A stretch of DNA of 64,000 bases from Chitinophagaceae bacterium (GCA_947455215.1 CANGNA010000017.1:1-64000), one strand, 5' to 3'; numbered from the stretch's first letter, positions 1 through 64,000 are shown. The notes: generated by a model from the letters alone, not told the origin. Translations and numbers: made by a program.

Positions 1-3000
1 GTTGTAGGTACGAATCCGTTAGCCGCACCGCCAGGACCAGTGATATCCACGTAAGGTAACAACTGACTCAGAGATATGGTATCGCTGAATGAATGACCCC
101 AGAAACGGAACCTGCGAGAGCCGCCCGGAACGAACTGGTCGGTCTTAACACGACCTGTAATGCCGGCACCTGATGATGGTATTTCAGCAATGCGTGCAGC
201 AGGAGTAGTGTCATTAGACAACAGTTCCAGGCTGTCGTTGGTGGTCAGCGTACCTGTGGTCAGGTACAAGACCTTACCGATCATCATACGGGCACCAGGC
301 TGTATGGTCGCACCGCTTGTATTGTTCAGCTCCAGGTTATCGATGGTACCGATACCATATATCTTCTGTGCTGATGAACCAGCCAAAACAACACGGCCTG
401 AACCAGAAACAACACCGGCGTTGTGGATATTACCTGTTACGCTCATGTTACCACCTGCAAGATCTATCGTTGTTCCTGTAGACAGATCGAGGTCTGACAC
501 GCTGGCGGTAACACCAACAGGCAACACAGGAGGATAAAGAGTACCTGGAATAGTAACACTATCTGAGCTTGATGGCACAAAACCACAAGACCAGTTGCTA
601 GCGCTATCCCATGCTGTAGGGCCACCTGGTGTACCACCAATCCATGTCAATGGTATTGGTGTGATGTCCACTGTATCATTGTAAATATGTGCAGGACATA
701 CTCCATTGGTAGCACTCACTATCACATATTGTGCATTGCTTGTAAGCACTGCTGTTGGCAATGTGTAAGTGGTACCCGCGAACCTGAAGCTGTTGGCCAC
801 ACCATTCAACTTATAGTTGACAGTAGTGCTATCCGGACCGCTGAAGCTGATGCTACCAGCACGGTTATAACAAGGAACAACAGTATCTGTCATCGTCATA
901 GTTGGCAATGTATATATTGTAACCGACCTGCTGTAAGATGCGCTGGTACAATACCCATTAGATGCTGTAACAACACCATTGAACAGACCGATTGCACCCG
1001 ATGAAGGTACTGATACAGATATTGAACCACCAGACAGTGCCGCGTTAGTAACATCTAAGAACCCTGCTGCCTCTGCAGTGGCATCCCAATCGATGCTGTA
1101 AGTGATCGGAGAACCAACTGTTGGTGTATAACCGATAGATACAGGTGTGATGCCTTCGCAAAGATTAGGTATAACGGCCAGAGACAATGATGGTGTCTGC
1201 CTTACCGTATCGGAACCAATCATTGTAGTAGTACAGCCAGGACCAGTTGTTGACTTAACTATGTAATTACCAACAGTATTTACCGAAGCGAAGGACACTG
1301 CGGAACCTGTACCTGTAAGTGTGGCTACACTTGTTGACGGCGCAAGTATCAGCGCATAGGTAAGACCTGCCTGAGATCCGTCGAGACCAACAGTGATGGT
1401 AGAAGCAGAACATCCATTGCCGCCTGTAACGTTCTGGGTAAGTGGATAATCGTAAACGATAACAGTGCTTGATGCTACAGGAGCGCTTGTACAACCAAGA
1501 CCAGGGTAAGTAACGCTAAGGCTAAATGCGCCTGTAGATGCAGAAGTAGCTACAGCATGACTATGGAAGTTAGCGGTGGTTGTTGCACTGTAAGACTCAG
1601 GGCCGCTCCAGTTGTACGAAGTAAGTGTTCCCGTACCAGTTACAGCACCTGCGGTAAGTGTAAGTGTAGCACCTGCACAAATATCCGTAGCAGAAGGTGT
1701 AACAGAAGCCACTGTTGGCACAGGGTTGACTGTGAAGGTAGTAGTAGCCGCAGCACCACAACCATTGAAGTAAGAGATAACCGCCGTACCCGCGCCGAGC
1801 GCAGTAACGTTACCCGAAACATCTACCGTTGCGATAGAAGGATTTGAACTATACCAGGTACCACCTGCGAGCACATTGGCCACAGTTGTGGTAGCACCTA
1901 CACATAAGGTTGTGCTGCCGCTTGTATTGCTGCCCGGAACCGGATTAACAACAATGCTCTTAGTAACCGGAGCACCGCATGCGCCTGTGTAAGAAATAGT
2001 AGCTGAACCAGCACTGATCGCAGAGACAACACCTGTAGTGGTAATAGTTGCTACTAAAGCATCTGAGGTGCTCCATGTACCACCGGCGGTCGCATCTGTA
2101 AACGTTGCCGAACCAGAGTTATTCCTGATCTGAATGCTATCCATATACATGTTGTTTCCTGCTGCGCTATATCCCTTGAAGAGAATATAGTTAGAGCTGC
2201 CTGTAAATGTAGATGGGATAGTGAACGTGAGTTTCTGCCAGCCTGCCGCTACTGCCGTACCTACATAAGCTGTAGACAATGTGCGCGAGCGACATACGCT
2301 ACCTATACGTATGGCACCGGAAGCAGAAGGTGATGTATTAATATATACTGCAAGACTATCGTAAGCGGCTGTAAGGTTACCATCGCGATAGAAGTGCATG
2401 GTCACACGGCCACCATTACCACCACTCAAATCGAATGAAGGAGATACCAGGAACGCCGAGTTTCCGCTTGCGATAGTATTACTACCGAACTTTGCAACAC
2501 TTGTACCACCACCAGATGGCGTACCGCTGGTAGCAGGGTTAGTTGTAGAAGTACCAGCAATAGAAGACCAGTAGTTATTAGCCGCACCAGTACCCTGCAG
2601 GTAGTTCCAACCTGCCACTGCTGTACCCTGAACTGAAGGCACACCAGACTCGAAGCTGGTAGATACCAATGGTGTTGGCAGCGCACAGATCGAACTTACA
2701 CCCACGATAGTATCGGTAGATGATGATACGGTGATCGAAGAATATACGTTTGGTAAACAACCGTTGCCATAAACGATAGTAGTAGTATCTGCAACGCCGG
2801 TAGAATAAACGATACCGGAGAAGGTACCTACAGTAGCTACCGAAGTATTTGTGCTGGACCATGTACCACCAGAAACCGGATTCGAAAGGTTGGTAGTAGA
2901 AGACGGACACATAGAAGATGCACCTACGATAGCAGAAGGCGGAGACTTAACGATCACAGTGCCGGTAGTCGCCGTACCACAACCATTAGAATATGTGATA

Positions 3001-6000
3001 GGCGCAGAGCCTGCTGTAAGACCGGTTACCATACCTGTAGTAGCATCAACCGTAGCTATGGTACCAGCAGTTGTAGACCATGTGCCACCTGTTGCTGAGT
3101 TGCTGAGCGTGAGCGAGGCTCCTATACAAATGGATCCTGCGCCACTTACGGTAGCCGGAGCGCCATTTACAGTAACAACCTGTGTAACAGGTGTACCGCA
3201 TGGGCCGGTATAAGTAATAGTAGCAGTACCGGCCGAAAGACCACGAACCACACCTGTGTTTACATCAACAGGAGCTACAGAAGGGTTGCTGCTGCTCCAG
3301 GCACCACCAGGGGTAGCATCAGTAAGCGCAGTGTTGTACGATGGATTACCTGTGATCTTAACATTATCCAGGTATGCATATTCGAAAGACGACACGCTTG
3401 GATCTACAGCAGCGGTGATCAAAATATAGTTAGAGCTACTTTGCAATGCTACAGGGATATTGCAGGTATATTGATACCAGCCACCGGTAGTAGTGGTAGA
3501 CGTACCGGAGATATAAGAACCAGATATAGCCACACCTGCCGCACGTGGCACAAAACCAAGTGTAGTAGCACCGGAAAGGCTGTTTGTGTTGTTAATAAGC
3601 ACTCTGAAGCCCTCAGCTGCATACGTAGCGGTATTATATGTCGCGTTCACATCCCTGTACACGTAGAACGTAAGGTTAACACCTGTGTAATTGTTCAGTG
3701 CAAGCGATGGTGAGCAAACTGTGTTATTACCATAGAAGTAATAGCAATAGTTAGACATGAAATATGTACCACTTTGCGCGGTTGCTGACGGCGCACTACC
3801 CGCACTGGACGTAGTAAGGTAGTTGAACGATGGCAACGGTGTCAGCTTGGTCCATCCGTTAACAGCCGTAGTGCTGGTTGGCACTGCAGAACCTGCAGGT
3901 GTTTCCCAATCCTGTGTCAGGATGGTAACTGTAGTTGCCGATGGGACACACAAATATGGCGTACCGGCAATTGCCGCAGTAACGTTGCTCACGGTAGCTA
4001 CAATACTAACCGGAGAACCGCAACTGTTACTATATGTAATAGTGGTAGTACCATTGATTGACGTAGCACCTATAACACCCGTATTAATGTTTACAGTTGC
4101 AATAGAAGCATCAGAACTGGTCCACGTACCACCGTTAGCCGTGTTATATAACGTACCGGTAGAAAGTTGGCAAAGAGCCGTTGAACCGGTGATTGCGGTA
4201 GGCAAAGCTCTTACTTGTATGCTCACTGGCGTAGCAGAACCACAACCGTTCACATAAGAAATAGAAGCTGTACCCTGTGCAACACCCGTTACAATACCCG
4301 ATGTAGGATCAACCGTTGCTACAGCAGTGTTGCTGCTGCTCCATGTACCACCGGAAATAGTATTGGTCATAGAGGTAGTAGAACCAACGCACACAAAAGA
4401 TGCGCCAGATGTAACACCAGGAACCGGGTTAACAGTAACTGTAGTACCAACTGAACCGCAGGCTGTAGCATAAGAGATGACAGCGGTACCTGCGCTTACG
4501 CCGGTAACCACACCATTAGCAGCGCCCACTGTAGCAACACCGGTATTGTAACTTGTCCAGGTGCCGCCCGGAGTAGAGCTGGCAAGCGTAGTTGCATGAG
4601 CCGCTGCAGTAACAGTCAGGTTATCCAGGAAGCAGTTGTTGCCAAACTGGCTGTACGCATATATTAATATATAATTAGTAGCACCGACATATGAAGACGG
4701 GATATTAGCAGTATACTGATACCAACCAGAGGTGGTAGGGTTAGCAGTACCACTTACGCCGGTAGGATTACCGATCGAAGAACGCGGTACAAAACCTAAC
4801 GTTGTTGCGCCAGCGGTAGAAGGCGTAGTATTAACGTAGAAAGTAAAACCCTCTAACGTAGATCCTGAATAGGAACCGCCAACCTCGCGATATACCCATA
4901 CTGACAACTGAGCTCCGGCATAACTAACCATGCTGAATGAAGGCGAGTAAAGTGTAGCTGTACCACCTGTAGTCACAGAGTAACTATTCCAATAAAGGAA
5001 ATTATTTCCCGATTGTGCAGAAGACACCGTAGGGTTAGTAGCTGAACTAACAGCAGATATAGAAGCCATGTAGGTACCGCTGATCTGACTCCAACCGTCT
5101 ACAGCCGTAGTACTGTTAGGTGCACCATTCTCCCAGTTTTGGGCCAGCAATGTAACAGCAGATGGCGCACACACCATAGCTGTGCCGGTAATGGCACCCG
5201 GCGTACCACTTATGGTAACCGTTGTGGTAGCGCTTGGAGCACAACCATTACTATAGGTGATCACCGAGGTGCCGGACGTTACACCGGTAACGGCATAAAC
5301 GGCACCTGTAGACGCATTAACAGTAACATTTGCAGTAGTGCCGCTAGACCATGTACCACCAGCCACCGAGTTAAGCAGTGTACCTGTACCACCAGGACAC
5401 AGGGCCGTTGAACCTGTAATAGCTGCCGGCGTAGCCGTAACCGAAATAGCACGCGTAGCTGCTGTACCGCAACCATTTGAGAATGTAATTATAGCCGTAC
5501 CAGCACTAACACCAGTAACCACACCAGTAGAAGGATTCACGGTAGCCACAGTATTATCGCTACTGCTCCATGTACCTGCACCAGCTGTATTGGTCCAGGT
5601 GGCGGTAGCACCCTGACATATAGGGGTAGTACCGCTTGTAGTTCCCGGAACAGGATTAACAGTAATGACCTGGGTTACCGGAGCACCACAAGCTGCTGTG
5701 TAAGTAATACTACGTGTACCGGCCGAAATGCCAGTAACCACACCAGTTGTAGCATTAACGGTAGCAGGAGTTCCTGTTGTAGGAGCCCATGTACCACCAG
5801 GAGTGGCATCAGTAAGGGTTGTAGTACCCTGTTGTGTACCAGAGACAACCACATTGTCTATATACCACTCATAACCGAAACCGCTCCTGTATTTAAACTG
5901 CACGTACAGAGTAGGCTGGCCAAGAGCACCTGCCGGAAGTGTAATAGTAGCAAGTGAACCCGCTGCAGTAAGATCAGTGTTTGTAGTAGCCGCAGTGAAA

Positions 6001-9000
6001 CCTCCCATATCAGTCCAGGTGGTACCATTCAAAGAATATTCCAACCTGGCCGAGTCACCACTATAAAAACTAGGATAGTAATGATTGAATGACAGAGAAG
6101 CGGACGTCATGCCTATCGTTGAGAACGCCGGGCTCTTGAAGAAAGTGCGCACAACAGGAACACTACCTGCAAGGTTGGCGCTGGCTGCAAGGAAACCTCC
6201 GTTCCAAGCTGTCGGGTTATATGTATCAGGATATGTGGATGTCCTTATATTGAAATTGTAAGGGCCAGCCGGATCATATGTACCAGTATTATAAATGGTC
6301 CAGGTACCGCCGATCTGGCCGGTAAGGCTCGTACAGTTTTGCGCCACCAGTGTTACCGGTGCGGGTGCACACAAAGAGAAAGTACCTGTAATTGGTGCTG
6401 CACTGCCACTCACCGTAACCACCAGGGTAGCTGCAGGAGCACAACCATTAGAATATGTGATAGTACTATTGCCTGTAAGCGTAGTAGCACCAATTGCACC
6501 CGTGCTGCTGTTCACAGTAACGCGGGTTGCATCACTGGTAGACCATGTACCGCCGGTAATAGCATTTGACAGGACAGTTCCCGTACTTGGACACAAAATT
6601 GATGAACCTGTAATAGCGGCCGGTGTAGGAGTTACAGAAATAGTACGTGTAACCGGATTACAACCCGTAGTAATATAGCTGATGGTAGTAGTACCACCTG
6701 CAACACCACCAATATCACCGGTAGTTGCATCAACCGTAGCTATTGCCGTGTTGGCACTTACCCATGAACCACCACCTACAGTGTTGGCATAAGTTGTTGT
6801 ACCGTACTGGCAAACCGGTGAAGTACCTGTAATAGAAGCATTTGGCGGCACATTCACGTTCACGTCCCTGGTAGCAGGAGCGCCGCAGCCATTGCTGTAA
6901 GTAATGGTAGTAGTACCCGCTGCCGCACCACCTACAACACCTGTTCCGCTGTTTACAGTAGCAATGAGCGTATTATTGCTGCTCCATGTACCACCCAGCG
7001 AGGCATTGCTGAGAGTAGTAGTAAGGCCGACACACATATCTACTGTAGTCAGCGGATTGATATCAGCCGGGGCATCGTTAACAGACATTGCAGTAGTAGC
7101 ATATGTAAGGCAGCCCATAGAATAACTGATAGTAACCGTACCACCGCCTGTACCGGTAACAACGCCGGAAACAGGATCAACAGAAGCTATTGAAGAGTTG
7201 GAAGATATCCACGAGCCACCCGGAACAGTATTAGTAAGAGTAGCGGTAGCACCTGTACACATAGCTGTAGTAGAGGCTGTAGTAGTACCCGGCAGCGCAT
7301 TCACCGTCATTGGGAATGTAGCAGGGGTACCGCAACCAGTGCTGTAAGAAATAGTAACTGTACCACCCGCAACACCGCCAACAACACCTGTAGAACTGTT
7401 GACCGTTGCCTTGGAAATATCAGAAGAAGACCATGTACCGCCTGCGATACCATCGGTAAGAGAAACCTGCTGGCTTACGCACACTGTAGATGAGCCGCTT
7501 ATTGTAGTAGGATTAGCAGTATTAGTAATTACATAGTAAGTCTGCATGCCGCTGGCAGTGTAGTAAATAGTATCCACACCACTTGCTGAACCACCTGTGG
7601 CCACACCAGTGCTGGCATTGATAGCAACATAAGAGTTATTACTTGATGTCCACGTACCGCCAGCCGTAGCATTGGCAAAGGTAACTGTAACACCCTGGCA
7701 CAATGTAGTTACACTACCTGTTACTGTGATAGCCGGCAATGCAAGGATATTCACCTTGTAGTCGCGCACGTCGCCGTAATAGTTAGTGCCTGTAGCATCA
7801 GGACAAGGTGGGTAATTCGGATAGCTACCGTAGAAGTATTGTGTCTCTACACGCATCCTGAAAGTACCCGAAGTAACAGAAGGAGTACCAGGGATGCTAA
7901 ACGGTTCAGCACGACTCGTTGTTGTCCAACCTGACGATCCGCCGACACTTTCTGAAGCCGAGAATGCACCGTCATTGTTAAAATCGATCCAGATCTGATC
8001 ACCCGTCGAATAGCCATTGATGTTTGCGGTAAAGTTGGCTATGTAGCTGTTACCCTGATTAAACGTAACAGTAGGACCGGATGCTGAACGATCTATGTAA
8101 CCGGCAGCACTACATGCACCATTATCACTTAACGAACCGGAAGCCCCGGTAATAGTAAATGGATAACCGGTAGTTTCTACCAGACCATAGTAATACGTAC
8201 AAGCGTAATTAGGATAAATCCACGTAGGCGTACAGCTGGATGGCGGATAATAAGTGGCCGCAGCTACAGTAGAAGTAGCAGACAAGCTGGTAATACCACA
8301 AGTAACAACGCACTGAAACCACGAATTTGTGGTGATACCTGTAAAGTTGTACGTGGCATTGGTAGCACCGGGAATGTCAGTAAAGCCGGAGGTACTACTT
8401 GTTGTAGACTTCTGCCACTGGAAAGTAATGCCAGAAGATAGATCATAGCCTGTAACAGCGGCACTGAAAGCAGTTGTACTGCCACCGCTTGTTGGCGAAA
8501 TAGCAGCAGTACCTGGCGTTGGTGTACCAGTACATGGCGTACTAACAGTGATAGTGGCGGTAGCCGCAGAACCGCAACCTGTAGAGTACGTAACACCTGT
8601 TGTACCGTTAGACACGCCAAATACCTCGCCTGTAGACGAGTTGACAGTGGCGATAGCTGTGCTCCCCACACTCCATGTACCGTAAAGCGTACTATTGGTA
8701 AGCGAAGAAGAGCTACCCACTGCAATGTTGAGAGAGCCGCCTATAGTGGCGGGCGTACCCAACACCGTTACAGACTTAAGCGCCATACCGCAGCTTGAAG
8801 TAAAATAGGTGATGGTGGACGTACCGATATTAAGACCGGTAACCACCCCACCGCTTGGGCTGACTGTTGCTATAGAAGTAGCGCTGGAAAGCCAGCTACC
8901 ACCTGTTACAGCTTCAGTGAGCGTGATACTATTTTGTTGCGTGCCCTGCACGGTAATATTGTCGATATACCACTCATAACCGAAACCGCTCCTGTATTTA

Positions 9001-12000
9001 AACTGTACGTATACAGTAGGCTGGCCAAGGGCACCCGCTGGCAGTGAAAAACTTGCCAGTGATCCTGCAGCAGTAAGATCGGTATTAGTGGTAGCAGCAG
9101 TGAAACCGCCCATATCGGTCCAGGTGGTACCATTCAGAGAATACTCTAACCTAACCGAGTCACCGCTATACGCATTTGGATAATAATGGTTGAAAGAAAT
9201 AGAAGCAGACGGCATATTCACAGTAGAAAATGCCGGGCTCTTAAAGAAGGTGCGTACCACAACACCGCTACCTGCCAGGTTAGCACTCGCTGCAAGAAAA
9301 CCGCCGGTCCATGTAGTTGGGTTGTACGTATCCGGATATGTGGTCGTCCTTATGTTGAAGTTATAAGTGCCAGATGAAGCATAGGTACCATTGCTATATA
9401 TTGTCCAGGTACCACCTGTCTGGCCGGTTGTGCTTGTACAGTTTTGCGCAAGCAGAGTTACCGCTTGTGCACCACAAATAGATGACGAACCACCAATAGC
9501 CTGAGGTGTAGGGGTTACCGTAACAGTAGCATTGGTAGTAGCACATACGCCGTTGGTACCTGTAACAGTATACGTTGTTGGAGAAGTAGGTGTTGAGGTA
9601 ACAGATGAACCCGTAGCGGCGCTCAGGAATGTGCTGGGCGACCAACTATAAGTTGTTGCACCTGTAGCTGTAAGCGCATATGATGGATTGGCACAACCTG
9701 AAGTTGTAACTGCTGTAGTAGGTATGGTATTTACAGTCACCGTACGACTGGAGTAGCAACCACCGGTAGCACTTGTATAAATGATGGTAGTATTACCAGA
9801 GCCTGCTGCACCAACCACACCACCACTGGTCACAGTAGCGATAGCCGTGTTGCTAGAACTCCAGGTGCCTGCACCACCACTACCTGCGGCAGGTGTGCAT
9901 GACCATGTAGATGTACCCGGCACACATAAATTTTGTGAACCACCCGTAATATTACCGGGTGAGAAGTTACTTACCCTTACGGTATCGGCAGCATGGCAAC
10001 CTGTGGCGCTATTGGTAGCCGATATCTGGTAAGTAGTAGTAACGGTTGGCGATGCAGTGACAGTACCAACAGTAGTACTACTAAGGCCGGTAGCCGTAGA
10101 AAGGTCAGACTTTGTCCAGAGCCAGGTATCTACCCCTGCAGCACCAGGGCCGGAAAGATCGGTATTCAATGTAACACCTGAACCTGAGTTACAATATATA
10201 TAACTATGATCAGGCGTTACAGCGATAGAAAAACCATCACCTGATATGGTCACATCTTTTGTGATGTAGTAACTACAACCAGCATCAGAATAAGAGATAG
10301 TAGCTGTACCCAAAGCGGCACCGTAAACATAGCCGGCACCATCTACTGTAGCAACACTGGTGTTTGAAGATGAATACGTGCCTCCGTAAGCATAGATATT
10401 ACTTAGCGTACTGGCACCCAGGCTATATACCGCAAAATATGGTGTAAGGCCCGGCAAACAAACCGAACTACCGCCTATGCGTGTATCGATATCTGTTGCG
10501 GCCAGGTGATAATCGACAACGGCAGTTGCAGTAGCCGAGCAACCAGCAGCACTGGTATTGGTTACCGTGTAAGTGGTTAAGCCAACAGACACCGGAGTAG
10601 AATTGACCGAACTACCTGTAGAAGCACTGAGGGTAGCGGCAGGTGCCCATGTATATGTAGCGCCGGTGCCGCTGGCTGTAAGTGTTACAGGCGTGAGCAG
10701 ATTAGAGCAATAAGTGCCACCTGTAGCAGAAACGGTTGGTGTTTGGTTAATCGTAACGTTTCGAACAACATAACATCCTGTAGGCAATGTGTATGTGATG
10801 GTAACAGCCCCGGCCGCAACAGGAGTAACAGTGGTAGTTGTACCCGAAGAGAGGACGGTAGCAATAAGTGGATCGGATGTTGTCCAGGATCCGCCAGCTA
10901 TACTACCGGTGATTGTACCGGTTCGTCCGGTACAAATAGCAGTAGCGCCGGAAAGTGTTGGCGTTGGGTTAACCGTAACGTTGGCTGTTGCCGTACAGCC
11001 ATTTGCCGCAGTACCGGTAACTGTAAATATGGTTTGGCTAGCTGCCGTTGCAGTGGTTGTAGCTGCATTGGATGGGCTGGCACCGGACGCAGGCGCCCAT
11101 GTATAGGATACCGCACCAGATGCAGTAAGCGAAGCGGGGCTACAAACCGGAGAAGCAGTAACGCTTACTGTTGGAGATGCAAGCACGGTAACAGAAGATG
11201 TTGTAGCAGTGTAAGTACCACAACCAGTGATAACAGTAGACAAAGTATAAATACCTGACGGGGTAGCCGCAGCAATAACTCGTGTAGCCGGGTTGGTAGC
11301 GCCGCTATAGCTGCCGGGGCCGGTCCAGGTATAAGATGAACCAGTATAAGAAAGCGCTCCTGGGAACGAGCCGGTAAGTGTGAGTGTGCTACCCGGACAA
11401 ATAGATGTAGACGAAGCTGCTGCTGCCAATGTACCCGCGGCAGGGCAGTAAGTCAATTTAATATTATCTACAGCCGCAGGCGGAGCAGTTCCGGCGGAAC
11501 CATCATTCTGCCAGGTAAATATCAATCTGAATGTAGTACCTGCAAGCGTGTTAGGCAACGTAACCGTCACAGCAGTGTATCCCGATGCATACGTTGTTGT
11601 TGAAGCCTGGGTAAACACCAACGTAGCACCGGTCATTGCTGTAGAACTAGACGCGGGACTATTTGCTGCAGGAGTAACTGTAGTGGGAGCAGTGTATACC
11701 AGCAAACGATCCCATCCAACCTCACCAACACTCTTTAAAACGAATGTCAGCGAAATAGACGTAGCACCGGCCGGCATGGTTACTGTCCTGTATATATGGC
11801 AGGTACGAGATGCTGTATTGGTATACGTATAAGTTGTGGCATTAGGTCCTACAAACGCACTACGGTTGCCAGTAAAGCCTGTTGCAGCAGTGCCTATTTG
11901 CCATAACGCAGTATTGGCCGGGTTGACAGCCGTCCAGTTATTGGCGGCAAAGGTCGTTCCCGACTCAAAACCACCATCCCCGTTCGGGTCGATCAATACT

Positions 12001-12071
12001 GCCTGAGCTAACGCGTTGGATGCTATCAACGAGAGGCATCCTACTAAGAGCAACTGGTATAACTTTTTCAT
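1..12071 (-). CDS. Giant Ig-repeat surface protein, C-terminus beyond the left edge
   Basis: A minus-strand frame opens at ATG 12071 and stays in phase to the window edge (checked at 8978, 5873 and 5), giving about 4,023 codons with the C-terminus missing. Residues 1-23 are a signal peptide ending ALAQ. Then come a jelly-roll-like domain (about 24-220), PKD/Ig-like domains and a long array of about 22 bacterial Ig-like repeats of the form GTWSS.NTxIATVD..TGVVTG...ITYSNGCG. Larger modules interrupt the array: two related jelly-rolls (about 870-1042 and 1903-2077), a GEVED domain (about 1300-1444) and three 'WE.G' jelly-rolls (about 2303-2490, 2713-2913, 3127-3323). The last visible part (3803 on) resembles the tail of the next giant protein, so a T9SS sorting domain probably lies outside. 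Likely a cell-surface or secreted adhesin; ligand unknown. Confidence 0.85.
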   Translation of the reverse strand, partial: MKKLYQLLLVGCLSLIASNALAQAVLIDPNGDGGFESGTTFAANNWTAVNPANTALWQIGTAATGFTGNRSAFVGPNATTYTYTNTASRTCHIYRTVTMPAGATSISLTFVLKSVGEVGWDRLLVYTAPTTVTPAANSPASSSTAMTGATLVFTQASTTTYASGYTAVTVTLPNTLAGTTFRLIFTWQNDGSAGTAPPAAVDNIKLTYCPAAGTLAAAASSTSICPGSTLTLTGSFPGALSYTGSSYTWTGPGSYSGATNPATRVIAAATPSGIYTLSTVITGCGTYTATTSSVTVLASPTVSVTASPVCSPASLTASGAVSYTWAPASGASPSNAATTTATAASQTIFTVTGTAANGCTATANVTVNPTPTLSGATAICTGRTGTITGSIAGGSWTTSDPLIATVLSSGTTTTVTPVAAGAVTITYTLPTGCYVVRNVTINQTPTVSATGGTYCSNLLTPVTLTASGTGATYTWAPAATLSASTGSSVNSTPVSVGLTTYTVTNTSAAGCSATATAVVDYHLAATDIDTRIGGSSVCLPGLTPYFAVYSLGASTLSNIYAYGGTYSSSNTSVATVDGAGYVYGAALGTATISYSDAGCSYYITKDVTISGDGFSIAVTPDHSYIYCNSGSGVTLNTDLSGPGAAGVDTWLWTKSDLSTATGLSSTTVGTVTASPTVTTTYQISATNSATGCHAADTVRVSNFSPGNITGGSQNLCVPGTSTWSCTPAAGSGGAGTWSSSNTAIATVTSGGVVGAAGSGNTTIIYTSATGGCYSSRTVTVNTIPTTAVTTSGCANPSYALTATGATTYSWSPSTFLSAATGSSVTSTPTSPTTYTVTGTNGVCATTNATVTVTPTPQAIGGSSSICGAQAVTLLAQNCTSTTGQTGGTWTIYSNGTYASSGTYNFNIRTTTYPDTYNPTTWTGGFLAASANLAGSGVVVRTFFKSPAFSTVNMPSASISFNHYYPNAYSGDSVRLEYSLNGTTWTDMGGFTAATTNTDLTAAGSLASFSLPAGALGQPTVYVQFKYRSGFGYEWYIDNITVQGTQQNSITLTEAVTGGSWLSSATSIATVSPSGGVVTGLNIGTSTITYFTSSCGMALKSVTVLGTPATIGGSLNIAVGSSSSLTNSTLYGTWSVGSTAIATVNSSTGEVFGVSNGTTGVTYSTGCGSAATATITVSTPCTGTPTPGTAAISPTSGGSTTAFSAAVTGYDLSSGITFQWQKSTTSSTSGFTDIPGATNATYNFTGITTNSWFQCVVTCGITSLSATSTVAAATYYPPSSCTPTWIYPNYACTYYYGLVETTGYPFTITGASGSLSDNGACSAAGYIDRSASGPTVTFNQGNSYIANFTANINGYSTGDQIWIDFNNDGAFSASESVGGSSGWTTTSRAEPFSIPGTPSVTSGTFRMRVETQYFYGSYPNYPPCPDATGTNYYGDVRDYKVNILALPAITVTGSVTTLCQGVTVTFANATAGGTWTSSNNSYVAINASTGVATGGSASGVDTIYYTASGMQTYYVITNTANPTTISGSSTVCVSQQVSLTDGIAGGTWSSSDISKATVNSSTGVVGGVAGGTVTISYSTGCGTPATFPMTVNALPGTTTASTTAMCTGATATLTNTVPGGSWISSNSSIASVDPVSGVVTGTGGGTVTISYSMGCLTYATTAMSVNDAPADINPLTTVDMCVGLTTTLSNASLGGTWSSNNTLIATVNSGTGVVGGAAAGTTTITYSNGCGAPATRDVNVNVPPNASITGTSPVCQYGTTTYANTVGGGSWVSANTAIATVDATTGDIGGVAGGTTTISYITTGCNPVTRTISVTPTPAAITGSSILCPSTGTVLSNAITGGTWSTSDATRVTVNSSTGAIGATTLTGNSTITYSNGCAPAATLVVTVSGSAAPITGTFSLCAPAPVTLVAQNCTSLTGQIGGTWTIYNTGTYDPAGPYNFNIRTSTYPDTYNPTAWNGGFLAASANLAGSVPVVRTFFKSPAFSTIGMTSASLSFNHYYPSFYSGDSARLEYSLNGTTWTDMGGFTAATTNTDLTAAGSLATITLPAGALGQPTLYVQFKYRSGFGYEWYIDNVVVSGTQQGTTTLTDATPGGTWAPTTGTPATVNATTGVVTGISAGTRSITYTAACGAPVTQVITVNPVPGTTSGTTPICQGATATWTNTAGAGTWSSSDNTVATVNPSTGVVTGVSAGTAIITFSNGCGTAATRAISVTATPAAITGSTALCPGGTGTLLNSVAGGTWSSGTTANVTVNASTGAVYAVTGVTSGTSVITYSNGCAPSATTTVTISGTPGAITGTAMVCAPSAVTLLAQNWENGAPNSTTAVDGWSQISGTYMASISAVSSATNPTVSSAQSGNNFLYWNSYSVTTGGTATLYSPSFSMVSYAGAQLSVWVYREVGGSYSGSTLEGFTFYVNTTPSTAGATTLGFVPRSSIGNPTGVSGTANPTTSGWYQYTANIPSSYVGATNYILIYAYSQFGNNCFLDNLTVTAAAHATTLASSTPGGTWTSYNTGVATVGAANGVVTGVSAGTAVISYATACGSVGTTVTVNPVPGVTSGASFVCVGSTTSMTNTISGGTWSSSNTAVATVDPTSGIVTGVAQGTASISYVNGCGSATPVSIQVRALPTAITGSTALCQLSTGTLYNTANGGTWTSSDASIATVNINTGVIGATSINGTTTITYSNSCGSPVSIVATVSNVTAAIAGTPYLCVPSATTVTILTQDWETPAGSAVPTSTTAVNGWTKLTPLPSFNYLTTSSAGSAPSATAQSGTYFMSNYCYYFYGNNTVCSPSLALNNYTGVNLTFYVYRDVNATYNTATYAAEGFRVLINNTNSLSGATTLGFVPRAAGVAISGSYISGTSTTTTGGWYQYTCNIPVALQSSSNYILITAAVDPSVSSFEYAYLDNVKITGNPSYNTALTDATPGGAWSSSNPSVAPVDVNTGVVRGLSAGTATITYTGPCGTPVTQVVTVNGAPATVSGAGSICIGASLTLSNSATGGTWSTTAGTIATVDATTGMVTGLTAGSAPITYSNGCGTATTGTVIVKSPPSAIVGASSMCPSSTTNLSNPVSGGTWSSTNTSVATVGTFSGIVYSTGVADTTTIVYGNGCLPNVYSSITVSSSTDTIVGVSSICALPTPLVSTSFESGVPSVQGTAVAGWNYLQGTGAANNYWSSIAGTSTTNPATSGTPSGGGTSVAKFGSNTIASGNSAFLVSPSFDLSGGNGGRVTMHFYRDGNLTAAYDSLAVYINTSPSASGAIRIGSVCRSRTLSTAYVGTAVAAGWQKLTFTIPSTFTGSSNYILFKGYSAAGNNMYMDSIQIRNNSGSATFTDATAGGTWSTSDALVATITTTGVVSAISAGSATISYTGACGAPVTKSIVVNPVPGSNTSGSTTLCVGATTTVANVLAGGTWYSSNPSIATVDVSGNVTALGAGTAVISYFNGCGAAATTTFTVNPVPTVASVTPSATDICAGATLTLTAGAVTGTGTLTSYNWSGPESYSATTTANFHSHAVATSASTGAFSLSVTYPGLGCTSAPVASSTVIVYDYPLTQNVTGGNGCSASTITVGLDGSQAGLTYALILAPSTSVATLTGTGSAVSFASVNTVGNYIVKSTTGPGCTTTMIGSDTVRQTPSLSLAVIPNLCEGITPVSIGYTPTVGSPITYSIDWDATAEAAGFLDVTNAALSGGSISVSVPSSGAIGLFNGVVTASNGYCTSASYSRSVTIYTLPTMTMTDTVVPCYNRAGSISFSGPDSTTVNYKLNGVANSFRFAGTTYTLPTAVLTSNAQYVIVSATNGVCPAHIYNDTVDITPIPLTWIGGTPGGPTAWDSASNWSCGFVPSSSDSVTIPGTLYPPVLPVGVTASVSDLDLSTGTTIDLAGGNMSVTGNIHNAGVVSGSGRVVLAGSSAQKIYGIGTIDNLELNNTSGATIQPGARMMIGKVLYLTTGTLTTNDSLELLSNDTTPAARIAEIPSSGAGITGRVKTDQFVPGGSRRFRFWGHSFSDTISLSQLLPYVDITGPGGAANGFVPT
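2100..5160 (-). repeat. Three copies of a second jelly-roll-type insert
   Basis: Three related inserted domains lie at about 2100-2690, 3330-3930 and 4600-5160. Each starts with a motif like Q(D/N)WE.G or SFESG, continues through 'VDGW/VNGW', contains 'FYVNTTPS..GATTLGFVPR' or its equivalent, and ends near 'SSNYILI.A'. They are spaced by one to three Ig-like repeats. The fold assignment (carbohydrate-binding-like jelly-roll) is inferred from pattern only. Confidence 0.65.
5840..6360 (-). repeat. Jelly-roll coding module, copy 1 of a dispersed pair
   Basis: About 520 bp that aligns along its whole length with 8945-9460, with long identical stretches such as the one around 5862-5900. Both encode an inserted domain containing YEWYIDN and RTFFKSPAFST-type motifs, between Ig-like repeats. 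The similarity is high at DNA level but with many synonymous differences. Confidence 0.8.
8945..9460 (-). repeat. Jelly-roll coding module, copy 2 of a dispersed pair
   Basis: Partner of the module at 5840-6360, in the same reading frame, about 3.1 kb away. The whole inserted domain and its flanking Ig boundary are conserved, which points to intragenic duplication of a domain-sized block. Confidence 0.8.
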
Positions 12072-12118
12072 ACGCACAATTTTTAGTTTTATTACGGGTA
12101 TATTTTTTAAAAAGTATA

Positions 12119-12139
12119 ACATGCCTATTGATGGCATGT
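12119..12139. promoter_or_regulatory. Inverted repeat in the leader of the giant gene
   Basis: ACATGCC and GGCATGT form a perfect 7-bp inverted repeat with a 7-nt spacer, about 50 bp upstream of the ATG at 12071 and downstream of the candidate -7 element at 12179-12186. It may be an operator or an mRNA hairpin. No known regulator site is recognised. Confidence 0.4.
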
Positions 12140-12178
12140 AGAATTTATTCGCAATCTATGTATTTATTAATTTAAAAA

Positions 12179-12186
12179 CAAAATTA
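12179..12186 (-). promoter_or_regulatory. Candidate -7 element for the giant gene
   Basis: The minus strand reads TAATTTTG, a full match to the Bacteroidota TAnnTTTG element, and would give a leader of about 100 nt to the ATG at 12071. I see no convincing -33 TTTG at the usual distance. Confidence 0.4.
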
Positions 12187-12539
12187 TGTTATCAAAATTT
12201 AATTTTTGGTTGAAAAAATGCTCTGGAAATCAACAAGATTTTAACCAACAAGTAAAATATTAGTTGGTTAATCAGTACAGTATTGAGTATCAAGAGCCCG
12301 TAAATAAAATTGGTAATAATCCGTGTAGAATTATTAGCTTTTAGTTACAATTCAAAAATAAGGAAATAAAAATTTAACAGAAAAAACATTAACACATAAA
12401 AAACAAAAAAAATACAAATAGAAATACAGCTTATATGACATCTGATCATGCTCACTTTTGGCAAAAATCCCTTGAAATAGCTGACAATAGCCCTTTTCAC
12501 AGCAGATCGTAAATGTGGAAAACGTGTGAATTTAAGTTT

Positions 12540-12565
12540 TTCAATAAAATGGATATTTTATTGAA
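12540..12565. repeat. Perfect 11-bp inverted repeat, 4-nt loop
   Basis: TTCAATAAAAT and ATTTTATTGAA flank GGAT. The site sits mid-interval, about 470 bp from the start of the giant gene and 380 bp from the end of the next gene. It could be a protein-binding palindrome or a hairpin; it is too AT-rich to be a typical terminator. Confidence 0.6.
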
Positions 12566-12881
12566 TGCGTAAATCTGTGTCTACTAAACAATTTTCGGAT
12601 GAATATGCCACGTTCTATTGTTCCTGCCAATGATTAAGCACCGGGCTATAATGCCCGTTACCGTGGAATGATCGTAACGTATACAGACGTTGTTTAACCA
12701 CCAGAGATAGCATAGCTACAACCAGTAAACACCGCGTCAATAGGGCGTTTCAGCGCACAACTGTATGGGTAATTCTTGATATTTATGCAATCGTAACTGC
12801 CCGTGATTGACCAGCACGATCCGGGCGCATCTTACTTAAGATTTAATAATTCGGGGCTATTTGTTATGACGGAAATTCAAT

Positions 12882-12916
12882 AAAAAAAGCGAGCGCCTTA
12901 TGTAAAAGACGCTCGC
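12882..12916 (-). terminator. Rho-independent terminator after the 3-kilocodon gene
   Basis: On the minus strand GCGAGCG and CGCTCGC (12910-12916 and 12889-12895) form a GC-rich stem followed by seven Ts. It lies 29 bp past the stop codon at 12945 and isolates the two giant genes transcriptionally. Confidence 0.85.
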
Positions 12917-12944
12917 GCAAAATCAATCAAACAATATATACTTA

Positions 12945-15900
12945 CTATTCCTTAATGAGTTTCTGTACAGACTTTTGTTCACCAGAAACAACCTCAACCA
13001 TGTAGGCTCCAGAGGCTAAACGGCCCACTGGTATAGTAACCTGCCCTGCAGTGGAAGCAGCCAATTCAGTAGTATACACACAAACACCTTTAATGTCTGT
13101 TACCCTGATAACAACCTTATTGGCATCTGCTGTAGTAAAGCTGATCTTTACATCGTCAGTAGCCGGATTAGGGGTCATCACTACGCTGAAGCGGTTAGCT
13201 ACAGACTGGCCTGGCTTCAACGCCAGTTCGAACCTGTTTTCACCCTGTGTAGCCTTATCATTATCTATAGTAAACTTATACTCTGTGCCTTCACTAAGTG
13301 TTACGTATTTATTGAGCAGCTTATCATGTAATACCACAGCACCATTATCCGGAGCCAACAGGTGCTCAGCACGTATGATATAGTTTTGCTTGTAGCTACT
13401 GCGCACACCCAGAGGAATGATCTTACCTGCATCAAAAGGACGGGCATCTATAACCATCTTGCGGCCGTCTGCAGAAAGACTATAGAAACTAAGATCACCA
13501 CCAGCCGGTTTTACGGCATCCAGCCTGATATCTTCCGAATCTGACGCATTATCGTCGAACCTTATGTTGAGCATGTCCCAAGGATGGTAGGACTCATCAT
13601 ACACGTGCAAGGATACGTATGGCGTATTACCAGGCTTGAAGAGATAGCTGGTAGCACTAGCTGTCTTCATGTTTTCAGTAATGCGCAGGTGATTACCGTT
13701 ACTAACGGTACGCAGCTGGAATGAAGCATAGGCTGGCAAACTATAATGCTGCGTCACCCCACCCACAACGAAGTCTAATGCCTGGTATTGACCACCACCT
13801 GTAGCTCCAAGTCCGGCATTCCAGACATAGAAAGCAGTACCTACCAGGAAGCCGGAATCTGATGCTTCCCTCATTGCCTCACCAATATCAACTGGCGATG
13901 CGTAAGGATTGCCAATAAAGTTAAAGTCCTGGATAGCGCTACCCTTTTCCAGATTGATCAACTGATCGCCCTGGTTAAGCGTGCCCTTCATAGAAACGAT
14001 ATTTGCCGATGGCACATATGCGAAACCACCAAGACCTTCACCCTTGGCTCCGCGCATAAAGAGACGGAGACCCTGATGCCTGTGTAGCATGTTGGTATCA
14101 TTTTCCGCCCCATCGATCTTAGTAATAGGCACCCAACCCGGATCATAAGAAGCACCCGGATTTGAATAGGCCACTACCAGCTTAAATGCTGATGGATTAT
14201 TAGTAGTGGTGGTAGTAAATCCGTTTGCGGATCCGCCAGACCCGGTGATGTCCATATATGGCTGCAATTGGCCAAGAGATATGGCAGAATCAAAAGGATG
14301 CGCCCAGAAACGGAAACGGCGATAATTAGCCTGAATATACTGATCGACCTTTACCTTACCAGAGATCGCTGCGCCTGATGCTGGAATTGCTGCAACCCTG
14401 GCAGTTCCGTTGATGTCGGACGACAACTCAAGACTATCATTAGTTGTAAGTGTTCCAGATGTAATGCTAAGCGTGGAACCGACTACAAGACGCGAACCGG
14501 TGTTGATAGTTGCCCCGGCAGAGTTATTCAATTCTATATTGTTCACAATACCAATACCACTTATTTGTTGTGCAGAAGTGCCACTCAAAGACATCTTACC
14601 TGCGCCATATACATGACCATTGTTGGTAAGGTCACCCTTAACATTAAGGATAGAACTTGTGTTTAAAGTAATGGTTGCTCCTGACGCAATTGTCAGGTCT
14701 AAAGAAGTTGCGGTAAGCGATGCCGACAGATCTGGCTGATTAGTAGTAACCGGTATGGTTACAACATCCGAATCTGTAGGAACAAGTGCACAAGTCCAGT
14801 TAGCAGCTGTATCCCAGCGGGTAGACAACGCACCAGTCCACGCCTGATCAATCGCCCTGATCGTAACCGTATCAGCAAAAATTGACGAACACGAACCATT
14901 TGTGGCAGAGGTCAGCACATAACTGTGAGACGCGTCGAGATGCGGGATCGCTATTTCGTACGTGCCAAATATAATATCTAGCGTAGCAGGTGTTGAAGCA
15001 CCGCCATCTACACTATAGTTAAATGAATTACCAGGTGCACCGGTAAAGGTAATGATCGCGTCTCTGTTCTTACACAACGAATCTGCACTCGACGTAAGGA
15101 GTACAACAGGTGTATCAGCAACAATAACATTTGCTGGTATTGCGAGCGGGTCGCTGACGCAGGTACCATCAGATATTGTAAGGGTGATCGGGTAGCTGCT
15201 GTTCACCACTCCTGCAGGAATGATAACCGCGATGGAACCTCCCGTCAGGGTACTGTCTATAGCATCCGTTAATCCCTGGGCATGTCCTGTAGCATCATAC
15301 AACAGACTGTATGTGATCGGACTGCCTACCGTATCAGCATAGGTGATAACACCCACTGTGTCACCCAGACAAATTGTAGGATCTCCACCATATGTAGCAT
15401 ATACATAGGTTATTGAAACTGCTGAGGAAAGCGTATCTGTAATATTTGTACCATTTACAAATATCACATATTGAGCATTTACCGGTCCGTGCCCAACTGC
15501 TGTAAGCACACCGGTTGTAGAATCTATTTTAGCAGCATTAGTATCAGTAGTATACCATCCATAGCCCAGATCTGATGGCAATGGAGATGTACTGTAAGCC
15601 GGGGTGACACCGGACGGACTAGGTGTTGCCGATGCCACATAAGACAATGTGATGCTACTGTTATGACAAACAGTGCTAACTCCGCCGATACTACCAACAT
15701 TAAGCGTGGGCTTATTACGAATGATGGTCACTGTGTCGGACAGCAAATTAGCAACTATGATGTCAGGATATTTATCCAGATCTACATCAGCAATGGTAAC
15801 ACCTGCCGATGCTTTTCCTGCTGCATTGCGCAGAATAGTTGGGCTAGAGAATGTAATGCTACTGCCGCTGGAGATATTTGTGAAAACAGCCACCGTATCT

Positions 15901-18900
15901 GAACGTGATGCAACACTATTTGAATTGACAACCACAAGATCAGTTTTTCCATCGCCGTTCATATCCGCATTATTTAATGATGCAGGTGCCCAGCCGGTAG
16001 TTCCCGGCACTGTAGTGGTGGTATTAAAGGTGAATGCACCTCCATTCTGTAATATTTTCACCTCGCTGCCGTATTGGTTAGCAACCGCTATATCCGGGAG
16101 ATTATCGTTATTAAAATCACCTGCTGTTATGTCTGTTGTATAATTTCCGGCAACTATTGTATCAGCCAAAACGAAAGATACAGATCCAATAGAAGAGTTA
16201 TTAGAGAACAGCGCTATTTTACTGATATTACCAGGGAAACGCTGTTCAACCATTGCAATATCAACATCACCATCAGCATCAAAATCGGCCGCGCACAAAC
16301 TGGTTCCACCATTAGTAGAACTGGATTGATTATATGACGCACCATATTTTGAATATGTAAAAGAACCGGCCGTGAAGTCTACACCACTAGATGTTGCATT
16401 GGATAAAATTACCAATGTATCGTACATGGTAGAAGGTATCAGATACGTACCGTTACAAGCAACAGCAATATCTAGTTTACCATCCTTATCAAAATCGGCA
16501 ATTGTAGCTACCCTTGGGCTATATACTCCACCTGTGGGAATATTAGCCGGAGAACCCTGAAATGTAATGCTACCAACTCCAGCTGTTCCGTAACCGGATG
16601 TATTATTATGTAAAATATTAACCTGCACCGAACCACTTCCTCCGGGTGCAATGATATCCGGCTTACCATCTCCGTCAAGATCAGCTATTTTAATATTAGC
16701 AACAAAACCCTGCAATAATTGTGTATTAACGTATTGGAAAGATGCTGTAGCCATATCGTTGGCACCATTACCTGTAGTTACATTACGGAAATAAGAGAAA
16801 TGCGTAGCATTAGGCGAGGAAATAGATGCTGTAGCCACCACCATATCAGGACGACCATCACCATCAAGGTCGCCAACGGCAGTGTTCCAAGGGTTGTGCT
16901 GATTAGTAGCACGGGCCACTGAAATACCTATGGCATCCTGCATGGTGAGCGTAGTCGTAAAATAATCATTAACGTAATCGGGATAAAATTTGATGGTGGA
17001 ACTTGCCTCCAGATGAGTTGTCGTATCGAACAAAGAGATGAAATCAGCGCTTGCACCAAGTGGCACTACTACAGACAATGATGTAGTAGATCCTGAAACA
17101 GGAACAGCCCATGTAGCACCGAAGAAGACCTTCTGTTTGGCCGCAACAGCATTAAAATTAGTACCTGTCAGCGTTATTGTCGCTCCCGGTGCTGCAGAAT
17201 AAGTACTAACCGATGTCAATACAGGAGGATGACCAAGTATGTTGAATGAGGCACTAGCACTACCACTTATTGTAATAGGCGACGTCTCGACAACACGTAC
17301 CTTGTAAGAACCAACGGCTATGGCAGATGGAATAGTAGCGGCTACCGGACTTGCGGTGCCTGTTCCTATCACAGTAACACTACCTGTAAATGAACCTGTA
17401 TTATCTGACAACTCAACATTAACAGAAGTTGGTACCGGTCCGGTATATGTATAAGCAACAGTTATCGGATTTGTAACGTCGTTATACATTGGCGGTGTTG
17501 TTGTAACAGTGCCAGTGGTGATCGTTGCTTTTGGCACCACTTCGCCGGTACTCAGTATCGTAGCTGGTACAAAGTTATTGCCTGCTGCATTGTAGAAAGT
17601 TATCTTATTCTTATTGGCAACAAGCAGGCCTGCAGTATCGGAACCGAAATAAATTCTTCCTGTTGTACCTGCGGTACCGTCGAAGTTACCGTTCCAACCA
17701 TAAATAACAAGAGAAGATCCAGCCCATGCTGCTGTTGTAGCGGCGAACTTGAGACTGTGCGGTGTTGTAGGATCGAGTGTTATGGTACTGCTTGTCGCAA
17801 GAGTTACTACACCACCATTTACTATAATATTTGACGCTGTCAAACCAACTGTTGAGAATGAACTGCCGCCCAACCTTACTGCACCTACAGTTAAAGTTGT
17901 TCCGGAGGACGGTATCAATTTAAATGCTCCACCATTAAGTAACAATGCACTTGTTGATACATTGAGCCCAGAACCGGCTGGAGCGATCGTAAGAGAGCCT
18001 GAAGTAAGTGTGGTAGTGCCGCTATAGCTAACCAAGCCAGCCGTATTACTGATAGTAAGTGCACCGCCATTGATAACAACGGCGCCGGTAGTTGTTACGT
18101 TAGCCGAACCGTTATTTACCATTGTACCACCGGTAAGTGATGTAGCACCTGCACTTAAAACAGCAGTATTTGATATGGTTACACTACCGCCGCTCTGGGT
18201 AATGGTACCCATTGTTAACGTAGATCCGTTTGAAAGTGATACAGCAGCCGTACCAGAGATTGTGGTGTTACCAAGGGTAGTAGTACCGCCACTGTTTATT
18301 ACAGATAAATTACCACCAGATATATTCGATGTGCTTAAAGACATTGATGCAGAACCGGTCAATGATATTGCCCCGCCTGTCTGAGTGATGGTACCGCCAT
18401 TAAGTGTAGTGCTGTTGGCTGCAGTAAGGGCCGCTGTACCTGACACGTTCAGGTTACCCATTGTAGTGGTACCTGCGGTAGGAGCCATGCTTGTGGTGCC
18501 GCCAGACAATGTAATGGCACCTGTGCTTGTTAAAGCACTGCTGCTCAAGGTAAGACTACCACCGGATTGTGTAATACCAGAAGCAGTTAATGTAGATGTG
18601 TTAGCAAGCGACACTGCCGCAGAACCAGAAACGTTCATTGCACCAACGGTAGTAGTGCCGGCTGTTTGAGCAATCCTTGCAGTACCACCTGACAGTGTTA
18701 GCGCTCCCGTACCTACCGATGCAGATCCGCTCATCGTGATGGCACCACCGCTTTGCGTGATACCGGCCATAGTTAGCGTAGAAGCATTTGAAGCTGACAA
18801 AGTTCCTGACGACAATGTTATAGCTCCCGTGGCCGTTGAACCCGCTGTATTAGAAACAACCAAACCGCCACCGTTGATGTTTACTCCACCTGTGCTCGAT

Positions 18901-21900
18901 AATGTAAGCGTACCGGAGGGGGATAATGTAAGTGTTCCACCAGATATTGTAGCGCCTGCAGTTCCCAGTGTAACGGTGGTCGACGGGGAAAGCACAAGGC
19001 CACCATTATTAACAGTCAAAGAGCCTGTATGGTTCACCTGTGTACCGGTTAATCTCAATACACCTGCGCCAGTCTTAATAATATTAGCACCTGTAGCAGT
19101 TATTGCTGCAAGACCGGTTCCTGTAGCACCTGGGTTCACGCCAAAAGTACTGTCCGATGCCTGATTTATTGTAAGCGTTGTACCGCTGGCCAGGGTAAGC
19201 GTCTGTGTACCCGTAACGGCAGCTGAAGGCCAAACAGTACTCAGATTACTAATGGTTTGAGATACACCAAGCGTAAGGGAGTAGCTACCGGTTACAGCAG
19301 GATTAAATGTTATTGGGTAGGCGCTTGAACTAATGCCATTCGTTGCGGCGCTATTAACGTTCACAGAACCTTCGCTGATGCGGATGCCACCAGTACCTGT
19401 ATTAGATGTGCCAAATATATTGAGCGTGCCCGTTCCACGCTTTGTCAATTCACCATTAAAGTTAACTACCCCCGAAAGCGTGAGTGCATTACCAAGAGAA
19501 ATGGTTGTACCACTCGCAATATTGACTGTTGCGTTAGAGGTCAGCGAAACTGTAGCACCTGTTTTAAGGGCACCTATACCATATGTTGTGGTAACGTTGT
19601 TACCATTACCATTGAGCGTTATGGTACAGCCTGTTAAAGGCGCTGCTGCTGATAGGTATAGCTGGCTGCTCGGGTTAATTGTTATTGTACCGTTTGAACT
19701 TGTCCATGCGTTAGCAGTGCCAAGATCAAGGATGCCGCTATTGAAAGTAGATGTTGGGCTACCAACGGTTATACCGCCCGAAGCACTACTTGTACCATTC
19801 AGTTTAAGTACACCACCATTAGCTCCACTACTGCCATCCCATGTACCACCACCAAGGAACGTCTTTGCTCCCGATCCGGCTACTACAGATGTAGTGAACA
19901 CTGGACCAACCGTAGTAGATGTGCCCGAATTAGTTGAGAGATTACCAGAGGTCCAGTTGAAAGTAGGCGTAGTGATGTTGCCTGCTGATAAGGTAAGGCC
20001 TGCACTATTATTGAGTGTTGTTATAGAGAATGTGTGGCCAGCCGCCAAACCGGTAGAATAAGTTTGAGCTGTCCCCCCATTAAATATTATGCTTGTATTT
20101 GAAGAAACCAGTGAACCGCTTGATGGCACCCATGTATAGTTACCACCCAGCGCAATTGTGTTAGCACCTAAAGTAACAGTTGATGCAGCAGAAACTGTCA
20201 GGTTACCACTGAGGGTCGTTGTAGCAGCCGATACCGCCGTAGGGTTAAATGTAACTGGAGAAGTAGTGCTTACCGTAACGTTATTCAGGGCGGCAACCAC
20301 TGGGCTTGCCGTAGTAGCGCCAAAGAAATTCGTAGCACTTGTTGGTGCTGCATTTATAGTTCCCGTAAGTACATAGCCAGCAGCATTACCGGTCATAGAA
20401 ACAGAACCCACCACATTGAGCGTGTTGCCTCCATCGCTGAAAGCATTACCGGCGTTGGAGTTATCCATCACTATAGAACCGGAGATCGTCATCGGAGTTC
20501 CGGAGGCAAGTGTCAGTGTACCTGTTTTATTAGCGGCTATGCTGACAATACTATCAACGGCCAGGGTAAGGCTGTTGCCCGTAATTGTTTGTGCTGCCGT
20601 AGAGGTTGGAACAAACGTGATATTATTACCACTAAAACTTGCACTGTTACGAACAGTAAGATTACCTGCAAATTTCAGGCGTGATTTTGAGCCGGGATTG
20701 GTCACAGATGTATTTGAACCATCGAATACCAGGTTGCCGTAAGTGGATGTGTAATTAAGCGTATTAGCAGTGCCGTTGGCGTAAATTACTGTACTGCTAT
20801 TACTGATCGTATCCAATGTTGGTATCGTCGTATTTTGCAAGGTAATAGTACGTCCCGAGGCAATTTGCATTGTGCCTACTATTGGCTTCGAAGAGGTAAC
20901 CGTAATATCAGTACCATCGAGGTAAATTTTAGAACCACCGCCAGAAACTGTCCACGAACTGCCGGTGATTGTTCCCGGATTATTATTTGCCAGGTGGAAT
21001 AGCTGAGTTGCTGTTGTAAAGTTTGACGGGTGGCTACCTGTACCATCTGTATTGATACCCCAGGTGTTCACATCATCAATAAATCCGGAAGACAGTGAGT
21101 AATAATGTGTCAGGGCACTTGTAGTCTGTGAAGCAGACACAGCCGATGTGTTGTAAGTAATCGTTGCAGCAGTAGGAGTAGCGTCGCTATTGTAATCAAA
21201 AACCTGCACAAAATAAGTAGTCGTCGGAGTAAGACCAGTGACCGTAACAGAAGACCCGGTGCCATCATAAACACAGTAGTAACCAGAACTACCCAACTGA
21301 GTTCCGGATCCCAAAACGGTATTTGCAGTGTATAAAGTACCATCTGTAGGGTTCGTAATAGCGCCAGCACCCAATTTCATAAATACAGCCCTTCTGCGGC
21401 CATTACCATTTGTCCAGTTAACCGTCATCTGGTTATAAGAAACGGTGGTGAAATTGATCGATGATGCTTGTGTGGTAGGGGTGGGCACAACATATATTTC
21501 GTCCCAACCGAGATTATCTGCATTGCTGTTACCGCTATGTAACCATCTCATAAAAAGATAGTTATTATTAGGGATAGAAGCACCAGTTATTGTTGCAGCC
21601 ATTGTTACTGGCGTAACAGTAGTAGTGGTCACTGCATCAGAAAAACCCAGCGCAGATACCGTATTAGTAAGATTGGTGCCGGTTGTGGGCATTGTACTAG
21701 CAGCGGCGGTAGACCAGGAATATGTTACGCTAGGGCTTGCTGTACCACTTTTCCACATCATTGCCTGGTAGACAACACGAAACGAGGTCAGGGTTGTCCC
21801 AGTACCATTTATCAGTCGCAGAGTTGCGCAACCATTGGTCGCATTAGCAGACCCTAAAAATGAGATATTACCATTTCCATACCAACCGCCAGAAGCACCA

Positions 21901-22160
21901 CCAGACTGATTACTACCCGCAAGAGTGTTACCGGTGGTACCAGCACCAGCCAGTTGCCATGACGTGACGCCAGTGGTTGTAGCAGTTCCTACCCAACCTG
22001 TCAATGATTCCAGTACGTTTGTTGCAGTACTAGTAAGCGTGGTGGTGGTAGACGGAGATATTGCCTGCCCCCACGATCGCTGTGGAAGCGCAAACATCAG
22101 GAGAAGGGCGATAACAAAGCCGGTTGACCGATAAGCCGTCGAACATAAGGTGCATTTCAT
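12945..22160 (-). CDS. Giant T9SS type A surface protein with FG-GAP repeats
   Basis: The chosen ATG at 22160 gives 3,071 aa and starts a good signal peptide (MKCTLCSTAYR...RSWGQ); an upstream in-frame start at 22211 would add 17 residues before it. By approximate residue the order is: jelly-roll-like domain 33-223; Fn3-like 226-353; serine/threonine/glycine-rich repeats resembling autotransporter or haemagglutinin beta-helix units 386-1486; IPT/TIG-like domain 1641-1730; seven FG-GAP/VCBS calcium-type motifs (DLDGDGRPD, DLDGDGKPD, DFDKDGKLD and others) 1745-2135; Ig-like domains; the W..ALSTRWDTAANW module; and a C-terminal T9SS type A sorting domain from about 2990 (MTPNPATDDVKISF, ending QKLIKE). 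Probably exported by T9SS and held at the surface as an adhesin. It has its own promoter and terminator. Confidence 0.92.
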   Translation of the reverse strand: MKCTLCSTAYRSTGFVIALLLMFALPQRSWGQAISPSTTTTLTSTATNVLESLTGWVGTATTTGVTSWQLAGAGTTGNTLAGSNQSGGASGGWYGNGNISFLGSANATNGCATLRLINGTGTTLTSFRVVYQAMMWKSGTASPSVTYSWSTAAASTMPTTGTNLTNTVSALGFSDAVTTTTVTPVTMAATITGASIPNNNYLFMRWLHSGNSNADNLGWDEIYVVPTPTTQASSINFTTVSYNQMTVNWTNGNGRRRAVFMKLGAGAITNPTDGTLYTANTVLGSGTQLGSSGYYCVYDGTGSSVTVTGLTPTTTYFVQVFDYNSDATPTAATITYNTSAVSASQTTSALTHYYSLSSGFIDDVNTWGINTDGTGSHPSNFTTATQLFHLANNNPGTITGSSWTVSGGGSKIYLDGTDITVTSSKPIVGTMQIASGRTITLQNTTIPTLDTISNSSTVIYANGTANTLNYTSTYGNLVFDGSNTSVTNPGSKSRLKFAGNLTVRNSASFSGNNITFVPTSTAAQTITGNSLTLAVDSIVSIAANKTGTLTLASGTPMTISGSIVMDNSNAGNAFSDGGNTLNVVGSVSMTGNAAGYVLTGTINAAPTSATNFFGATTASPVVAALNNVTVSTTSPVTFNPTAVSAATTTLSGNLTVSAASTVTLGANTIALGGNYTWVPSSGSLVSSNTSIIFNGGTAQTYSTGLAAGHTFSITTLNNSAGLTLSAGNITTPTFNWTSGNLSTNSGTSTTVGPVFTTSVVAGSGAKTFLGGGTWDGSSGANGGVLKLNGTSSASGGITVGSPTSTFNSGILDLGTANAWTSSNGTITINPSSQLYLSAAAPLTGCTITLNGNGNNVTTTYGIGALKTGATVSLTSNATVNIASGTTISLGNALTLSGVVNFNGELTKRGTGTLNIFGTSNTGTGGIRISEGSVNVNSAATNGISSSAYPITFNPAVTGSYSLTLGVSQTISNLSTVWPSAAVTGTQTLTLASGTTLTINQASDSTFGVNPGATGTGLAAITATGANIIKTGAGVLRLTGTQVNHTGSLTVNNGGLVLSPSTTVTLGTAGATISGGTLTLSPSGTLTLSSTGGVNINGGGLVVSNTAGSTATGAITLSSGTLSASNASTLTMAGITQSGGAITMSGSASVGTGALTLSGGTARIAQTAGTTTVGAMNVSGSAAVSLANTSTLTASGITQSGGSLTLSSSALTSTGAITLSGGTTSMAPTAGTTTMGNLNVSGTAALTAANSTTLNGGTITQTGGAISLTGSASMSLSTSNISGGNLSVINSGGTTTLGNTTISGTAAVSLSNGSTLTMGTITQSGGSVTISNTAVLSAGATSLTGGTMVNNGSANVTTTGAVVINGGALTISNTAGLVSYSGTTTLTSGSLTIAPAGSGLNVSTSALLLNGGAFKLIPSSGTTLTVGAVRLGGSSFSTVGLTASNIIVNGGVVTLATSSTITLDPTTPHSLKFAATTAAWAGSSLVIYGWNGNFDGTAGTTGRIYFGSDTAGLLVANKNKITFYNAAGNNFVPATILSTGEVVPKATITTGTVTTTPPMYNDVTNPITVAYTYTGPVPTSVNVELSDNTGSFTGSVTVIGTGTASPVAATIPSAIAVGSYKVRVVETSPITISGSASASFNILGHPPVLTSVSTYSAAPGATITLTGTNFNAVAAKQKVFFGATWAVPVSGSTTSLSVVVPLGASADFISLFDTTTHLEASSTIKFYPDYVNDYFTTTLTMQDAIGISVARATNQHNPWNTAVGDLDGDGRPDMVVATASISSPNATHFSYFRNVTTGNGANDMATASFQYVNTQLLQGFVANIKIADLDGDGKPDIIAPGGSGSVQVNILHNNTSGYGTAGVGSITFQGSPANIPTGGVYSPRVATIADFDKDGKLDIAVACNGTYLIPSTMYDTLVILSNATSSGVDFTAGSFTYSKYGASYNQSSSTNGGTSLCAADFDADGDVDIAMVEQRFPGNISKIALFSNNSSIGSVSFVLADTIVAGNYTTDITAGDFNNDNLPDIAVANQYGSEVKILQNGGAFTFNTTTTVPGTTGWAPASLNNADMNGDGKTDLVVVNSNSVASRSDTVAVFTNISSGSSITFSSPTILRNAAGKASAGVTIADVDLDKYPDIIVANLLSDTVTIIRNKPTLNVGSIGGVSTVCHNSSITLSYVASATPSPSGVTPAYSTSPLPSDLGYGWYTTDTNAAKIDSTTGVLTAVGHGPVNAQYVIFVNGTNITDTLSSAVSITYVYATYGGDPTICLGDTVGVITYADTVGSPITYSLLYDATGHAQGLTDAIDSTLTGGSIAVIIPAGVVNSSYPITLTISDGTCVSDPLAIPANVIVADTPVVLLTSSADSLCKNRDAIITFTGAPGNSFNYSVDGGASTPATLDIIFGTYEIAIPHLDASHSYVLTSATNGSCSSIFADTVTIRAIDQAWTGALSTRWDTAANWTCALVPTDSDVVTIPVTTNQPDLSASLTATSLDLTIASGATITLNTSSILNVKGDLTNNGHVYGAGKMSLSGTSAQQISGIGIVNNIELNNSAGATINTGSRLVVGSTLSITSGTLTTNDSLELSSDINGTARVAAIPASGAAISGKVKVDQYIQANYRRFRFWAHPFDSAISLGQLQPYMDITGSGGSANGFTTTTTNNPSAFKLVVAYSNPGASYDPGWVPITKIDGAENDTNMLHRHQGLRLFMRGAKGEGLGGFAYVPSANIVSMKGTLNQGDQLINLEKGSAIQDFNFIGNPYASPVDIGEAMREASDSGFLVGTAFYVWNAGLGATGGGQYQALDFVVGGVTQHYSLPAYASFQLRTVSNGNHLRITENMKTASATSYLFKPGNTPYVSLHVYDESYHPWDMLNIRFDDNASDSEDIRLDAVKPAGGDLSFYSLSADGRKMVIDARPFDAGKIIPLGVRSSYKQNYIIRAEHLLAPDNGAVVLHDKLLNKYVTLSEGTEYKFTIDNDKATQGENRFELALKPGQSVANRFSVVMTPNPATDDVKISFTTADANKVVIRVTDIKGVCVYTTELAASTAGQVTIPVGRLASGAYMVEVVSGEQKSVQKLIKE

Positions 22161-22251
22161 ATGGGGATATTTTAAAACTGTAAAATTGCTTGTATAGTTC
22201 TTAAGTACCAAATACGTGATATTAAATAATTATTACAAGAGGGATTGCTGG

Positions 22252-22259
22252 CAAAAATA
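22252..22259 (-). promoter_or_regulatory. Candidate -7 element of the FG-GAP giant gene
   Basis: The minus strand reads TATTTTTG, matching TAnnTTTG, about 90 bp upstream of the ATG at 22160 and in the gap after the upstream phospholipase-like gene, which ends at 22323. No clear -33 partner was found. Confidence 0.4.
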
Positions 22260-22322
22260 ACGTTTTTTTCTATTAGCTGCGCTTATTAGCGCCAAATAAC
22301 ATATTTAGCACAATTAATACTA

Positions 22323-23747
22323 TTACAACCTGTTTATCTTTTTCGTATAAATAGTATTATTTGCAACTACTTTAATTATGTACATGCCTGCCGTGCTTAT
22401 ATTAACGGAATGATGATATATGCCTGGTCGTGGCTCGTCGTTAACTGTCTGTAATATTCTACCCTGCATGTCTGACACTTGTATTGATATAAATTGCTCT
22501 GCAGCAATCGGCAATTCGATATTAAAAACACCATCTGCAGACGGTTGAGGAAAGATCCTGACTTCAGCATCCCAACCCATTAAATTTTCTACAGCTGTAT
22601 TACAACCCGCAACGGTAGTGAGTGTGCCACCTAATGAGGTGAAGTCCGCCCTAAACGACTGATAGTATATATTAGCAGCTGTTGCATCATGTATGATCAC
22701 AGTATTTTCATCGTTCTGGCTATTGGCAGAAAATGTCCAGTTGTGGGACCCGGTGAGAACCATAGGATCGGAACACGCATCAGACGGGTCGACAATTAAA
22801 TATTTATTGTGATATAAATAACTTCCGCCATTATATACCTTCAAGTTAGTCGTACCTAACGCTGCATTGAGTGTTGGATATTCTGATCCGCTTGCAGAAA
22901 CCGTGTAATTGTCAATGATCCCTGCAACATATACGCCTGCATTCTTACGGGCTACGATATTATTGGCGTCAGTGTTGTCTGTTATACAATATAGGCCAAA
23001 ATAAAGGTCCTTATCTGCGGTAAGTATAGTTGAGGCTATATGATTATTGGTATTGTCCGAAGGACTGAAATAAAGCTCAACGGTTTTACCATCGATAGTG
23101 AAATTATGACGACCTAAGTCGGTCTTATCCGGACCAAATTTTGAGTTAGCACTATTATAGGTCATACCGGTATCCCCCCACATCATATTGAACTCAGCAC
23201 GATAAGCATGAGCAAGAGCCGAGTCCTGGAAAATAACCACGTTGTCGTAATCGTAATCAAATTGTTGCACCGACCAGTTGGTAGAGCCTGTCCAGACAAT
23301 AGCGTCGTTGGGGTCTGAAGAGTTGGCATCCACAACAAGGAATTTATTGTGCATGATGTTATAAGCGCTTCCATTGGGACTTGCAAGCTTAGGTATGGCG
23401 GAATTGATAAGCGACAGGCCGGTGTTGGCAGTGGCAGACGTGCCATTGTGAATCCAGCGCACCTTTACACCGCGGGTATAGGCTGAATTAATGGCATTAG
23501 CCACATTGGCCAGTCCCGTAGATGATGAGGTAAAATTGTACACACACACATCCAGCGTGTACTTCGCCCTGTTAATGTATGCTACCAATGTATCGTCGAT
23601 CTTACCGTTAAGATTAATGGCATTGGTACCTGTTGACACTGTATTATCTACAGTATGGTTAAAATAGTATTTGATCTTATCACCAGCGTCGGCTGCAAGC
23701 GACGCAACCAGCAGGCAACAGGTCAACAATAATTTTGACAACTTCAT
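22323..23747 (-). CDS. Secreted phospholipase D-like protein, T9SS type A
   Basis: 474 aa with a signal peptide (MKLSKLLLTCCLLVASLAADA). Two HKD-type motifs mark the phospholipase D superfamily: HNKFLVVD with H133/K135/D140 and HNKYLIVD with H313/K315/D320. Each is followed by an (x)TGS.NW motif (VWTGSTNW, VLTGSHNW). Two motifs in one chain form one active site, as in PLD, bacterial Nuc-type nucleases and cardiolipin synthases. Residues from about 395 are a T9SS type A sorting domain (VRIFPQPSADGVFNIEL). The substrate (lipid or nucleic acid) cannot be read from the motifs; the neighbouring nucleases make a nuclease role plausible. It has its own -7 element and an 89-bp gap to the upstream gene. 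Confidence 0.9.
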   Translation of the reverse strand: MKLSKLLLTCCLLVASLAADAGDKIKYYFNHTVDNTVSTGTNAINLNGKIDDTLVAYINRAKYTLDVCVYNFTSSSTGLANVANAINSAYTRGVKVRWIHNGTSATANTGLSLINSAIPKLASPNGSAYNIMHNKFLVVDANSSDPNDAIVWTGSTNWSVQQFDYDYDNVVIFQDSALAHAYRAEFNMMWGDTGMTYNSANSKFGPDKTDLGRHNFTIDGKTVELYFSPSDNTNNHIASTILTADKDLYFGLYCITDNTDANNIVARKNAGVYVAGIIDNYTVSASGSEYPTLNAALGTTNLKVYNGGSYLYHNKYLIVDPSDACSDPMVLTGSHNWTFSANSQNDENTVIIHDATAANIYYQSFRADFTSLGGTLTTVAGCNTAVENLMGWDAEVRIFPQPSADGVFNIELPIAAEQFISIQVSDMQGRILQTVNDEPRPGIYHHSVNISTAGMYIIKVVANNTIYTKKINRL

Positions 23748-23791
23748 ATTCCAAATATTAAAAAAACATCTCCATTATTGGAAAGGGGCGG

Positions 23792-23799
23792 CAAAGATA
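23792..23799 (-). promoter_or_regulatory. Candidate -7 element of the PLD-like gene
   Basis: The minus strand reads TATCTTTG (TAnnTTTG), giving a leader of about 38 nt to the ATG at 23747. No clear -33 element. Confidence 0.45.
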
Positions 23800-23836
23800 C
23801 AAGCTAATACGATATAGTACACCACACAACGCATTA

Positions 23837-26041
23837 TTAACGAACCAAAATAAAGTCACCCGTACGCTGGTAGATACCACCCAGGATACAGCTGAAAGAT
23901 ACTTTATAGAAGTACGTTCCTACAGGCGCATCTGTCCCGCCAAAACGGCCGTCCCAGTTACCCTCGGTGCTACTGTATACCACCTGCCCCCACCTGTTAT
24001 ATATCTCCAGGCTGCGTATAGTGTACGAGAACCCGGGAACGGGGTGATAGTGATCATTGAGACCGTCGTTATTTGGCGTGAAGGCCGTGGGCATGAACAC
24101 ATCTCCATCGCAACACTTTTCCACCCTTACCATTACAGGTACTACAGGGCCTTCGCATCCGGCCACTTCATCAGCAACATAATAGGTGTAGGTAGCAACC
24201 TTATCAATAGGTGGTACCGGAGTTCCGGCCAGTGCTGCTGCACTGCTATCGTACCACTTTGCATCATGCCCATATACAGGTATCGGCGCAGCCGGAGATA
24301 CATCTTTACAGTAGTAGTACGGATTGTTAACTTGGGGTGGATCTGGCTTGTTTAGCGCTATATCAAACACGTGCATATCCCGGCAACCATTTGTATCGTT
24401 GGTAACAGTAAGCGTGAATGAAGCATTGGAAGTAATAGCAGGAGTGGCCGGCTGGGGCATGGTGCTACTGTAGCTGCCGGGCCCTTGCCACAAATAAGTG
24501 TATGCAGCATCGCTACCTGTAACGCTGCCGGGCAATACAACCGAAGTGTTGTAACAAGCCACCATATTATGTGCTGTATTTATGGTGGGTGTGGGCCTGA
24601 TACTAAATCTCACCGTATCCGTATGTAGCGGGCAGGCCGATGATGGCACAAATGCAGTTACCGTGTAAACAGTTGTCGCGTCCGGTGCTGCAATCGGCGC
24701 TGCTACGTTATTTGCTGACAAACCTATATCGGGCGTCCATAGATAGGCAAATACCGGCTCGCCAATAACATTCAATTGTATGCTGTCCTTACGGCACAGT
24801 GATGTATCTGAAGGCAACGCCTTTACATGCACCGTATCATAGATGGTGATTACTGCGCTATCGGCCGCAAAGCTGGTACTGTGGCATATTGACGGGCTGA
24901 AGATCGTCATCTTTAACTCCTTCGGGCCATTAAGTGCAGTAGGCAAACCATAGACCAGTACATCAGCATAAGAAGCATAGGCGGGCAGCACAACACTATC
25001 GGCCATAAGCGCATAATCAACCCCGGCTATAGCTGCCCCTGACAATGCAAAATGAATGGACTGCGGCACATTCCGAACCTTCTGTGCCTTTATCCTGAAC
25101 CGACCTGGCAGGCATCCCTTTATACATACGGCAGCACTGTCGGGTACGGGAGCCGGCACGGCTGTGACCTTATAACTACCAGTGGTAAGACTACCGGCCT
25201 CAAGAAAAACGCCCGAGTCATATTTATCGTTACCGGCATCTGCTATCACTATTTTGAAATGATATGTCTGGCAAGGGGTCACCACATGCCATGCCCTAAG
25301 TACAGTTGTCATCCCCTGGTGCGTAAGGGTTGCCCCGTTGGTGTTATCCCTGTAGAAAGATGTAAAAGGCGAGCCTGGCCCCATGATAGTACAGTTAACA
25401 ATATTGCCATGCGAGCCCGGTACACCATTATTTACGGAGTTGATCGTCACCGGAATATCTGTACCGGGTACCCTGGCCATATTATCTGCCCCAGCAATAC
25501 CAGGACCCGAAATAAAGAAGGCAAATGCATCGTTATAAGGGCCGCATACTGCGCTGATGTATTCTTCTGAACTAAACACATAATCAACACTTACTGTGTC
25601 ACCTGCCGGCACTACGTCAAACTCAAGGCTACAAGCATCCAATGTATGTTGACCAGCCAATACATTCAGTGATGAGTCTCCACCTGAGCCGATAGATGTA
25701 TTTGCCAACGCTTCTGCTGGGCCATTCACTCCGTAATAACCCGGCACTGTGGCCGCCCGTCCGGTAGTCAACACTATGCCACTATCTAAACCAAGGTTGC
25801 TGGTAGTAACTGTAAAAAGGCCGTTAGATAACGGAGAACACCGCAGTACAGGATTGGTGACCACTACACCCTGCCCCGCCAATTTTTGTGCCAGGATAGC
25901 TGCTGTTTGCGCATTGATCACGTTGATCTGACCATAAACCGGCGCTTGTAATAACGACATAAAAAAAACCACACCGAAGAACACGGTGCGGTAATTTCTT
26001 ATCGAAAAAAAAGAAGTGTCTGTATGTACCCTAGTATTCAT
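23837..26041 (-). CDS. Choice-of-anchor L protein with T9SS type B (CHU_C) tail
   Basis: 734 aa. The N-terminus has a basic stretch and a hydrophobic segment ending QAPVYGQ, a signal peptide of about 38 residues. Residues of roughly 40-290 match the choice-of-anchor L domain (..GLDSGIVLTTGRA.., YVFSSEEYISAVCGPYNDAFAFFI). PKD/Ig-like segments follow at about 300-620. The C-terminus from about 645 is the gliding-motility CHU_C / T9SS type B domain (FMPTAFTPNNDGLNDHYHP, IYNRWGQVVY, GTYFYKV). It is a secreted or surface protein of unknown ligand. Its ATG lies inside the last codons of the upstream S1/P1 nuclease gene (11-bp overlap), so the two are probably co-transcribed and translationally coupled. 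Confidence 0.88.
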   Translation of the reverse strand: MNTRVHTDTSFFSIRNYRTVFFGVVFFMSLLQAPVYGQINVINAQTAAILAQKLAGQGVVVTNPVLRCSPLSNGLFTVTTSNLGLDSGIVLTTGRAATVPGYYGVNGPAEALANTSIGSGGDSSLNVLAGQHTLDACSLEFDVVPAGDTVSVDYVFSSEEYISAVCGPYNDAFAFFISGPGIAGADNMARVPGTDIPVTINSVNNGVPGSHGNIVNCTIMGPGSPFTSFYRDNTNGATLTHQGMTTVLRAWHVVTPCQTYHFKIVIADAGNDKYDSGVFLEAGSLTTGSYKVTAVPAPVPDSAAVCIKGCLPGRFRIKAQKVRNVPQSIHFALSGAAIAGVDYALMADSVVLPAYASYADVLVYGLPTALNGPKELKMTIFSPSICHSTSFAADSAVITIYDTVHVKALPSDTSLCRKDSIQLNVIGEPVFAYLWTPDIGLSANNVAAPIAAPDATTVYTVTAFVPSSACPLHTDTVRFSIRPTPTINTAHNMVACYNTSVVLPGSVTGSDAAYTYLWQGPGSYSSTMPQPATPAITSNASFTLTVTNDTNGCRDMHVFDIALNKPDPPQVNNPYYYCKDVSPAAPIPVYGHDAKWYDSSAAALAGTPVPPIDKVATYTYYVADEVAGCEGPVVPVMVRVEKCCDGDVFMPTAFTPNNDGLNDHYHPVPGFSYTIRSLEIYNRWGQVVYSSTEGNWDGRFGGTDAPVGTYFYKVSFSCILGGIYQRTGDFILVR

Positions 26042-27038
26042 TCTTCACCTTATAACCCGTTACTTTCCCCTTCATCCAGTACTTAATATCTTCTTCGTAA
26101 AACTTCTTGTTGCGGTCAGTGATATACTTCGGGTCCAGATCGGAAAGATCAGGCTTCCCGGCATTCACCCATGCCGTGTACCAATAGTTGGCCGTTGCAG
26201 CAATAGCTGCACGCATCTGATTTTCGACCATACCTGCAAGCAGTTCATGATACACATGTGCATATTCGTAGGCGTGTGTCTTCTGGCCGTATTTGTTCTC
26301 TTCCGGCTGCCCGGTGGGTGCTATCTTATATAGCATCTCAATAGGCTTGCCATCACGCAACTTCCAGTCGTTATAAAGCAGCACGCTCACCAGTTTATGG
26401 CTGCTGTCTATAATGTCCCAGGTAGCCTTTTCGACATCAGGCAGATAGCGTACATTACGCACATACAGGCTATAGTTCTTACCAAACTGTTCCGGCAACT
26501 GCGATTCCCATAAAGCATGTATGCCACGTTGTCCGGTTAGTTGCCCATCGTGGTTAGTGGATGTATGCAGGGGCATATGCGCATCACCTATATAATGGGC
26601 CAGGTTCGCAGCAAGGAACAGGATCTCGGCCTTGTTCTTTTCGCGCATAGCCACAGTTAACTTTGCAGTCACCTCCTGTATCGTCCAGGGCAATGTACCA
26701 TATTTGTCTACACTATCCTTACCAAATTTAGCTTTAGCTGCATCAATGGTTCGCGGCATGCCAGCTGGAGACGTGTACCTATAATCTTCCAGGTCTATAT
26801 AATGCCTTGGGAACTCAGATTTATCGCCCATGGTATACTTGCGGATATCCGGTGCTACGGCCTCTTCAGTTATATAGTCGGCATGGTTATAAAAGAACAT
26901 GCCCATCTCCTTCGGCAGCGCCAGTATAGCGCCACGATTGATCTTGGAATGTCCCCAGACACCCCATGCATAACTGTATACGATGCTCCCTGTTACAAGA
27001 CCTGCGATAGCAGCAGCCGTGAGTATCCTTTTGATCAT
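26031..27038 (-). CDS. Secreted S1/P1-type zinc nuclease
   Basis: 335 aa. The signal peptide (1-24) ends YSYA, so the mature chain begins with Trp25, as required in S1/P1 nucleases where the N-terminal Trp binds zinc. Other expected ligands are visible: H30, D64, H148/D152 in the HYIGDAHMPLH motif with H158, and H174 in GIHALWE. The family cleaves single-stranded DNA or RNA and removes 3'-phosphates. It lacks a T9SS tail, so it is probably periplasmic or released. It sits 17 bp after the preceding gene and overlaps the next, within a minus-strand operon. Confidence 0.9.
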   Translation of the reverse strand: MIKRILTAAAIAGLVTGSIVYSYAWGVWGHSKINRGAILALPKEMGMFFYNHADYITEEAVAPDIRKYTMGDKSEFPRHYIDLEDYRYTSPAGMPRTIDAAKAKFGKDSVDKYGTLPWTIQEVTAKLTVAMREKNKAEILFLAANLAHYIGDAHMPLHTSTNHDGQLTGQRGIHALWESQLPEQFGKNYSLYVRNVRYLPDVEKATWDIIDSSHKLVSVLLYNDWKLRDGKPIEMLYKIAPTGQPEENKYGQKTHAYEYAHVYHELLAGMVENQMRAAIAATANYWYTAWVNAGKPDLSDLDPKYITDRNKKFYEEDIKYWMKGKVTGYKVKNEY

Positions 27039-27055
27039 AAAGCAGAATTTCCCAA

Positions 27056-28309
27056 CTAATATACGGTAAACCTTGTAGTTTGCAAGCCTTTGTCGCTTAC
27101 CACCCGTACAAAATAACTGCCGGCAGGCAACTTAAAGCTCTGCACATCACCAGCTTTCAGGTCGTTTTGTACTGAGCTAACCAGTTGACCTGCAAAGTTA
27201 TATACATTGATCGAAGCACCTTCCATATCCGCAGTTGTTGACAAATTAATAATACCGGTAGATGGATTGGGATATACTCTTAGCACATTGTTTGCCTCAT
27301 CAATATTATCTACGCCTACATGGCTTGCGGCATCGGTAGTGGCCAGCCATATGGTCATATTCATGATCAGCAACTGGTGATTGCCGGCGGCATCAGCGAA
27401 ATAACCGTCGTATAAAGTGCAGTTGGGGTTTCCGGTACCATCGTCAAACGGCGAGCTATCGCCCATGGCACCTACCTTACCCTGCCCGAAACGTGCATAA
27501 GCCACCATTACATTGGTGTTACCCGGCGTAGTTCCTGTTTTAAAAACAACACCCTTTACACTGCTATTCTGTGTGGGATTAAGTGTCATAGTAGTTCCGC
27601 CAGAGTATTGCACCTTGGTAACAGTACCCATAGGGCCATGTATGATGGAGTCGGAGCTTGCGGCCGAAATATTAGTAGTGGTCTGGGAGAAATCTACAGT
27701 ATCGTAAAAAATACCAAACGGATAGGTTTGTACTGTATTGTTAGAAAGCAGATCATTCCAGATGTGCGGAGAATCCCAGCCATCACCATTTCTGTCACTC
27801 ACGTTATGATCTGATATCATAAATAAGCTGCCACCCGCCTGCACATACTGTAATATAGCCGTCTTCTCAGCAGCTGTAAACGGCAAATTGGGCTCATCTA
27901 CAACAAACACTTTATAGTTCGACAGATCCTGGGCATTAGCGGTGTTACCATAGGTTATCTGGCCGTTATATGGCAATGATTCTACAGTATATCCCTTCTT
28001 GGCACAATCGACACCCCATGCTGAGAGCGCACCATCCCAATAGGTTTCTGACGTTGAAGACGTGATCCCGCTTTGAGCCGGCGTAGGGATACGCTGCGCA
28101 TTGCTGGAAGTATAGAAGCTACCCGTGCCGGTAGTGGCCGTCGGGTACCAATCTATATTACGCAGATCAGCATCCAAAACCCAATCAGCATTACCCGCAG
28201 ATTCGGCCTTTGTTGCATCAAACAATATCTTTACCTGCGCATTGCCAACGAATGTGCATAAAGTGAACGCCGCAGCCCCAAGGCCATTTAAAATAAATTT
28301 ATTCCTCAC
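27056..28309 (-). CDS. Secreted T9SS type A protein of unknown function
   Basis: 417 aa from a GTG at 28309; a TTG two codons upstream is the alternative. A signal peptide ends FVGNAQ. The body begins VKILFDATKAESAGNADWV and contains YKVFVVDEPN and GGSLFMISDHNVSDRNGDGWD, a pattern like a class I glutamine-amidotransferase or ThuA-like Rossmann fold with a region where a metal could bind; I do not recognise an exact family. The C-terminus (VYPNPSTGIINLS.. to RFTVY) is a T9SS type A sorting domain. It is 17 bp upstream of the S1/P1 nuclease and probably in the same transcript, so it may work with it outside the cell. Confidence 0.82.
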   Translation of the reverse strand: MRNKFILNGLGAAAFTLCTFVGNAQVKILFDATKAESAGNADWVLDADLRNIDWYPTATTGTGSFYTSSNAQRIPTPAQSGITSSTSETYWDGALSAWGVDCAKKGYTVESLPYNGQITYGNTANAQDLSNYKVFVVDEPNLPFTAAEKTAILQYVQAGGSLFMISDHNVSDRNGDGWDSPHIWNDLLSNNTVQTYPFGIFYDTVDFSQTTTNISAASSDSIIHGPMGTVTKVQYSGGTTMTLNPTQNSSVKGVVFKTGTTPGNTNVMVAYARFGQGKVGAMGDSSPFDDGTGNPNCTLYDGYFADAAGNHQLLIMNMTIWLATTDAASHVGVDNIDEANNVLRVYPNPSTGIINLSTTADMEGASINVYNFAGQLVSSVQNDLKAGDVQSFKLPAGSYFVRVVSDKGLQTTRFTVY

Positions 28310-28374
28310 AATCAAATAATTAGACCCGATAAAAATAATGCTTTACAAAACACTGAAAAATTAATTGACGTAAA

Positions 28375-28400
28375 AAGGGCACTCTTTGTGGAGTGCCCTT
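28375..28400 (-). terminator. Terminator after the T9SS protein at 28424
   Basis: AAGGGCACTC and GAGTGCCCTT make a perfect 10-bp stem with a 6-nt loop. On the minus strand it is followed by a T-rich tract. It separates the gene at 28424-29437 from the downstream gene starting at 28309. Confidence 0.88.
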
Positions 28401-28423
28401 GAAAAAATCTTTGTAACTGATGC

Positions 28424-29437
28424 TTAGTGAACAGATACCTTAGTGATACCTGAAGCAGCGCCATTAGTGATCTTGGCAACATAAACGCCAGGAGCAACAG
28501 CAATACCATCTACAGTTATTGTCTGGTTGCCATGAACAACAGATACAGACTTGGTAGCAACTGTGCGGCCAGCCATATCTGTAAGCATTACAGTGTATTC
28601 GCCAGCATCGGCAGCATCAAAATTCAGCGCTATAGCAGAAGATGTTGCAGTAACCACGCTCAAAGGCAATGTAGCATTAGCAGCCACGTCGTTGATAGCA
28701 GTTGTAGCGGTACCAGTCCAGCCAAGGTTCACGTTATCGATAGCAGTTGAAGGCCTGTTACCTGAACCTGATGAGAAATCAAGTGTAACGAGACGGATGT
28801 ACACCGGAGAGCTCTGGTTATTGAGCGCTGCAGGGAAAGTAGCCGTAACAGGCGTGTTAGTGAACAAGTGGCCACCTGTAGTAAGGGTAGCAGGGCTGGT
28901 CACCACATCGTTAAAGTTACCTGTAGTACCTATACGATACTGCAGTTTCCATGTAGTAACACGAGGGCTTGAAGTATCCAGCGACTGAAGATCGAAACCA
29001 TATGTAAGGTTAGACATACCCGCGGTGTTGCCCAGAGCAAGCACGAACGCCGCACCTGAATCCAGGTTAGGGTTAGTAGAGTTCTGAGGAGATACCTGGC
29101 GAACGCCCAGAGCCCTGTCTGATGCAGACTGCTGAGCAGCACATGAAGTACCTGCTGTTACGCCTGACGCTGATGGGTAGTTCTTGAAGCCACCGGTGAT
29201 GTTACCACAGGTAGTATCGTTAAAAATACCATCGATAGTGGCATTGCTATAGTTACCAACAGTACCTATTGAAGATGCTGTAGAACCGCTGTATACCTTC
29301 CAACCCACAGGCAGACCGGTAGTGGTTGTCAGCGCATTAAAGTTTTGAGTGTAAGGTCCTGTACCTGAAGGATACAACTGAGCTTCAGCGCTTACAACGG
29401 CACCCAGGAACATGCAAGAGAGTAAAAATTTCTTCAT
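28424..29437 (-). CDS. Secreted T9SS type A protein with jelly-roll-like body
   Basis: 337 aa with a signal peptide (MKKFLLSCMFLGAVVSAEA). The body (YTQNFNALTTTTGLPVGW..., ...YIRLVTLDFSSGSGNRPSTAIDNVNL) is the choice-of-anchor or jelly-roll type common in Bacteroidota exoproteins and often paired with lamin-tail or nuclease proteins. No catalytic motif is visible. The C-terminal T9SS type A domain covers the last 75 or so residues (YTVMLTDMAGRTVA, GVYVAKI). It follows the DUF5689 lipoprotein by 88 bp with its own -7 element and ends at a strong terminator. Confidence 0.83.
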   Translation of the reverse strand: MKKFLLSCMFLGAVVSAEAQLYPSGTGPYTQNFNALTTTTGLPVGWKVYSGSTASSIGTVGNYSNATIDGIFNDTTCGNITGGFKNYPSASGVTAGTSCAAQQSASDRALGVRQVSPQNSTNPNLDSGAAFVLALGNTAGMSNLTYGFDLQSLDTSSPRVTTWKLQYRIGTTGNFNDVVTSPATLTTGGHLFTNTPVTATFPAALNNQSSPVYIRLVTLDFSSGSGNRPSTAIDNVNLGWTGTATTAINDVAANATLPLSVVTATSSAIALNFDAADAGEYTVMLTDMAGRTVATKSVSVVHGNQTITVDGIAVAPGVYVAKITNGAASGITKVSVH

Positions 29438-29469
29438 TTTTCTTTTTTTTAGGTTTCTAAATTCTTCCG

Positions 29470-29477
29470 CAAAATTA
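29470..29477 (-). promoter_or_regulatory. Candidate -7 element upstream of the gene at 28424-29437
   Basis: The minus strand reads TAATTTTG (TAnnTTTG), about 33 bp before the ATG at 29437, inside the 88-bp gap after the DUF5689 gene. No clear -33 partner. Confidence 0.4.
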
Positions 29478-29525
29478 AGGCTTGCGGGTCTATAAAATTG
29501 TTAAGAACAAAAGTTAATCAAAAAT

Positions 29526-30350
29526 TTATCTGCATGCAGTACCCGTCATTTTTACATCGGTAGTATCGCGGATAAACAACTGCGCTCCACCGTTGAAGGT
29601 AGATACGATACAGGTAAGTGTACCTTGTCCGCTCGGTGTCAGATAAGGTTGAAAATTCGAGTAGTTGCTATTACGCAAAGTCATTTGAACACCACCACAA
29701 TCCTCTACTACCCTGTTTGTGGCAGACCCTGCTGATGGAGACCCAGCATAAGGAGCACCGTAAGAACCCGTTGCAAATTGGGTACCGGTAGTGGTAACCA
29801 GGCAGTTGAGGTAGTTATTGGCAGAGAACTTAAGGTCTTCCAGGGTCATTACTTTGGCTGTTACAGAATTATCAGGATACTTACCCTTAATAACGTAGTT
29901 ACCTACAAGACCTGAAGGTATAGGCGTAGTATTGCCCGCGGCATCCACGGCGTAAACTATTTCCGGCGAGCCGGCATAGTTCATCAGGTACAAGCCTTTA
30001 AGTTTAACATAAACACGGCGACCTACCGGGTAATCAGCATAGAGATAAGACTTATCTATATAGAGGATCATACCACCTATCGATGTGTCTTCTATAACTA
30101 TCTGTTTGTAATAGTTACCTGAACGATCGTCGGCTACCACTACACCATAAACGGTAGTGTCACCCATCTGGCGCCATTTATTCTGACCCAGGCCAACTGT
30201 CATGTTGGAAATATTTTTCAAAGTGGTTTGCACAGGCAATGCAGGGTCATACTGGCTGCTATCCGGCGGCGAATCGTAAGCTTTCTTTACACATGATGCC
30301 AGCAAAGTGCTCGCGGCAAGCAGAACGGCTGATAAACGAAGTAATTTCAT
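29526..30350 (-). CDS. DUF5689-domain lipoprotein
   Basis: 274 aa. The N-terminus MKLLRLSAVLLAASTLLASC is a lipoprotein signal with lipobox LLASC (Cys20). The rest matches the DUF5689 pattern (VYGVVVADDRSGNYYKQIVIED, GGMILYIDKSYLYADYPVGRRVYVKLKGLYL), an OB-fold-like domain found beside TonB receptors and secreted nucleases in Bacteroidota. Probably an outer-membrane lipoprotein acting with the receptor encoded 29 bp upstream in the same transcript; the ligand is not known. Confidence 0.88.
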   Translation of the reverse strand: MKLLRLSAVLLAASTLLASCVKKAYDSPPDSSQYDPALPVQTTLKNISNMTVGLGQNKWRQMGDTTVYGVVVADDRSGNYYKQIVIEDTSIGGMILYIDKSYLYADYPVGRRVYVKLKGLYLMNYAGSPEIVYAVDAAGNTTPIPSGLVGNYVIKGKYPDNSVTAKVMTLEDLKFSANNYLNCLVTTTGTQFATGSYGAPYAGSPSAGSATNRVVEDCGGVQMTLRNSNYSNFQPYLTPSGQGTLTCIVSTFNGGAQLFIRDTTDVKMTGTACR

Positions 30351-30379
30351 ATACTCAGATTGTTTTTTTAGTAGTTTAA

Positions 30380-33199
30380 TTAAAATCTCCAGCTAAGGCT
30401 TGCAAGGAAGTTGATACCCATTGCATAGGTATATTTAGTAGGGAATTTCATTGCATTTTTATTCTTGTAGTCGTAACGGAGCTGTTCATAACCGATCAGC
30501 TTGATATCCTGGTTGTTCAGCAGGTTGTTGATGCCGGCGTTCAGTACCAGTGAGCTACCACGGTGCAGTGTTTTCTGCGTCCACTTAGATATGTTCCAGG
30601 TCTTCGAACCGTTCACATCAACTGTCATTGCGGCAGGCAACTTTTCCTGGTCAACTATATTGCTCCATTGTGTGCTACCATTGCCTACCATATCTACTGC
30701 AAGTGCTGTGCGCCTTTCAGGGTTGATGCCTACGTAATTACGGTCCATGTAGTTAACGTTGATACCAAAGCGGGTATTGCTATTCCTGCGATAACTAAGA
30801 CCTGCAGTGTATACAGACTGAGGACCACGGGCGACATAGTAGTTCTGGATGTACACCTGGCGCGCGTTCTGAGTGGCCGTAGGATCATTATCTACGTATA
30901 TAGAAACTGTTGGCCTGTTGGTATAATAAGTCTGTCCTATAGCAGCGTTCAGATTAGCGGCAAAAGATTCATTGATCTTATAGCTTAATGAAAGCTCTGT
31001 ACCAATAGAACGGATACCGACATTCTGCATTACGTAGTTCACATAAGACAGGAACTCAGGATCGTCATTAAAGAACCTCATGATAGTAGTACCGTCTTTC
31101 ATATCGCTGATGTAACCACTAACAGTTGCTACCAACCTTGTAGATTTATATTGATAGCCAGCTTCAGCTGCTGTCATGCTCGACACTTCAGGGCCGGTCA
31201 CCACACCATTCCTGGTGCGCTCAGAAATAAACGTGTTATGTATGCCCGGAGCATATGTACCCATGCTTCCGTTCACAAACATTACATTATGTGCATTGGG
31301 CTGAAAGCGCACACCACCCTTCACACCATAAGTTGTAAAGTTCTGATCGGCACTCATGCCATAAGACTCGTTAGGGAAGATACCATTCCTGGTCAAACCC
31401 TCTCGGTTGAAAGTAGTATAGCCAACATTTGCAGCTGCAAAAAAGTTGAACTTGCGGTAGTTGTAAATACCCTGCGCCCATGCCTGGCCCTGCAGTATGT
31501 TCAATATGTAATCGTAGTTATACTTGTCGCCAACCTTTACTATCTGGTTAGGCACGTCCAGGTTGTTTTGTGTTGCACTTGGATTACCCTGGTTGGCCTG
31601 TGCTGCAAACTGGTTGTAGTTCACAAAAAAGTCGCCGCCCATAAGGTCGACCAGCTGCTTATAGAACTCATCGCTCTGACGCGTCACATTGATACCACCC
31701 TGCACATTCAGACGTTCGTTGATAGAATGATCAATATGGCTGTTGAATGACAGCTTACTCATTTTATCCACCTGGTTGCTGTATACAAATATAGATTGCT
31801 TGCCTGTAGTGGCGGAGCCACTACCGTTTGCATTCTGTATGGTCTGATTGTTCAGGTAGTTGTCCTGGTACATGTTATCCCACTGTATCTGCAACAGATC
31901 CGGGTGAGTTATCATTTGTGCTTTTACATCTGCTGCCACACCTGCGTTAGGGTTAGTGACCCCATTCAGATAGTAGCTCGGTAAATTACGGTAATAGTCT
32001 GGCAGCGGGCTGTAGCCATTGTAGAAGTCGATAGAGCCTCTTTTATATGTACCGAACTGGTAACCCAGGGATGTGTTCCACCTGGTCCTGTCGGACGGAG
32101 TATGCGTGTAGTTCAGTACAGTGATCGGCTCAAACAGATCAGATGTTCTGCCGCTGCGCTTCTTACCCTGTTGATAACCCCAGTTAGGGTTGTAATAGTG
32201 ACTACCTACCAGGTCGAAAGCTTCATCCGTTGCGGTAGAAGTAAGGCCACGGCTTGTAGGCGCACCTATGGTGGTCAGGCTGATAGTACCCTTCTTAAGC
32301 GCCTTGCTGGCAGCTGCGTAATAAGAATAACCATCATAGTATGTACCCTGGTAATAACCTTCCTGGGCCCACCTCCGTGAGAAGGACAATGAGTACGACC
32401 AACCATTTTTCAGGATACCGGAATTGTGCGTTACCATAACCCTGTTGCGATAAGCACGATTGGCCACCGCATAAGAAACTGTGGTACCCGCACGCTGAGA
32501 AGCCGCGGTTGCATCTATATAATTGGTAGTTCCGTTAGGTACACCGTAAGCATAATCAGACGCTTTGATACCATAAGTGATACTACGGCTACGCAAGATA
32601 TCGTTGAGGCCACCGAAAAGCGAGAAATTTGTATATCCGCTCGACAGATCGGCAATGTCAAAACCATTCAGAAAATTCTGGCTGCCGCTGATACCTCTTG
32701 GCCTGTACCAGAAAGAACCGAAAGTACGATTGATATTGAACAGAAATTGATCCTGTGCCGGTGTAAAGTACCCCAGCATGTTCTGACCAGCGTTGATGTC
32801 ATCTTCGCTGATGCCATCAATATCATCAATAGCAATGGTAGGTATCTGGTTATCTACGTCGTTTTTGGTTGTAGACGGAGTCACTTCAATAGTGCCCGCA
32901 TCTGTCACCTGGTCCTTTACATTTAGCTTTACTGTTTTCGACACAGCAAATTCACCGCTTATCACAACGTCGTAGCTGCCATAAGGCAATCCGGCTATGG
33001 AGAATTTACCCTCGGCATCAGAAATGGTGAACGCCTTTACCGATGGTATGGCCACCGTCAGGTCGTTAAAAGGCACCTTGGTACTGGCATTCACCAGGAT
33101 ACCCCTGATGGCACCACCCTTCTTGCTTTTTTGGGCAAAAACCATCATGCCCGGACAAAGCAGCAACAATACCACAAGCAAGTATCGAAATCTCAGCAT
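30380..33199 (-). CDS. TonB-dependent outer-membrane receptor
   Basis: 939 aa from ATG 33199, which starts a clean signal peptide (MLRFRYLLVVLLLLCPGMMVFAQ); an upstream start at 33241 lies at the -7 element and is unlikely. Residues of about 25-110 form a carboxypeptidase-regulatory-like beta domain (GAIRGILVNASTKVPFNDL, GKFSIAGLPYGSYDVVI). A plug follows, then a 22-strand-type barrel rich in aromatic strands, ending FLASLSWRF with a C-terminal Phe as expected for BAM insertion. There is no SusD partner. It is followed by the DUF5689 lipoprotein and faces a secreted EEP-family enzyme gene, so uptake of a nucleic-acid or phosphate-derived product is a reasonable guess. Confidence 0.9.
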   Translation of the reverse strand: MLRFRYLLVVLLLLCPGMMVFAQKSKKGGAIRGILVNASTKVPFNDLTVAIPSVKAFTISDAEGKFSIAGLPYGSYDVVISGEFAVSKTVKLNVKDQVTDAGTIEVTPSTTKNDVDNQIPTIAIDDIDGISEDDINAGQNMLGYFTPAQDQFLFNINRTFGSFWYRPRGISGSQNFLNGFDIADLSSGYTNFSLFGGLNDILRSRSITYGIKASDYAYGVPNGTTNYIDATAASQRAGTTVSYAVANRAYRNRVMVTHNSGILKNGWSYSLSFSRRWAQEGYYQGTYYDGYSYYAAASKALKKGTISLTTIGAPTSRGLTSTATDEAFDLVGSHYYNPNWGYQQGKKRSGRTSDLFEPITVLNYTHTPSDRTRWNTSLGYQFGTYKRGSIDFYNGYSPLPDYYRNLPSYYLNGVTNPNAGVAADVKAQMITHPDLLQIQWDNMYQDNYLNNQTIQNANGSGSATTGKQSIFVYSNQVDKMSKLSFNSHIDHSINERLNVQGGINVTRQSDEFYKQLVDLMGGDFFVNYNQFAAQANQGNPSATQNNLDVPNQIVKVGDKYNYDYILNILQGQAWAQGIYNYRKFNFFAAANVGYTTFNREGLTRNGIFPNESYGMSADQNFTTYGVKGGVRFQPNAHNVMFVNGSMGTYAPGIHNTFISERTRNGVVTGPEVSSMTAAEAGYQYKSTRLVATVSGYISDMKDGTTIMRFFNDDPEFLSYVNYVMQNVGIRSIGTELSLSYKINESFAANLNAAIGQTYYTNRPTVSIYVDNDPTATQNARQVYIQNYYVARGPQSVYTAGLSYRRNSNTRFGINVNYMDRNYVGINPERRTALAVDMVGNGSTQWSNIVDQEKLPAAMTVDVNGSKTWNISKWTQKTLHRGSSLVLNAGINNLLNNQDIKLIGYEQLRYDYKNKNAMKFPTKYTYAMGINFLASLSWRF

Positions 33200-33238
33200 A
33201 TGCACATTTAAAATATTCAAAAAAAGATAAACAGGCTG

Positions 33239-33271
33239 CAAAAGTAAGGGGTTAGTGGCAGTTATAGCAAA
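33239..33271 (-). promoter_or_regulatory. Promoter of the TonB receptor operon
   Basis: On the minus strand TTTG (33268-33271) and TACTTTTG (33239-33246) are separated by 21 nt, a full match to the Bacteroidota housekeeping promoter (-33 TTTG, -7 TAnnTTTG). The leader to the ATG at 33199 is about 33 nt. Confidence 0.7.
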
Positions 33272-33378
33272 AAAGGGGTTAACTTATTGTTACACGTGGG
33301 TAATTTTTTGATTATACCTTATTGCAAAGAATGAATAATGTTGTTTTTTAAGTTCCTTTGCACAAAATTGATTTGTTC

Positions 33379-34398
33379 GTGATCAGAAAGTTTGTTTTAA
33401 CGGCCCTGGTGGGTCTTACCGGCTTTAGTGTTTCGGCACAAAAGCATTATAAAGTGCTGGCCATTGGTTTCTATAACTGCGAGAATTTCTTCGACACTAT
33501 AGATGATCCGGCTAAGGATGATATTGAGAACACCCCGAGCCAGGAAGTATTCAACCAGAAAACGCACAATATTGCTACAGTTTTCCAGAAGCTGGGCACC
33601 GATGTCACCCCCGATGGCCCCGCCATTATAGGCCTGGCAGAAGTGGAGAACGACAACGTACTGAAGGCAGTTACCAGCCAGCCGGAAATACAGAACAGGC
33701 ATTATCAATATGTATGGTACCCCACGCCCGACGTAAGGGGTATCAGCACGGCCATGCTTTACAATCCTAAATATTTCACGGTGTTAGGCTCTCGTCCGGT
33801 GCACGTGCCGCTGGAATCGTTGGGACAAAGCCGCCCTACCAGGGATGTATTATATGTATGTGGTATACTGGCAGGCGATACAGTACATGTACTTGTGAAC
33901 CACTGGCCGTCAAAGTCTGGTGGCGAAGCACGCAGCGGCCCTGGCCGCAGGCTGGCTGCCCAGGTGGCCAAAAATGTTGTGGACTCTATAACTAAAAAGA
34001 ACCCTGGTGCAAAAATATTGCTGATGGGCGATCTTAATGACAACCCAACATCAGACGGTGTGATCAATGTACTGCATGCCAAAGCCGACCGAGCTGATGT
34101 AGCGGCTACAGACATATATAATCCGTGGATCAATATGTACCGCAATGGACTGGGCACCGAAAGCTACCGTGGCGAGTGGAACCTGATAGACCAGATCATG
34201 ATCAACGGTAACTTTATCAAGAACACCAACAATAAGTGGGGTTACTACAAACACGAGATCTTTAACCGCGACTTCCTAAAGAACAAAATTGGCAAGGACA
34301 AGGGGTTACCACACCGCTCTTACACAATAAATCACGTTTGGGACAACGGTTATTCCGACCACTTCCCGGTAGTGATGTACTTTACTGAAGCTCAGTAA
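33379..34398 (+). CDS. Secreted endonuclease/exonuclease/phosphatase-family enzyme
   Basis: 339 aa from GTG 33379, which begins the signal peptide VIRKFVLTALVGLTGFSVSAQ; TTG at 33358 or 33373 is possible but adds charged residues. The EEP fold motifs are all present: NCENFFD near the start, GLAEVEN, the LMGDLNDNP metal site and the C-terminal YSDHFPV with the catalytic His. The family hydrolyses phosphodiester or phosphomonoester bonds in DNA, RNA, phospholipid or inositol phosphate. It is divergent from the TonB receptor operon and sits in the same functional cluster as the S1/P1 nuclease. No T9SS tail is present. Confidence 0.9.
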   Translation: MIRKFVLTALVGLTGFSVSAQKHYKVLAIGFYNCENFFDTIDDPAKDDIENTPSQEVFNQKTHNIATVFQKLGTDVTPDGPAIIGLAEVENDNVLKAVTSQPEIQNRHYQYVWYPTPDVRGISTAMLYNPKYFTVLGSRPVHVPLESLGQSRPTRDVLYVCGILAGDTVHVLVNHWPSKSGGEARSGPGRRLAAQVAKNVVDSITKKNPGAKILLMGDLNDNPTSDGVINVLHAKADRADVAATDIYNPWINMYRNGLGTESYRGEWNLIDQIMINGNFIKNTNNKWGYYKHEIFNRDFLKNKIGKDKGLPHRSYTINHVWDNGYSDHFPVVMYFTEAQ

Positions 34399-34413
34399 TT
34401 AACGATAGAAATG

Positions 34414-34451
34414 AAAAAGCACCCCGGCTGATCGCAGCCGGGGTGCTTTTT
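34414..34451. terminator. Bidirectional terminator between convergent genes
   Basis: GCACCCCGGCT (34419-34429) pairs perfectly with AGCCGGGGTGC (34436-34446), with A5 before and T5 after, so it can serve the plus-strand EEP gene and the minus-strand DNRLRE gene. Confidence 0.93.
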
Positions 34452-34470
34452 CATTGGGCAGAACAGCTGT

Positions 34471-35388
34471 CTACTCAACTACTAGTTTTTCCGTAGCCGC
34501 GGTTCCCGATTTGTCTTTCAACGATAATAAATAAACGCCCTTTGCAAGTTTATCTGTGTCTATGGTTACTTTGTCTGCCAGGCATGCCCCATACGTGTTT
34601 ACCACACGTCCGGTTATGTCAGTGATAGTAAAAGTGTATCCTTCTTTACTGACACCCTTCAGATCGATCGTAACCTGCTGACCATTTGCCGGATTAGGGT
34701 GAACGACCAGCGCAATTTTACCTTCTGTGATATTTACTACACCCTCAGGAGAATGCAAATGCCACTTAACAAACAAAACCGGCACTACAGGAGGTTCCAG
34801 GCGCCCACCGTTAGGACTGTAAAATATCATGGAATTGTAGTGTGTGGTCTCTTGCAAATGCTTAAAAACAAAACCATAATTTGCATGAGCGGTGACTATA
34901 CCTTGTATCAGGTTAGTCACATCGGCAACATAGTTCTGCACCGGCGATATGCTTTGAGGTAATAAAGCAGAATCTGCATGAGTATAAGCCGGCTGTGTAG
35001 CCCACGTGAGCGTAGTAGTGTCCCAGGGGCCGGTAACCCTATAGATACCTACCGCATTATTTGTTCCATAAGTAGGAGATCCGGTATAACCGCTTGGCGA
35101 GTTAGGATTGGCATATAACGATAGGGTCGCACTGTCAATGACCGCATTGGTATCGATGAATGACAGATCTGTCTTAAAATATTGCCTCCAGACATGATGA
35201 ACAGCACTTGAGGTCCAGTCTGCTATTATCATACTCGGCGACGTTGTGCTGGAACATGGCCCACTGATATCTATAACATAAACAGCAGTTGTATTGGAGA
35301 TATCGCAAGAGCTTATTTGCGAGTAAGACTGTGCGAATGTATTGCCAGACAGAAATGCTGCTGCAACAATTGCTAAGTACTTTTTCAT
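34471..35388 (-). CDS. DNRLRE-domain protein with T9SS type A tail
   Basis: 305 aa with a signal peptide ending SGNTFAQ. The body matches the DNRLRE (carbohydrate-binding-like) domain: IDSATLSLYANPNSPSGYTG, GIYRVTGPWDTTTLTWATQP and VTNLIQGIVTAHANYGFVFK are the usual landmarks (W..TTLTW.TQP and V..LVQ). The C-terminal 75 or so residues are a T9SS type A domain (LVVHPNPANGQQVTIDL to EKLVVE). A short exported protein with no catalytic domain; it may bind a surface or polymer. It stands alone between two terminators. Confidence 0.88.
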   Translation of the reverse strand: MKKYLAIVAAAFLSGNTFAQSYSQISSCDISNTTAVYVIDISGPCSSTTSPSMIIADWTSSAVHHVWRQYFKTDLSFIDTNAVIDSATLSLYANPNSPSGYTGSPTYGTNNAVGIYRVTGPWDTTTLTWATQPAYTHADSALLPQSISPVQNYVADVTNLIQGIVTAHANYGFVFKHLQETTHYNSMIFYSPNGGRLEPPVVPVLFVKWHLHSPEGVVNITEGKIALVVHPNPANGQQVTIDLKGVSKEGYTFTITDITGRVVNTYGACLADKVTIDTDKLAKGVYLLSLKDKSGTAATEKLVVE

Positions 35389-35430
35389 AGCATTTAATTG
35401 TTTATGATCAATGCAATGTAATCATAAAAT

Positions 35431-35467
35431 GTAAAAGCAGCCATTATTTTGTAATGGCTGCTTTTAC
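35431..35467 (-). terminator. Terminator of pckA
   Basis: GTAAAAGCAGCCATTA and TAATGGCTGCTTTTAC form a perfect 16-bp stem with a 5-nt loop, 20 bp past the pckA stop. The outer A/T pairs supply the T tract. Confidence 0.9.
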
Positions 35468-35486
35468 GGCACTCTTTACTAGTTAA

Positions 35487-37100
35487 TTAAGCTATTGTCA
35501 TCACCTTAGGTGCTGCAGAGCGGATCTCTTCGCTTGCCTTGTCAGCATACTTTTCGAAGTTCTTGATGAACAGGCCAGCCAGTTCATTAGCCTTTTTGTC
35601 ATACGCTTCCTTGTCAGCCCATGTGTTACGTGGCACCAGTATTTCTGATGGTACGTTAGGCACAGATGCCGGCATCAGCATGCCAAATACAGGGTGAGCA
35701 GTGTATTCTACATTATTCAGGTCGCCGCGCATAGCTGCGTTGATCATAGCACGTGTGTAGCTCAGCTTCATACGGCTACCTGTACCGTAAGCACCGCCGC
35801 TCCAGCCAGTGTTGATCAGCCATACATTTACATTCTTGTCAGCGTCCAGTTTCTGGCCCAGCAGCTCTGCATATTTAGCAGGGTGCAGTGGCAGGAACAC
35901 ACGGCCGAAACAAGCAGAGAAAGTGGTCTGTGGTTCAGTAACACCTACTTCTGTACCAGCTACCTTAGCAGTGTAACCACTGATGAAGTGATACATAGCC
36001 TGTTCCTTGGTCAGCTTGCTGATAGGAGGCAGGATACCGAAGGCATCACAAGTGAGGAAGAATATGTTTTTAGGCTGACCACCATAAGATGGTTCCTTAG
36101 CGTTTGGTATAAAGTTGATCGGGTAAGCAGCACGAGTGTTCTCGGTGATGCTGCCGTCAGCATAATCTACAGTGTTGGTACCTGCGTGGAACTTGATGTT
36201 CTCCAGCAATGCGCCTGGCTTGATAGCGGCATAGATCTCAGGCTCTTTTTCAGCGCTCAGGTCTATACATTTTGCGTAGCAACCACCTTCGAAGTTGAAT
36301 ACGCTGCCATCTGCCCATCCGTGCTCATCGTCACCTATCAGGCCACGGCTTGCATCAGCAGAAAGCGTTGTTTTACCAGTACCGCTCAAACCGAAGAACA
36401 GGGCAACATCGCCGTCCTTACCTTCGTTAGCAGAGCAGTGCATAGACAGTACTTTATGATCGTGCGGCAGAACAAAGTTCAGCACACCAAAGATACCTTT
36501 CTTCATTTCACCGGTGTAACCTGAGCCACCGATCAGGATGATGCGACGGGTAAAGTTCACGATAGTGAAGTTGGCCTGGCGGGTGCCGTCAACAGCAGGA
36601 TCGGCCTGGAAGCTCGGAGCCTGCAGTATCAGCCAGTCGTGGTTCTGGGTAGCTATCTCCTGCTCAGTTGGGCGCAGGAACAGATCGTTACAGAACAGGT
36701 TGGCCCATGGCGTTTCGTTCACCACGCGGATGTTCAGACGATATTTAGGATCGGCGCATGCATAAGCATCACGTACCCAAACCTCTTTACCGCTCATGTA
36801 CGCAGCCACCTTGTCATACAGCTTATCGAAAGCCTCAGGAGTAAAAGGAATGTTCACATCACCCCAATCCACGCTATCCTGTGTAATCGCATCTTTTACT
36901 GTAAACTTGTCTTTAGGGGAGCGGCCGGTAAACTTACCAGTGCTTACACACAGTGCGCCTGTATCGTTAAGCACGCCCTGGCCCAGCTCTAAGCTCTTCT
37001 TCACTAACTCATCGGGAGAGAGGTTCCAATGTGCTGTAGCTACATTCAGGCCCAACTCAGATAAGTTGAACGATTGGTTCTTTTTACCAAATTCCTGCAT
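35487..37100 (-). CDS. pckA: Phosphoenolpyruvate carboxykinase (ATP)
   Basis: 537 aa, the normal length for the ATP-dependent enzyme, which converts oxaloacetate and ATP to phosphoenolpyruvate, CO2 and ADP for gluconeogenesis in the cytoplasm. The kinase P-loop GLSGTGKTT is at 237-245, followed by LIGDDEHGW with the metal-binding acidic pair. Other conserved segments are GRSPKDKF near residue 59 (substrate Arg) and YTAKVAGTE / NTGWSGGAYGTGSRM near the adenine site. It is a single-gene unit with its own -7 element and terminator. A palindrome just upstream of the -7 element may be a control site. Confidence 0.98.
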   Translation of the reverse strand: MQEFGKKNQSFNLSELGLNVATAHWNLSPDELVKKSLELGQGVLNDTGALCVSTGKFTGRSPKDKFTVKDAITQDSVDWGDVNIPFTPEAFDKLYDKVAAYMSGKEVWVRDAYACADPKYRLNIRVVNETPWANLFCNDLFLRPTEQEIATQNHDWLILQAPSFQADPAVDGTRQANFTIVNFTRRIILIGGSGYTGEMKKGIFGVLNFVLPHDHKVLSMHCSANEGKDGDVALFFGLSGTGKTTLSADASRGLIGDDEHGWADGSVFNFEGGCYAKCIDLSAEKEPEIYAAIKPGALLENIKFHAGTNTVDYADGSITENTRAAYPINFIPNAKEPSYGGQPKNIFFLTCDAFGILPPISKLTKEQAMYHFISGYTAKVAGTEVGVTEPQTTFSACFGRVFLPLHPAKYAELLGQKLDADKNVNVWLINTGWSGGAYGTGSRMKLSYTRAMINAAMRGDLNNVEYTAHPVFGMLMPASVPNVPSEILVPRNTWADKEAYDKKANELAGLFIKNFEKYADKASEEIRSAAPKVMTIA

Positions 37101-37133
37101 AATTTTTCTTTTTATAGATTATAAGACAGGCTG

Positions 37134-37161
37134 CAAAAGTAACACTTTAATGAATAAAGTG
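37134..37161 (-). promoter_or_regulatory. pckA -7 element with adjacent palindrome
   Basis: The minus strand reads TACTTTTG (37134-37141), giving a leader of about 27 nt. Directly upstream, CACTTTA (37143-37149) and TAAAGTG (37155-37161) form a 7-bp inverted repeat with a 5-nt centre, placed between the -7 and -33 regions where a bound protein could block or help RNA polymerase. Confidence 0.5.
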
Positions 37162-37394
37162 GTTGTAGCCCCACCAAAAATAGCATATGATAATCAGCAG
37201 GATTTTTGACTATTACCACCTTGTTGATATCCCTTACCGTAAAAACGTAACTTTATCTGTTATATGATTGTGTCAATACGTCAATCCGGCGTCCGCAATC
37301 TTTTTGAACTATTCACCATTCGAACTATTGAATTGACAAGACGAAAATCCAAAAGCACCTTGGAATATTATTTTTAATATATATAGATACGATT

Positions 37395-38111
37395 ATGTTT
37401 TTGGACCTTCGATACACAATGATCTTGCTAATATTTTTAAATGGTTGCACCACAACGGTAAAGAATCAACCGTTAAAAGACCCGTATCAGATTTTACTAA
37501 ATGAAAACTTTTTTGATGGGCGTGATACTTTGATAGACGGCCTTTGGCTGGATATAAGCCATGATAGTTTTGCGGCTTACATTGACTACGACAATAATAA
37601 AGTTAGCTTTTATAAGCAAATGAATTGTAAGCTACATTACAAAGGTTCAGCAAAACTAGGCGACAGAATGGGACAAATACATTTTGAAGACCTAGACGGC
37701 GATGGTGTTGTCGAAATCATGACTAATACGTCTCCAAATGGCAATGGTAACGAATGGTTCAATGTTTATAAATATGATAACTTGAATGATTCCATTGTTT
37801 ATGCTGGTGATCTCACTACAGATTATACAATTGACACTTTACATGGTACTATTCAAGTATTCCACGAAGGGAGTTGGTATACTGACGTATATAAGGCATT
37901 GTACAAATGGCACGGTGATAGCTTAATTTTAGAAAAAAAGATTGTTAAAGCATTAAAAATCAAAGACCAGGAACATGACGACATGTTCCTTGATTACTAT
38001 GCCAACTCTACTCATACACGAAATGGCCTGAAACGTGTAAACCATGAAACATGGAGCGACAACAATAAAAAACAAAATGCGCTATGGGATAATTTCTTTA
38101 CTCAACTTTAA
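37395..38111 (+). CDS. Hypothetical lipoprotein, AT-rich
   Basis: 238 aa. A short hydrophobic start and the lipobox-like FLNGC (Cys18) suggest a lipoprotein; ATG 37419 (MILLIFLNGC) is an equally good start. Residues of about 90-130 contain HFEDLDGDGVVEIMTNTSP, a single FG-GAP/VCBS-like Asp-rich loop, followed by NEWFNVYKYDNL. The gene is visibly richer in A/T (many AAA, TTT and ATA codons) than its neighbours and has no obvious operon partners, which fits recent acquisition. I do not recognise the family. Confidence 0.72.
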   Translation: MFLDLRYTMILLIFLNGCTTTVKNQPLKDPYQILLNENFFDGRDTLIDGLWLDISHDSFAAYIDYDNNKVSFYKQMNCKLHYKGSAKLGDRMGQIHFEDLDGDGVVEIMTNTSPNGNGNEWFNVYKYDNLNDSIVYAGDLTTDYTIDTLHGTIQVFHEGSWYTDVYKALYKWHGDSLILEKKIVKALKIKDQEHDDMFLDYYANSTHTRNGLKRVNHETWSDNNKKQNALWDNFFTQL

Positions 38112-38155
38112 AGGCCATCCTCATCGACCTGAAATCCTGAAAGTTTTATAAAAAT

Positions 38156-38190
38156 AAATAACCCACTCCAATTTCGGAGCGGGTCATTTT
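38156..38190. terminator. Terminator between convergent genes at 38.1 and 38.2 kb
   Basis: GACCCGCTCC and GGAGTGGGTT (minus strand) form a stem with one G-T pair, followed by a T-rich stretch on both sides. It lies between the convergent lipoprotein gene and the gene at 38205-38918. Confidence 0.75.
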
Positions 38191-38204
38191 TCTGAACCAT
38201 TCAA

Positions 38205-38918
38205 TTATTTCGCGTCGAAGGTTGAGTTGGGTGACTGTGGCGGCGTGTTCAGGTTACGGCCTTTGTTCTTGTCTACACCGTCGTACTGTGGGCTGTTCTT
38301 GCCATGGTAGGGCGCATTGGCATTATTGATGCCTGTATCGTGGCGGCCAACAACGGTGTAGGGCGCAAGAGTAACGTCGCTATTGTCCTGGTAAGGCAAA
38401 GACTGCTGTTGTGGTGCCACTGCAGGCTGTTCCATAAATGTTTGGGTAGTTGTTGTAGCCACAACACCGCTTGGGGTTACCGTAGTAGACTTTTGTACAG
38501 GCCCCTGGGTAGCAGTTGTAGTTGTCATACCACCAGGATTAGGGCTTTCGCCGGGCTTGCAAATGTGATATTTGCCATTGCCCTTACATACTGGGTAATT
38601 CTTGGCATACTGCGAATTGGCACTTGTACCCACCAGTGCCCCATCTGCAGGCACAGCAGGTGTATTAGTGGTTACGGGGGCAGTCCATACCGGGTTCTTC
38701 AGCTGTGGTGTAGCCGTCATATTGCTGCAAGTTGTTGTCGATGGGCGTACACCACAAGTGTAGTATTTACCATTCTTCTTGCACACCTTGTAGTTCTGGC
38801 CATACTTTTCGGTCTTGCAGGTAGCTTTTTTTACTGTTGCTTTGGTAGTAGTTGTCTGTGCTTCTGCACTTATTGCGGTAAAACCGCAGATGGCTAGTGC
38901 TATTATTAACTTGTTCAT
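38205..38918 (-). CDS. Secreted protein with a duplicated C-x8-C motif
   Basis: 237 aa with a signal peptide MNKLIIALAICGFTAISAEA. Two copies of one short motif are visible: YGQNYKVCKKNGKYYTC (C46, C55) and YAKNYPVCKGNGKYHIC (C111, C120), both C-x8-C with NGKY between the cysteines. The rest is low-complexity Thr/Gln/Pro/Asn-rich sequence. It probably folds as two tiny disulfide-closed hairpins on a disordered chain. No family is recognised; secreted or periplasmic location is inferred from the signal. Confidence 0.75.
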   Translation of the reverse strand: MNKLIIALAICGFTAISAEAQTTTTKATVKKATCKTEKYGQNYKVCKKNGKYYTCGVRPSTTTCSNMTATPQLKNPVWTAPVTTNTPAVPADGALVGTSANSQYAKNYPVCKGNGKYHICKPGESPNPGGMTTTTATQGPVQKSTTVTPSGVVATTTTQTFMEQPAVAPQQQSLPYQDNSDVTLAPYTVVGRHDTGINNANAPYHGKNSPQYDGVDKNKGRNLNTPPQSPNSTFDAK

Positions 38919-39062
38919 GATCTCAGTATTTTATGGTTCAAAATGTTTCCTGCTTACAGAGGAGTAAAACACGTACCATGCCATGTTAAAGAAATCACAA
39001 ACAGGAAAACCAACGCAAAACCAACCGCTTATGGAATTATTGCATTTATCAGTCTGTATTGT

Positions 39063-39536
39063 ATGAACAGCCGCTTATTTATATACCTGCCTGTGTGGAG
39101 CTTTGCCGGCATAACAGCCTGCCTTATAGCGTTCGGCATATGGCAGACCAGGAAAATAGATGAGCGGCTCGCCTCAAAAACGCTGCCCACATCATTTGCC
39201 CCCATATTTTGCACCCTTGATTACGGGCCGGGTACTCTTGTGCTACTGGAAAAAAATGGGAAGATAAGTTATGTGTATCCTGGCCCTGGCCCTAACCCGG
39301 ACGTGCATCCGGTCTATCGTGATAAACCGGACAGTACCGTAAAACAATATACTGATAGCTGCTGGCCCATCCGCATCTATGCCGACAGAGATATACCGGG
39401 AACAGAAGTGCTGAAAATTACCGATAGCCTGAGAAGTAACTGTAAATACAGGTGCATACGTCTGTTGGTAAAATACTACCCCGGCAGCTATATAGATAAT
39501 ATTACAACGAACGACTCAACTCCAGCAGGCGGCTAA
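39063..39536 (+). CDS. Hypothetical membrane-anchored protein
   Basis: 157 aa from ATG 39063, chosen because it directly starts a transmembrane segment (FIYLPVWSFAGITACLIAFGIW); the frame is open further upstream to 38943 but that part has no protein-like features. After the anchor (about 1-30) comes a soluble domain with LDYGPGTLVLLEKNGKISYV and VYPGPGPNPDVHPVYRDKPD. The 3' end overlaps the small convergent gene at 39502-39696 by 35 bp. Function unknown. Confidence 0.6.
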   Translation: MNSRLFIYLPVWSFAGITACLIAFGIWQTRKIDERLASKTLPTSFAPIFCTLDYGPGTLVLLEKNGKISYVYPGPGPNPDVHPVYRDKPDSTVKQYTDSCWPIRIYADRDIPGTEVLKITDSLRSNCKYRCIRLLVKYYPGSYIDNITTNDSTPAGG

Positions 39537-39696
39537 CCGCCTCGGGGCGCGGACTGAGCAATTCTTTTTGCAGGCCATCCTTCAGTTTCTGCTCCAGGTG
39601 AAAACTATCGCCTGTAAGGGAATGAAAATTAAGATCGGTAACCTGGTCTATATAAATGGCCTTGTCTGAAAGTTTTTGATGTAAAGTTTTATTCAT
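39502..39696 (-). CDS. Small hypothetical protein, 64 aa
   Basis: MNKTLHQKLSDKAIYIDQV... is charged, leucine-rich and free of the odd Cys/Trp/Arg composition of shadow frames. It has helix-forming segments (HLEQKLKDGLQKELL, SRLLELSRSL). It has its own intergenic upstream region and converges on the preceding gene with a 35-bp overlap. I judge it real on composition and placement only; function is unknown. Confidence 0.55.
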   Translation of the reverse strand: MNKTLHQKLSDKAIYIDQVTDLNFHSLTGDSFHLEQKLKDGLQKELLSPRPEAVSRLLELSRSL

Positions 39697-39797
39697 TGAA
39701 CCCGTAGTTTTTTAGTGGTGTATCAAGAAAAAACGCACCAACAATTGTTTTATTGTATATCTCTATAAAATAAACGTTAAAGGGCAGCCGCTTGCCG

Positions 39798-39831
39798 TTT
39801 GATACCGCCACGTAACTTCACAACAATTTTG
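39798..39831 (+). promoter_or_regulatory. Promoter abutting the epimerase start codon
   Basis: TTTG (39798-39801) and CAATTTTG (39824-39831, one mismatch to TAnnTTTG) are 22 nt apart. Transcription would start only a few bases before the ATG at 39839, so the mRNA would be almost leaderless. Confidence 0.45.
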
Positions 39832-39838
39832 CAACCGT

Positions 39839-40783
39839 ATGGAAACAATAGGTATAACAGGAGGAACGGGATTTGTGGGTAAGTATATTACCCGCATACT
39901 TATCGAAAAAGGCTATAACGTTGTGATCTTCACGCGTAATGCCGCCGGACGTCCATCCACAGGAAACGTCGCCTATGCCGCATGGGACCCCGAAAAGCAA
40001 TTTTGCGACACCGCAGCACTTGCACGCCTCCATGGCATCATACACCTTGCCGGCGCAGGCGTAGCCGATAAGCGCTGGACCGCAGCACGTAAAAAAGAGA
40101 TAGTAGACAGCCGCGTAGACGCTACACGTTTTTTAGTGGCACAGCTACAACAACATGCACCCGATTGCAAAACATTCGTAGCCGCCTCAGCCATTGGCTT
40201 TTATGGCCCCGACAGACCCGGAACACCACAATTCACCGAAAATGACACCCCGTATACCGATTTCCTGGCAACCACCTGCCGTGGCTGGGAAACAGCCTCG
40301 CTGGGAGCAGCAGCCTTTGCCCGAACAGCTATTATACGCATTGGCATCGTATTAGGCAAAGAGAGCGGTGCCTTTAAAGAATTTGTGAAGCCCATGCATT
40401 TTGGCATTAAGCCCTACCTGGGTGGTGGCAGCCAGGTAACCAGCTGGATAGCAGTGGAGGACCTTGCCCGCTTGTTTGTGTACGCTCTTGAAACGGAACG
40501 TATGCAAGGCATATATAATGGCGTAGCTCCTCATCCGGTATCGCAGGCCAGCCTTATGGATGTGGCCGGCGAAATAATGGGCGGCATAAAGTTACCTGTA
40601 CCCGTACCCGCTTTTGTTTTGAAAATAATGCTCGGGGAGATGAGCGTGGAAGTACTAAAGAGTTGTAACGTAAGTGCCGGCAAAACTATTAATGCAGGTT
40701 TCCGGTTTTCCTACCCCACCATCAGGCAGGCTGCAGAAAGTATATTAAAAAAAAATGACCACATTGGTGGTCAACAGAATTAA
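39839..40783 (+). CDS. TIGR01777-family NAD(P)-dependent epimerase-like protein
   Basis: 314 aa. The N-terminal Rossmann motif GITGGTGFVGKYIT (residues 5-18) is that of extended short-chain dehydrogenases. IIHLAGAGVADKRWTAARKKEI and VAASAIGFYG are hallmark segments of the TIGR01777 (YfcH/SulA-homologue) group, as is the C-terminal DUF1731-like tail (LPVPVPAFVLKIMLGEMSVEVL). Substrate unknown; some members are linked to cell-division or oxidative functions. It is monocistronic, and its last codons contain the terminator used by the convergent response-regulator gene. Confidence 0.92.
   Translation: METIGITGGTGFVGKYITRILIEKGYNVVIFTRNAAGRPSTGNVAYAAWDPEKQFCDTAALARLHGIIHLAGAGVADKRWTAARKKEIVDSRVDATRFLVAQLQQHAPDCKTFVAASAIGFYGPDRPGTPQFTENDTPYTDFLATTCRGWETASLGAAAFARTAIIRIGIVLGKESGAFKEFVKPMHFGIKPYLGGGSQVTSWIAVEDLARLFVYALETERMQGIYNGVAPHPVSQASLMDVAGEIMGGIKLPVPVPAFVLKIMLGEMSVEVLKSCNVSAGKTINAGFRFSYPTIRQAAESILKKNDHIGGQQN
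40747..40773 (-). terminator. Terminator of the response-regulator gene, inside the 3' end of the epimerase gene
   Basis: On the minus strand TGACCAC and GTGGTCA pair across 4 nt and are followed by nine Ts (A tract 40747-40755). It lies 24 bp beyond the response-regulator stop and within codons of the convergent epimerase gene. Confidence 0.75.
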
Positions 40784-40796
40784 AGAACTTATATTA

Positions 40797-41264
40797 TTAA
40801 GATAACAATTGTTGCCTCACCAAGAATTCCAGCTGCTCGTTGCTGAGTGTCAGCTTGGCGTTCATTTCCTTCTCTTCTATCTTTTCCTTGTAAACAGCAT
40901 ATGCCCGCTGTATGGTCATATCCAGTTCTTCCTCGTTCCAGGGCTTGGATAAATAGTGGAATATCTTGCCTTTATTTACAGCATCTATTACCGCAGTCAT
41001 ATCGGCATAGCCGGTAAGCAAAATGCGGGTAGGCAGCGGAAACTCATCTAATATACTCTCCAGGAACTCTACACCGGTCATTTGCGGCATACGCTGGTCG
41101 GTGATGATCACGTTTACAGTATTGTTCCTTAACATCTTTATCGCCTCTTCTCCACTGATCGCCGTTAATATGTTATACTTTATCCTAAACACCGCTTTAA
41201 AAGAGATAAGATTATTCTCCTCATCATCTACATACAGAACCGATATCTTATCAACTTTCGCCAT
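40797..41264 (-). CDS. Single-domain response regulator
   Basis: 155 aa. A CheY-like receiver fills residues 7-125: acidic pocket D13/D14, phospho-acceptor D56 in IITDQRMP, T84 in LLTGYAD and K107 in SKPW. The DQRMP signature is typical of receivers found with HD-GYP or kinase partners. A short helical tail (KEKIEEKEMNAKLTLSNEQLEFLV) follows, with no DNA-binding domain, so output is by protein contact. It is transcribed away from the kinase island and is a close relative of the receiver at the start of the hybrid kinase at 46571. Confidence 0.93.
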   Translation of the reverse strand: MAKVDKISVLYVDDEENNLISFKAVFRIKYNILTAISGEEAIKMLRNNTVNVIITDQRMPQMTGVEFLESILDEFPLPTRILLTGYADMTAVIDAVNKGKIFHYLSKPWNEEELDMTIQRAYAVYKEKIEEKEMNAKLTLSNEQLEFLVRQQLLS

Positions 41265-41384
41265 GCGTTATTTGATATTCATTTAAATATAACTGTCTGC
41301 AAGGTACAAAATAATTGGAATATCCCTTTGTTATCGTACATTTATCCTCATTAACAAATTACAGTTTACATAAACAAATAAGTT

Positions 41385-43688
41385 ATGTTAACAGAAAAAT
41401 TACAATTCACAAAACAACTTAATAACAGCTATCAGCCTGTATTTTTCAGGCTCCATGATGCACACCAGAAACTGGCTTTCGAACAATTGCTGGATTCGAA
41501 ACCACATATGATGGCCCACGATACTATGTGGGCACAGTTAAAAGAACTGGTAAAATCAAATAATCCGTCCCGCACCCTCTCTATGGACGAAATAGAGGCC
41601 GGAATAAAACAGCACCTGGGCACCACCCCAATGCACGAATATGGCGTGTGGGTATACTACCCATGGAGCGAACGCGTAGTACATATATTAGACGAAGAAG
41701 AATTTAAAGAATTAAGAACCAACAGGAACAGGTACAAAATAACACGTGCAGAGCAGGATACGCTCCATAGCAAAAAAGTGGGGGTCATCGGCCTTTCCGT
41801 AGGCCAATCGGTATCACTTACCCTGGCCATGGAGCGTGGCTTTGGCGAACTGAGGATAGCCGATTATGACGACCTGGAGATCACTAACCTGAACAGGTTG
41901 CGTAGCGGCGTGCACAATATGGGACTATTAAAGACTGTGCTGGTAGCCAGAGAGATAGCGGAAATAGATCCATACCTGAAGGTGACACCGTTTCACGAAG
42001 GCATAACAGAAGAGAATATCGAAAGTTTCCTGCTGGATAACGGCAAACTGGACGTATTGATAGATGAATGCGACGGTGTGGAGGTAAAGATAAAATGCCG
42101 CATAGCGGCCAAGAAACACGGCATACCCGTGCTTATGGAGGCCAGCGACAGAGGCACAATAGATATAGAACGCTTTGACCTGGAACCAGACAGGCCAATA
42201 CTGCATGGCAAGGTAGAGCACCTGGACCTGAGCAAGGTGAAGGAAGCCAAAACCATGGAAGACAAACTCCCGTACCTGCTGCCGATAGTAGGTATAGAGA
42301 CCATGTCTACCCGCCTCAAGGCATCGGCAGTAGAAATTGGCCAGACGATCAATACGTGGCCGCAACTGGCCAGCGCAGTAACCCTTGGTGGCGGCATTAC
42401 TGCCGACATCTGCCGCAGGGTGTTGCTGGACCAGGTACATGTGTCCGGCCGCTGGTTCATTGATATTGAAGACCTTATAGGCGACCCGAAACCCAAACAG
42501 AAAGAATACGACTACGATATACCACCTGTAACAAAGGAAGGGCTGAGAGCAAAAGCCGCACAGGTGCCCCATACGCCAGTTAACGGCGCTATCACAGATA
42601 CAACAGTAATCAACCAACTGATAGAAGCGGCGGCCATTACACCGTCTGCGGGCAACAACCAGCCGTGGCGTTTATACTATGACGGCCAGCGGATTGTATT
42701 GTTCGATGATCCCGTGCGCTCTGCGGCATTTGCCAACTACCGGAATATGAAGACCTTCTTTTCCATGGGATCATTGCTGGAGAATGTAGATCTGAAGGCA
42801 AAAGAACTGGGTATTGGCCTGGAAGTAAAACTGTTCCCGCTAAAGGAACAGGGCATCTACGATCCCGTGGCCACTATCATACCTTACAAAAAAGAGCATG
42901 TACAGAAAGATGAGCTGATCAACTACATGTACACCCGCCATACCAATCGCAAGCCGGGCGACCCATCAATACGCATCTCTTTAGATGCATGGGCCGAAAT
43001 GAAACAGGCGATAGCCCCTGTGAGTGCGGTGCAGATGATAGTAACAGAAGACCAGGCGGTGATACAGAAGATGGCCGATATTGCCGGCCGGGCCGAAAAA
43101 CTGAGGATGTTTGTACCTGAGGGTCATGCAGACCTCTTCCGCAGGGAGATACGCTGGGATGCGGAAAGCGCCATCAACACGCGCGACGGACTTGACATAC
43201 GCACACTGGACCTTAAGGCCAAAGATGCTGTGGGCTTCAGGGTGATACAAGATCCACGTGCTATTCAATTGGTGGCCGGCTGGAAAATGGGTAAGTCGCT
43301 GGAAGACATGTCCAAAAACCTTGTCGCTACGTCTTCAGCAGTGTGCCTGTTCATGGTACCTGAGTTTACACCCGAAAATTGTGTAGCCGTAGGGCATGCA
43401 TTAGAACGTATATGGCTGGTGGCTGAAAAGCATAAAATAGCCCTTCAGCCTATGATGGCTACCATTTTACACCTTATAAGGCTTAACCATGGGGGTGGTG
43501 ATGCCATGCCGGCAGATGTACGCGAAGAATTCGTTGTGCTGCAAAAGGAGTTTGTTCAATTATTTAACTTATCTTCAACAAAGCAAGTACCCTTATTTTT
43601 ATTCAGACTCTTCATATCCGACGAACCCGAAGTAAGATCACTACGATTGAATATTGATGAGATCTATATTTCGGACACTAATAACTAA
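41385..43688 (+). CDS. E1-like adenylyltransferase / nitroreductase fusion (Rv1355c-like)
   Basis: 767 aa. After an N-terminal region of about 125 residues comes a ThiF/E1-like ATP-binding domain: GVIGLSVGQSV (133-143), RIADYDDLEITNLNR with D160, N168 and R171, and K183. There is no zinc-binding CxxC pair. From about residue 408 to 700 there is a nitroreductase-like flavin domain (AAAITPSAGNNQPWRLYYDG). This pairing is that of the Rv1355c family, whose reaction is not established. The acyltransferase-like gene begins 2 bp after its stop and a sensor kinase follows, so it probably makes or modifies something sensed by the kinase cluster; this is inference. Confidence 0.88.
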   Translation: MLTEKLQFTKQLNNSYQPVFFRLHDAHQKLAFEQLLDSKPHMMAHDTMWAQLKELVKSNNPSRTLSMDEIEAGIKQHLGTTPMHEYGVWVYYPWSERVVHILDEEEFKELRTNRNRYKITRAEQDTLHSKKVGVIGLSVGQSVSLTLAMERGFGELRIADYDDLEITNLNRLRSGVHNMGLLKTVLVAREIAEIDPYLKVTPFHEGITEENIESFLLDNGKLDVLIDECDGVEVKIKCRIAAKKHGIPVLMEASDRGTIDIERFDLEPDRPILHGKVEHLDLSKVKEAKTMEDKLPYLLPIVGIETMSTRLKASAVEIGQTINTWPQLASAVTLGGGITADICRRVLLDQVHVSGRWFIDIEDLIGDPKPKQKEYDYDIPPVTKEGLRAKAAQVPHTPVNGAITDTTVINQLIEAAAITPSAGNNQPWRLYYDGQRIVLFDDPVRSAAFANYRNMKTFFSMGSLLENVDLKAKELGIGLEVKLFPLKEQGIYDPVATIIPYKKEHVQKDELINYMYTRHTNRKPGDPSIRISLDAWAEMKQAIAPVSAVQMIVTEDQAVIQKMADIAGRAEKLRMFVPEGHADLFRREIRWDAESAINTRDGLDIRTLDLKAKDAVGFRVIQDPRAIQLVAGWKMGKSLEDMSKNLVATSSAVCLFMVPEFTPENCVAVGHALERIWLVAEKHKIALQPMMATILHLIRLNHGGGDAMPADVREEFVVLQKEFVQLFNLSSTKQVPLFLFRLFISDEPEVRSLRLNIDEIYISDTNN

Positions 43689-43690
43689 TA

Positions 43691-44377
43691 ATGACGTCAG
43701 TTATATTCAGAGCTTTTCGTGCAGTGGATGACCCCGACTCGTGCCAGAAATTCGTTCTTGGACACAGGGCGGTACTGGAGTCGTATGGTATCACCATGAT
43801 CACATCTAATAACGCGCTCTGGGCTGAACATAAAAATACCTATGTAATACTTGCAGAGGCTCCTGATGACCACAGGGCACTTGGAGGCGTAAGGATACAG
43901 ATATCCGACGTTGATTTTGCATTACCCATCGTACATGCCGTAGGACAAGTAGATGATAAGATACATGAGGTCATCAGTCGCCAGACGGGAAAGGTGATAG
44001 CGGAGGCCTGCGGACTGTGGAACGCCCGGGAAATAGCAGGTTATGGCTATAGTTTCTTCCTGCTCAGGTCGGCCATAGCATTGGCCTACCAGCTTAAAGT
44101 AGAGTCGCTTTATGCGCTGGCTGCACCGGTAACAGTAGACATGTGTCTGAATGCAGGCTTCATCATTGAACGCTACCTGGGTAAAGACGGCTTTTTCAAT
44201 TACCCGAAATTAGACCTGGTGGCTACGGCCATGGTCATCAACGACCTGGGACAAATGAGCCACGCAACAGATGTAGACAAAAGCCATATCTTTGACCTTA
44301 TGCACAATCCGGTACACACGGCTACAGTAAATGGCCCGAAAGGAGACGTGACTATTGACTATAGATTGCAATTCTGA
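43691..44377 (+). CDS. GNAT-fold N-acyltransferase-like protein
   Basis: 228 aa, soluble, no signal. The start (VIFRAFRAVDDPDSCQKFVLGHRAVLESYGI) and the central AEAPDDHRALGGVRIQ (strand then acyl-CoA-side loop) resemble the GNAT fold of autoinducer-synthase or FeeM-like N-acyl amino acid synthases. GLWNAREIAGYGYSFFLLRSAIALAYQLKVESLYALA fits the following helix and strand. No strict catalytic signature is visible, so the family call is tentative. It is tightly packed: 2 bp after the E1-nitroreductase gene and 4 bp before the kinase start at 44382. Confidence 0.68.
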   Translation: MTSVIFRAFRAVDDPDSCQKFVLGHRAVLESYGITMITSNNALWAEHKNTYVILAEAPDDHRALGGVRIQISDVDFALPIVHAVGQVDDKIHEVISRQTGKVIAEACGLWNAREIAGYGYSFFLLRSAIALAYQLKVESLYALAAPVTVDMCLNAGFIIERYLGKDGFFNYPKLDLVATAMVINDLGQMSHATDVDKSHIFDLMHNPVHTATVNGPKGDVTIDYRLQF

Positions 44378-44381
44378 AAAC

Positions 44382-46514
44382 ATGAGGAAACAACAGCGTA
44401 AAATACACCTGGCTGCTGCCATATTTATGCTCATTTGCCTGTTCGCCGGCACCGGCAAGGCTGTGGCACAAGCGGGGGTAACCATGAATGTGTCTGTTCT
44501 TGAAGACAAAAACCGGGAATGGTCGGCACAACAGGTGTTATCTATGCCTTTTACTGCCGAAGCCACCAATACGCTTAATTACGGGCTTACCAAATCTGCC
44601 TACTGGCTCAAGATAAAGGTCACCAACTTAACCGATGATGACGACCTGCTGTTCAAGATACAAAACGGCACCATTACCGAAGCTACGATGTACGATCTGC
44701 CTTTAAAAGGTGTTGAGCGGCATATAGGCGATCTGGTACCTTTTAGTGCACGCGAATACAATACACAATTCCCGGTATATCGCGTTCGCCTGCCGCGCGG
44801 TACCAGCGGCGAATACCTGCTGCGCCTGGCCACCAATGCGGTGATGGACATACCCATGACCGTGGATAAAGAAGTTACCGTACTGGAAAGCATTAATAAT
44901 GATCAGCTGTTCTTTGGGATATACTTTGGTATCATTATGGTGATGTTCTTTTACAACATCTTCATTTACCTCACCGTACGCGATAAGAACTACCTCTATT
45001 ACGTAATGTATATCCTGGTAGTGGGATTGTTGCAAGCAACCCTCAAAGGATATTCATCTAAATTTCTGTGGCCCGAAAGCACGGTACTGAAACTGCAGGC
45101 ACCTAACATACTCATTGCCCTGTCTGGTGTATTTTCTATTTTCTTTGTTTTCAACTTCCTCAATCTCAGACGGTACTCTAAGGCTCTGTTTTATGCGCTT
45201 TGGGCGTTGAACGTTGCCTACTTTGCGGGTATAATAGTGAGTATGACAGGCAACTTTGTAATGGCCCAGCAAATGCTGCAAGGCATTGCAGGGCTGGTTG
45301 CCATCACCATGATGATCGCCGGTATTTATATTTATAAAAAGGGATATCGCCCGGCAATATTCTTCACCGTATCGTGGTCGTTTTTCCTGGCAGGCGTTGT
45401 CATATACATCCTGAAAGATGCCGGGGTATTTCCTTTCAATACTTTCACGAGCAACGCCATCCTGATAGGCTCCAGCCTGGAAGTTGCGTTACTTTCTTTT
45501 GCACTTGCTGATAAGATAAATACGTACCGAAAGGAAAAAGAAGAATCGCAGGCCATAGCCCTCGAAGCATTGAAAGAAAATGAAAAGATCATCACCGAGC
45601 AAAACATTGTATTGGAAAGAAAGGTAAATGAGCGCACACACGAACTGAACCTATCGAACCAGGAACTAAATAAGGCCATGAAGGAACTGAAAGAGGCGGA
45701 AACGCAGCTGGTTGAGTCCGAAAAAATGGCTTCTCTCGGTCAGTTGACAGCAGGTATTGCCCATGAGATCAACAACCCGATCAACTTCGTTACATCTAAC
45801 GTAAAGCCGCTGAACCGTGATGTGCACATGCTGCTGGATACAGTAGATACCATGGAAAAACTGGTATACGAAGACATTCCTGTAGAAGAAAAAAGGAAAC
45901 AGATAGAGGAATATAAATCGGACATTGATTACGACTACCTGAAAGATGAAATAGGCCAGCTGTTGCATGGCATTGGTGAAGGTGCATCGCGCACGGCAGA
46001 AATAGTGAAAGGTCTGCGCATCTTCTCGAGGCTGGACGAAGATGATCTGAAAAAGGCAGACATCAACGAAGGCCTTGATTCTACGCTCATCATTGCCAAC
46101 AACCTGTTCAGCAACGTGATAAAGGTTGAAAAACAATACAACAACCTCCCACTGATCGAATGTTACCCGGGCAAACTGAACCAGGTTTTCCTTAACATGA
46201 TATCGAACGCTGTGTATGCGATAAAGAAGCAACATGGGGAGAAGGAAGGCGGTTTACTTACAATTAAAACCTACTTGTCGGACGACAATTACCTGGCAAT
46301 ATCTATTGCAGATAATGGCACGGGAATGGACGAGAATACCAGGAAGAAATTATTTGAACCTTTCTTCACTACAAAGGATGTAGGTGAAGGAACAGGACTC
46401 GGTATGTCCATCGCTTACAACACGATCATTAAGCATAATGGGCTTATAGAAATTAATTCAGAATTAGGCAAGGGAACGGAATTTATCATTAAATTACCAT
46501 TGATTCAAAAATAA
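44382..46514 (+). CDS. 7TMR-DISM sensor histidine kinase
   Basis: 710 aa from ATG 44382 (MRKQQRKIHLAAAIFM, signal peptide ending AVAQ); starting at 44355 would overlap the upstream gene. The extracytoplasmic part (about 25-170) is a 7TMR-DISMED2-like jelly-roll (YWLKIKVTN, YRVRLPRGTSGEYLLRL). Seven membrane helices follow (about 175-380), then a coiled coil, then the kinase: H461 in GQLTAGIAHEINNPINF and the ATPase domain with N box (NQVFLNMISNAVYAI), DNGTGM and GEGTGLGMSIAY. This receptor type is thought to bind carbohydrate or other small ligands outside the cell. Confidence 0.95.
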   Translation: MRKQQRKIHLAAAIFMLICLFAGTGKAVAQAGVTMNVSVLEDKNREWSAQQVLSMPFTAEATNTLNYGLTKSAYWLKIKVTNLTDDDDLLFKIQNGTITEATMYDLPLKGVERHIGDLVPFSAREYNTQFPVYRVRLPRGTSGEYLLRLATNAVMDIPMTVDKEVTVLESINNDQLFFGIYFGIIMVMFFYNIFIYLTVRDKNYLYYVMYILVVGLLQATLKGYSSKFLWPESTVLKLQAPNILIALSGVFSIFFVFNFLNLRRYSKALFYALWALNVAYFAGIIVSMTGNFVMAQQMLQGIAGLVAITMMIAGIYIYKKGYRPAIFFTVSWSFFLAGVVIYILKDAGVFPFNTFTSNAILIGSSLEVALLSFALADKINTYRKEKEESQAIALEALKENEKIITEQNIVLERKVNERTHELNLSNQELNKAMKELKEAETQLVESEKMASLGQLTAGIAHEINNPINFVTSNVKPLNRDVHMLLDTVDTMEKLVYEDIPVEEKRKQIEEYKSDIDYDYLKDEIGQLLHGIGEGASRTAEIVKGLRIFSRLDEDDLKKADINEGLDSTLIIANNLFSNVIKVEKQYNNLPLIECYPGKLNQVFLNMISNAVYAIKKQHGEKEGGLLTIKTYLSDDNYLAISIADNGTGMDENTRKKLFEPFFTTKDVGEGTGLGMSIAYNTIIKHNGLIEINSELGKGTEFIIKLPLIQK

Positions 46515-46570
46515 CCACCCTTTATACACTATAAGAAAACAAGAACCGTTAGCAGGTATAAATCAGGGAA

Positions 46571-47671
46571 ATGGAAAAGAAGATCAAGGTTTTATATATC
46601 GACGACGAGCAGAATAACCTGGTGGGCTTTAAAGCTACCTTCAGGTTCGACTATACCGTGCTTGTTGCTGCGACAACAGAAGTGGCCAGACAGCTTCTTG
46701 CCGACAACCCGGATATCAGGATCATATTGTGCGACCAGCGCATGCCCGACCAGACAGGTGTACAGTTTTTTGAAGAGATACGCTTTAAATATCCGGAGCC
46801 CATACGTATGCTTATCACCGGCTACACGGACATAGAATCTGTTATTGATGCGATCAACCGCGGTAATATTTACAGGTACATCAAAAAGCCGTGGACAGAT
46901 ACCGATATACAAAGCGCTATAGAAGAAGGCAATAAGTTCTACCTTACTAATAATTTACTGGCACTTAAAAACAAAGAACTTCAGTCGGCATATGATGAGT
47001 TGGGCAAATTTGCCTACAGTGTAACGCACGATATGCGCGGGCCACTGCTCAGTGTATCGGGGGCAATAAGCATAGCCGAAAACTGTACCGATATAAATGA
47101 AATAAAAGAAATACTTGGCATGATGGACTCCGCTATCAAAAAGCTGGACGAGTTCATTACCAATGTGCATGATTATTACAGCATGAAGCGTGGACAGCTG
47201 GTTTTTGAAGAGATCAACTTCAACAAAACGCTTAACGACTGTGTGGCACTCTTCCGCATTGCGGGCACAATGGAACATATCAGTTTCCTGTCGTCGGTAA
47301 AGCAGGATGTGCCTTTCTTCTCCGACGAAGTGACGATAAAAATAGTGCTCACCAACCTTTTATCCAATGCGGTGAAGTATCAACGTAAGTCTGTAACAGA
47401 TAAATTTGTTGATGTGAACATTGAAGTAAATCAAACCAATGCTATTATCTTTGTAAAAGACAATGGCATTGGCATACATGACGACCATATAAACAATATA
47501 TTCGACATGTTTTACAGGGCTACATCGGAAGAAGCAGGGTCCGGGTTTGGCTTGTATAATGTGAAGGATGCGTTGTCTAAACTTGGGGGCACTATCGAGG
47601 TGTCTTCCAAATTGAACGAAGGAACCTCATTCAAAGTTACTATCCCACAGAAAGCAAATGGCAACAAATAA
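46571..47671 (+). CDS. Receiver-histidine kinase hybrid protein
   Basis: 366 aa, cytoplasmic. The N-terminal receiver (4-125) has D11/D12, phospho-acceptor D55 in ILCDQRMP and K105/K106 near KKPW. A helical linker leads to a HisKA-like segment with H153 in AYSVTHDMRGPL and an ATPase domain (LTNLLSNAVKYQ, VKDNGIGI, GSGFGLYNVKDAL). The order receiver-then-kinase suggests that phosphorylation by the upstream kinase controls its own kinase activity. It lies 56 bp downstream of the 7TMR-DISM kinase and overlaps the next receiver gene by 14 bp. Confidence 0.94.
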   Translation: MEKKIKVLYIDDEQNNLVGFKATFRFDYTVLVAATTEVARQLLADNPDIRIILCDQRMPDQTGVQFFEEIRFKYPEPIRMLITGYTDIESVIDAINRGNIYRYIKKPWTDTDIQSAIEEGNKFYLTNNLLALKNKELQSAYDELGKFAYSVTHDMRGPLLSVSGAISIAENCTDINEIKEILGMMDSAIKKLDEFITNVHDYYSMKRGQLVFEEINFNKTLNDCVALFRIAGTMEHISFLSSVKQDVPFFSDEVTIKIVLTNLLSNAVKYQRKSVTDKFVDVNIEVNQTNAIIFVKDNGIGIHDDHINNIFDMFYRATSEEAGSGFGLYNVKDALSKLGGTIEVSSKLNEGTSFKVTIPQKANGNK

Positions 47672-48062
47672 ATTGCAGCATTTTATTGTTATTGATGACA
47701 GTAAACTTGATTGCTTTATTGCCGAAAAGGTAATAAAGAATACAGGTAAATGCGAATCGGTAACGTCATTCCTACAGGCACAGGAGGCCCTGGAATTCAT
47801 CAAGCAAAACTCGCTCAACAGCCTGGATCCAATTATTGTGCTGGTAGACATACAGATGCCGATAATGAACGGGTTTGAATTTGTAGAAGCCTTCGAAAAG
47901 TTGCCGGTGAATACGCGAAAAAACTACCATATCTACGTTATCTCCTCTTCTATCAACGACAACGACCTCACCAAGATACCGCAATACCCATCTGTTATAC
48001 AGTTCATCAATAAACCACTGACCAGCAACAATCTCTCTGCCCTGCTGGCTAAAGACAAGTAA
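47658..48062 (+). CDS. Single-domain response regulator
   Basis: 134 aa, receiver only: IDDSK at the N-terminus, a phospho-acceptor Asp in IIVLVDIQMPIMNGFEF (about residue 57) and K118 in INKPLTS. The IDDS...LVDIQMP pattern is the Bacteroidota type often found after cytoplasmic kinases. It begins inside the last codons of the hybrid kinase gene, which strongly implies co-translation and a direct phosphotransfer partnership. No output domain. Confidence 0.93.
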   Translation: MATNKLQHFIVIDDSKLDCFIAEKVIKNTGKCESVTSFLQAQEALEFIKQNSLNSLDPIIVLVDIQMPIMNGFEFVEAFEKLPVNTRKNYHIYVISSSINDNDLTKIPQYPSVIQFINKPLTSNNLSALLAKDK

Positions 48063-48119
48063 AGCTATTTTCTATACCGTTATTAACGAGGTTTTATAGC
48101 TGTTATCGGCACAAAGCCG

Positions 48120-48127
48120 TAATTTTG
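48120..48127 (+). promoter_or_regulatory. -7 element of the sigma-54 activator gene
   Basis: TAATTTTG, a full match to TAnnTTTG, gives a leader of about 29 nt to the ATG at 48163 and argues against the earlier TTG start at 48145. A sigma-54 activator under an ordinary promoter would be expected. Confidence 0.5.
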
Positions 48128-48162
48128 TCATACAAAGTGACTTTTTGACCCAAATCCCCCAT

Positions 48163-49404
48163 ATGGATATTCAAAGTATCAAGAACAGGTTTGGAATAAT
48201 AGGTAATTCTCCGGCGCTCAATCACGCCCTCAATACCGCGGTCCAGGTTGCCAATACCGACCTGTCTGTATTAATTGTAGGCGAAAGCGGTGTGGGCAAG
48301 GAAATATTTTCCAGCATTATACACAATCTTTCGTCGCGCAAGCATAACCCTTTTATAGCCGTAAACTGCGGAGCCATACCTGAAGGCACAATAGACAGTG
48401 AATTGTTTGGCCACGAAAAAGGATCTTTCACCGGCGCCGTTGATAGCCGTAAAGGCTACTTTGAGACCGTAAACGGCGGCACCATCTTCCTGGATGAGAT
48501 CGGCGAAATGCCCCTGGGTACACAGGCACGCCTGCTGCGTGTACTGGAAACAGGGGAATTTATACGCGTGGGTTCTTCAAAAGTACAGAAGACCGACGTG
48601 CGTGTTATAGCAGCTACCAATCGCGACCTGCTGGAGTTTACCTCCCAACATAAATTCCGTGAAGATCTTTATTATCGCCTGAGTACAGTACCGATCAGGG
48701 TACCTGCCCTGCGCGACCGAAAGGAAGACATACCGTTACTGTTCCGAAAGTTTGCAGCAGATTTTGCTGAACGATATAAAACAACATCTATCCAGATGGA
48801 TCCTGTTGCACAGCAGATGCTGGTCAACTATCCGTGGAGGGGTAATGTACGCGAATTAAAAAATGCCGCCGAGCAGATATCGGTATTGTCTACCAATAAA
48901 CAGATAACCGCCGATGTATTGCAGCAGTTCCTGCCCCAGCGCGACAATATGAGCATGGCGCTTGTGCCCGCCGGCCAAAACATGAATAATGGCACACCAC
49001 AGGGCGATTTTGCGAGTGAACGGGATATACTGTACAAGCTCTTCTTCGACATGAAGAAGGATATGAACGACCTGAAACAGATGATATTCGATGTAGCCAA
49101 TCACCAGGGATATACCCCGGCTGACCCCGGCGCTAAGAATATACCTGTGTATAACGATGCTGAGCCTATCACGCACGTAACATATAATGCTCAGCCTGCA
49201 GGCATGAACACTCCTATCCTTCTTGACCCGGGCATGCATCACGAAGATGTAGAAGAAACGCTCTCATTAGCCGACAAGGAAAAGGAAATGATCAACAAAG
49301 CGTTGAAGAAACATAAGAACCGCCGCCGCGATGCTGCAGCAGAGCTGGGCATCAGCGAACGTACACTTTACAGGAAAATAAAAGAATACGACATAAAGGA
49401 GTGA
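48163..49404 (+). CDS. Sigma-54-interacting AAA+ activator, no N-terminal sensor domain
   Basis: 413 aa from ATG 48163. The AAA+ domain starts almost at the N-terminus: Walker A GESGVGKE (40-47), the sigma-54 contact loop GSFTGA (87-92) and Walker B TIFLDE (107-112), with arginine-finger region FREDLYYRL. A long, poorly conserved linker (about 265-365, with a helical segment LYKLFFDMKKDMNDLKQMI) leads to a Fis-type helix-turn-helix (RRDAAAELGISERTLYRKIK). With no receiver or GAF domain its control must come from another protein or from its level. It follows the kinase island and precedes bioD by 24 bp. Confidence 0.95.
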   Translation: MDIQSIKNRFGIIGNSPALNHALNTAVQVANTDLSVLIVGESGVGKEIFSSIIHNLSSRKHNPFIAVNCGAIPEGTIDSELFGHEKGSFTGAVDSRKGYFETVNGGTIFLDEIGEMPLGTQARLLRVLETGEFIRVGSSKVQKTDVRVIAATNRDLLEFTSQHKFREDLYYRLSTVPIRVPALRDRKEDIPLLFRKFAADFAERYKTTSIQMDPVAQQMLVNYPWRGNVRELKNAAEQISVLSTNKQITADVLQQFLPQRDNMSMALVPAGQNMNNGTPQGDFASERDILYKLFFDMKKDMNDLKQMIFDVANHQGYTPADPGAKNIPVYNDAEPITHVTYNAQPAGMNTPILLDPGMHHEDVEETLSLADKEKEMINKALKKHKNRRRDAAAELGISERTLYRKIKEYDIKE

Positions 49405-49428
49405 TCTGCTCCACAGTTTGCCATCCCA

Positions 49429-50046
49429 ATGCAAAGACTCTTTGTAACTGCCATAGACACTAATGCCGGCAAGACCGTAGTAGCCGCCATTATAGCCGAA
49501 GCACTGAATGCCGACTACTGGAAACCGATACAATCCGGCGAACTGGACAATAGCGATACTATGAAGGTGCGCTCATTAATAAGCAACCCGACGACAGTAT
49601 TCCACCCCGAAACCTACCGGCTGAAAACACCGATGTCGCCGCATGCAGCTGCGGCACGTGATCACATAACCATTGACCTGGATAACATACACATTCCGGG
49701 CGCGAATAACCACCTGGTGATAGAAGGCGCCGGAGGACTATTAGTGCCGGTGAATAATGATGAGTTTGTGGTTGACCTGATCAAAAAACTGGATGTGGAG
49801 GTCGTGCTGGTGAGCCGGCATTATTTAGGGAGCATCAACCACACCCTATCGGCGGCCATGGTGCTTAAAGACAGGGGCATCAAGGTAAAAGGCATCATCT
49901 TTAATGGCGAAGAAATAGAGGGTACAGAAGACATTATACTGAAACACACTGGCTATACCTGCCTTGGCCGCATTGATGAGGAAGAGGTAATAGACAGGGT
50001 GATGGTGAGCCGCTATGCTCATCAGTTACGCCAAACGCTGCTATAA
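49429..50046 (+). CDS. bioD: Dethiobiotin synthetase
   Basis: 205 aa. BioD closes the ureido ring of dethiobiotin from 7,8-diaminopelargonate, CO2 and ATP. The P-loop reads FVTAIDTNAGKTVVA with K15; the usual GTDT is AIDT here, but the other landmarks are present: WKPIQSGE (K for carbamate), MSPHAAA and the EGAGGLLVP signature. The gene lies 5 bp upstream of bioA, the preceding step of the pathway. bioB and bioF are not in the window. Confidence 0.93.
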   Translation: MQRLFVTAIDTNAGKTVVAAIIAEALNADYWKPIQSGELDNSDTMKVRSLISNPTTVFHPETYRLKTPMSPHAAAARDHITIDLDNIHIPGANNHLVIEGAGGLLVPVNNDEFVVDLIKKLDVEVVLVSRHYLGSINHTLSAAMVLKDRGIKVKGIIFNGEEIEGTEDIILKHTGYTCLGRIDEEEVIDRVMVSRYAHQLRQTLL

Positions 50047-50051
50047 AGGAT

Positions 50052-51329
50052 ATGTCAACAATGAACGCAGATTGGAACAGCAGAGACAAAGCACATGTAT
50101 GGCATCCGTTCACACAGGTTAGCTATGCGCCGGATAACATTCTTATAGAAAGGGGTGAAGGGTCATGTTTTATCGATGCAGACGGCAATAAATTCATTGA
50201 TGGCATATCATCGTGGTGGGTGAATCTGCATGGGCACTGTCACCCCCATATCATTGAGGCAATAACCGCTCAACTGCACCAGCTGGAGCATTCCATATTT
50301 GCAGCATTTACACATAAACCAGGCATAGCACTGGCAGAGCGATTGCTAACGCATCTGCCCGGGTTTGACAAAGTATTCTTTTCCGACAATGGCTCTACTG
50401 CGGTTGAAGTGGCATTGAAAATGACCTTCCAGTATTGGGCTAATAAAGGCACACCTAAAACCAAGGTAATTGCATTTAAGGATGCATACCACGGCGACAC
50501 ATTCGGCGGCATGTCTGTAGCTGCGCGCAATGCATTCAACAAGCCTTTTGAACCATTGTTGTTTGATGTAATTGCCATAGACCTGCCAACAGACAACAAC
50601 ATTTCAGATATCCTGCAGCAAATGGAGGCTGCATTGCAACATGAAGATGTATCGTGTTTCATATTCGAGCCACTTGTGCTGGGGGCCAGCGGGATGCTGA
50701 TGTATAGCGCTGCTCACTTGCAACAACTGATCACACTGTGCCGCAAATACAACTGCCTGACCATTGCCGACGAGGTGATGACAGGTTTTGGCAGAACAGG
50801 ACAGTTCTTTGCGATTGATCACCTGGAGGGCAGGCCAGATATAGTGTGTATATCTAAGGGTATTACAGGCGGCTTTTTTGCATTGGGCGCTACCGCGTGC
50901 AGGCAGTTCATTTTCGATGCCTTTGTGAGCAGCGATAAAATGAAAACATTTTTCCACGGTCATTCCTATACCGGCAACCCAACTACCTGTGCCGCCGCTA
51001 TTGCCAGTATGGACCTTATGGAAGACACTGCAACGCTTAATAAAATTCAGCACATAGCGTTAAGCCACACAGCCTTTGCTGCAGAGCTATGCAACAATCC
51101 ACGTATTGAAAACGTACGGCATACCGGGACCATCCTGGCATTTGATATAAGGACAGGAGAAAGCACGAACTACCTGAACAATGCGGCAGAGCCATTAGCG
51201 GCATTTTTCCTGAAGCGGGGTATTATACTACGCCCTTTAGGAAATGTGGTTTATGTACTACCACCCTACTGCATAACAGACCTAGAGCTTGCAAGTATTT
51301 ATCAGGCGATAAGGGAACTGCTGCAATAG
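50052..51329 (+). CDS. bioA: Adenosylmethionine-8-amino-7-oxononanoate aminotransferase
   Basis: 425 aa, normal length. BioA transfers the amino group of S-adenosylmethionine to 7-keto-8-aminopelargonate. It is a class III PLP aminotransferase: WHPFTQ near the start, GISSWWVNLHGHCHP (family-specific SSWWV), TIADEVMTGFGRTG with the PLP-interacting Asp, and the Schiff-base lysine K269 in VCISKGITGG. It runs in the order bioD-bioA with a 5-bp gap and meets a convergent gene 4 bp later, with no clear terminator between. Confidence 0.97.
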   Translation: MSTMNADWNSRDKAHVWHPFTQVSYAPDNILIERGEGSCFIDADGNKFIDGISSWWVNLHGHCHPHIIEAITAQLHQLEHSIFAAFTHKPGIALAERLLTHLPGFDKVFFSDNGSTAVEVALKMTFQYWANKGTPKTKVIAFKDAYHGDTFGGMSVAARNAFNKPFEPLLFDVIAIDLPTDNNISDILQQMEAALQHEDVSCFIFEPLVLGASGMLMYSAAHLQQLITLCRKYNCLTIADEVMTGFGRTGQFFAIDHLEGRPDIVCISKGITGGFFALGATACRQFIFDAFVSSDKMKTFFHGHSYTGNPTTCAAAIASMDLMEDTATLNKIQHIALSHTAFAAELCNNPRIENVRHTGTILAFDIRTGESTNYLNNAAEPLAAFFLKRGIILRPLGNVVYVLPPYCITDLELASIYQAIRELLQ

Positions 51330-51333
51330 ATCT

Positions 51334-51936
51334 TTACAGCATGTCCATCTTATCCTTCAACGTCACCATTTCGCCGATCAACTCATCTATTATCCGCAGC
51401 TGTTTCTTCTTCTTTGTAAAGCGAACGAGGATGAACATTCCGAATATGTAAACCGTGATGACGGCAGGTGCACCTATCTTCAAAGCTAGAGAAGCACTAC
51501 GGGTAAGCTCATAACAGTAAAACATAAAGGCCAACCACAGCAAAACCGCATATATCCACGAATACGTGGTGATGGTGATACGCTGCCAGCGCAACTTCTG
51601 CAAATACTTATCTACGTATATATTACTGGCCAAAGCAGGGTCGTACTTATCATATACTACACCCTTCCACATTATCCACAAATACACCAACATAAACAAA
51701 GCCATCGCCGCAATGCTACCACCAAACAACACCCCGTACTTCGCCCTGAAACTAAGGTAGACCCATGCCAGGTCTATAAACACAAAAAGAAAAGCAATAG
51801 AAACGAATATATTGTTACGCTTAAGTTTACGCTGTTGCTTCGTCCACTTATCCATCAACAGATCTATTTTGCCGGGCTCCAGCTCCGGTACTTTTACCTG
51901 TTGCTGCCAGCTCTTCTGCAGTTCCTCAAAGTCCAT
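51334..51936 (-). CDS. Membrane protein encoded with an ECF sigma factor
   Basis: 200 aa. The N-terminal 40 residues are soluble and charged (MDFEELQKSWQQQVKVPE), followed by four hydrophobic segments (about 43-60, 70-90, 122-140, 152-172) and a basic, helical C-terminus (FTKKKKQLRIIDELIGEMVTLK). The start overlaps the sigma-factor gene by 11 bp, the usual arrangement for an anti-sigma partner, but I see no zinc-type anti-sigma motif. A partner role is inferred from context only. Confidence 0.78.
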   Translation of the reverse strand: MDFEELQKSWQQQVKVPELEPGKIDLLMDKWTKQQRKLKRNNIFVSIAFLFVFIDLAWVYLSFRAKYGVLFGGSIAAMALFMLVYLWIMWKGVVYDKYDPALASNIYVDKYLQKLRWQRITITTYSWIYAVLLWLAFMFYCYELTRSASLALKIGAPAVITVYIFGMFILVRFTKKKKQLRIIDELIGEMVTLKDKMDML

Positions 51937-52435
51937 CTTCGTCAGTTTTATCGTTCATCAATTTCATCAGTCTATTTTTTATACGGCTGATGCGTACCCC
52001 GATATTATTAGTATTACTACCTGTTATCTCTGCTATCTCCTTATAGCTCATCCCTTCAAGCATCAGAGATACCAGCAACCTGTCATGCTCTTCCAGTTTA
52101 CTAATGGCTTGCGATAGTTTGTTCAATGCCACTTCCTGCTGTAGCTTCTCCCCCATACCACTGTCTGGAATACCGCCCATGTCGGGCAGCGCTGTATAGC
52201 TATTCCGTTTATACTGTGCATTATAAGTAATAGCAGTATTTACAGCTATGCGGTATATCCAGGTATTGATGCTGGCATCGCCACGAAAGCGCGGCATACT
52301 CTTCCACACCTGCAGCATGACCTCCTGGTACAGATCGGCGGCATGAGAGCGGTCATAAAGATAAGCCAGACATATACGGTATACCGCAGCCTGATTATCC
52401 CGTACAGCCTTATTAAATAATTGCTCGTTGGTCAC
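51926..52435 (-). CDS. ECF-type sigma-70 family factor
   Basis: 169 aa from GTG 52435. Region 2 is seen in YRICLAYLYDRSHAADLYQEVMLQVWKSMPRFRGDASINTWIYRIAVNTA, with the core-binding and -10-recognition helices. Region 4 is seen in LSQAISKLEEHDRLLVSLMLEGMSYKEIAEITGSNTNNIGVRISRIKNRL, an HTH. It lies between an alpha/beta hydrolase gene (9-bp gap) and a membrane-protein gene (11-bp overlap), forming one operon. Confidence 0.95.
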   Translation of the reverse strand: MTNEQLFNKAVRDNQAAVYRICLAYLYDRSHAADLYQEVMLQVWKSMPRFRGDASINTWIYRIAVNTAITYNAQYKRNSYTALPDMGGIPDSGMGEKLQQEVALNKLSQAISKLEEHDRLLVSLMLEGMSYKEIAEITGSNTNNIGVRISRIKNRLMKLMNDKTDEDGL

Positions 52436-52444
52436 GTCAGCCGT

Positions 52445-53326
52445 CTATTTACCTGCTATAAAGCTATCCATTTCCTGGTACATCCATTGAGGATCGTCAT
52501 ACATAATAAAGTGCTTGGTCTTACCGGCAGACACATGCACTTTACATGCCGTGCAGCTCCTGTACTGCTCTTCGTACATATCTGTTACCAGCTGCCGGTT
52601 GAATTGCGGATACTGCGGCTGTTCTGCAAATGCCGCCAACACCAATACCGGCACCCTGATGTTGGCTATCTGCTTACGCAGATCCTTACTCATCATCTCC
52701 GTCATGGTATAAGCCATGGTCTTCTTATCCGACCGCATACCCCAGTCTACTATCTGGTTCCATCGTGCAGAGTCGAGACACATGAATTTGGCAGTCATCA
52801 ACTGCGATGATCGTAATTGCTGGCTGCTTGTTTCGCTGTAACGCTTAAATGCAGCTTCCGCCTGTGCTTTACTAAAAGTATCAGCAGCATTTGGATTATT
52901 AGCAGCTGCAAAGAAGGGCATGGCATCTACCACCAGCACCCTGTCGATCCCGGCACTTGTTTCCGATGCCAGCCACAGCGACAGGAAACCGCCGATAGAA
53001 TGACCGACCAAGACCACATGCTGCAACTTATTATCAGCAATGTATCGCTTCAGCTCATCTTTTACCTTTTGCAGATATGGGCCATCGGTCATTGGAGCGG
53101 TGCCGGCATATCCTGCGATTGTCAATACATGACATTGATACTTGCCGCCGAGATGTGCAATAGTTTCATTCCACTCATCACCGCCGCATGTAGCACCGGG
53201 AATGAATATTATCGGGCTGCCAGAACCCGATACCTTGACTGTAAATGCATCATATTTTACCTGGGCATAAACAGATGTTACACACAGGCAACAGAAGGCG
53301 GCCATAAAGCTGAATAGTTGTTTCAT
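52445..53326 (-). CDS. Exported alpha/beta hydrolase
   Basis: 293 aa with a signal peptide MKQLFSFMAAFCCLCVTSVYAQ. The oxyanion region is IIFIPGATCGGDEW, the nucleophile is S110 in VGHSIGGF, an acid lies probably in the VLVLAAFAEQPQYP region and the catalytic His in TKHFIMYDDPQWM. It is thus an active-looking serine hydrolase of esterase or peptidase type exported to the periplasm; substrate unknown. It is the first gene of the operon with an ECF sigma factor, an unusual pairing that suggests envelope-stress signalling. Confidence 0.88.
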   Translation of the reverse strand: MKQLFSFMAAFCCLCVTSVYAQVKYDAFTVKVSGSGSPIIFIPGATCGGDEWNETIAHLGGKYQCHVLTIAGYAGTAPMTDGPYLQKVKDELKRYIADNKLQHVVLVGHSIGGFLSLWLASETSAGIDRVLVVDAMPFFAAANNPNAADTFSKAQAEAAFKRYSETSSQQLRSSQLMTAKFMCLDSARWNQIVDWGMRSDKKTMAYTMTEMMSKDLRKQIANIRVPVLVLAAFAEQPQYPQFNRQLVTDMYEEQYRSCTACKVHVSAGKTKHFIMYDDPQWMYQEMDSFIAGK

Positions 53327-53437
53327 AAGAGCGATTTATAAGTTAGTACTACACCTTCTTGTTTTATTACACAGATGCGCATACTTTTTTTGAAACAACC
53401 AATTTCTAAGGCCTACGCAAAGAAAACACAACCAACG

Positions 53438-54130
53438 CTACAGAGTAAACTGAGCACCGAAATGCATGTTAGCTACATAGTTGTTTTGATAGAAATCGGA
53501 GTAATCCGACTTTTTGAGTAAGGATGTGAACATGTATTGAAACTGAGGCCCTGCAAAGATGTTCACCCTTGGACTCAACATATACATAAAACGAGCCCTT
53601 ACTATACCACTAAAGGCTGTCCTGCTGTATTTAGCGTCAAACATATCACCCTTATATGTATTGTCGCTGGTGCTGGTAACAGAAGTACCTTCCAGTGTCT
53701 GCTCTTCATGTTCTTTCACAATAATGTTGTGCAGGTATGCGCCGCCCAGCCCAATGCTCACAAAACACTTTTTGTTGATACCGAATATCCGGTCGGCCAT
53801 CACAGGCACCACAATATGTTGTTCATATTCTCTATGCATTATGTGCATAGTGATCAGATCTCCACCATCGTACTTATGGCTATAACCCGAGACCAGGTAT
53901 TGTATCCCTGTTGAAAATTCCCACTTACCACGGCGGTAACCGATATCAGAGCCTCCTCCATATGTAAAGACAAATGACGGCTTTTGGTCGTTATATACCC
54001 AAAAAGCACTATTTACATTGCTATGCGTGCTGCCCATACCTATACCGACAGAGGGCGCAATAAAAAAAACATCGTGCGCATATAATGAACTAGCGAACAT
54101 GCCGACGAGCATTGCAAAAAACTGCTTCAT
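53438..54130 (-). CDS. Outer-membrane beta-barrel protein
   Basis: 230 aa from ATG 54130, which starts a signal peptide MKQFFAMLVGMFASSLYA. Alternating aromatic strands with GIGMG, YRRGKWEFSTGIQYL, CFVSIGLGGAYL and a final MHFGAQFTL are those of a small porin-type barrel (PF13568-like). No ligand motif is visible. Divergent from the NlpE-like gene at 54257. Confidence 0.78.
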   Translation of the reverse strand: MKQFFAMLVGMFASSLYAHDVFFIAPSVGIGMGSTHSNVNSAFWVYNDQKPSFVFTYGGGSDIGYRRGKWEFSTGIQYLVSGYSHKYDGGDLITMHIMHREYEQHIVVPVMADRIFGINKKCFVSIGLGGAYLHNIIVKEHEEQTLEGTSVTSTSDNTYKGDMFDAKYSRTAFSGIVRARFMYMLSPRVNIFAGPQFQYMFTSLLKKSDYSDFYQNNYVANMHFGAQFTL

Positions 54131-54256
54131 AACTTGTGACTTAATACCATTCAAATTAAACGATTTACTAATACAGCAAAAAGTGAGCCAAACTATCAGC
54201 CATGTGCCGCAATACCAACAAGTGTAAATAAAAGTGTACCTTGTACTTATAAAATT

Positions 54257-54673
54257 ATGATCAGGGCAGCACTACTTATAGCAAGCTTATTTTTTGTTGG
54301 CCCGCTCTTAGCCCAGCAGGTTTTAGTGAGCGGAGTATACAAAGGGCATCAGCCATGCGAAGAATGTAAAGTGATAGAGAGTGAGTTGGAACTGATGTAC
54401 GGCGCCACAGATACATCAGGAGAATTTTCGCTCCGCGACAAGTATATAAGCGAACCTGGCGGCACTAACATGGCATCGCGCGTGAAGGGCGACTGGGTAA
54501 TGAAACAGGATATTATCGACGGGCAGATATGCAAGATAGTAGTGCTGGACTATGACAATGAGGACAAAATACGCTATTACAGGGTTAAGGGTGATGGCAA
54601 CCTGCTGCCATTAGATGCTGATAAACACCCTGTAAAAGCAACAATAGATTGCACCTTGAAAAAAGTGGAATAA
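54257..54673 (+). CDS. NlpE-like exported protein
   Basis: 138 aa. The signal peptide MIRAALLIASLFFVGPLLAQ ends at a type I site; there is no lipobox cysteine. The body matches the N-terminal NlpE domain: GVYKGHQPCEECKVIESELELMYG with the CxxC pair C34/C37, then FSLRDKYISEPGG. In NlpE lipoproteins this domain takes part in copper resistance and surface sensing; here a soluble periplasmic form is predicted. Two later Cys residues (in ICKIVV and IDCTLKK) could pair in the tail. Monocistronic or followed by the DUF1573 gene 82 bp away. Confidence 0.82.
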   Translation: MIRAALLIASLFFVGPLLAQQVLVSGVYKGHQPCEECKVIESELELMYGATDTSGEFSLRDKYISEPGGTNMASRVKGDWVMKQDIIDGQICKIVVLDYDNEDKIRYYRVKGDGNLLPLDADKHPVKATIDCTLKKVE

Positions 54674-54727
54674 CTTGTAATATTGTTACAATAACTGATA
54701 GATAACAGGTGTAGATATTCTATAGTT

Positions 54728-54735
54728 TATCTTTG
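54728..54735 (+). promoter_or_regulatory. -7 element of the DUF1573-UbiA operon
   Basis: TATCTTTG (TAnnTTTG) gives a leader of about 14 nt to the ATG at 54756. I see no -33 TTTG at the usual distance. Confidence 0.45.
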
Positions 54736-54755
54736 CAGAAAATTGACCATTAATA

Positions 54756-55283
54756 ATGGATAAGAACTTTAAATACGTAATGCTGACCATACTCACTTTG
54801 TGTGTTTTTACGCTCACCATTATAGAACTTACCGGTGTTAGCCGGAATGCTATGTTCCGTAAATTCCATACAGGGGGCGAAGGCGTATTCTATTCAAGGG
54901 ATGGTGAGATATACCGTGGTGAGATATTTCCTGAGCAAACGCGCAGCCGTAGCCAGATAGTGGCCGAAATGAATAAAACGACCGTGCAGTTTTACGAGAC
55001 CAAGTATAACTTTGGGTCGGTAAGCGCGGGCAGGGTGGTAAGCCATACTTTTAAATTTAAAAACACAGGACAGAACCCGCTGATGATAGCCAAAACGGAT
55101 GTAACCTGCGGATGTACCACACCCAATTTTCCATTAGAATCTATAGCCCCGGGGAGCGACGGTGAAATAACAATAGCATATAACACAGATGGCCACCAGG
55201 GCCACGAGGAAAAAGTAATAGCCATCCATTCTAATGCACTGCCCGAAACAGTGAACATTTCCGTGGAAGCAGATGTGAGATAA
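54756..55283 (+). CDS. DUF1573-domain protein with N-terminal membrane anchor
   Basis: 175 aa. Residues of about 8-27 form a membrane segment (MLTILTLCVFTLTIIEL). The C-terminal half is the DUF1573 Ig-like domain: TKYNFGSVSAGRVVSHTFKFKNTG, the invariant DVTCGCTTPNFP and EITIAYNTDGHQG. The function of the domain is unknown. It sits 1 bp before the prenyltransferase gene, so the two are one transcript. Confidence 0.9.
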   Translation: MDKNFKYVMLTILTLCVFTLTIIELTGVSRNAMFRKFHTGGEGVFYSRDGEIYRGEIFPEQTRSRSQIVAEMNKTTVQFYETKYNFGSVSAGRVVSHTFKFKNTGQNPLMIAKTDVTCGCTTPNFPLESIAPGSDGEITIAYNTDGHQGHEEKVIAIHSNALPETVNISVEADVR

Positions 55284-55284
55284 T

Positions 55285-56181
55285 ATGAATGCAGTAAACA
55301 CTACTTCCCCGCTGACAGGCGTAAAAAATTACCTTTCGCTTGTTAAGTTCAGCCACACAATATTTGCGCTACCATTTGCACTGATAGGCTATGTACTGGC
55401 CATTACCTCCATAACCGAACCATTCAACAGATGGATGGGACTGGGTAAAGTTTTGCTGTGCATGGTATTTGCGCGCAGTGCGGCAATGGCCTTTAACCGC
55501 TACCTGGACAGGCGCTTTGATGCTATGAACCCGCGTACCGCAGTACGAGAGATACCGGCCGGTATCATAAAGCCCGGACAAGCCCTGGCATTCACTATCA
55601 TTAATTGTGTATTGTTTGTAACAACAACATGGTTCATTAACCCGGCGTGCTTCTACTTGTCGTTCGTAGCATTGTTTGTAGTATTGTTCTATAGTTATAC
55701 CAAGCGCTTTACTGCATTATGCCACCTGGTGTTAGGCGTTGGTCTTTCGTTATCACCAATAGGTGCGTATCTGTCTGTTACCGGACAGTTCGACCTGCTG
55801 CCCGTTTTGTTCTCCTGCATGGTGCTGACCTGGGTATCGGGGTTCGATATTATTTATGCACTACAGGATGAAGCTTTTGACCGTAGCCAGAAACTTCATT
55901 CCATTCCGGCGGCATTAGGTACTAAAAACGCATTGAACGTTTCTACCCTGCTGCATATTGTATCGGGTAGTATCGTGATAGCCGCCGGAGTTTACGGACA
56001 GGCCCATTTTAACTGGATGTACTGGATAGGAGCAGCCTTTTATATTGGTGCACTTGTTTACCAGCACAGCCTGGTAAAGCCCAACGATCTGAGCAAGGTG
56101 GGCATAGCATTTGCCAACACCAACGGTATAGCCAGCGTGGTATTTGCTGTATTTACCATCGCGTCCATTTACCTCAAGTAA
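55285..56181 (+). CDS. UbiA-family prenyltransferase (quinone biosynthesis type)
   Basis: 298 aa with about nine membrane segments. The first Asp-rich site is NRYLDRRFD (N71, D75, D79), the second is DEAFDRSQKLHSIP (about 197-210). Both bind Mg-prenyl diphosphate in UbiA enzymes. The sequence (KNYLSLVKFSHTIFALPFALIGY, RTAVREIPAG) is closest in style to 4-hydroxybenzoate-polyprenyltransferase-like members, including MqnP of the futalosine menaquinone route, but no other quinone gene lies nearby to decide. It attaches a prenyl tail to an aromatic ring in the inner membrane. Confidence 0.92.
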   Translation: MNAVNTTSPLTGVKNYLSLVKFSHTIFALPFALIGYVLAITSITEPFNRWMGLGKVLLCMVFARSAAMAFNRYLDRRFDAMNPRTAVREIPAGIIKPGQALAFTIINCVLFVTTTWFINPACFYLSFVALFVVLFYSYTKRFTALCHLVLGVGLSLSPIGAYLSVTGQFDLLPVLFSCMVLTWVSGFDIIYALQDEAFDRSQKLHSIPAALGTKNALNVSTLLHIVSGSIVIAAGVYGQAHFNWMYWIGAAFYIGALVYQHSLVKPNDLSKVGIAFANTNGIASVVFAVFTIASIYLK

Positions 56182-56185
56182 ACGA

Positions 56186-57070
56186 TCAAGACGGCCTCAT
56201 TACTTCCTCTACCCTCTTAGTACCCGGCTGAAGAAATAAGACCAACAGGCCAGCCATCGCAAAAAAGAATGTGATCAGCCCAAAGTTGATAGCTATAAGG
56301 AAATGAAATAGCAGCGCTACAACAAACATGCGGAAGCGATAGCGGGAGGCCATAAGCGGAGCAACAGGCAATACTATCTCGAACAACAAAACACCCCAGG
56401 TAAGCAAATAAACCAGCGGAGTAGCTGTTACCAGTTCATTCACCCAACGCAAAACACCCCGTGCACCCAACCGGTAGTGAGATGTATAATAATATACTGC
56501 AGTTCCCTGTCGCCATACATCTGTAAATAACTTACCAAAACCCGCACTGAAGTAGATATAAGCCGCCTGAAGCTGTATGACAATCAGGGCGATAGCCCCG
56601 GTTATATTACTACTGCGGGCAGCAGGTTGCACTTCTTTCCACTGATTGATGCGCGGATCGGAAAGGCAAAGGGGGAGCAACAATACAGACATAATGTAGG
56701 TAACCTCATCACCGCCGTTTGTGATAACAAAATAGTTGCGGATACTGAAGCAAACTACGAAATGTAAGATGCACGTGATCTGGGGCACTAAGCCCGTCAT
56801 TACCAGCAGCAATACAATTATAGCAACCGTTTTTGCCACCCCTGGCGATAGTTGCATGAAAATATCTAACTGCTTAAGTGGTATAGATATATGTTGCGCA
56901 TGACGCGCAGCATACTGGGGCAAATGCATATAGCTATGGTCGGCAACAACCGACATATCGTTGAACAACAGGGTGAGCAAGGTGCCGAATGCCAATAACA
57001 AGCGGGCCAGTGCAATACCGGGGGTATGCACGTGCCTATTCTTCAGATATCGGATCAACTGTTCCGTCAT
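56186..57070 (-). CDS. HTTM / SdpB-like membrane protein
   Basis: 294 aa with several membrane helices. The features of the HTTM (vitamin K-dependent carboxylase-like) superfamily are present: GIALARLLLAFGTLLTLLFND, SIRNYFVITNGGDEVTYIM (loop motif N-GGD), and LIVIQLQAAYIYFSAGFGKL. The length and order fit the SdpB group, which in Bacillus helps mature the SDP toxin peptide. The start overlaps the upstream SdpA-like gene by 4 bp. No toxin precursor is seen here. It converges on the UbiA gene with a 4-bp gap. Confidence 0.82.
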   Translation of the reverse strand: MTEQLIRYLKNRHVHTPGIALARLLLAFGTLLTLLFNDMSVVADHSYMHLPQYAARHAQHISIPLKQLDIFMQLSPGVAKTVAIIVLLLVMTGLVPQITCILHFVVCFSIRNYFVITNGGDEVTYIMSVLLLPLCLSDPRINQWKEVQPAARSSNITGAIALIVIQLQAAYIYFSAGFGKLFTDVWRQGTAVYYYTSHYRLGARGVLRWVNELVTATPLVYLLTWGVLLFEIVLPVAPLMASRYRFRMFVVALLFHFLIAINFGLITFFFAMAGLLVLFLQPGTKRVEEVMRPS

Positions 57071-57618
57071 GGGGCAACAACATTTACAGCAATTATATCG
57101 GCATCAATTGGCTTTTTATCAGCACAGCGGAGCAGCGGCGGATGAACCACAATAAGGTATTTCCCCCGTAGCAGCTTAACATCGGGCCGCGCTATTGTTG
57201 TATAAACCATTTTATCCGCATCTGTAGAGATCGCCAGCGGTTCTGTCCGATCTCCCGGCATCATCAAATAATGTTGTGCATGTCTTGCAATTGCAGTATC
57301 GTGCGTAATAGCAATAACCTCCTGAGCGATCACCTTTGGTCGCCTATCCATACCGAAAGCATATGCACTGGTAAACGGCCGCAGATCTACATACCTGAAC
57401 CTACCATCATGGAATTCGTAAAGGTCTTGTTCTTTAGCAATAGGAGACTTTGTATACAGGTACCATTTAGTAGAATACAAGGAGCCGGCAAATTTAGCAC
57501 CCAGATAATGGCTATGTACCCTGTTACTAAACGCAACAACCAGGAAAAGAAAAACAATACCATAGACCGATGTAGTGGCCCAGAAAGTAATGCGATCTTT
57601 TGTTGTTACCGGTATCAT
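57067..57618 (-). CDS. SdpA-like single-span membrane protein
   Basis: 183 aa. One N-terminal transmembrane span (about 10-30, WATTSVYGIVFLFLVVAF) is followed by an extracytoplasmic domain with LYSTKWYLYTKSPIAKEQDLYEF, the region that in SdpA-family proteins reads as W-x-F-F-T-K/R-x-P. The family helps convert pro-SdpC to toxin in the sdpABC operon. Here it precedes and overlaps an SdpB-like gene by 4 bp, making a coupled pair. The SdpA call rests on this motif, the topology and the partner, so it is moderate. Confidence 0.65.
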   Translation of the reverse strand: MIPVTTKDRITFWATTSVYGIVFLFLVVAFSNRVHSHYLGAKFAGSLYSTKWYLYTKSPIAKEQDLYEFHDGRFRYVDLRPFTSAYAFGMDRRPKVIAQEVIAITHDTAIARHAQHYLMMPGDRTEPLAISTDADKMVYTTIARPDVKLLRGKYLIVVHPPLLRCADKKPIDADIIAVNVVAP

Positions 57619-57688
57619 TAGCTGCTGTCAAATATATACATTAACTGGCTTGCAAGTGATGATATTGGACAGAGGTAACGTGCAAAAA

Positions 57689-57716
57689 GAAAGGCCGCCC
57701 TAAAGGGCAGCCTTTC
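57689..57716 (-). terminator. Terminator of the DUF2723 gene
   Basis: GAAAGGCCGCCCT and AGGGCAGCCTTTC form a stem (one mismatch) around a 2-nt centre with adjacent T-rich sequence on the minus strand, 20 bp past the stop at 57736. Confidence 0.82.
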
Positions 57717-57735
57717 TGAACCATTTTGAGCAATA

Positions 57736-60700
57736 CTATTCCTCGTCATCTGCCGCTGGTGCTGGACCTGGTTTTTCCTGTAGTATTTGTGCAAACGGCC
57801 CTTGCAGGCGCTGCATGGTATTCATTATATTCTTGGCATAGGTAGTGTCACCGGAATAATAGGCAGCACTTGCTACTGAACGCATCACTTGGAATTGCTG
57901 CTTGATCTCTGCATTAATGCCTCCTCGCGAGTCATCACCAAGTTTGGCCGCCCAGTTGAGCATGGTCTCCGAGTTCGCCATTATCTTCTTAGAGAGTTCC
58001 TGGGCCTTCTTCATCTCGCCGGCGTGATAGTACGCGGCTGCCACAAAGTAAGCTGTGTAGTCGTAGTAATACGAATGTTCGGTTATGCCATTCATTACCT
58101 TATCCAGCAACTGAATAGCCTTATCTTTCTTACCCTCATCAGTAAGCGCGTTAGCTATATAAGAAGCGTCCATACGATAGGTAACAAATTCGTGACGGTT
58201 AGGTTCATCAAAATACACGTCATTCCTTTCGCCGCCACCAAACTTATAGGTCATGTAGTTATTGAATGCCTTCTCCGTATTGATGGTGCCTAATATCTGC
58301 GATTTCGATTTGATGCTATCCACAAACTTGTACGGCATCAACCTGTATACGGTACCTTCCAGGCGGAGGAAATCGCCCGTACCACCATAGTCGCCTGTGC
58401 GCAAACCAGCATCAAAATACAACGGACGTTTCCAACCATCGCTGGCTACTGCTGCAATGATGTTCAGGATAGCCAGGTCGCTCTTTGTGGCTGCATCTTT
58501 AGGATATACAAACGCCATATCGGATATGATATGCGCAGTATCTTCCGGCGTAGCCAGGCCCATTGCCACCAATTGCTGCTTGTTAGGCGTAGGCACAAAG
58601 AAGTTTTTGGTAGGCATAAAGTTCAGATCTGTACCACTGCGTGTTGGCACACGTGCACCAGGATCAGTGCTGTTCATGAACTTGCATACATCGGCCAGAT
58701 TCAGGAACCTATCCTTTGCCAGCTGTAGCTTCGGATTATCATAGTACATGATATAGTTAGCCCTGTCGCCGGTGTAGTCGTCTTTCTTCCATATCATCGG
58801 CACAGCATCAGCTTTATTGGTCTTGTAGTTCAACTGATCTATATACCAATCTATACCCAGCAAGCTGGTATTGATGATGCGCACATCGGGACGTACGCCC
58901 TCTATCTCCTGGGCGTACCACAACGGGTAGGTCTGGTTGTCGCCAAACGTAAAGAGCACCGCATTAGGAGCACATGATGACAGCGTATTACGGGCAACAT
59001 CGCGAGCCAGTGTTTTCCTGGAACGGTCGTGATCCGCCCACTCTACCTTGGCCATCAATACAGGCACAGCCAGCGCGCACAAGGCAGTAGCTGCATAAAC
59101 GCCGGTCGCACCCTTAGCCGCTTTCTGGAACCAATCGTTCACCATTAAGACACCCAAGCCTATCCAGATAGCAAATGTATAGGTGCAACCTGCAAATGCA
59201 TAGTCACGTTCACGTGGCTGCAGCGGCGGCATGTTGAGGAAGATACCGATCGCCGCACCGGTGAAGAAGAACATCACCAGCACTACCATACCATCGTTGC
59301 GCTTGCGGTTGAACTGGTAAATGAGACCCATAACCCCAAGGATGAATGGCAGCAGGTACAGCTTGTTATGTGCATCATTGCGGGTATAACCTTCGCCTAT
59401 AGACTCTGTGTCGCCCAAGCCGCGCATATTATCTATAAAACTGATGCCCGATATCCAGTTGCCACGCAGCGGATCCAGCTGACCTTCGATATCATTCTGC
59501 CGGCCGGCATAGTTCCACATAAAGAAACGCCACCACATCCAGTTCATCTGGTAGCCCATAAAGAACTTCAGGTTATCTGCTGTTGTGGGTTGATCTTCCG
59601 GACCAAGATTAAGGAAGCTGCGGTAGAAGTTAACGTGTCCGCCTTCCTGGTCCCATATACGCGGGAAGAAATGTAGCTGATCGCCGGTATAAATAGGTAC
59701 ACGCTTGGTGCCTACTACCTTATAATGGTCTTTACCCTCCAATTTTGTTTGCGAATACAGTTTGCCGGATGTATCCAGGTCACTGTACTGGCTGTTATAA
59801 TAAGGACCGAAGAAGATAGGCTGTTGGCCAAATTGCTCCCGGTTCACGTAATCCAGGAAGCTCAACGGATTATCCGGATTCGTCATATCGATAGGCACAT
59901 CAGCACGAGAGCGTATGATAGCAGTGAAATAGCTGGAGTAACCTATGATGATGAACAATACGCACAATACTGAAGTATGTAATGTTCTGAAATTAACCAT
60001 CTCGCAAGCCTGGTATACATACTTCAACAAAGGGATGTTGCGCATCCAGGCAACAAAAGACAGGCTTTCCCTTCTTGCGCTCACCAACAACAGCACCAGC
60101 AAACCAATGAGTGCTGCCAGGAACACGAGTGAACCGATATCGAACGGCAGGCCAAATCCGTTGGTGAACATGATATCGAACCTGGAGGCGATCTTAGGGA
60201 TATACTGTATGACGCCAAACTGAACGAATGCCAGGATAACACAACCCACCAAAAAGGCTACAATTGTACCCACTACTGTAACATTGTATTTACGATAATA
60301 GTATACCATAGCCACGGCAGGTATAGTAAGCAAGTTGAGCAGGTGGACACACACTGATATACCCAACAAGTAAGCTATCAGCACCAGCCATCTGTCCGCA
60401 TGCGGCTCATCGGCTATATCCTCCCACTTAAGCACTGCCCAGAACGTGATAGCCGTGAAGAAAGATGAAGTAGCATAAACTTCCGCTTCCACAGCAGAGA
60501 ACCAGAACGTATCAGAAAAGGTATAAGCCAATGCACCTACAATACCGGCACCCATGATCAACGAAAGCTGATTCCCGGTTGGCTCCTCGCCCTTACTTAC
60601 CAACAGCTTTTTTGCAAAGTGGGTAATGGTCCAGAAAAGGAAAAGGATAGTGAGCGCACTGGTAACAGCCGACAACGTATTGATGGCATAAGCTGCAGAT

Positions 60701-60933
60701 GTAGATGGCCCGGCGGTAAGCGCTGCACTGCCCGAGAAGAGTGCAAAAAAGCGCTGCAGGAGCATAAAAAACGGCGCACCCGGCGAGTGGCCAACCTCCA
60801 CTTTGTAGGCGCACGACAAAAACTCGCCGCAATCCCAGAAGCTTACAGTAGGTTCCATAGTGCTCATATATACTACAAGCGCAATGGCACCTATGATCCA
60901 ACCAATAAGGTTGTTTACTTTACGATAGTTCAT
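57736..60933 (-). CDS. DUF2723 membrane protein (GT117-type glycosyltransferase)
   Basis: 1,065 aa. The N-terminus contains the DUF2723 core: VYMSTMEPTVSFWDCGEF (with acidic D-x-G-E site), VEVGHSPGAPFFMLLQRF, then multiple membrane helices to about residue 640. The family is classed as GT117; the eukaryotic relative TMEM260 is a protein O-mannosyltransferase. The C-terminal soluble part includes a TPR-like region (EGKKDKAIQLLDKVMNGI, AAAYYHAGEMKKAQELSKKI) and an acidic Pro-rich tail. Likely adds sugars to proteins or lipids on the outer face of the inner membrane; acceptor unknown. Monocistronic. Confidence 0.93.
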   Translation of the reverse strand: MNYRKVNNLIGWIIGAIALVVYMSTMEPTVSFWDCGEFLSCAYKVEVGHSPGAPFFMLLQRFFALFSGSAALTAGPSTSAAYAINTLSAVTSALTILFLFWTITHFAKKLLVSKGEEPTGNQLSLIMGAGIVGALAYTFSDTFWFSAVEAEVYATSSFFTAITFWAVLKWEDIADEPHADRWLVLIAYLLGISVCVHLLNLLTIPAVAMVYYYRKYNVTVVGTIVAFLVGCVILAFVQFGVIQYIPKIASRFDIMFTNGFGLPFDIGSLVFLAALIGLLVLLLVSARRESLSFVAWMRNIPLLKYVYQACEMVNFRTLHTSVLCVLFIIIGYSSYFTAIIRSRADVPIDMTNPDNPLSFLDYVNREQFGQQPIFFGPYYNSQYSDLDTSGKLYSQTKLEGKDHYKVVGTKRVPIYTGDQLHFFPRIWDQEGGHVNFYRSFLNLGPEDQPTTADNLKFFMGYQMNWMWWRFFMWNYAGRQNDIEGQLDPLRGNWISGISFIDNMRGLGDTESIGEGYTRNDAHNKLYLLPFILGVMGLIYQFNRKRNDGMVVLVMFFFTGAAIGIFLNMPPLQPRERDYAFAGCTYTFAIWIGLGVLMVNDWFQKAAKGATGVYAATALCALAVPVLMAKVEWADHDRSRKTLARDVARNTLSSCAPNAVLFTFGDNQTYPLWYAQEIEGVRPDVRIINTSLLGIDWYIDQLNYKTNKADAVPMIWKKDDYTGDRANYIMYYDNPKLQLAKDRFLNLADVCKFMNSTDPGARVPTRSGTDLNFMPTKNFFVPTPNKQQLVAMGLATPEDTAHIISDMAFVYPKDAATKSDLAILNIIAAVASDGWKRPLYFDAGLRTGDYGGTGDFLRLEGTVYRLMPYKFVDSIKSKSQILGTINTEKAFNNYMTYKFGGGERNDVYFDEPNRHEFVTYRMDASYIANALTDEGKKDKAIQLLDKVMNGITEHSYYYDYTAYFVAAAYYHAGEMKKAQELSKKIMANSETMLNWAAKLGDDSRGGINAEIKQQFQVMRSVASAAYYSGDTTYAKNIMNTMQRLQGPFAQILQEKPGPAPAADDEE

Positions 60934-60953
60934 GATATTTTATTACAAGTGGA

Positions 60954-60961
60954 CAAAAATA
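60954..60961 (-). promoter_or_regulatory. -7 element of the DUF2723 gene
   Basis: The minus strand reads TATTTTTG (TAnnTTTG), about 20 bp from the ATG at 60933, giving a very short leader. No clear -33 element. Confidence 0.4.
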
Positions 60962-61047
60962 ATAAAACTTGTCACTAGTAGCGACCAATAAAAGGTATTG
61001 TGGGGAAACAATCTAAATAGAAAAAATATACATGCACCAATAAAAAA

Positions 61048-61071
61048 CAGCGGGAGTAGAAACTCCCGCTG
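61048..61071 (-). terminator. Terminator after the YtxH gene
   Basis: CAGCGGGAGT and ACTCCCGCTG form a perfect 10-bp stem, 4-nt loop, followed on the minus strand by a T tract (61042-61047). Confidence 0.9.
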
Positions 61072-61098
61072 CTATTTGTCTCATCTTTAAAAAGTTGC

Positions 61099-61329
61099 TT
61101 AGCTCATCTGCTCTTTTGCTTCGTCTGCTTCTTTCCTGAATTTGTCAACCAGGTCGTTGAACTTTTCTTTAATAGTGTCGCCCCAATCGCCGCTTTTATC
61201 GGCTATTGATTTGCGCACCTCGCTGCCTTTGGCAGGAGAGAATAAAATACCCAGGCCTACGCCGATGGCTGCACCCACCATAAGTGCGCCTATTACTTTC
61301 TTTGTGCTGTTTGATGTACAGTATCCCAT
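61099..61329 (-). CDS. YtxH-domain small membrane protein
   Basis: 76 aa. One glycine-rich membrane segment (KKVIGALMVGAAIGVGLGILFSPAKGSEVRK) matches the YtxH signature GxxxGxxxGxLFAPxxGxExR, followed by a charged amphipathic helix (DTIKEKFNDLVDKFRKEADEAKEQ). These proteins are general envelope or stress-linked proteins without known activity. Monocistronic with a terminator. Confidence 0.92.
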   Translation of the reverse strand: MGYCTSNSTKKVIGALMVGAAIGVGLGILFSPAKGSEVRKSIADKSGDWGDTIKEKFNDLVDKFRKEADEAKEQMS

Positions 61330-61467
61330 AAAATGTGGCTTTAAACTCTATTATGCAATCGTTTTACAATTGTGCAGTCTTTTAAAACCGTGCCAACAGT
61401 TTAAATAAACAAGTATGGGTTGACACTTGCCAACCCATACATTCATTAGTTTGCCGCAATTATAGCC

Positions 61468-62112
61468 TTATATTCTGAAACCCACTGTAAACTGAAACCA
61501 TTCATTTTTATACCTTGGCGTAGTAGACGACCCGTCGCCGTTATTATTGACCATATCCCACCCTACACGACCCGACAATACTACATGCCTGAGGTTAAGA
61601 TCGACGCCGCCGGTAAGGCCAAAAATGTTTTTGCGTGCGTTATCGTTTTTAAACTGTTGCTCGGTCGTACTGCTGGCTGAGCCGAAACTCGTCTGATCTT
61701 TCTGGTAAATAAGATAAGAGTACTGAGGACCCAGCAAAACAGAAAAATACGGGCTTGGCTTGAATGCCAACAGTATAGGAATGTCGAGGTAGGTGGTAGT
61801 ACGAACATCTGCATACGGCACGCCCAGGTAAGTGCCGGTAGATTGATATCCCTTCTGCGAGATCATCACTTCCGGCTGTATTCCTATATAAGGTATGATT
61901 GGAATACTGATGAATATGCCCCCGGCAAAACCGGTTTTTGCATCGGCTTTAAAATCCTGTCCGCTCTCATCCCACACATTCGATCTGTTGACGCCTGCTT
62001 TAAGTCCAAATGTAGCCCGCTCACGTGGGCGCACTGTATTGTCTTCGTATTGAGCTCTTGCCTGCACTGCAAACAATATTCCTATCCCCGCAAGTAATAA
62101 TTTAGTTTTCAT
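61468..62112 (-). CDS. Outer-membrane beta-barrel (PorT-like) protein
   Basis: 214 aa with a signal peptide MKTKLLLAGIGILFAVQARAQ. The landmarks ATFGLKAGVNRSNVW, GGIFISIPIIPYIGIQPEVMISQKG, YLDIPILLAFKPSPYFSVLLGPQYSYL and the final WFQFTVGFRI are those of the PF13568 outer-membrane barrel family, about eight strands. No ligand is known. Monocistronic. Confidence 0.9.
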   Translation of the reverse strand: MKTKLLLAGIGILFAVQARAQYEDNTVRPRERATFGLKAGVNRSNVWDESGQDFKADAKTGFAGGIFISIPIIPYIGIQPEVMISQKGYQSTGTYLGVPYADVRTTTYLDIPILLAFKPSPYFSVLLGPQYSYLIYQKDQTSFGSASSTTEQQFKNDNARKNIFGLTGGVDLNLRHVVLSGRVGWDMVNNNGDGSSTTPRYKNEWFQFTVGFRI

Positions 62113-62182
62113 ACCTACATAGTATCAATACCATGCCAGTATAAATAATTGTCTGCAAATAAATAAAAAATATAATTTTTAA

Positions 62183-63073
62183 TTATGAAATTTTCCTCAA
62201 TTCTTCGAATAACCGCCTTTGTTCGGTAGTAAGTGTAGCGGGGATGAGTATCCTAAGCTGGATATACAAGTCACCCAGCATACCTTCCTTTCCATATACA
62301 GGCATACCTTTCCCCTTTATCCTTATCGTCTTATTATTTTGAGTGCCCGACGCTATTTGTACTTTCACCTGCCCGGTAAGCGTTTCTACAATTGCTTCTC
62401 CACCAAGCACGGCCGTGTACAGGTCAATATCGTGCGTAGAGCGCAGGTCATCGCCATCCCGAGTGAACCTGTGATGCGGCCTTACACGAATATTGACGAA
62501 AAGATCACCATTGGCCGCAGGCGTGCTGCCTTTGCCGCCTTTACCTTTAATGCGTAGCTGCTGGCCATCGTAAGCCCCTGGCTTAGTGCTCACCCGCAGT
62601 TTCTCATTTTCGAGCTGAATTACCCGGTTGGTACCGTGATAAGCTTCCTCCAGGGAAATTTCAAATTCTGTTTGCAGATCGCTGCCTCGCGCAGCGCCAC
62701 GGCCACGTTTAGCGCCACCGCCGAATGAGGAACCGCCACCGAAAAATTGCGAGAAGAAATTTGAGAAATCACCCCCGTCAAAGTCGCCGCTATACTGGTA
62801 TTGGCCACCACCAAACGGATTACCCCCCTGGCGGCCCATTTGCTCATACTGCTTCCAGTTCATGCCCAGCTCGTCATACTTCTTACGTTTGTCCGCATCA
62901 CCGAGCACGTCATATGCCTCATTTATCTCCTTGAATTTGGCTTCAGCCTCTTTATTATCCGGGTTCTTGTCGGGGTGATACTTCACTGCAAGCTTCCTGT
63001 AGGCCTTCTTTATCTCGTCCTGCGTTGCTGCCTTAGCTACCCCAAGTACTTTATAATAATCTTTGTATTCCAT
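62183..63073 (-). CDS. J-domain co-chaperone, CbpA/DnaJ type without zinc finger
   Basis: 296 aa. The J domain covers 1-70 with the HPD motif H33-P34-D35 (KYHPDKN), needed to stimulate DnaK. A Gly/Phe-rich linker follows (about 80-125, [17 protein letters not shown]). The C-terminal substrate-binding domains (135-290) run directly on, with [21 protein letters not shown] and no CxxCxGxG zinc centre, so this is a class B (CbpA-like) protein. It delivers misfolded proteins to DnaK in the cytoplasm. Possibly stress-controlled; no heat-shock element recognised. Confidence 0.96.
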
Positions 63074-63171
63074 AGTTGATCTTATGATTTTATAAATGCA
63101 AAAAAGAGACCATTTACTTCAGGCATCATAAATGTGCCATCGTGACAGGCACCTGTGTCAGGCGTAACAAA

Positions 63172-63197
63172 AAAGGTGTTCTTTGCAGAACACCTTT
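63172..63197 (-). terminator. Terminator of the TlpA-like gene
   Basis: AAAGGTGTTCT and AGAACACCTTT form a perfect 11-bp stem with a 4-nt loop, followed by Ts on the minus strand, about 20 bp beyond the stop at 63219. Confidence 0.9.
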
Positions 63198-63218
63198 AAA
63201 AACTCATGGATACCTCAC

Positions 63219-63725
63219 CTATTTCTCAGCAACCAGTTCTTTAATTTTCTTCAATACTTCTGCCTCTCCGCCTTCTTCATAGCCTATGTGGGTAAAGGCA
63301 ATTTTACCGTTCTTATCTACGATCATGGTAAAAGGCACATTCTGGAAATTGAGCGAACGCTTCAGGTCAGAATTAGGATCGATGTAATAAGGGAATGACC
63401 AGCCCTGCGAAATAGCATACGTACGGGCAATACCTTCGGCACGTGCTTCATCTATAGACACAGTTGCGTAATCGAAGTCAGCTTCCTTTTTCCAGTTAGG
63501 AAGAGCGGCTGATATATTCTTTATTTCTTTTTTGCAAGGGATGCACCAGGTAGCCCAGAAACTGATGACAGTTACCCTGCCTTTTGTAACAATGCTGCTG
63601 AAGTCTACCTTCTTACCGCTGCTCAGATCTTTGATCTGCGTATTAGGCAGGGTCTGTGCGCCTACCGCCAGTGTCATCATCAATCCGGCCGCAGCCAAAA
63701 GCAATTTTTTCATAAATACTTTCAT
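63219..63725 (-). CDS. TlpA-like exported thioredoxin-fold protein
   Basis: 168 aa with a signal peptide (MKKLLLAAAGLMMTLAVGAQ begins at the in-frame ATG 63710, an alternative start). The thioredoxin active site is FWATWCIPCKKEI with C61 and C64. The cis-Pro is in VPFTMIVDKNGKIAFTHIG, as in TlpA/ResA proteins. It probably reduces or exchanges disulfides in the periplasm. Transcribed divergently from the DUF6029-like gene at 63809. Confidence 0.93.
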   Translation of the reverse strand: MKVFMKKLLLAAAGLMMTLAVGAQTLPNTQIKDLSSGKKVDFSSIVTKGRVTVISFWATWCIPCKKEIKNISAALPNWKKEADFDYATVSIDEARAEGIARTYAISQGWSFPYYIDPNSDLKRSLNFQNVPFTMIVDKNGKIAFTHIGYEEGGEAEVLKKIKELVAEK

Positions 63726-63808
63726 TTTAATTATTTGTAGGCGAAAAGTCTGCCAATTGTGTAAATTGCGTACAATTTCGGCAAAATTTTAACAATTCAA
63801 AAGAAATA

Positions 63809-64000
63809 ATGAATAAAGCTGTCCTCTCTTTGCTGGCGCTGGCACTTCCTGTCAGTATGTTCGCCCAAAGCCAGGGAACCCTTTCGGGAGACCTGCAGAC
63901 CAACCTGAATTTTTTCCAGAAGGATGAAAAGATAGGGGCAGCGGGCAACCCGTTATATGATAATTACCTGAGCGGTGGCGAGGCATGGCTGAGCGTGCGC
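63809..64000 (+). CDS. DUF6029-like outer-membrane protein, N-terminal fragment
   Basis: 64 codons from ATG 63809, cut by the right edge. A signal peptide MNKAVLSLLALALPVSMFAQ is followed by GTLSGDLQTNLNFFQKDEKIGA, a start characteristic of the Bacteroidota DUF6029 outer-membrane barrel-like proteins. Divergent from the TlpA-like gene. The family call rests on this short stretch only. Confidence 0.6.
   Translation, partial: MNKAVLSLLALALPVSMFAQSQGTLSGDLQTNLNFFQKDEKIGAAGNPLYDNYLSGGEAWLSVR

Follow-up and report, generated by a model that had tools for sequence, protein, structure and literature searches.

Gene content of the locus

The window, a stretch of 64,000 nucleotides from a Chitinophagaceae bacterium (GCA_947455215.1, CANGNA010000017.1:1-64000), carries five plus-strand open reading frames at 41385-48062, with gaps of 2, 4 and 56 bp and one overlap of 14 bp between them, in agreement with the tight packing described in the original prediction. 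The five genes listed there were right, but the list left out a divergently encoded receiver (40797-41264, minus strand) that also belongs to the module. The features are as follows.

40797..41264, minus strand: divergent stand-alone receiver (REC, 155 aa; PF00072), found in 72/76 full-context loci; phosphoacceptor D56 conserved in 84/84
41385..43688, plus strand: gene 1, TrzS/Rv1355c-type fusion of a ThiF cyclase and an Acg-type flavin-dependent oxidase (NF005901, PF00899, PF00881)
43691..44377, plus strand: gene 2, probable N-acyl amino acid synthase with a FeeM/AHL-synthase fold, TrzA-like by position and fold (AlphaFold2 model, structure matches)
44382..46514, plus strand: gene 3, 7TMR-DISM sensor histidine kinase with a DISMED2 periplasmic domain, 7TM, HisKA and HATPase (PF07696, PF07695, PF00512, PF02518)
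46571..47671, plus strand: gene 4, REC-histidine kinase (PF00072 with HisKA and HATPase)
47658..48062, plus strand: gene 5, stand-alone receiver (REC; PF00072), a frequent but non-universal member; D64 conserved in 54/54

No exporter was found within the module. A sigma-54 activator without a receiver domain (48145-49404) follows the module in the genus of the window, and this neighbour is not kept outside the genus. The interval that separates gene 1 from the divergent receiver gave no match to a sigma-54 promoter; it holds a Bacteroidota-promoter-like match, which is by itself no evidence.

Biosynthetic enzymes

Gene 1 is a full-length match to the NCBIfam 'Rv1355c family' (NF005901; 728.7 bits over residues 10-760, with an equivalog cut-off of 476 bits). 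Its N-terminal half (approximately residues 1-365, PF00899) is a ThiF cyclase alignable with TcdA and MoeB. The C-terminal half (approximately residues 400-767, PF00881) is an oxidase of the nitroreductase fold that aligns with Acg (2ymv) in the PDB. The E1-like/nitroreductase fusion proposed earlier is thus real, but its chemistry is not novel, as the protein belongs to the Rv1355c/TrzS family. Each of 16 relatives retains the adenylation residues R171, K183 and D230, which also align with those of the mycobacterial and rhodococcal Rv1355c proteins (NxNR...K motif and ATP-contacting Asp); the counterpart of the Asp is D217 of M. smegmatis TrzS, a numbering inferred by offset. A basic residue and a QP motif are kept in the region where counterparts of the FMN-oxidase residues R540 and Q651 of TrzS would be expected, in an alignment made without the M. 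smegmatis sequence itself. The adenylating domain would most likely serve as a cyclase that activates a carboxyl group. A 974-aa ThiF protein of Nitratidesulfovibrio, considered as a fusion of genes 2 and 1, was rejected, as its first 339 residues did not match the gene 2 profile.

Gene 2 had no match in Pfam and NCBIfam at E 0.001, in a sequence search of the PDB, or in a plasmid collection, though actinobacterial Rv1355c genes are present in the latter. A GNAT protein adjoining ThiF on a Streptomyces plasmid was also considered as a relative and did not match gene 2. The AlphaFold2 model (pLDDT 89.8) has FeeM (2g0b) as its best structure match in the PDB (Foldseek E 2.2e-9; VIA Z 17.7, rmsd 2.4, 175 aligned), with the AHL synthases BjaI, LasI, RpaI and TofI ranking below it. 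By Z, FeeM is tied with plain GNATs (1xeb, for example, has Z 17.0), but these cover just 145 residues. The model suggests that gene 2 is likely an N-acyl amino acid synthase of the FeeM/LuxI fold; having no sequence-family match, it is filed by fold and likely function and not as a member of a sequence family.

Sensor kinase and receivers

Gene 3 has a DISMED extracellular domain (PF07696, 76.5 bits) followed by a 7TM domain (PF07695, 163.5 bits), and its H461 is invariant in 16/16 relatives. DISMED2 domains are carbohydrate-binding-like, and the solved structure nearest to that of gene 3 is the RetS periplasmic domain (3jyb; Z 15.9, 133 aligned). Matches of the 7TM model to Wntless and to GPCRs were taken to reflect no more than a common arrangement of seven helices.

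In gene 4 the phospho-sites D55 and H153 are conserved in 82/83 and 83/83 proteins, respectively, and the receiver is joined to HisKA and to a HATPase that is complete and keeps the N- and G-box residues. We found no HPt domain among the module proteins. The three-step phosphorelay that had been proposed is thus not borne out; with no HPt, and with a full kinase core of its own in gene 4, two coupled kinase-receiver steps appear likelier than a phosphorelay, judging from the domain content. A domain search revealed no DNA-binding output domain in the receivers of the module, so the module itself does not reveal its output.

Conservation of the module and pairing of synthase and sensor

Gene 2 adjoins gene 1 in each of 16 relatives that carry the latter, followed by the kinase genes as far as the contigs reach; in three of the 16, gene 1 is reduced to its ThiF half. 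When 84,980 species genomes were scanned, 463 places encoding relatives of gene 2 were identified, and the best 80 of these 463 were examined and have the module arrangement seen in the window. Gene order is kept across dozens of genera and several families, so the arrangement is far beyond chance. The flanking genes vary freely while the module persists. Nearly all examined loci are from one phylum, and the single exception is probably a misbinned contig.

At 101 non-redundant loci, a 7TMR-DISM kinase adjoins the synthase in 92/92 of those with at least 3 kb of downstream sequence, a count that includes two loci with an ORF overlap of more than 60 bp. The REC-kinase was present in 71/76 and the divergent receiver in 72/76 of the full-context loci. 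The pairing was also evident in 149 genomes drawn evenly from the family of the window with no selection by similarity: 47 had both synthase and sensor, 1 had the synthase only, none had the sensor only and 101 had neither (Fisher p 3e-38, ignoring relatedness). In the lone synthase-only genome (G522), gene 2 lies on a 4.5-kb contig, at the end of which a sensor gene starts. The co-occurrence survey that had been named as the means of refuting the proposed system thus gave no refutation, the synthase and the sensor being paired in 47/48 family genomes and 92/92 loci, which supports the view that the enzymes and kinases form one conserved unit.

Sensors scored at least 339.5 bits in the family genomes with the synthase, and the best score in the 101 genomes without it was 239.5 bits. 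A phylum-wide sample had gene 2 in 13/395 genomes, and direct inspection revealed the sensor at all 13 loci. Strict exclusivity of the sensor to the synthase holds in the family but was rejected for the phylum, as synthase-free DISM sensors in other classes reach 333 bits and overlap the weakest linked ones (296-306 bits); the sensor family is thus wider than the pairing. In the tree, these synthase-free sensors fall outside the linked clade: a single branch (SH-aLRT 96) divides 73 synthase-linked sensors from the 17 unlinked ones nearest to them, and the linked or unlinked state changes once on the tree, as against 15.8 times in shuffles.

The DISMED2 domain is the fastest-evolving part of the sensor, with a median distance of 0.78 compared with 0.46 for the kinase. 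Using pairwise divergences, with the kinase domain and gene 4 held constant and relatedness partly controlled, gene 2 divergence correlated with that of DISMED2 (partial r 0.204) and of 7TM (partial r 0.225), with 0/500 permutations in each case. The kinase domain of gene 3 added nothing when the others were held constant (partial r 0.043, 127/500), and gene 4 retained a small partial correlation with gene 2 (0.162, 14/500). Given the small size of these effects and the incomplete control for relatedness, we regard this covariation of sensor and synthase as supporting, not decisive.

Exchange of tailoring enzymes

The slot beside the synthase is variable. Among 48 family loci, including that of the window, it holds ThiF and oxidase (21 loci), ThiF alone (8), an ICMT-like membrane methyltransferase (7), a UbiE-like methyltransferase (2) or an FAD-binding_4 oxidase (1), or is empty (9, including two loci cut by a contig end). 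Mapped onto the sensor tree, the tailoring states changed at least 15 times; the minimum falls to 6 when the ThiF forms are merged and states are counted by chemistry class. Loci without any tailoring enzyme retain the whole receptor cascade. The tailoring enzymes are thus exchanged while the rest stays, and the fixed core consists of the synthase, the 7TMR-DISM kinase and the REC-kinase, usually with the divergent receiver.

Comparison with known systems

In vibrios and Legionella, the signal-synthase genes of the LuxM/LuxN, CqsA/CqsS and LqsA/LqsS systems are accompanied by genes for a sensor kinase in the membrane and for downstream receivers. The module likewise pairs a synthase gene with a dedicated membrane kinase and receivers, the signal here being a candidate only. 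It differs from these systems in its synthase, which is FeeM-like and not LuxM/CqsA-like, in its 7TMR-DISM receptor and in its exchangeable tailoring enzymes. The module is best read as a putative functional counterpart of LuxM/LuxN or LqsA/LqsS that synthesises and senses a signal with proteins of other families. Gene 3 shares its architecture of DISMED2, 7TM and kinase with RetS, LadS and SagS, none of which is known to us to have a ligand-synthase gene as its neighbour. SagS is reported to respond to glucose-6-phosphate (PMC8544897).

The enzymes have close counterparts in oxazolone pathways. The trzAS genes (Rv1356c-Rv1355c) of Mycobacterium and Rhodococcus, described in 2025, acylate L-tryptophan, which is then cyclised and desaturated to an N-acyl tryptazolone (JBC 2025, PMC12856293), and TyzA of the sister pathway tyzACB has a FeeM/AHL-synthase fold too (PMC12856293, PMC10404671). 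As in trzAS, tyzACB and OxzAB of Pseudoalteromonas rubra, a ThiF cyclase and a flavin oxidase adjoin an N-acyltransferase of the FeeM/AHL fold; the ThiF and oxidase are fused in TrzS, as they are in gene 1, and lie side by side in Tyz. The gene order here is mostly S before A, unlike that of trzAS. The module here includes kinases, whereas the papers on those pathways mention none; trzAS of M. tuberculosis adjoins c-di-GMP genes. The same enzyme kit is found in the stieleriacine, thalassotalic acid and kyonggic acid clusters, which combine NAS, ThiF and nitroreductase, plus a methyltransferase in Stieleria (PMC12479983). The methyltransferase variant is thus shared as well, but no sensor kinase is reported there.

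In the openly accessible literature, we found no paper that joins oxazolone-type synthesis to a 7TMR-DISM kinase, and kinases go unmentioned in the two oxazolone pathway papers. The original prediction of an undescribed system therefore needs narrowing: the enzyme pair is of the known trzAS kind (PMC12856293), and 'undescribed' applies only to its coupling with a 7TMR-DISM kinase, of which no description was found. With the enzyme pair known since 2023-2025 and 7TMR-DISM kinases known as well, their joining would be the new part, and there is a fair chance that the module represents a distinct signalling family.

Proposed function and alternatives

As the homologous pair trzAS makes an N-acyl tryptazolone, genes 1 and 2 most likely make an N-acyl oxazolone. 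Going by its fold and homologues, gene 2 would N-acylate an amino acid from acyl-CoA or acyl-ACP. The ThiF domain of gene 1 would then adenylate the carboxyl group and cyclise the compound to an oxazolone, and the flavin domain would desaturate it, as in TrzS; relatives would use the other tailoring enzymes in the slot, or none. The DISMED2/7TM part of gene 3 may sense this product or its N-acyl amino acid precursor and thereby control its kinase. Phosphate would pass from H461 to the receiver of gene 4 (D55), the divergent receiver or both, and gene 4 would drive its own kinase (H153) towards the single receiver, gene 5. Output would occur via protein contacts or unlinked partners, as the module lacks a DNA-binding output domain.

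We think it probable, with some reserve, that the module makes an acylated amino-acid compound and senses its own pathway product via the dedicated receptor. In favour are the near-perfect co-occurrence and adjacency of synthase and sensor, the separate branch of the linked sensors, the constancy of the core through exchanges of tailoring enzymes, the covariation of the synthase with the outer and 7TM parts of the sensor, and the established chemistry of trzAS. Against such self-sensing stand the small size of the partial correlations, one of which is kept by gene 4, the absence of an exporter from the module and the synthase-free 7TMR-DISM relatives elsewhere in the phylum. In addition, mycobacterial tryptazolones are mostly cell-retained, with acyl-amino acids in the supernatant (PMC12856293), and strict synteny would also be expected if the kinases merely controlled production.

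The latter relates to a further explanation, in which the kinases respond to some cue unrelated to the pathway (envelope state, a glycan or stress) and switch on the production of an oxazolone lipid or antibiotic, the product itself being unsensed. The carbohydrate-binding-like character of DISMED2 domains, with RetS as the nearest solved one, is consistent with such a cue, as is the reported stress-inducibility of proteobacterial oxazolones (PMC12856293). However, none of the module's receivers has a DNA-binding output, and it is the sensor part, not the kinase part, that covaries with the synthase. A general switch would be expected beside other pathways too, whereas the sensor clade is found only with the synthase. 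We therefore consider this explanation unlikely, though deserving of attention.

It is also conceivable that the product is membrane-active or antibiotic and that a producing cell uses the kinases to register it and so to keep damage or output in check. Antibiotic activity is known for N-acyl amino acids and stieleriacines (work cited in PMC12856293), but the module includes no conserved exporter, resistance or repair gene, and the receptor cascade stays whole at loci that lack a tailoring enzyme, making such self-protection improbable. The absence of any functional link, with two adjoining operons travelling together by descent or transfer, would fit the near-restriction of the examined loci to one phylum (one probably misbinned contig aside), but is strongly disfavoured and very improbable, given that, across many genera and several families, the module persists amid freely varying flanks, with tailoring genes swapped inside it.

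Self-sensing of the pathway product can be extended to a Bacteroidota-wide family in which a LuxI-fold synthase and interchangeable carboxyl-capping or oxidising enzymes would generate signal dialects (oxazolones, methyl esters and plain N-acyl amino acids), each with a matched 7TMR-DISM kinase. We advance this joint reading tentatively, as a little short of an even prospect. If it is true, natural oxazolones would have their first class of dedicated receptors.

Implications

The 2025 study of tryptazolones describes the physiological role of bacterial oxazolones as a major unresolved question and goes no further than speculation on signalling (PMC12856293). The phylum-wide, near one-to-one pairing of synthase and receptor clade makes oxazolone signalling directly testable in cultured, harmless species of Pedobacter, Parapedobacter and Cyclobacterium, and the module offers candidate ligands for 7TMR-DISM receptors. 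The adjacency of synthase and sensor suggests a hitherto undescribed route by which these Bacteroidota would produce a chemical signal of their own and perceive it, and the module is a candidate cell-cell signalling system for this phylum in which the receptor stays while the tailoring enzymes are swapped.

Variants of the module among relatives

In relatives of the window, the tailoring slot, the variable position beside the synthase, is occupied by an ICMT-like membrane methyltransferase at seven loci (L109:10317-10955, L203, L277, L284, L285, L295 and L301). The FeeM/AHL-synthase-fold synthase gene itself is present in two tandem copies ahead of a single sensor kinase at L036:7796-9760 and L160:9231-10681, and these copies could yield two related products. 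In Cyclobacterium qasimii, the ThiF gene is split into two ORFs (L172:8906-10014), reflecting either a frameshift or an assembly error.

The divergent receiver is adjoined by a thioredoxin gene at L107:8707-9024 (-) and L109:8438-8755 (-), and ORFs matching this gene in length and position were detected in several other family members. A distant member encodes a REC-PAS-HisKA_3 protein in place of the REC-kinase (L105:3244-4653). One Bacteroidota-type module lies on a contig labelled Azovibrio restrictus, a proteobacterium (L133); this contig was probably misbinned into the MAG.

Genes downstream of the module

Two features follow the module in the window:
48145-49404, sigma-54 activator without a receiver domain, immediately downstream of the module
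49429-51329, bioD and bioA, after the sigma-54 activator

The activator is retained at this place in the window's genus (L033, L034, L036, L037 and L039) and not elsewhere; it is possibly a local output of the module, or a mere neighbour. Based on similarity to the relatives' loci, bioD and bioA are predicted to be ordinary biotin genes.

Related genes on actinobacterial plasmids

A Streptomyces plasmid carries consecutive genes for a MerR-type regulator, a ThiF protein and a GNAT protein, without a kinase (L207:5830-8727); its ThiF protein shares 45% identity with the ThiF domain encoded in the window. On a Rhodococcus plasmid, a GGDEF gene is close to an Rv1355c-family gene (L206:3626-4777 and 5818-7950), a neighbourhood resembling M. 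tuberculosis trzAS, which adjoins c-di-GMP genes. The Rhodococcus locus is a second association of Rv1355c-type chemistry with signalling genes.
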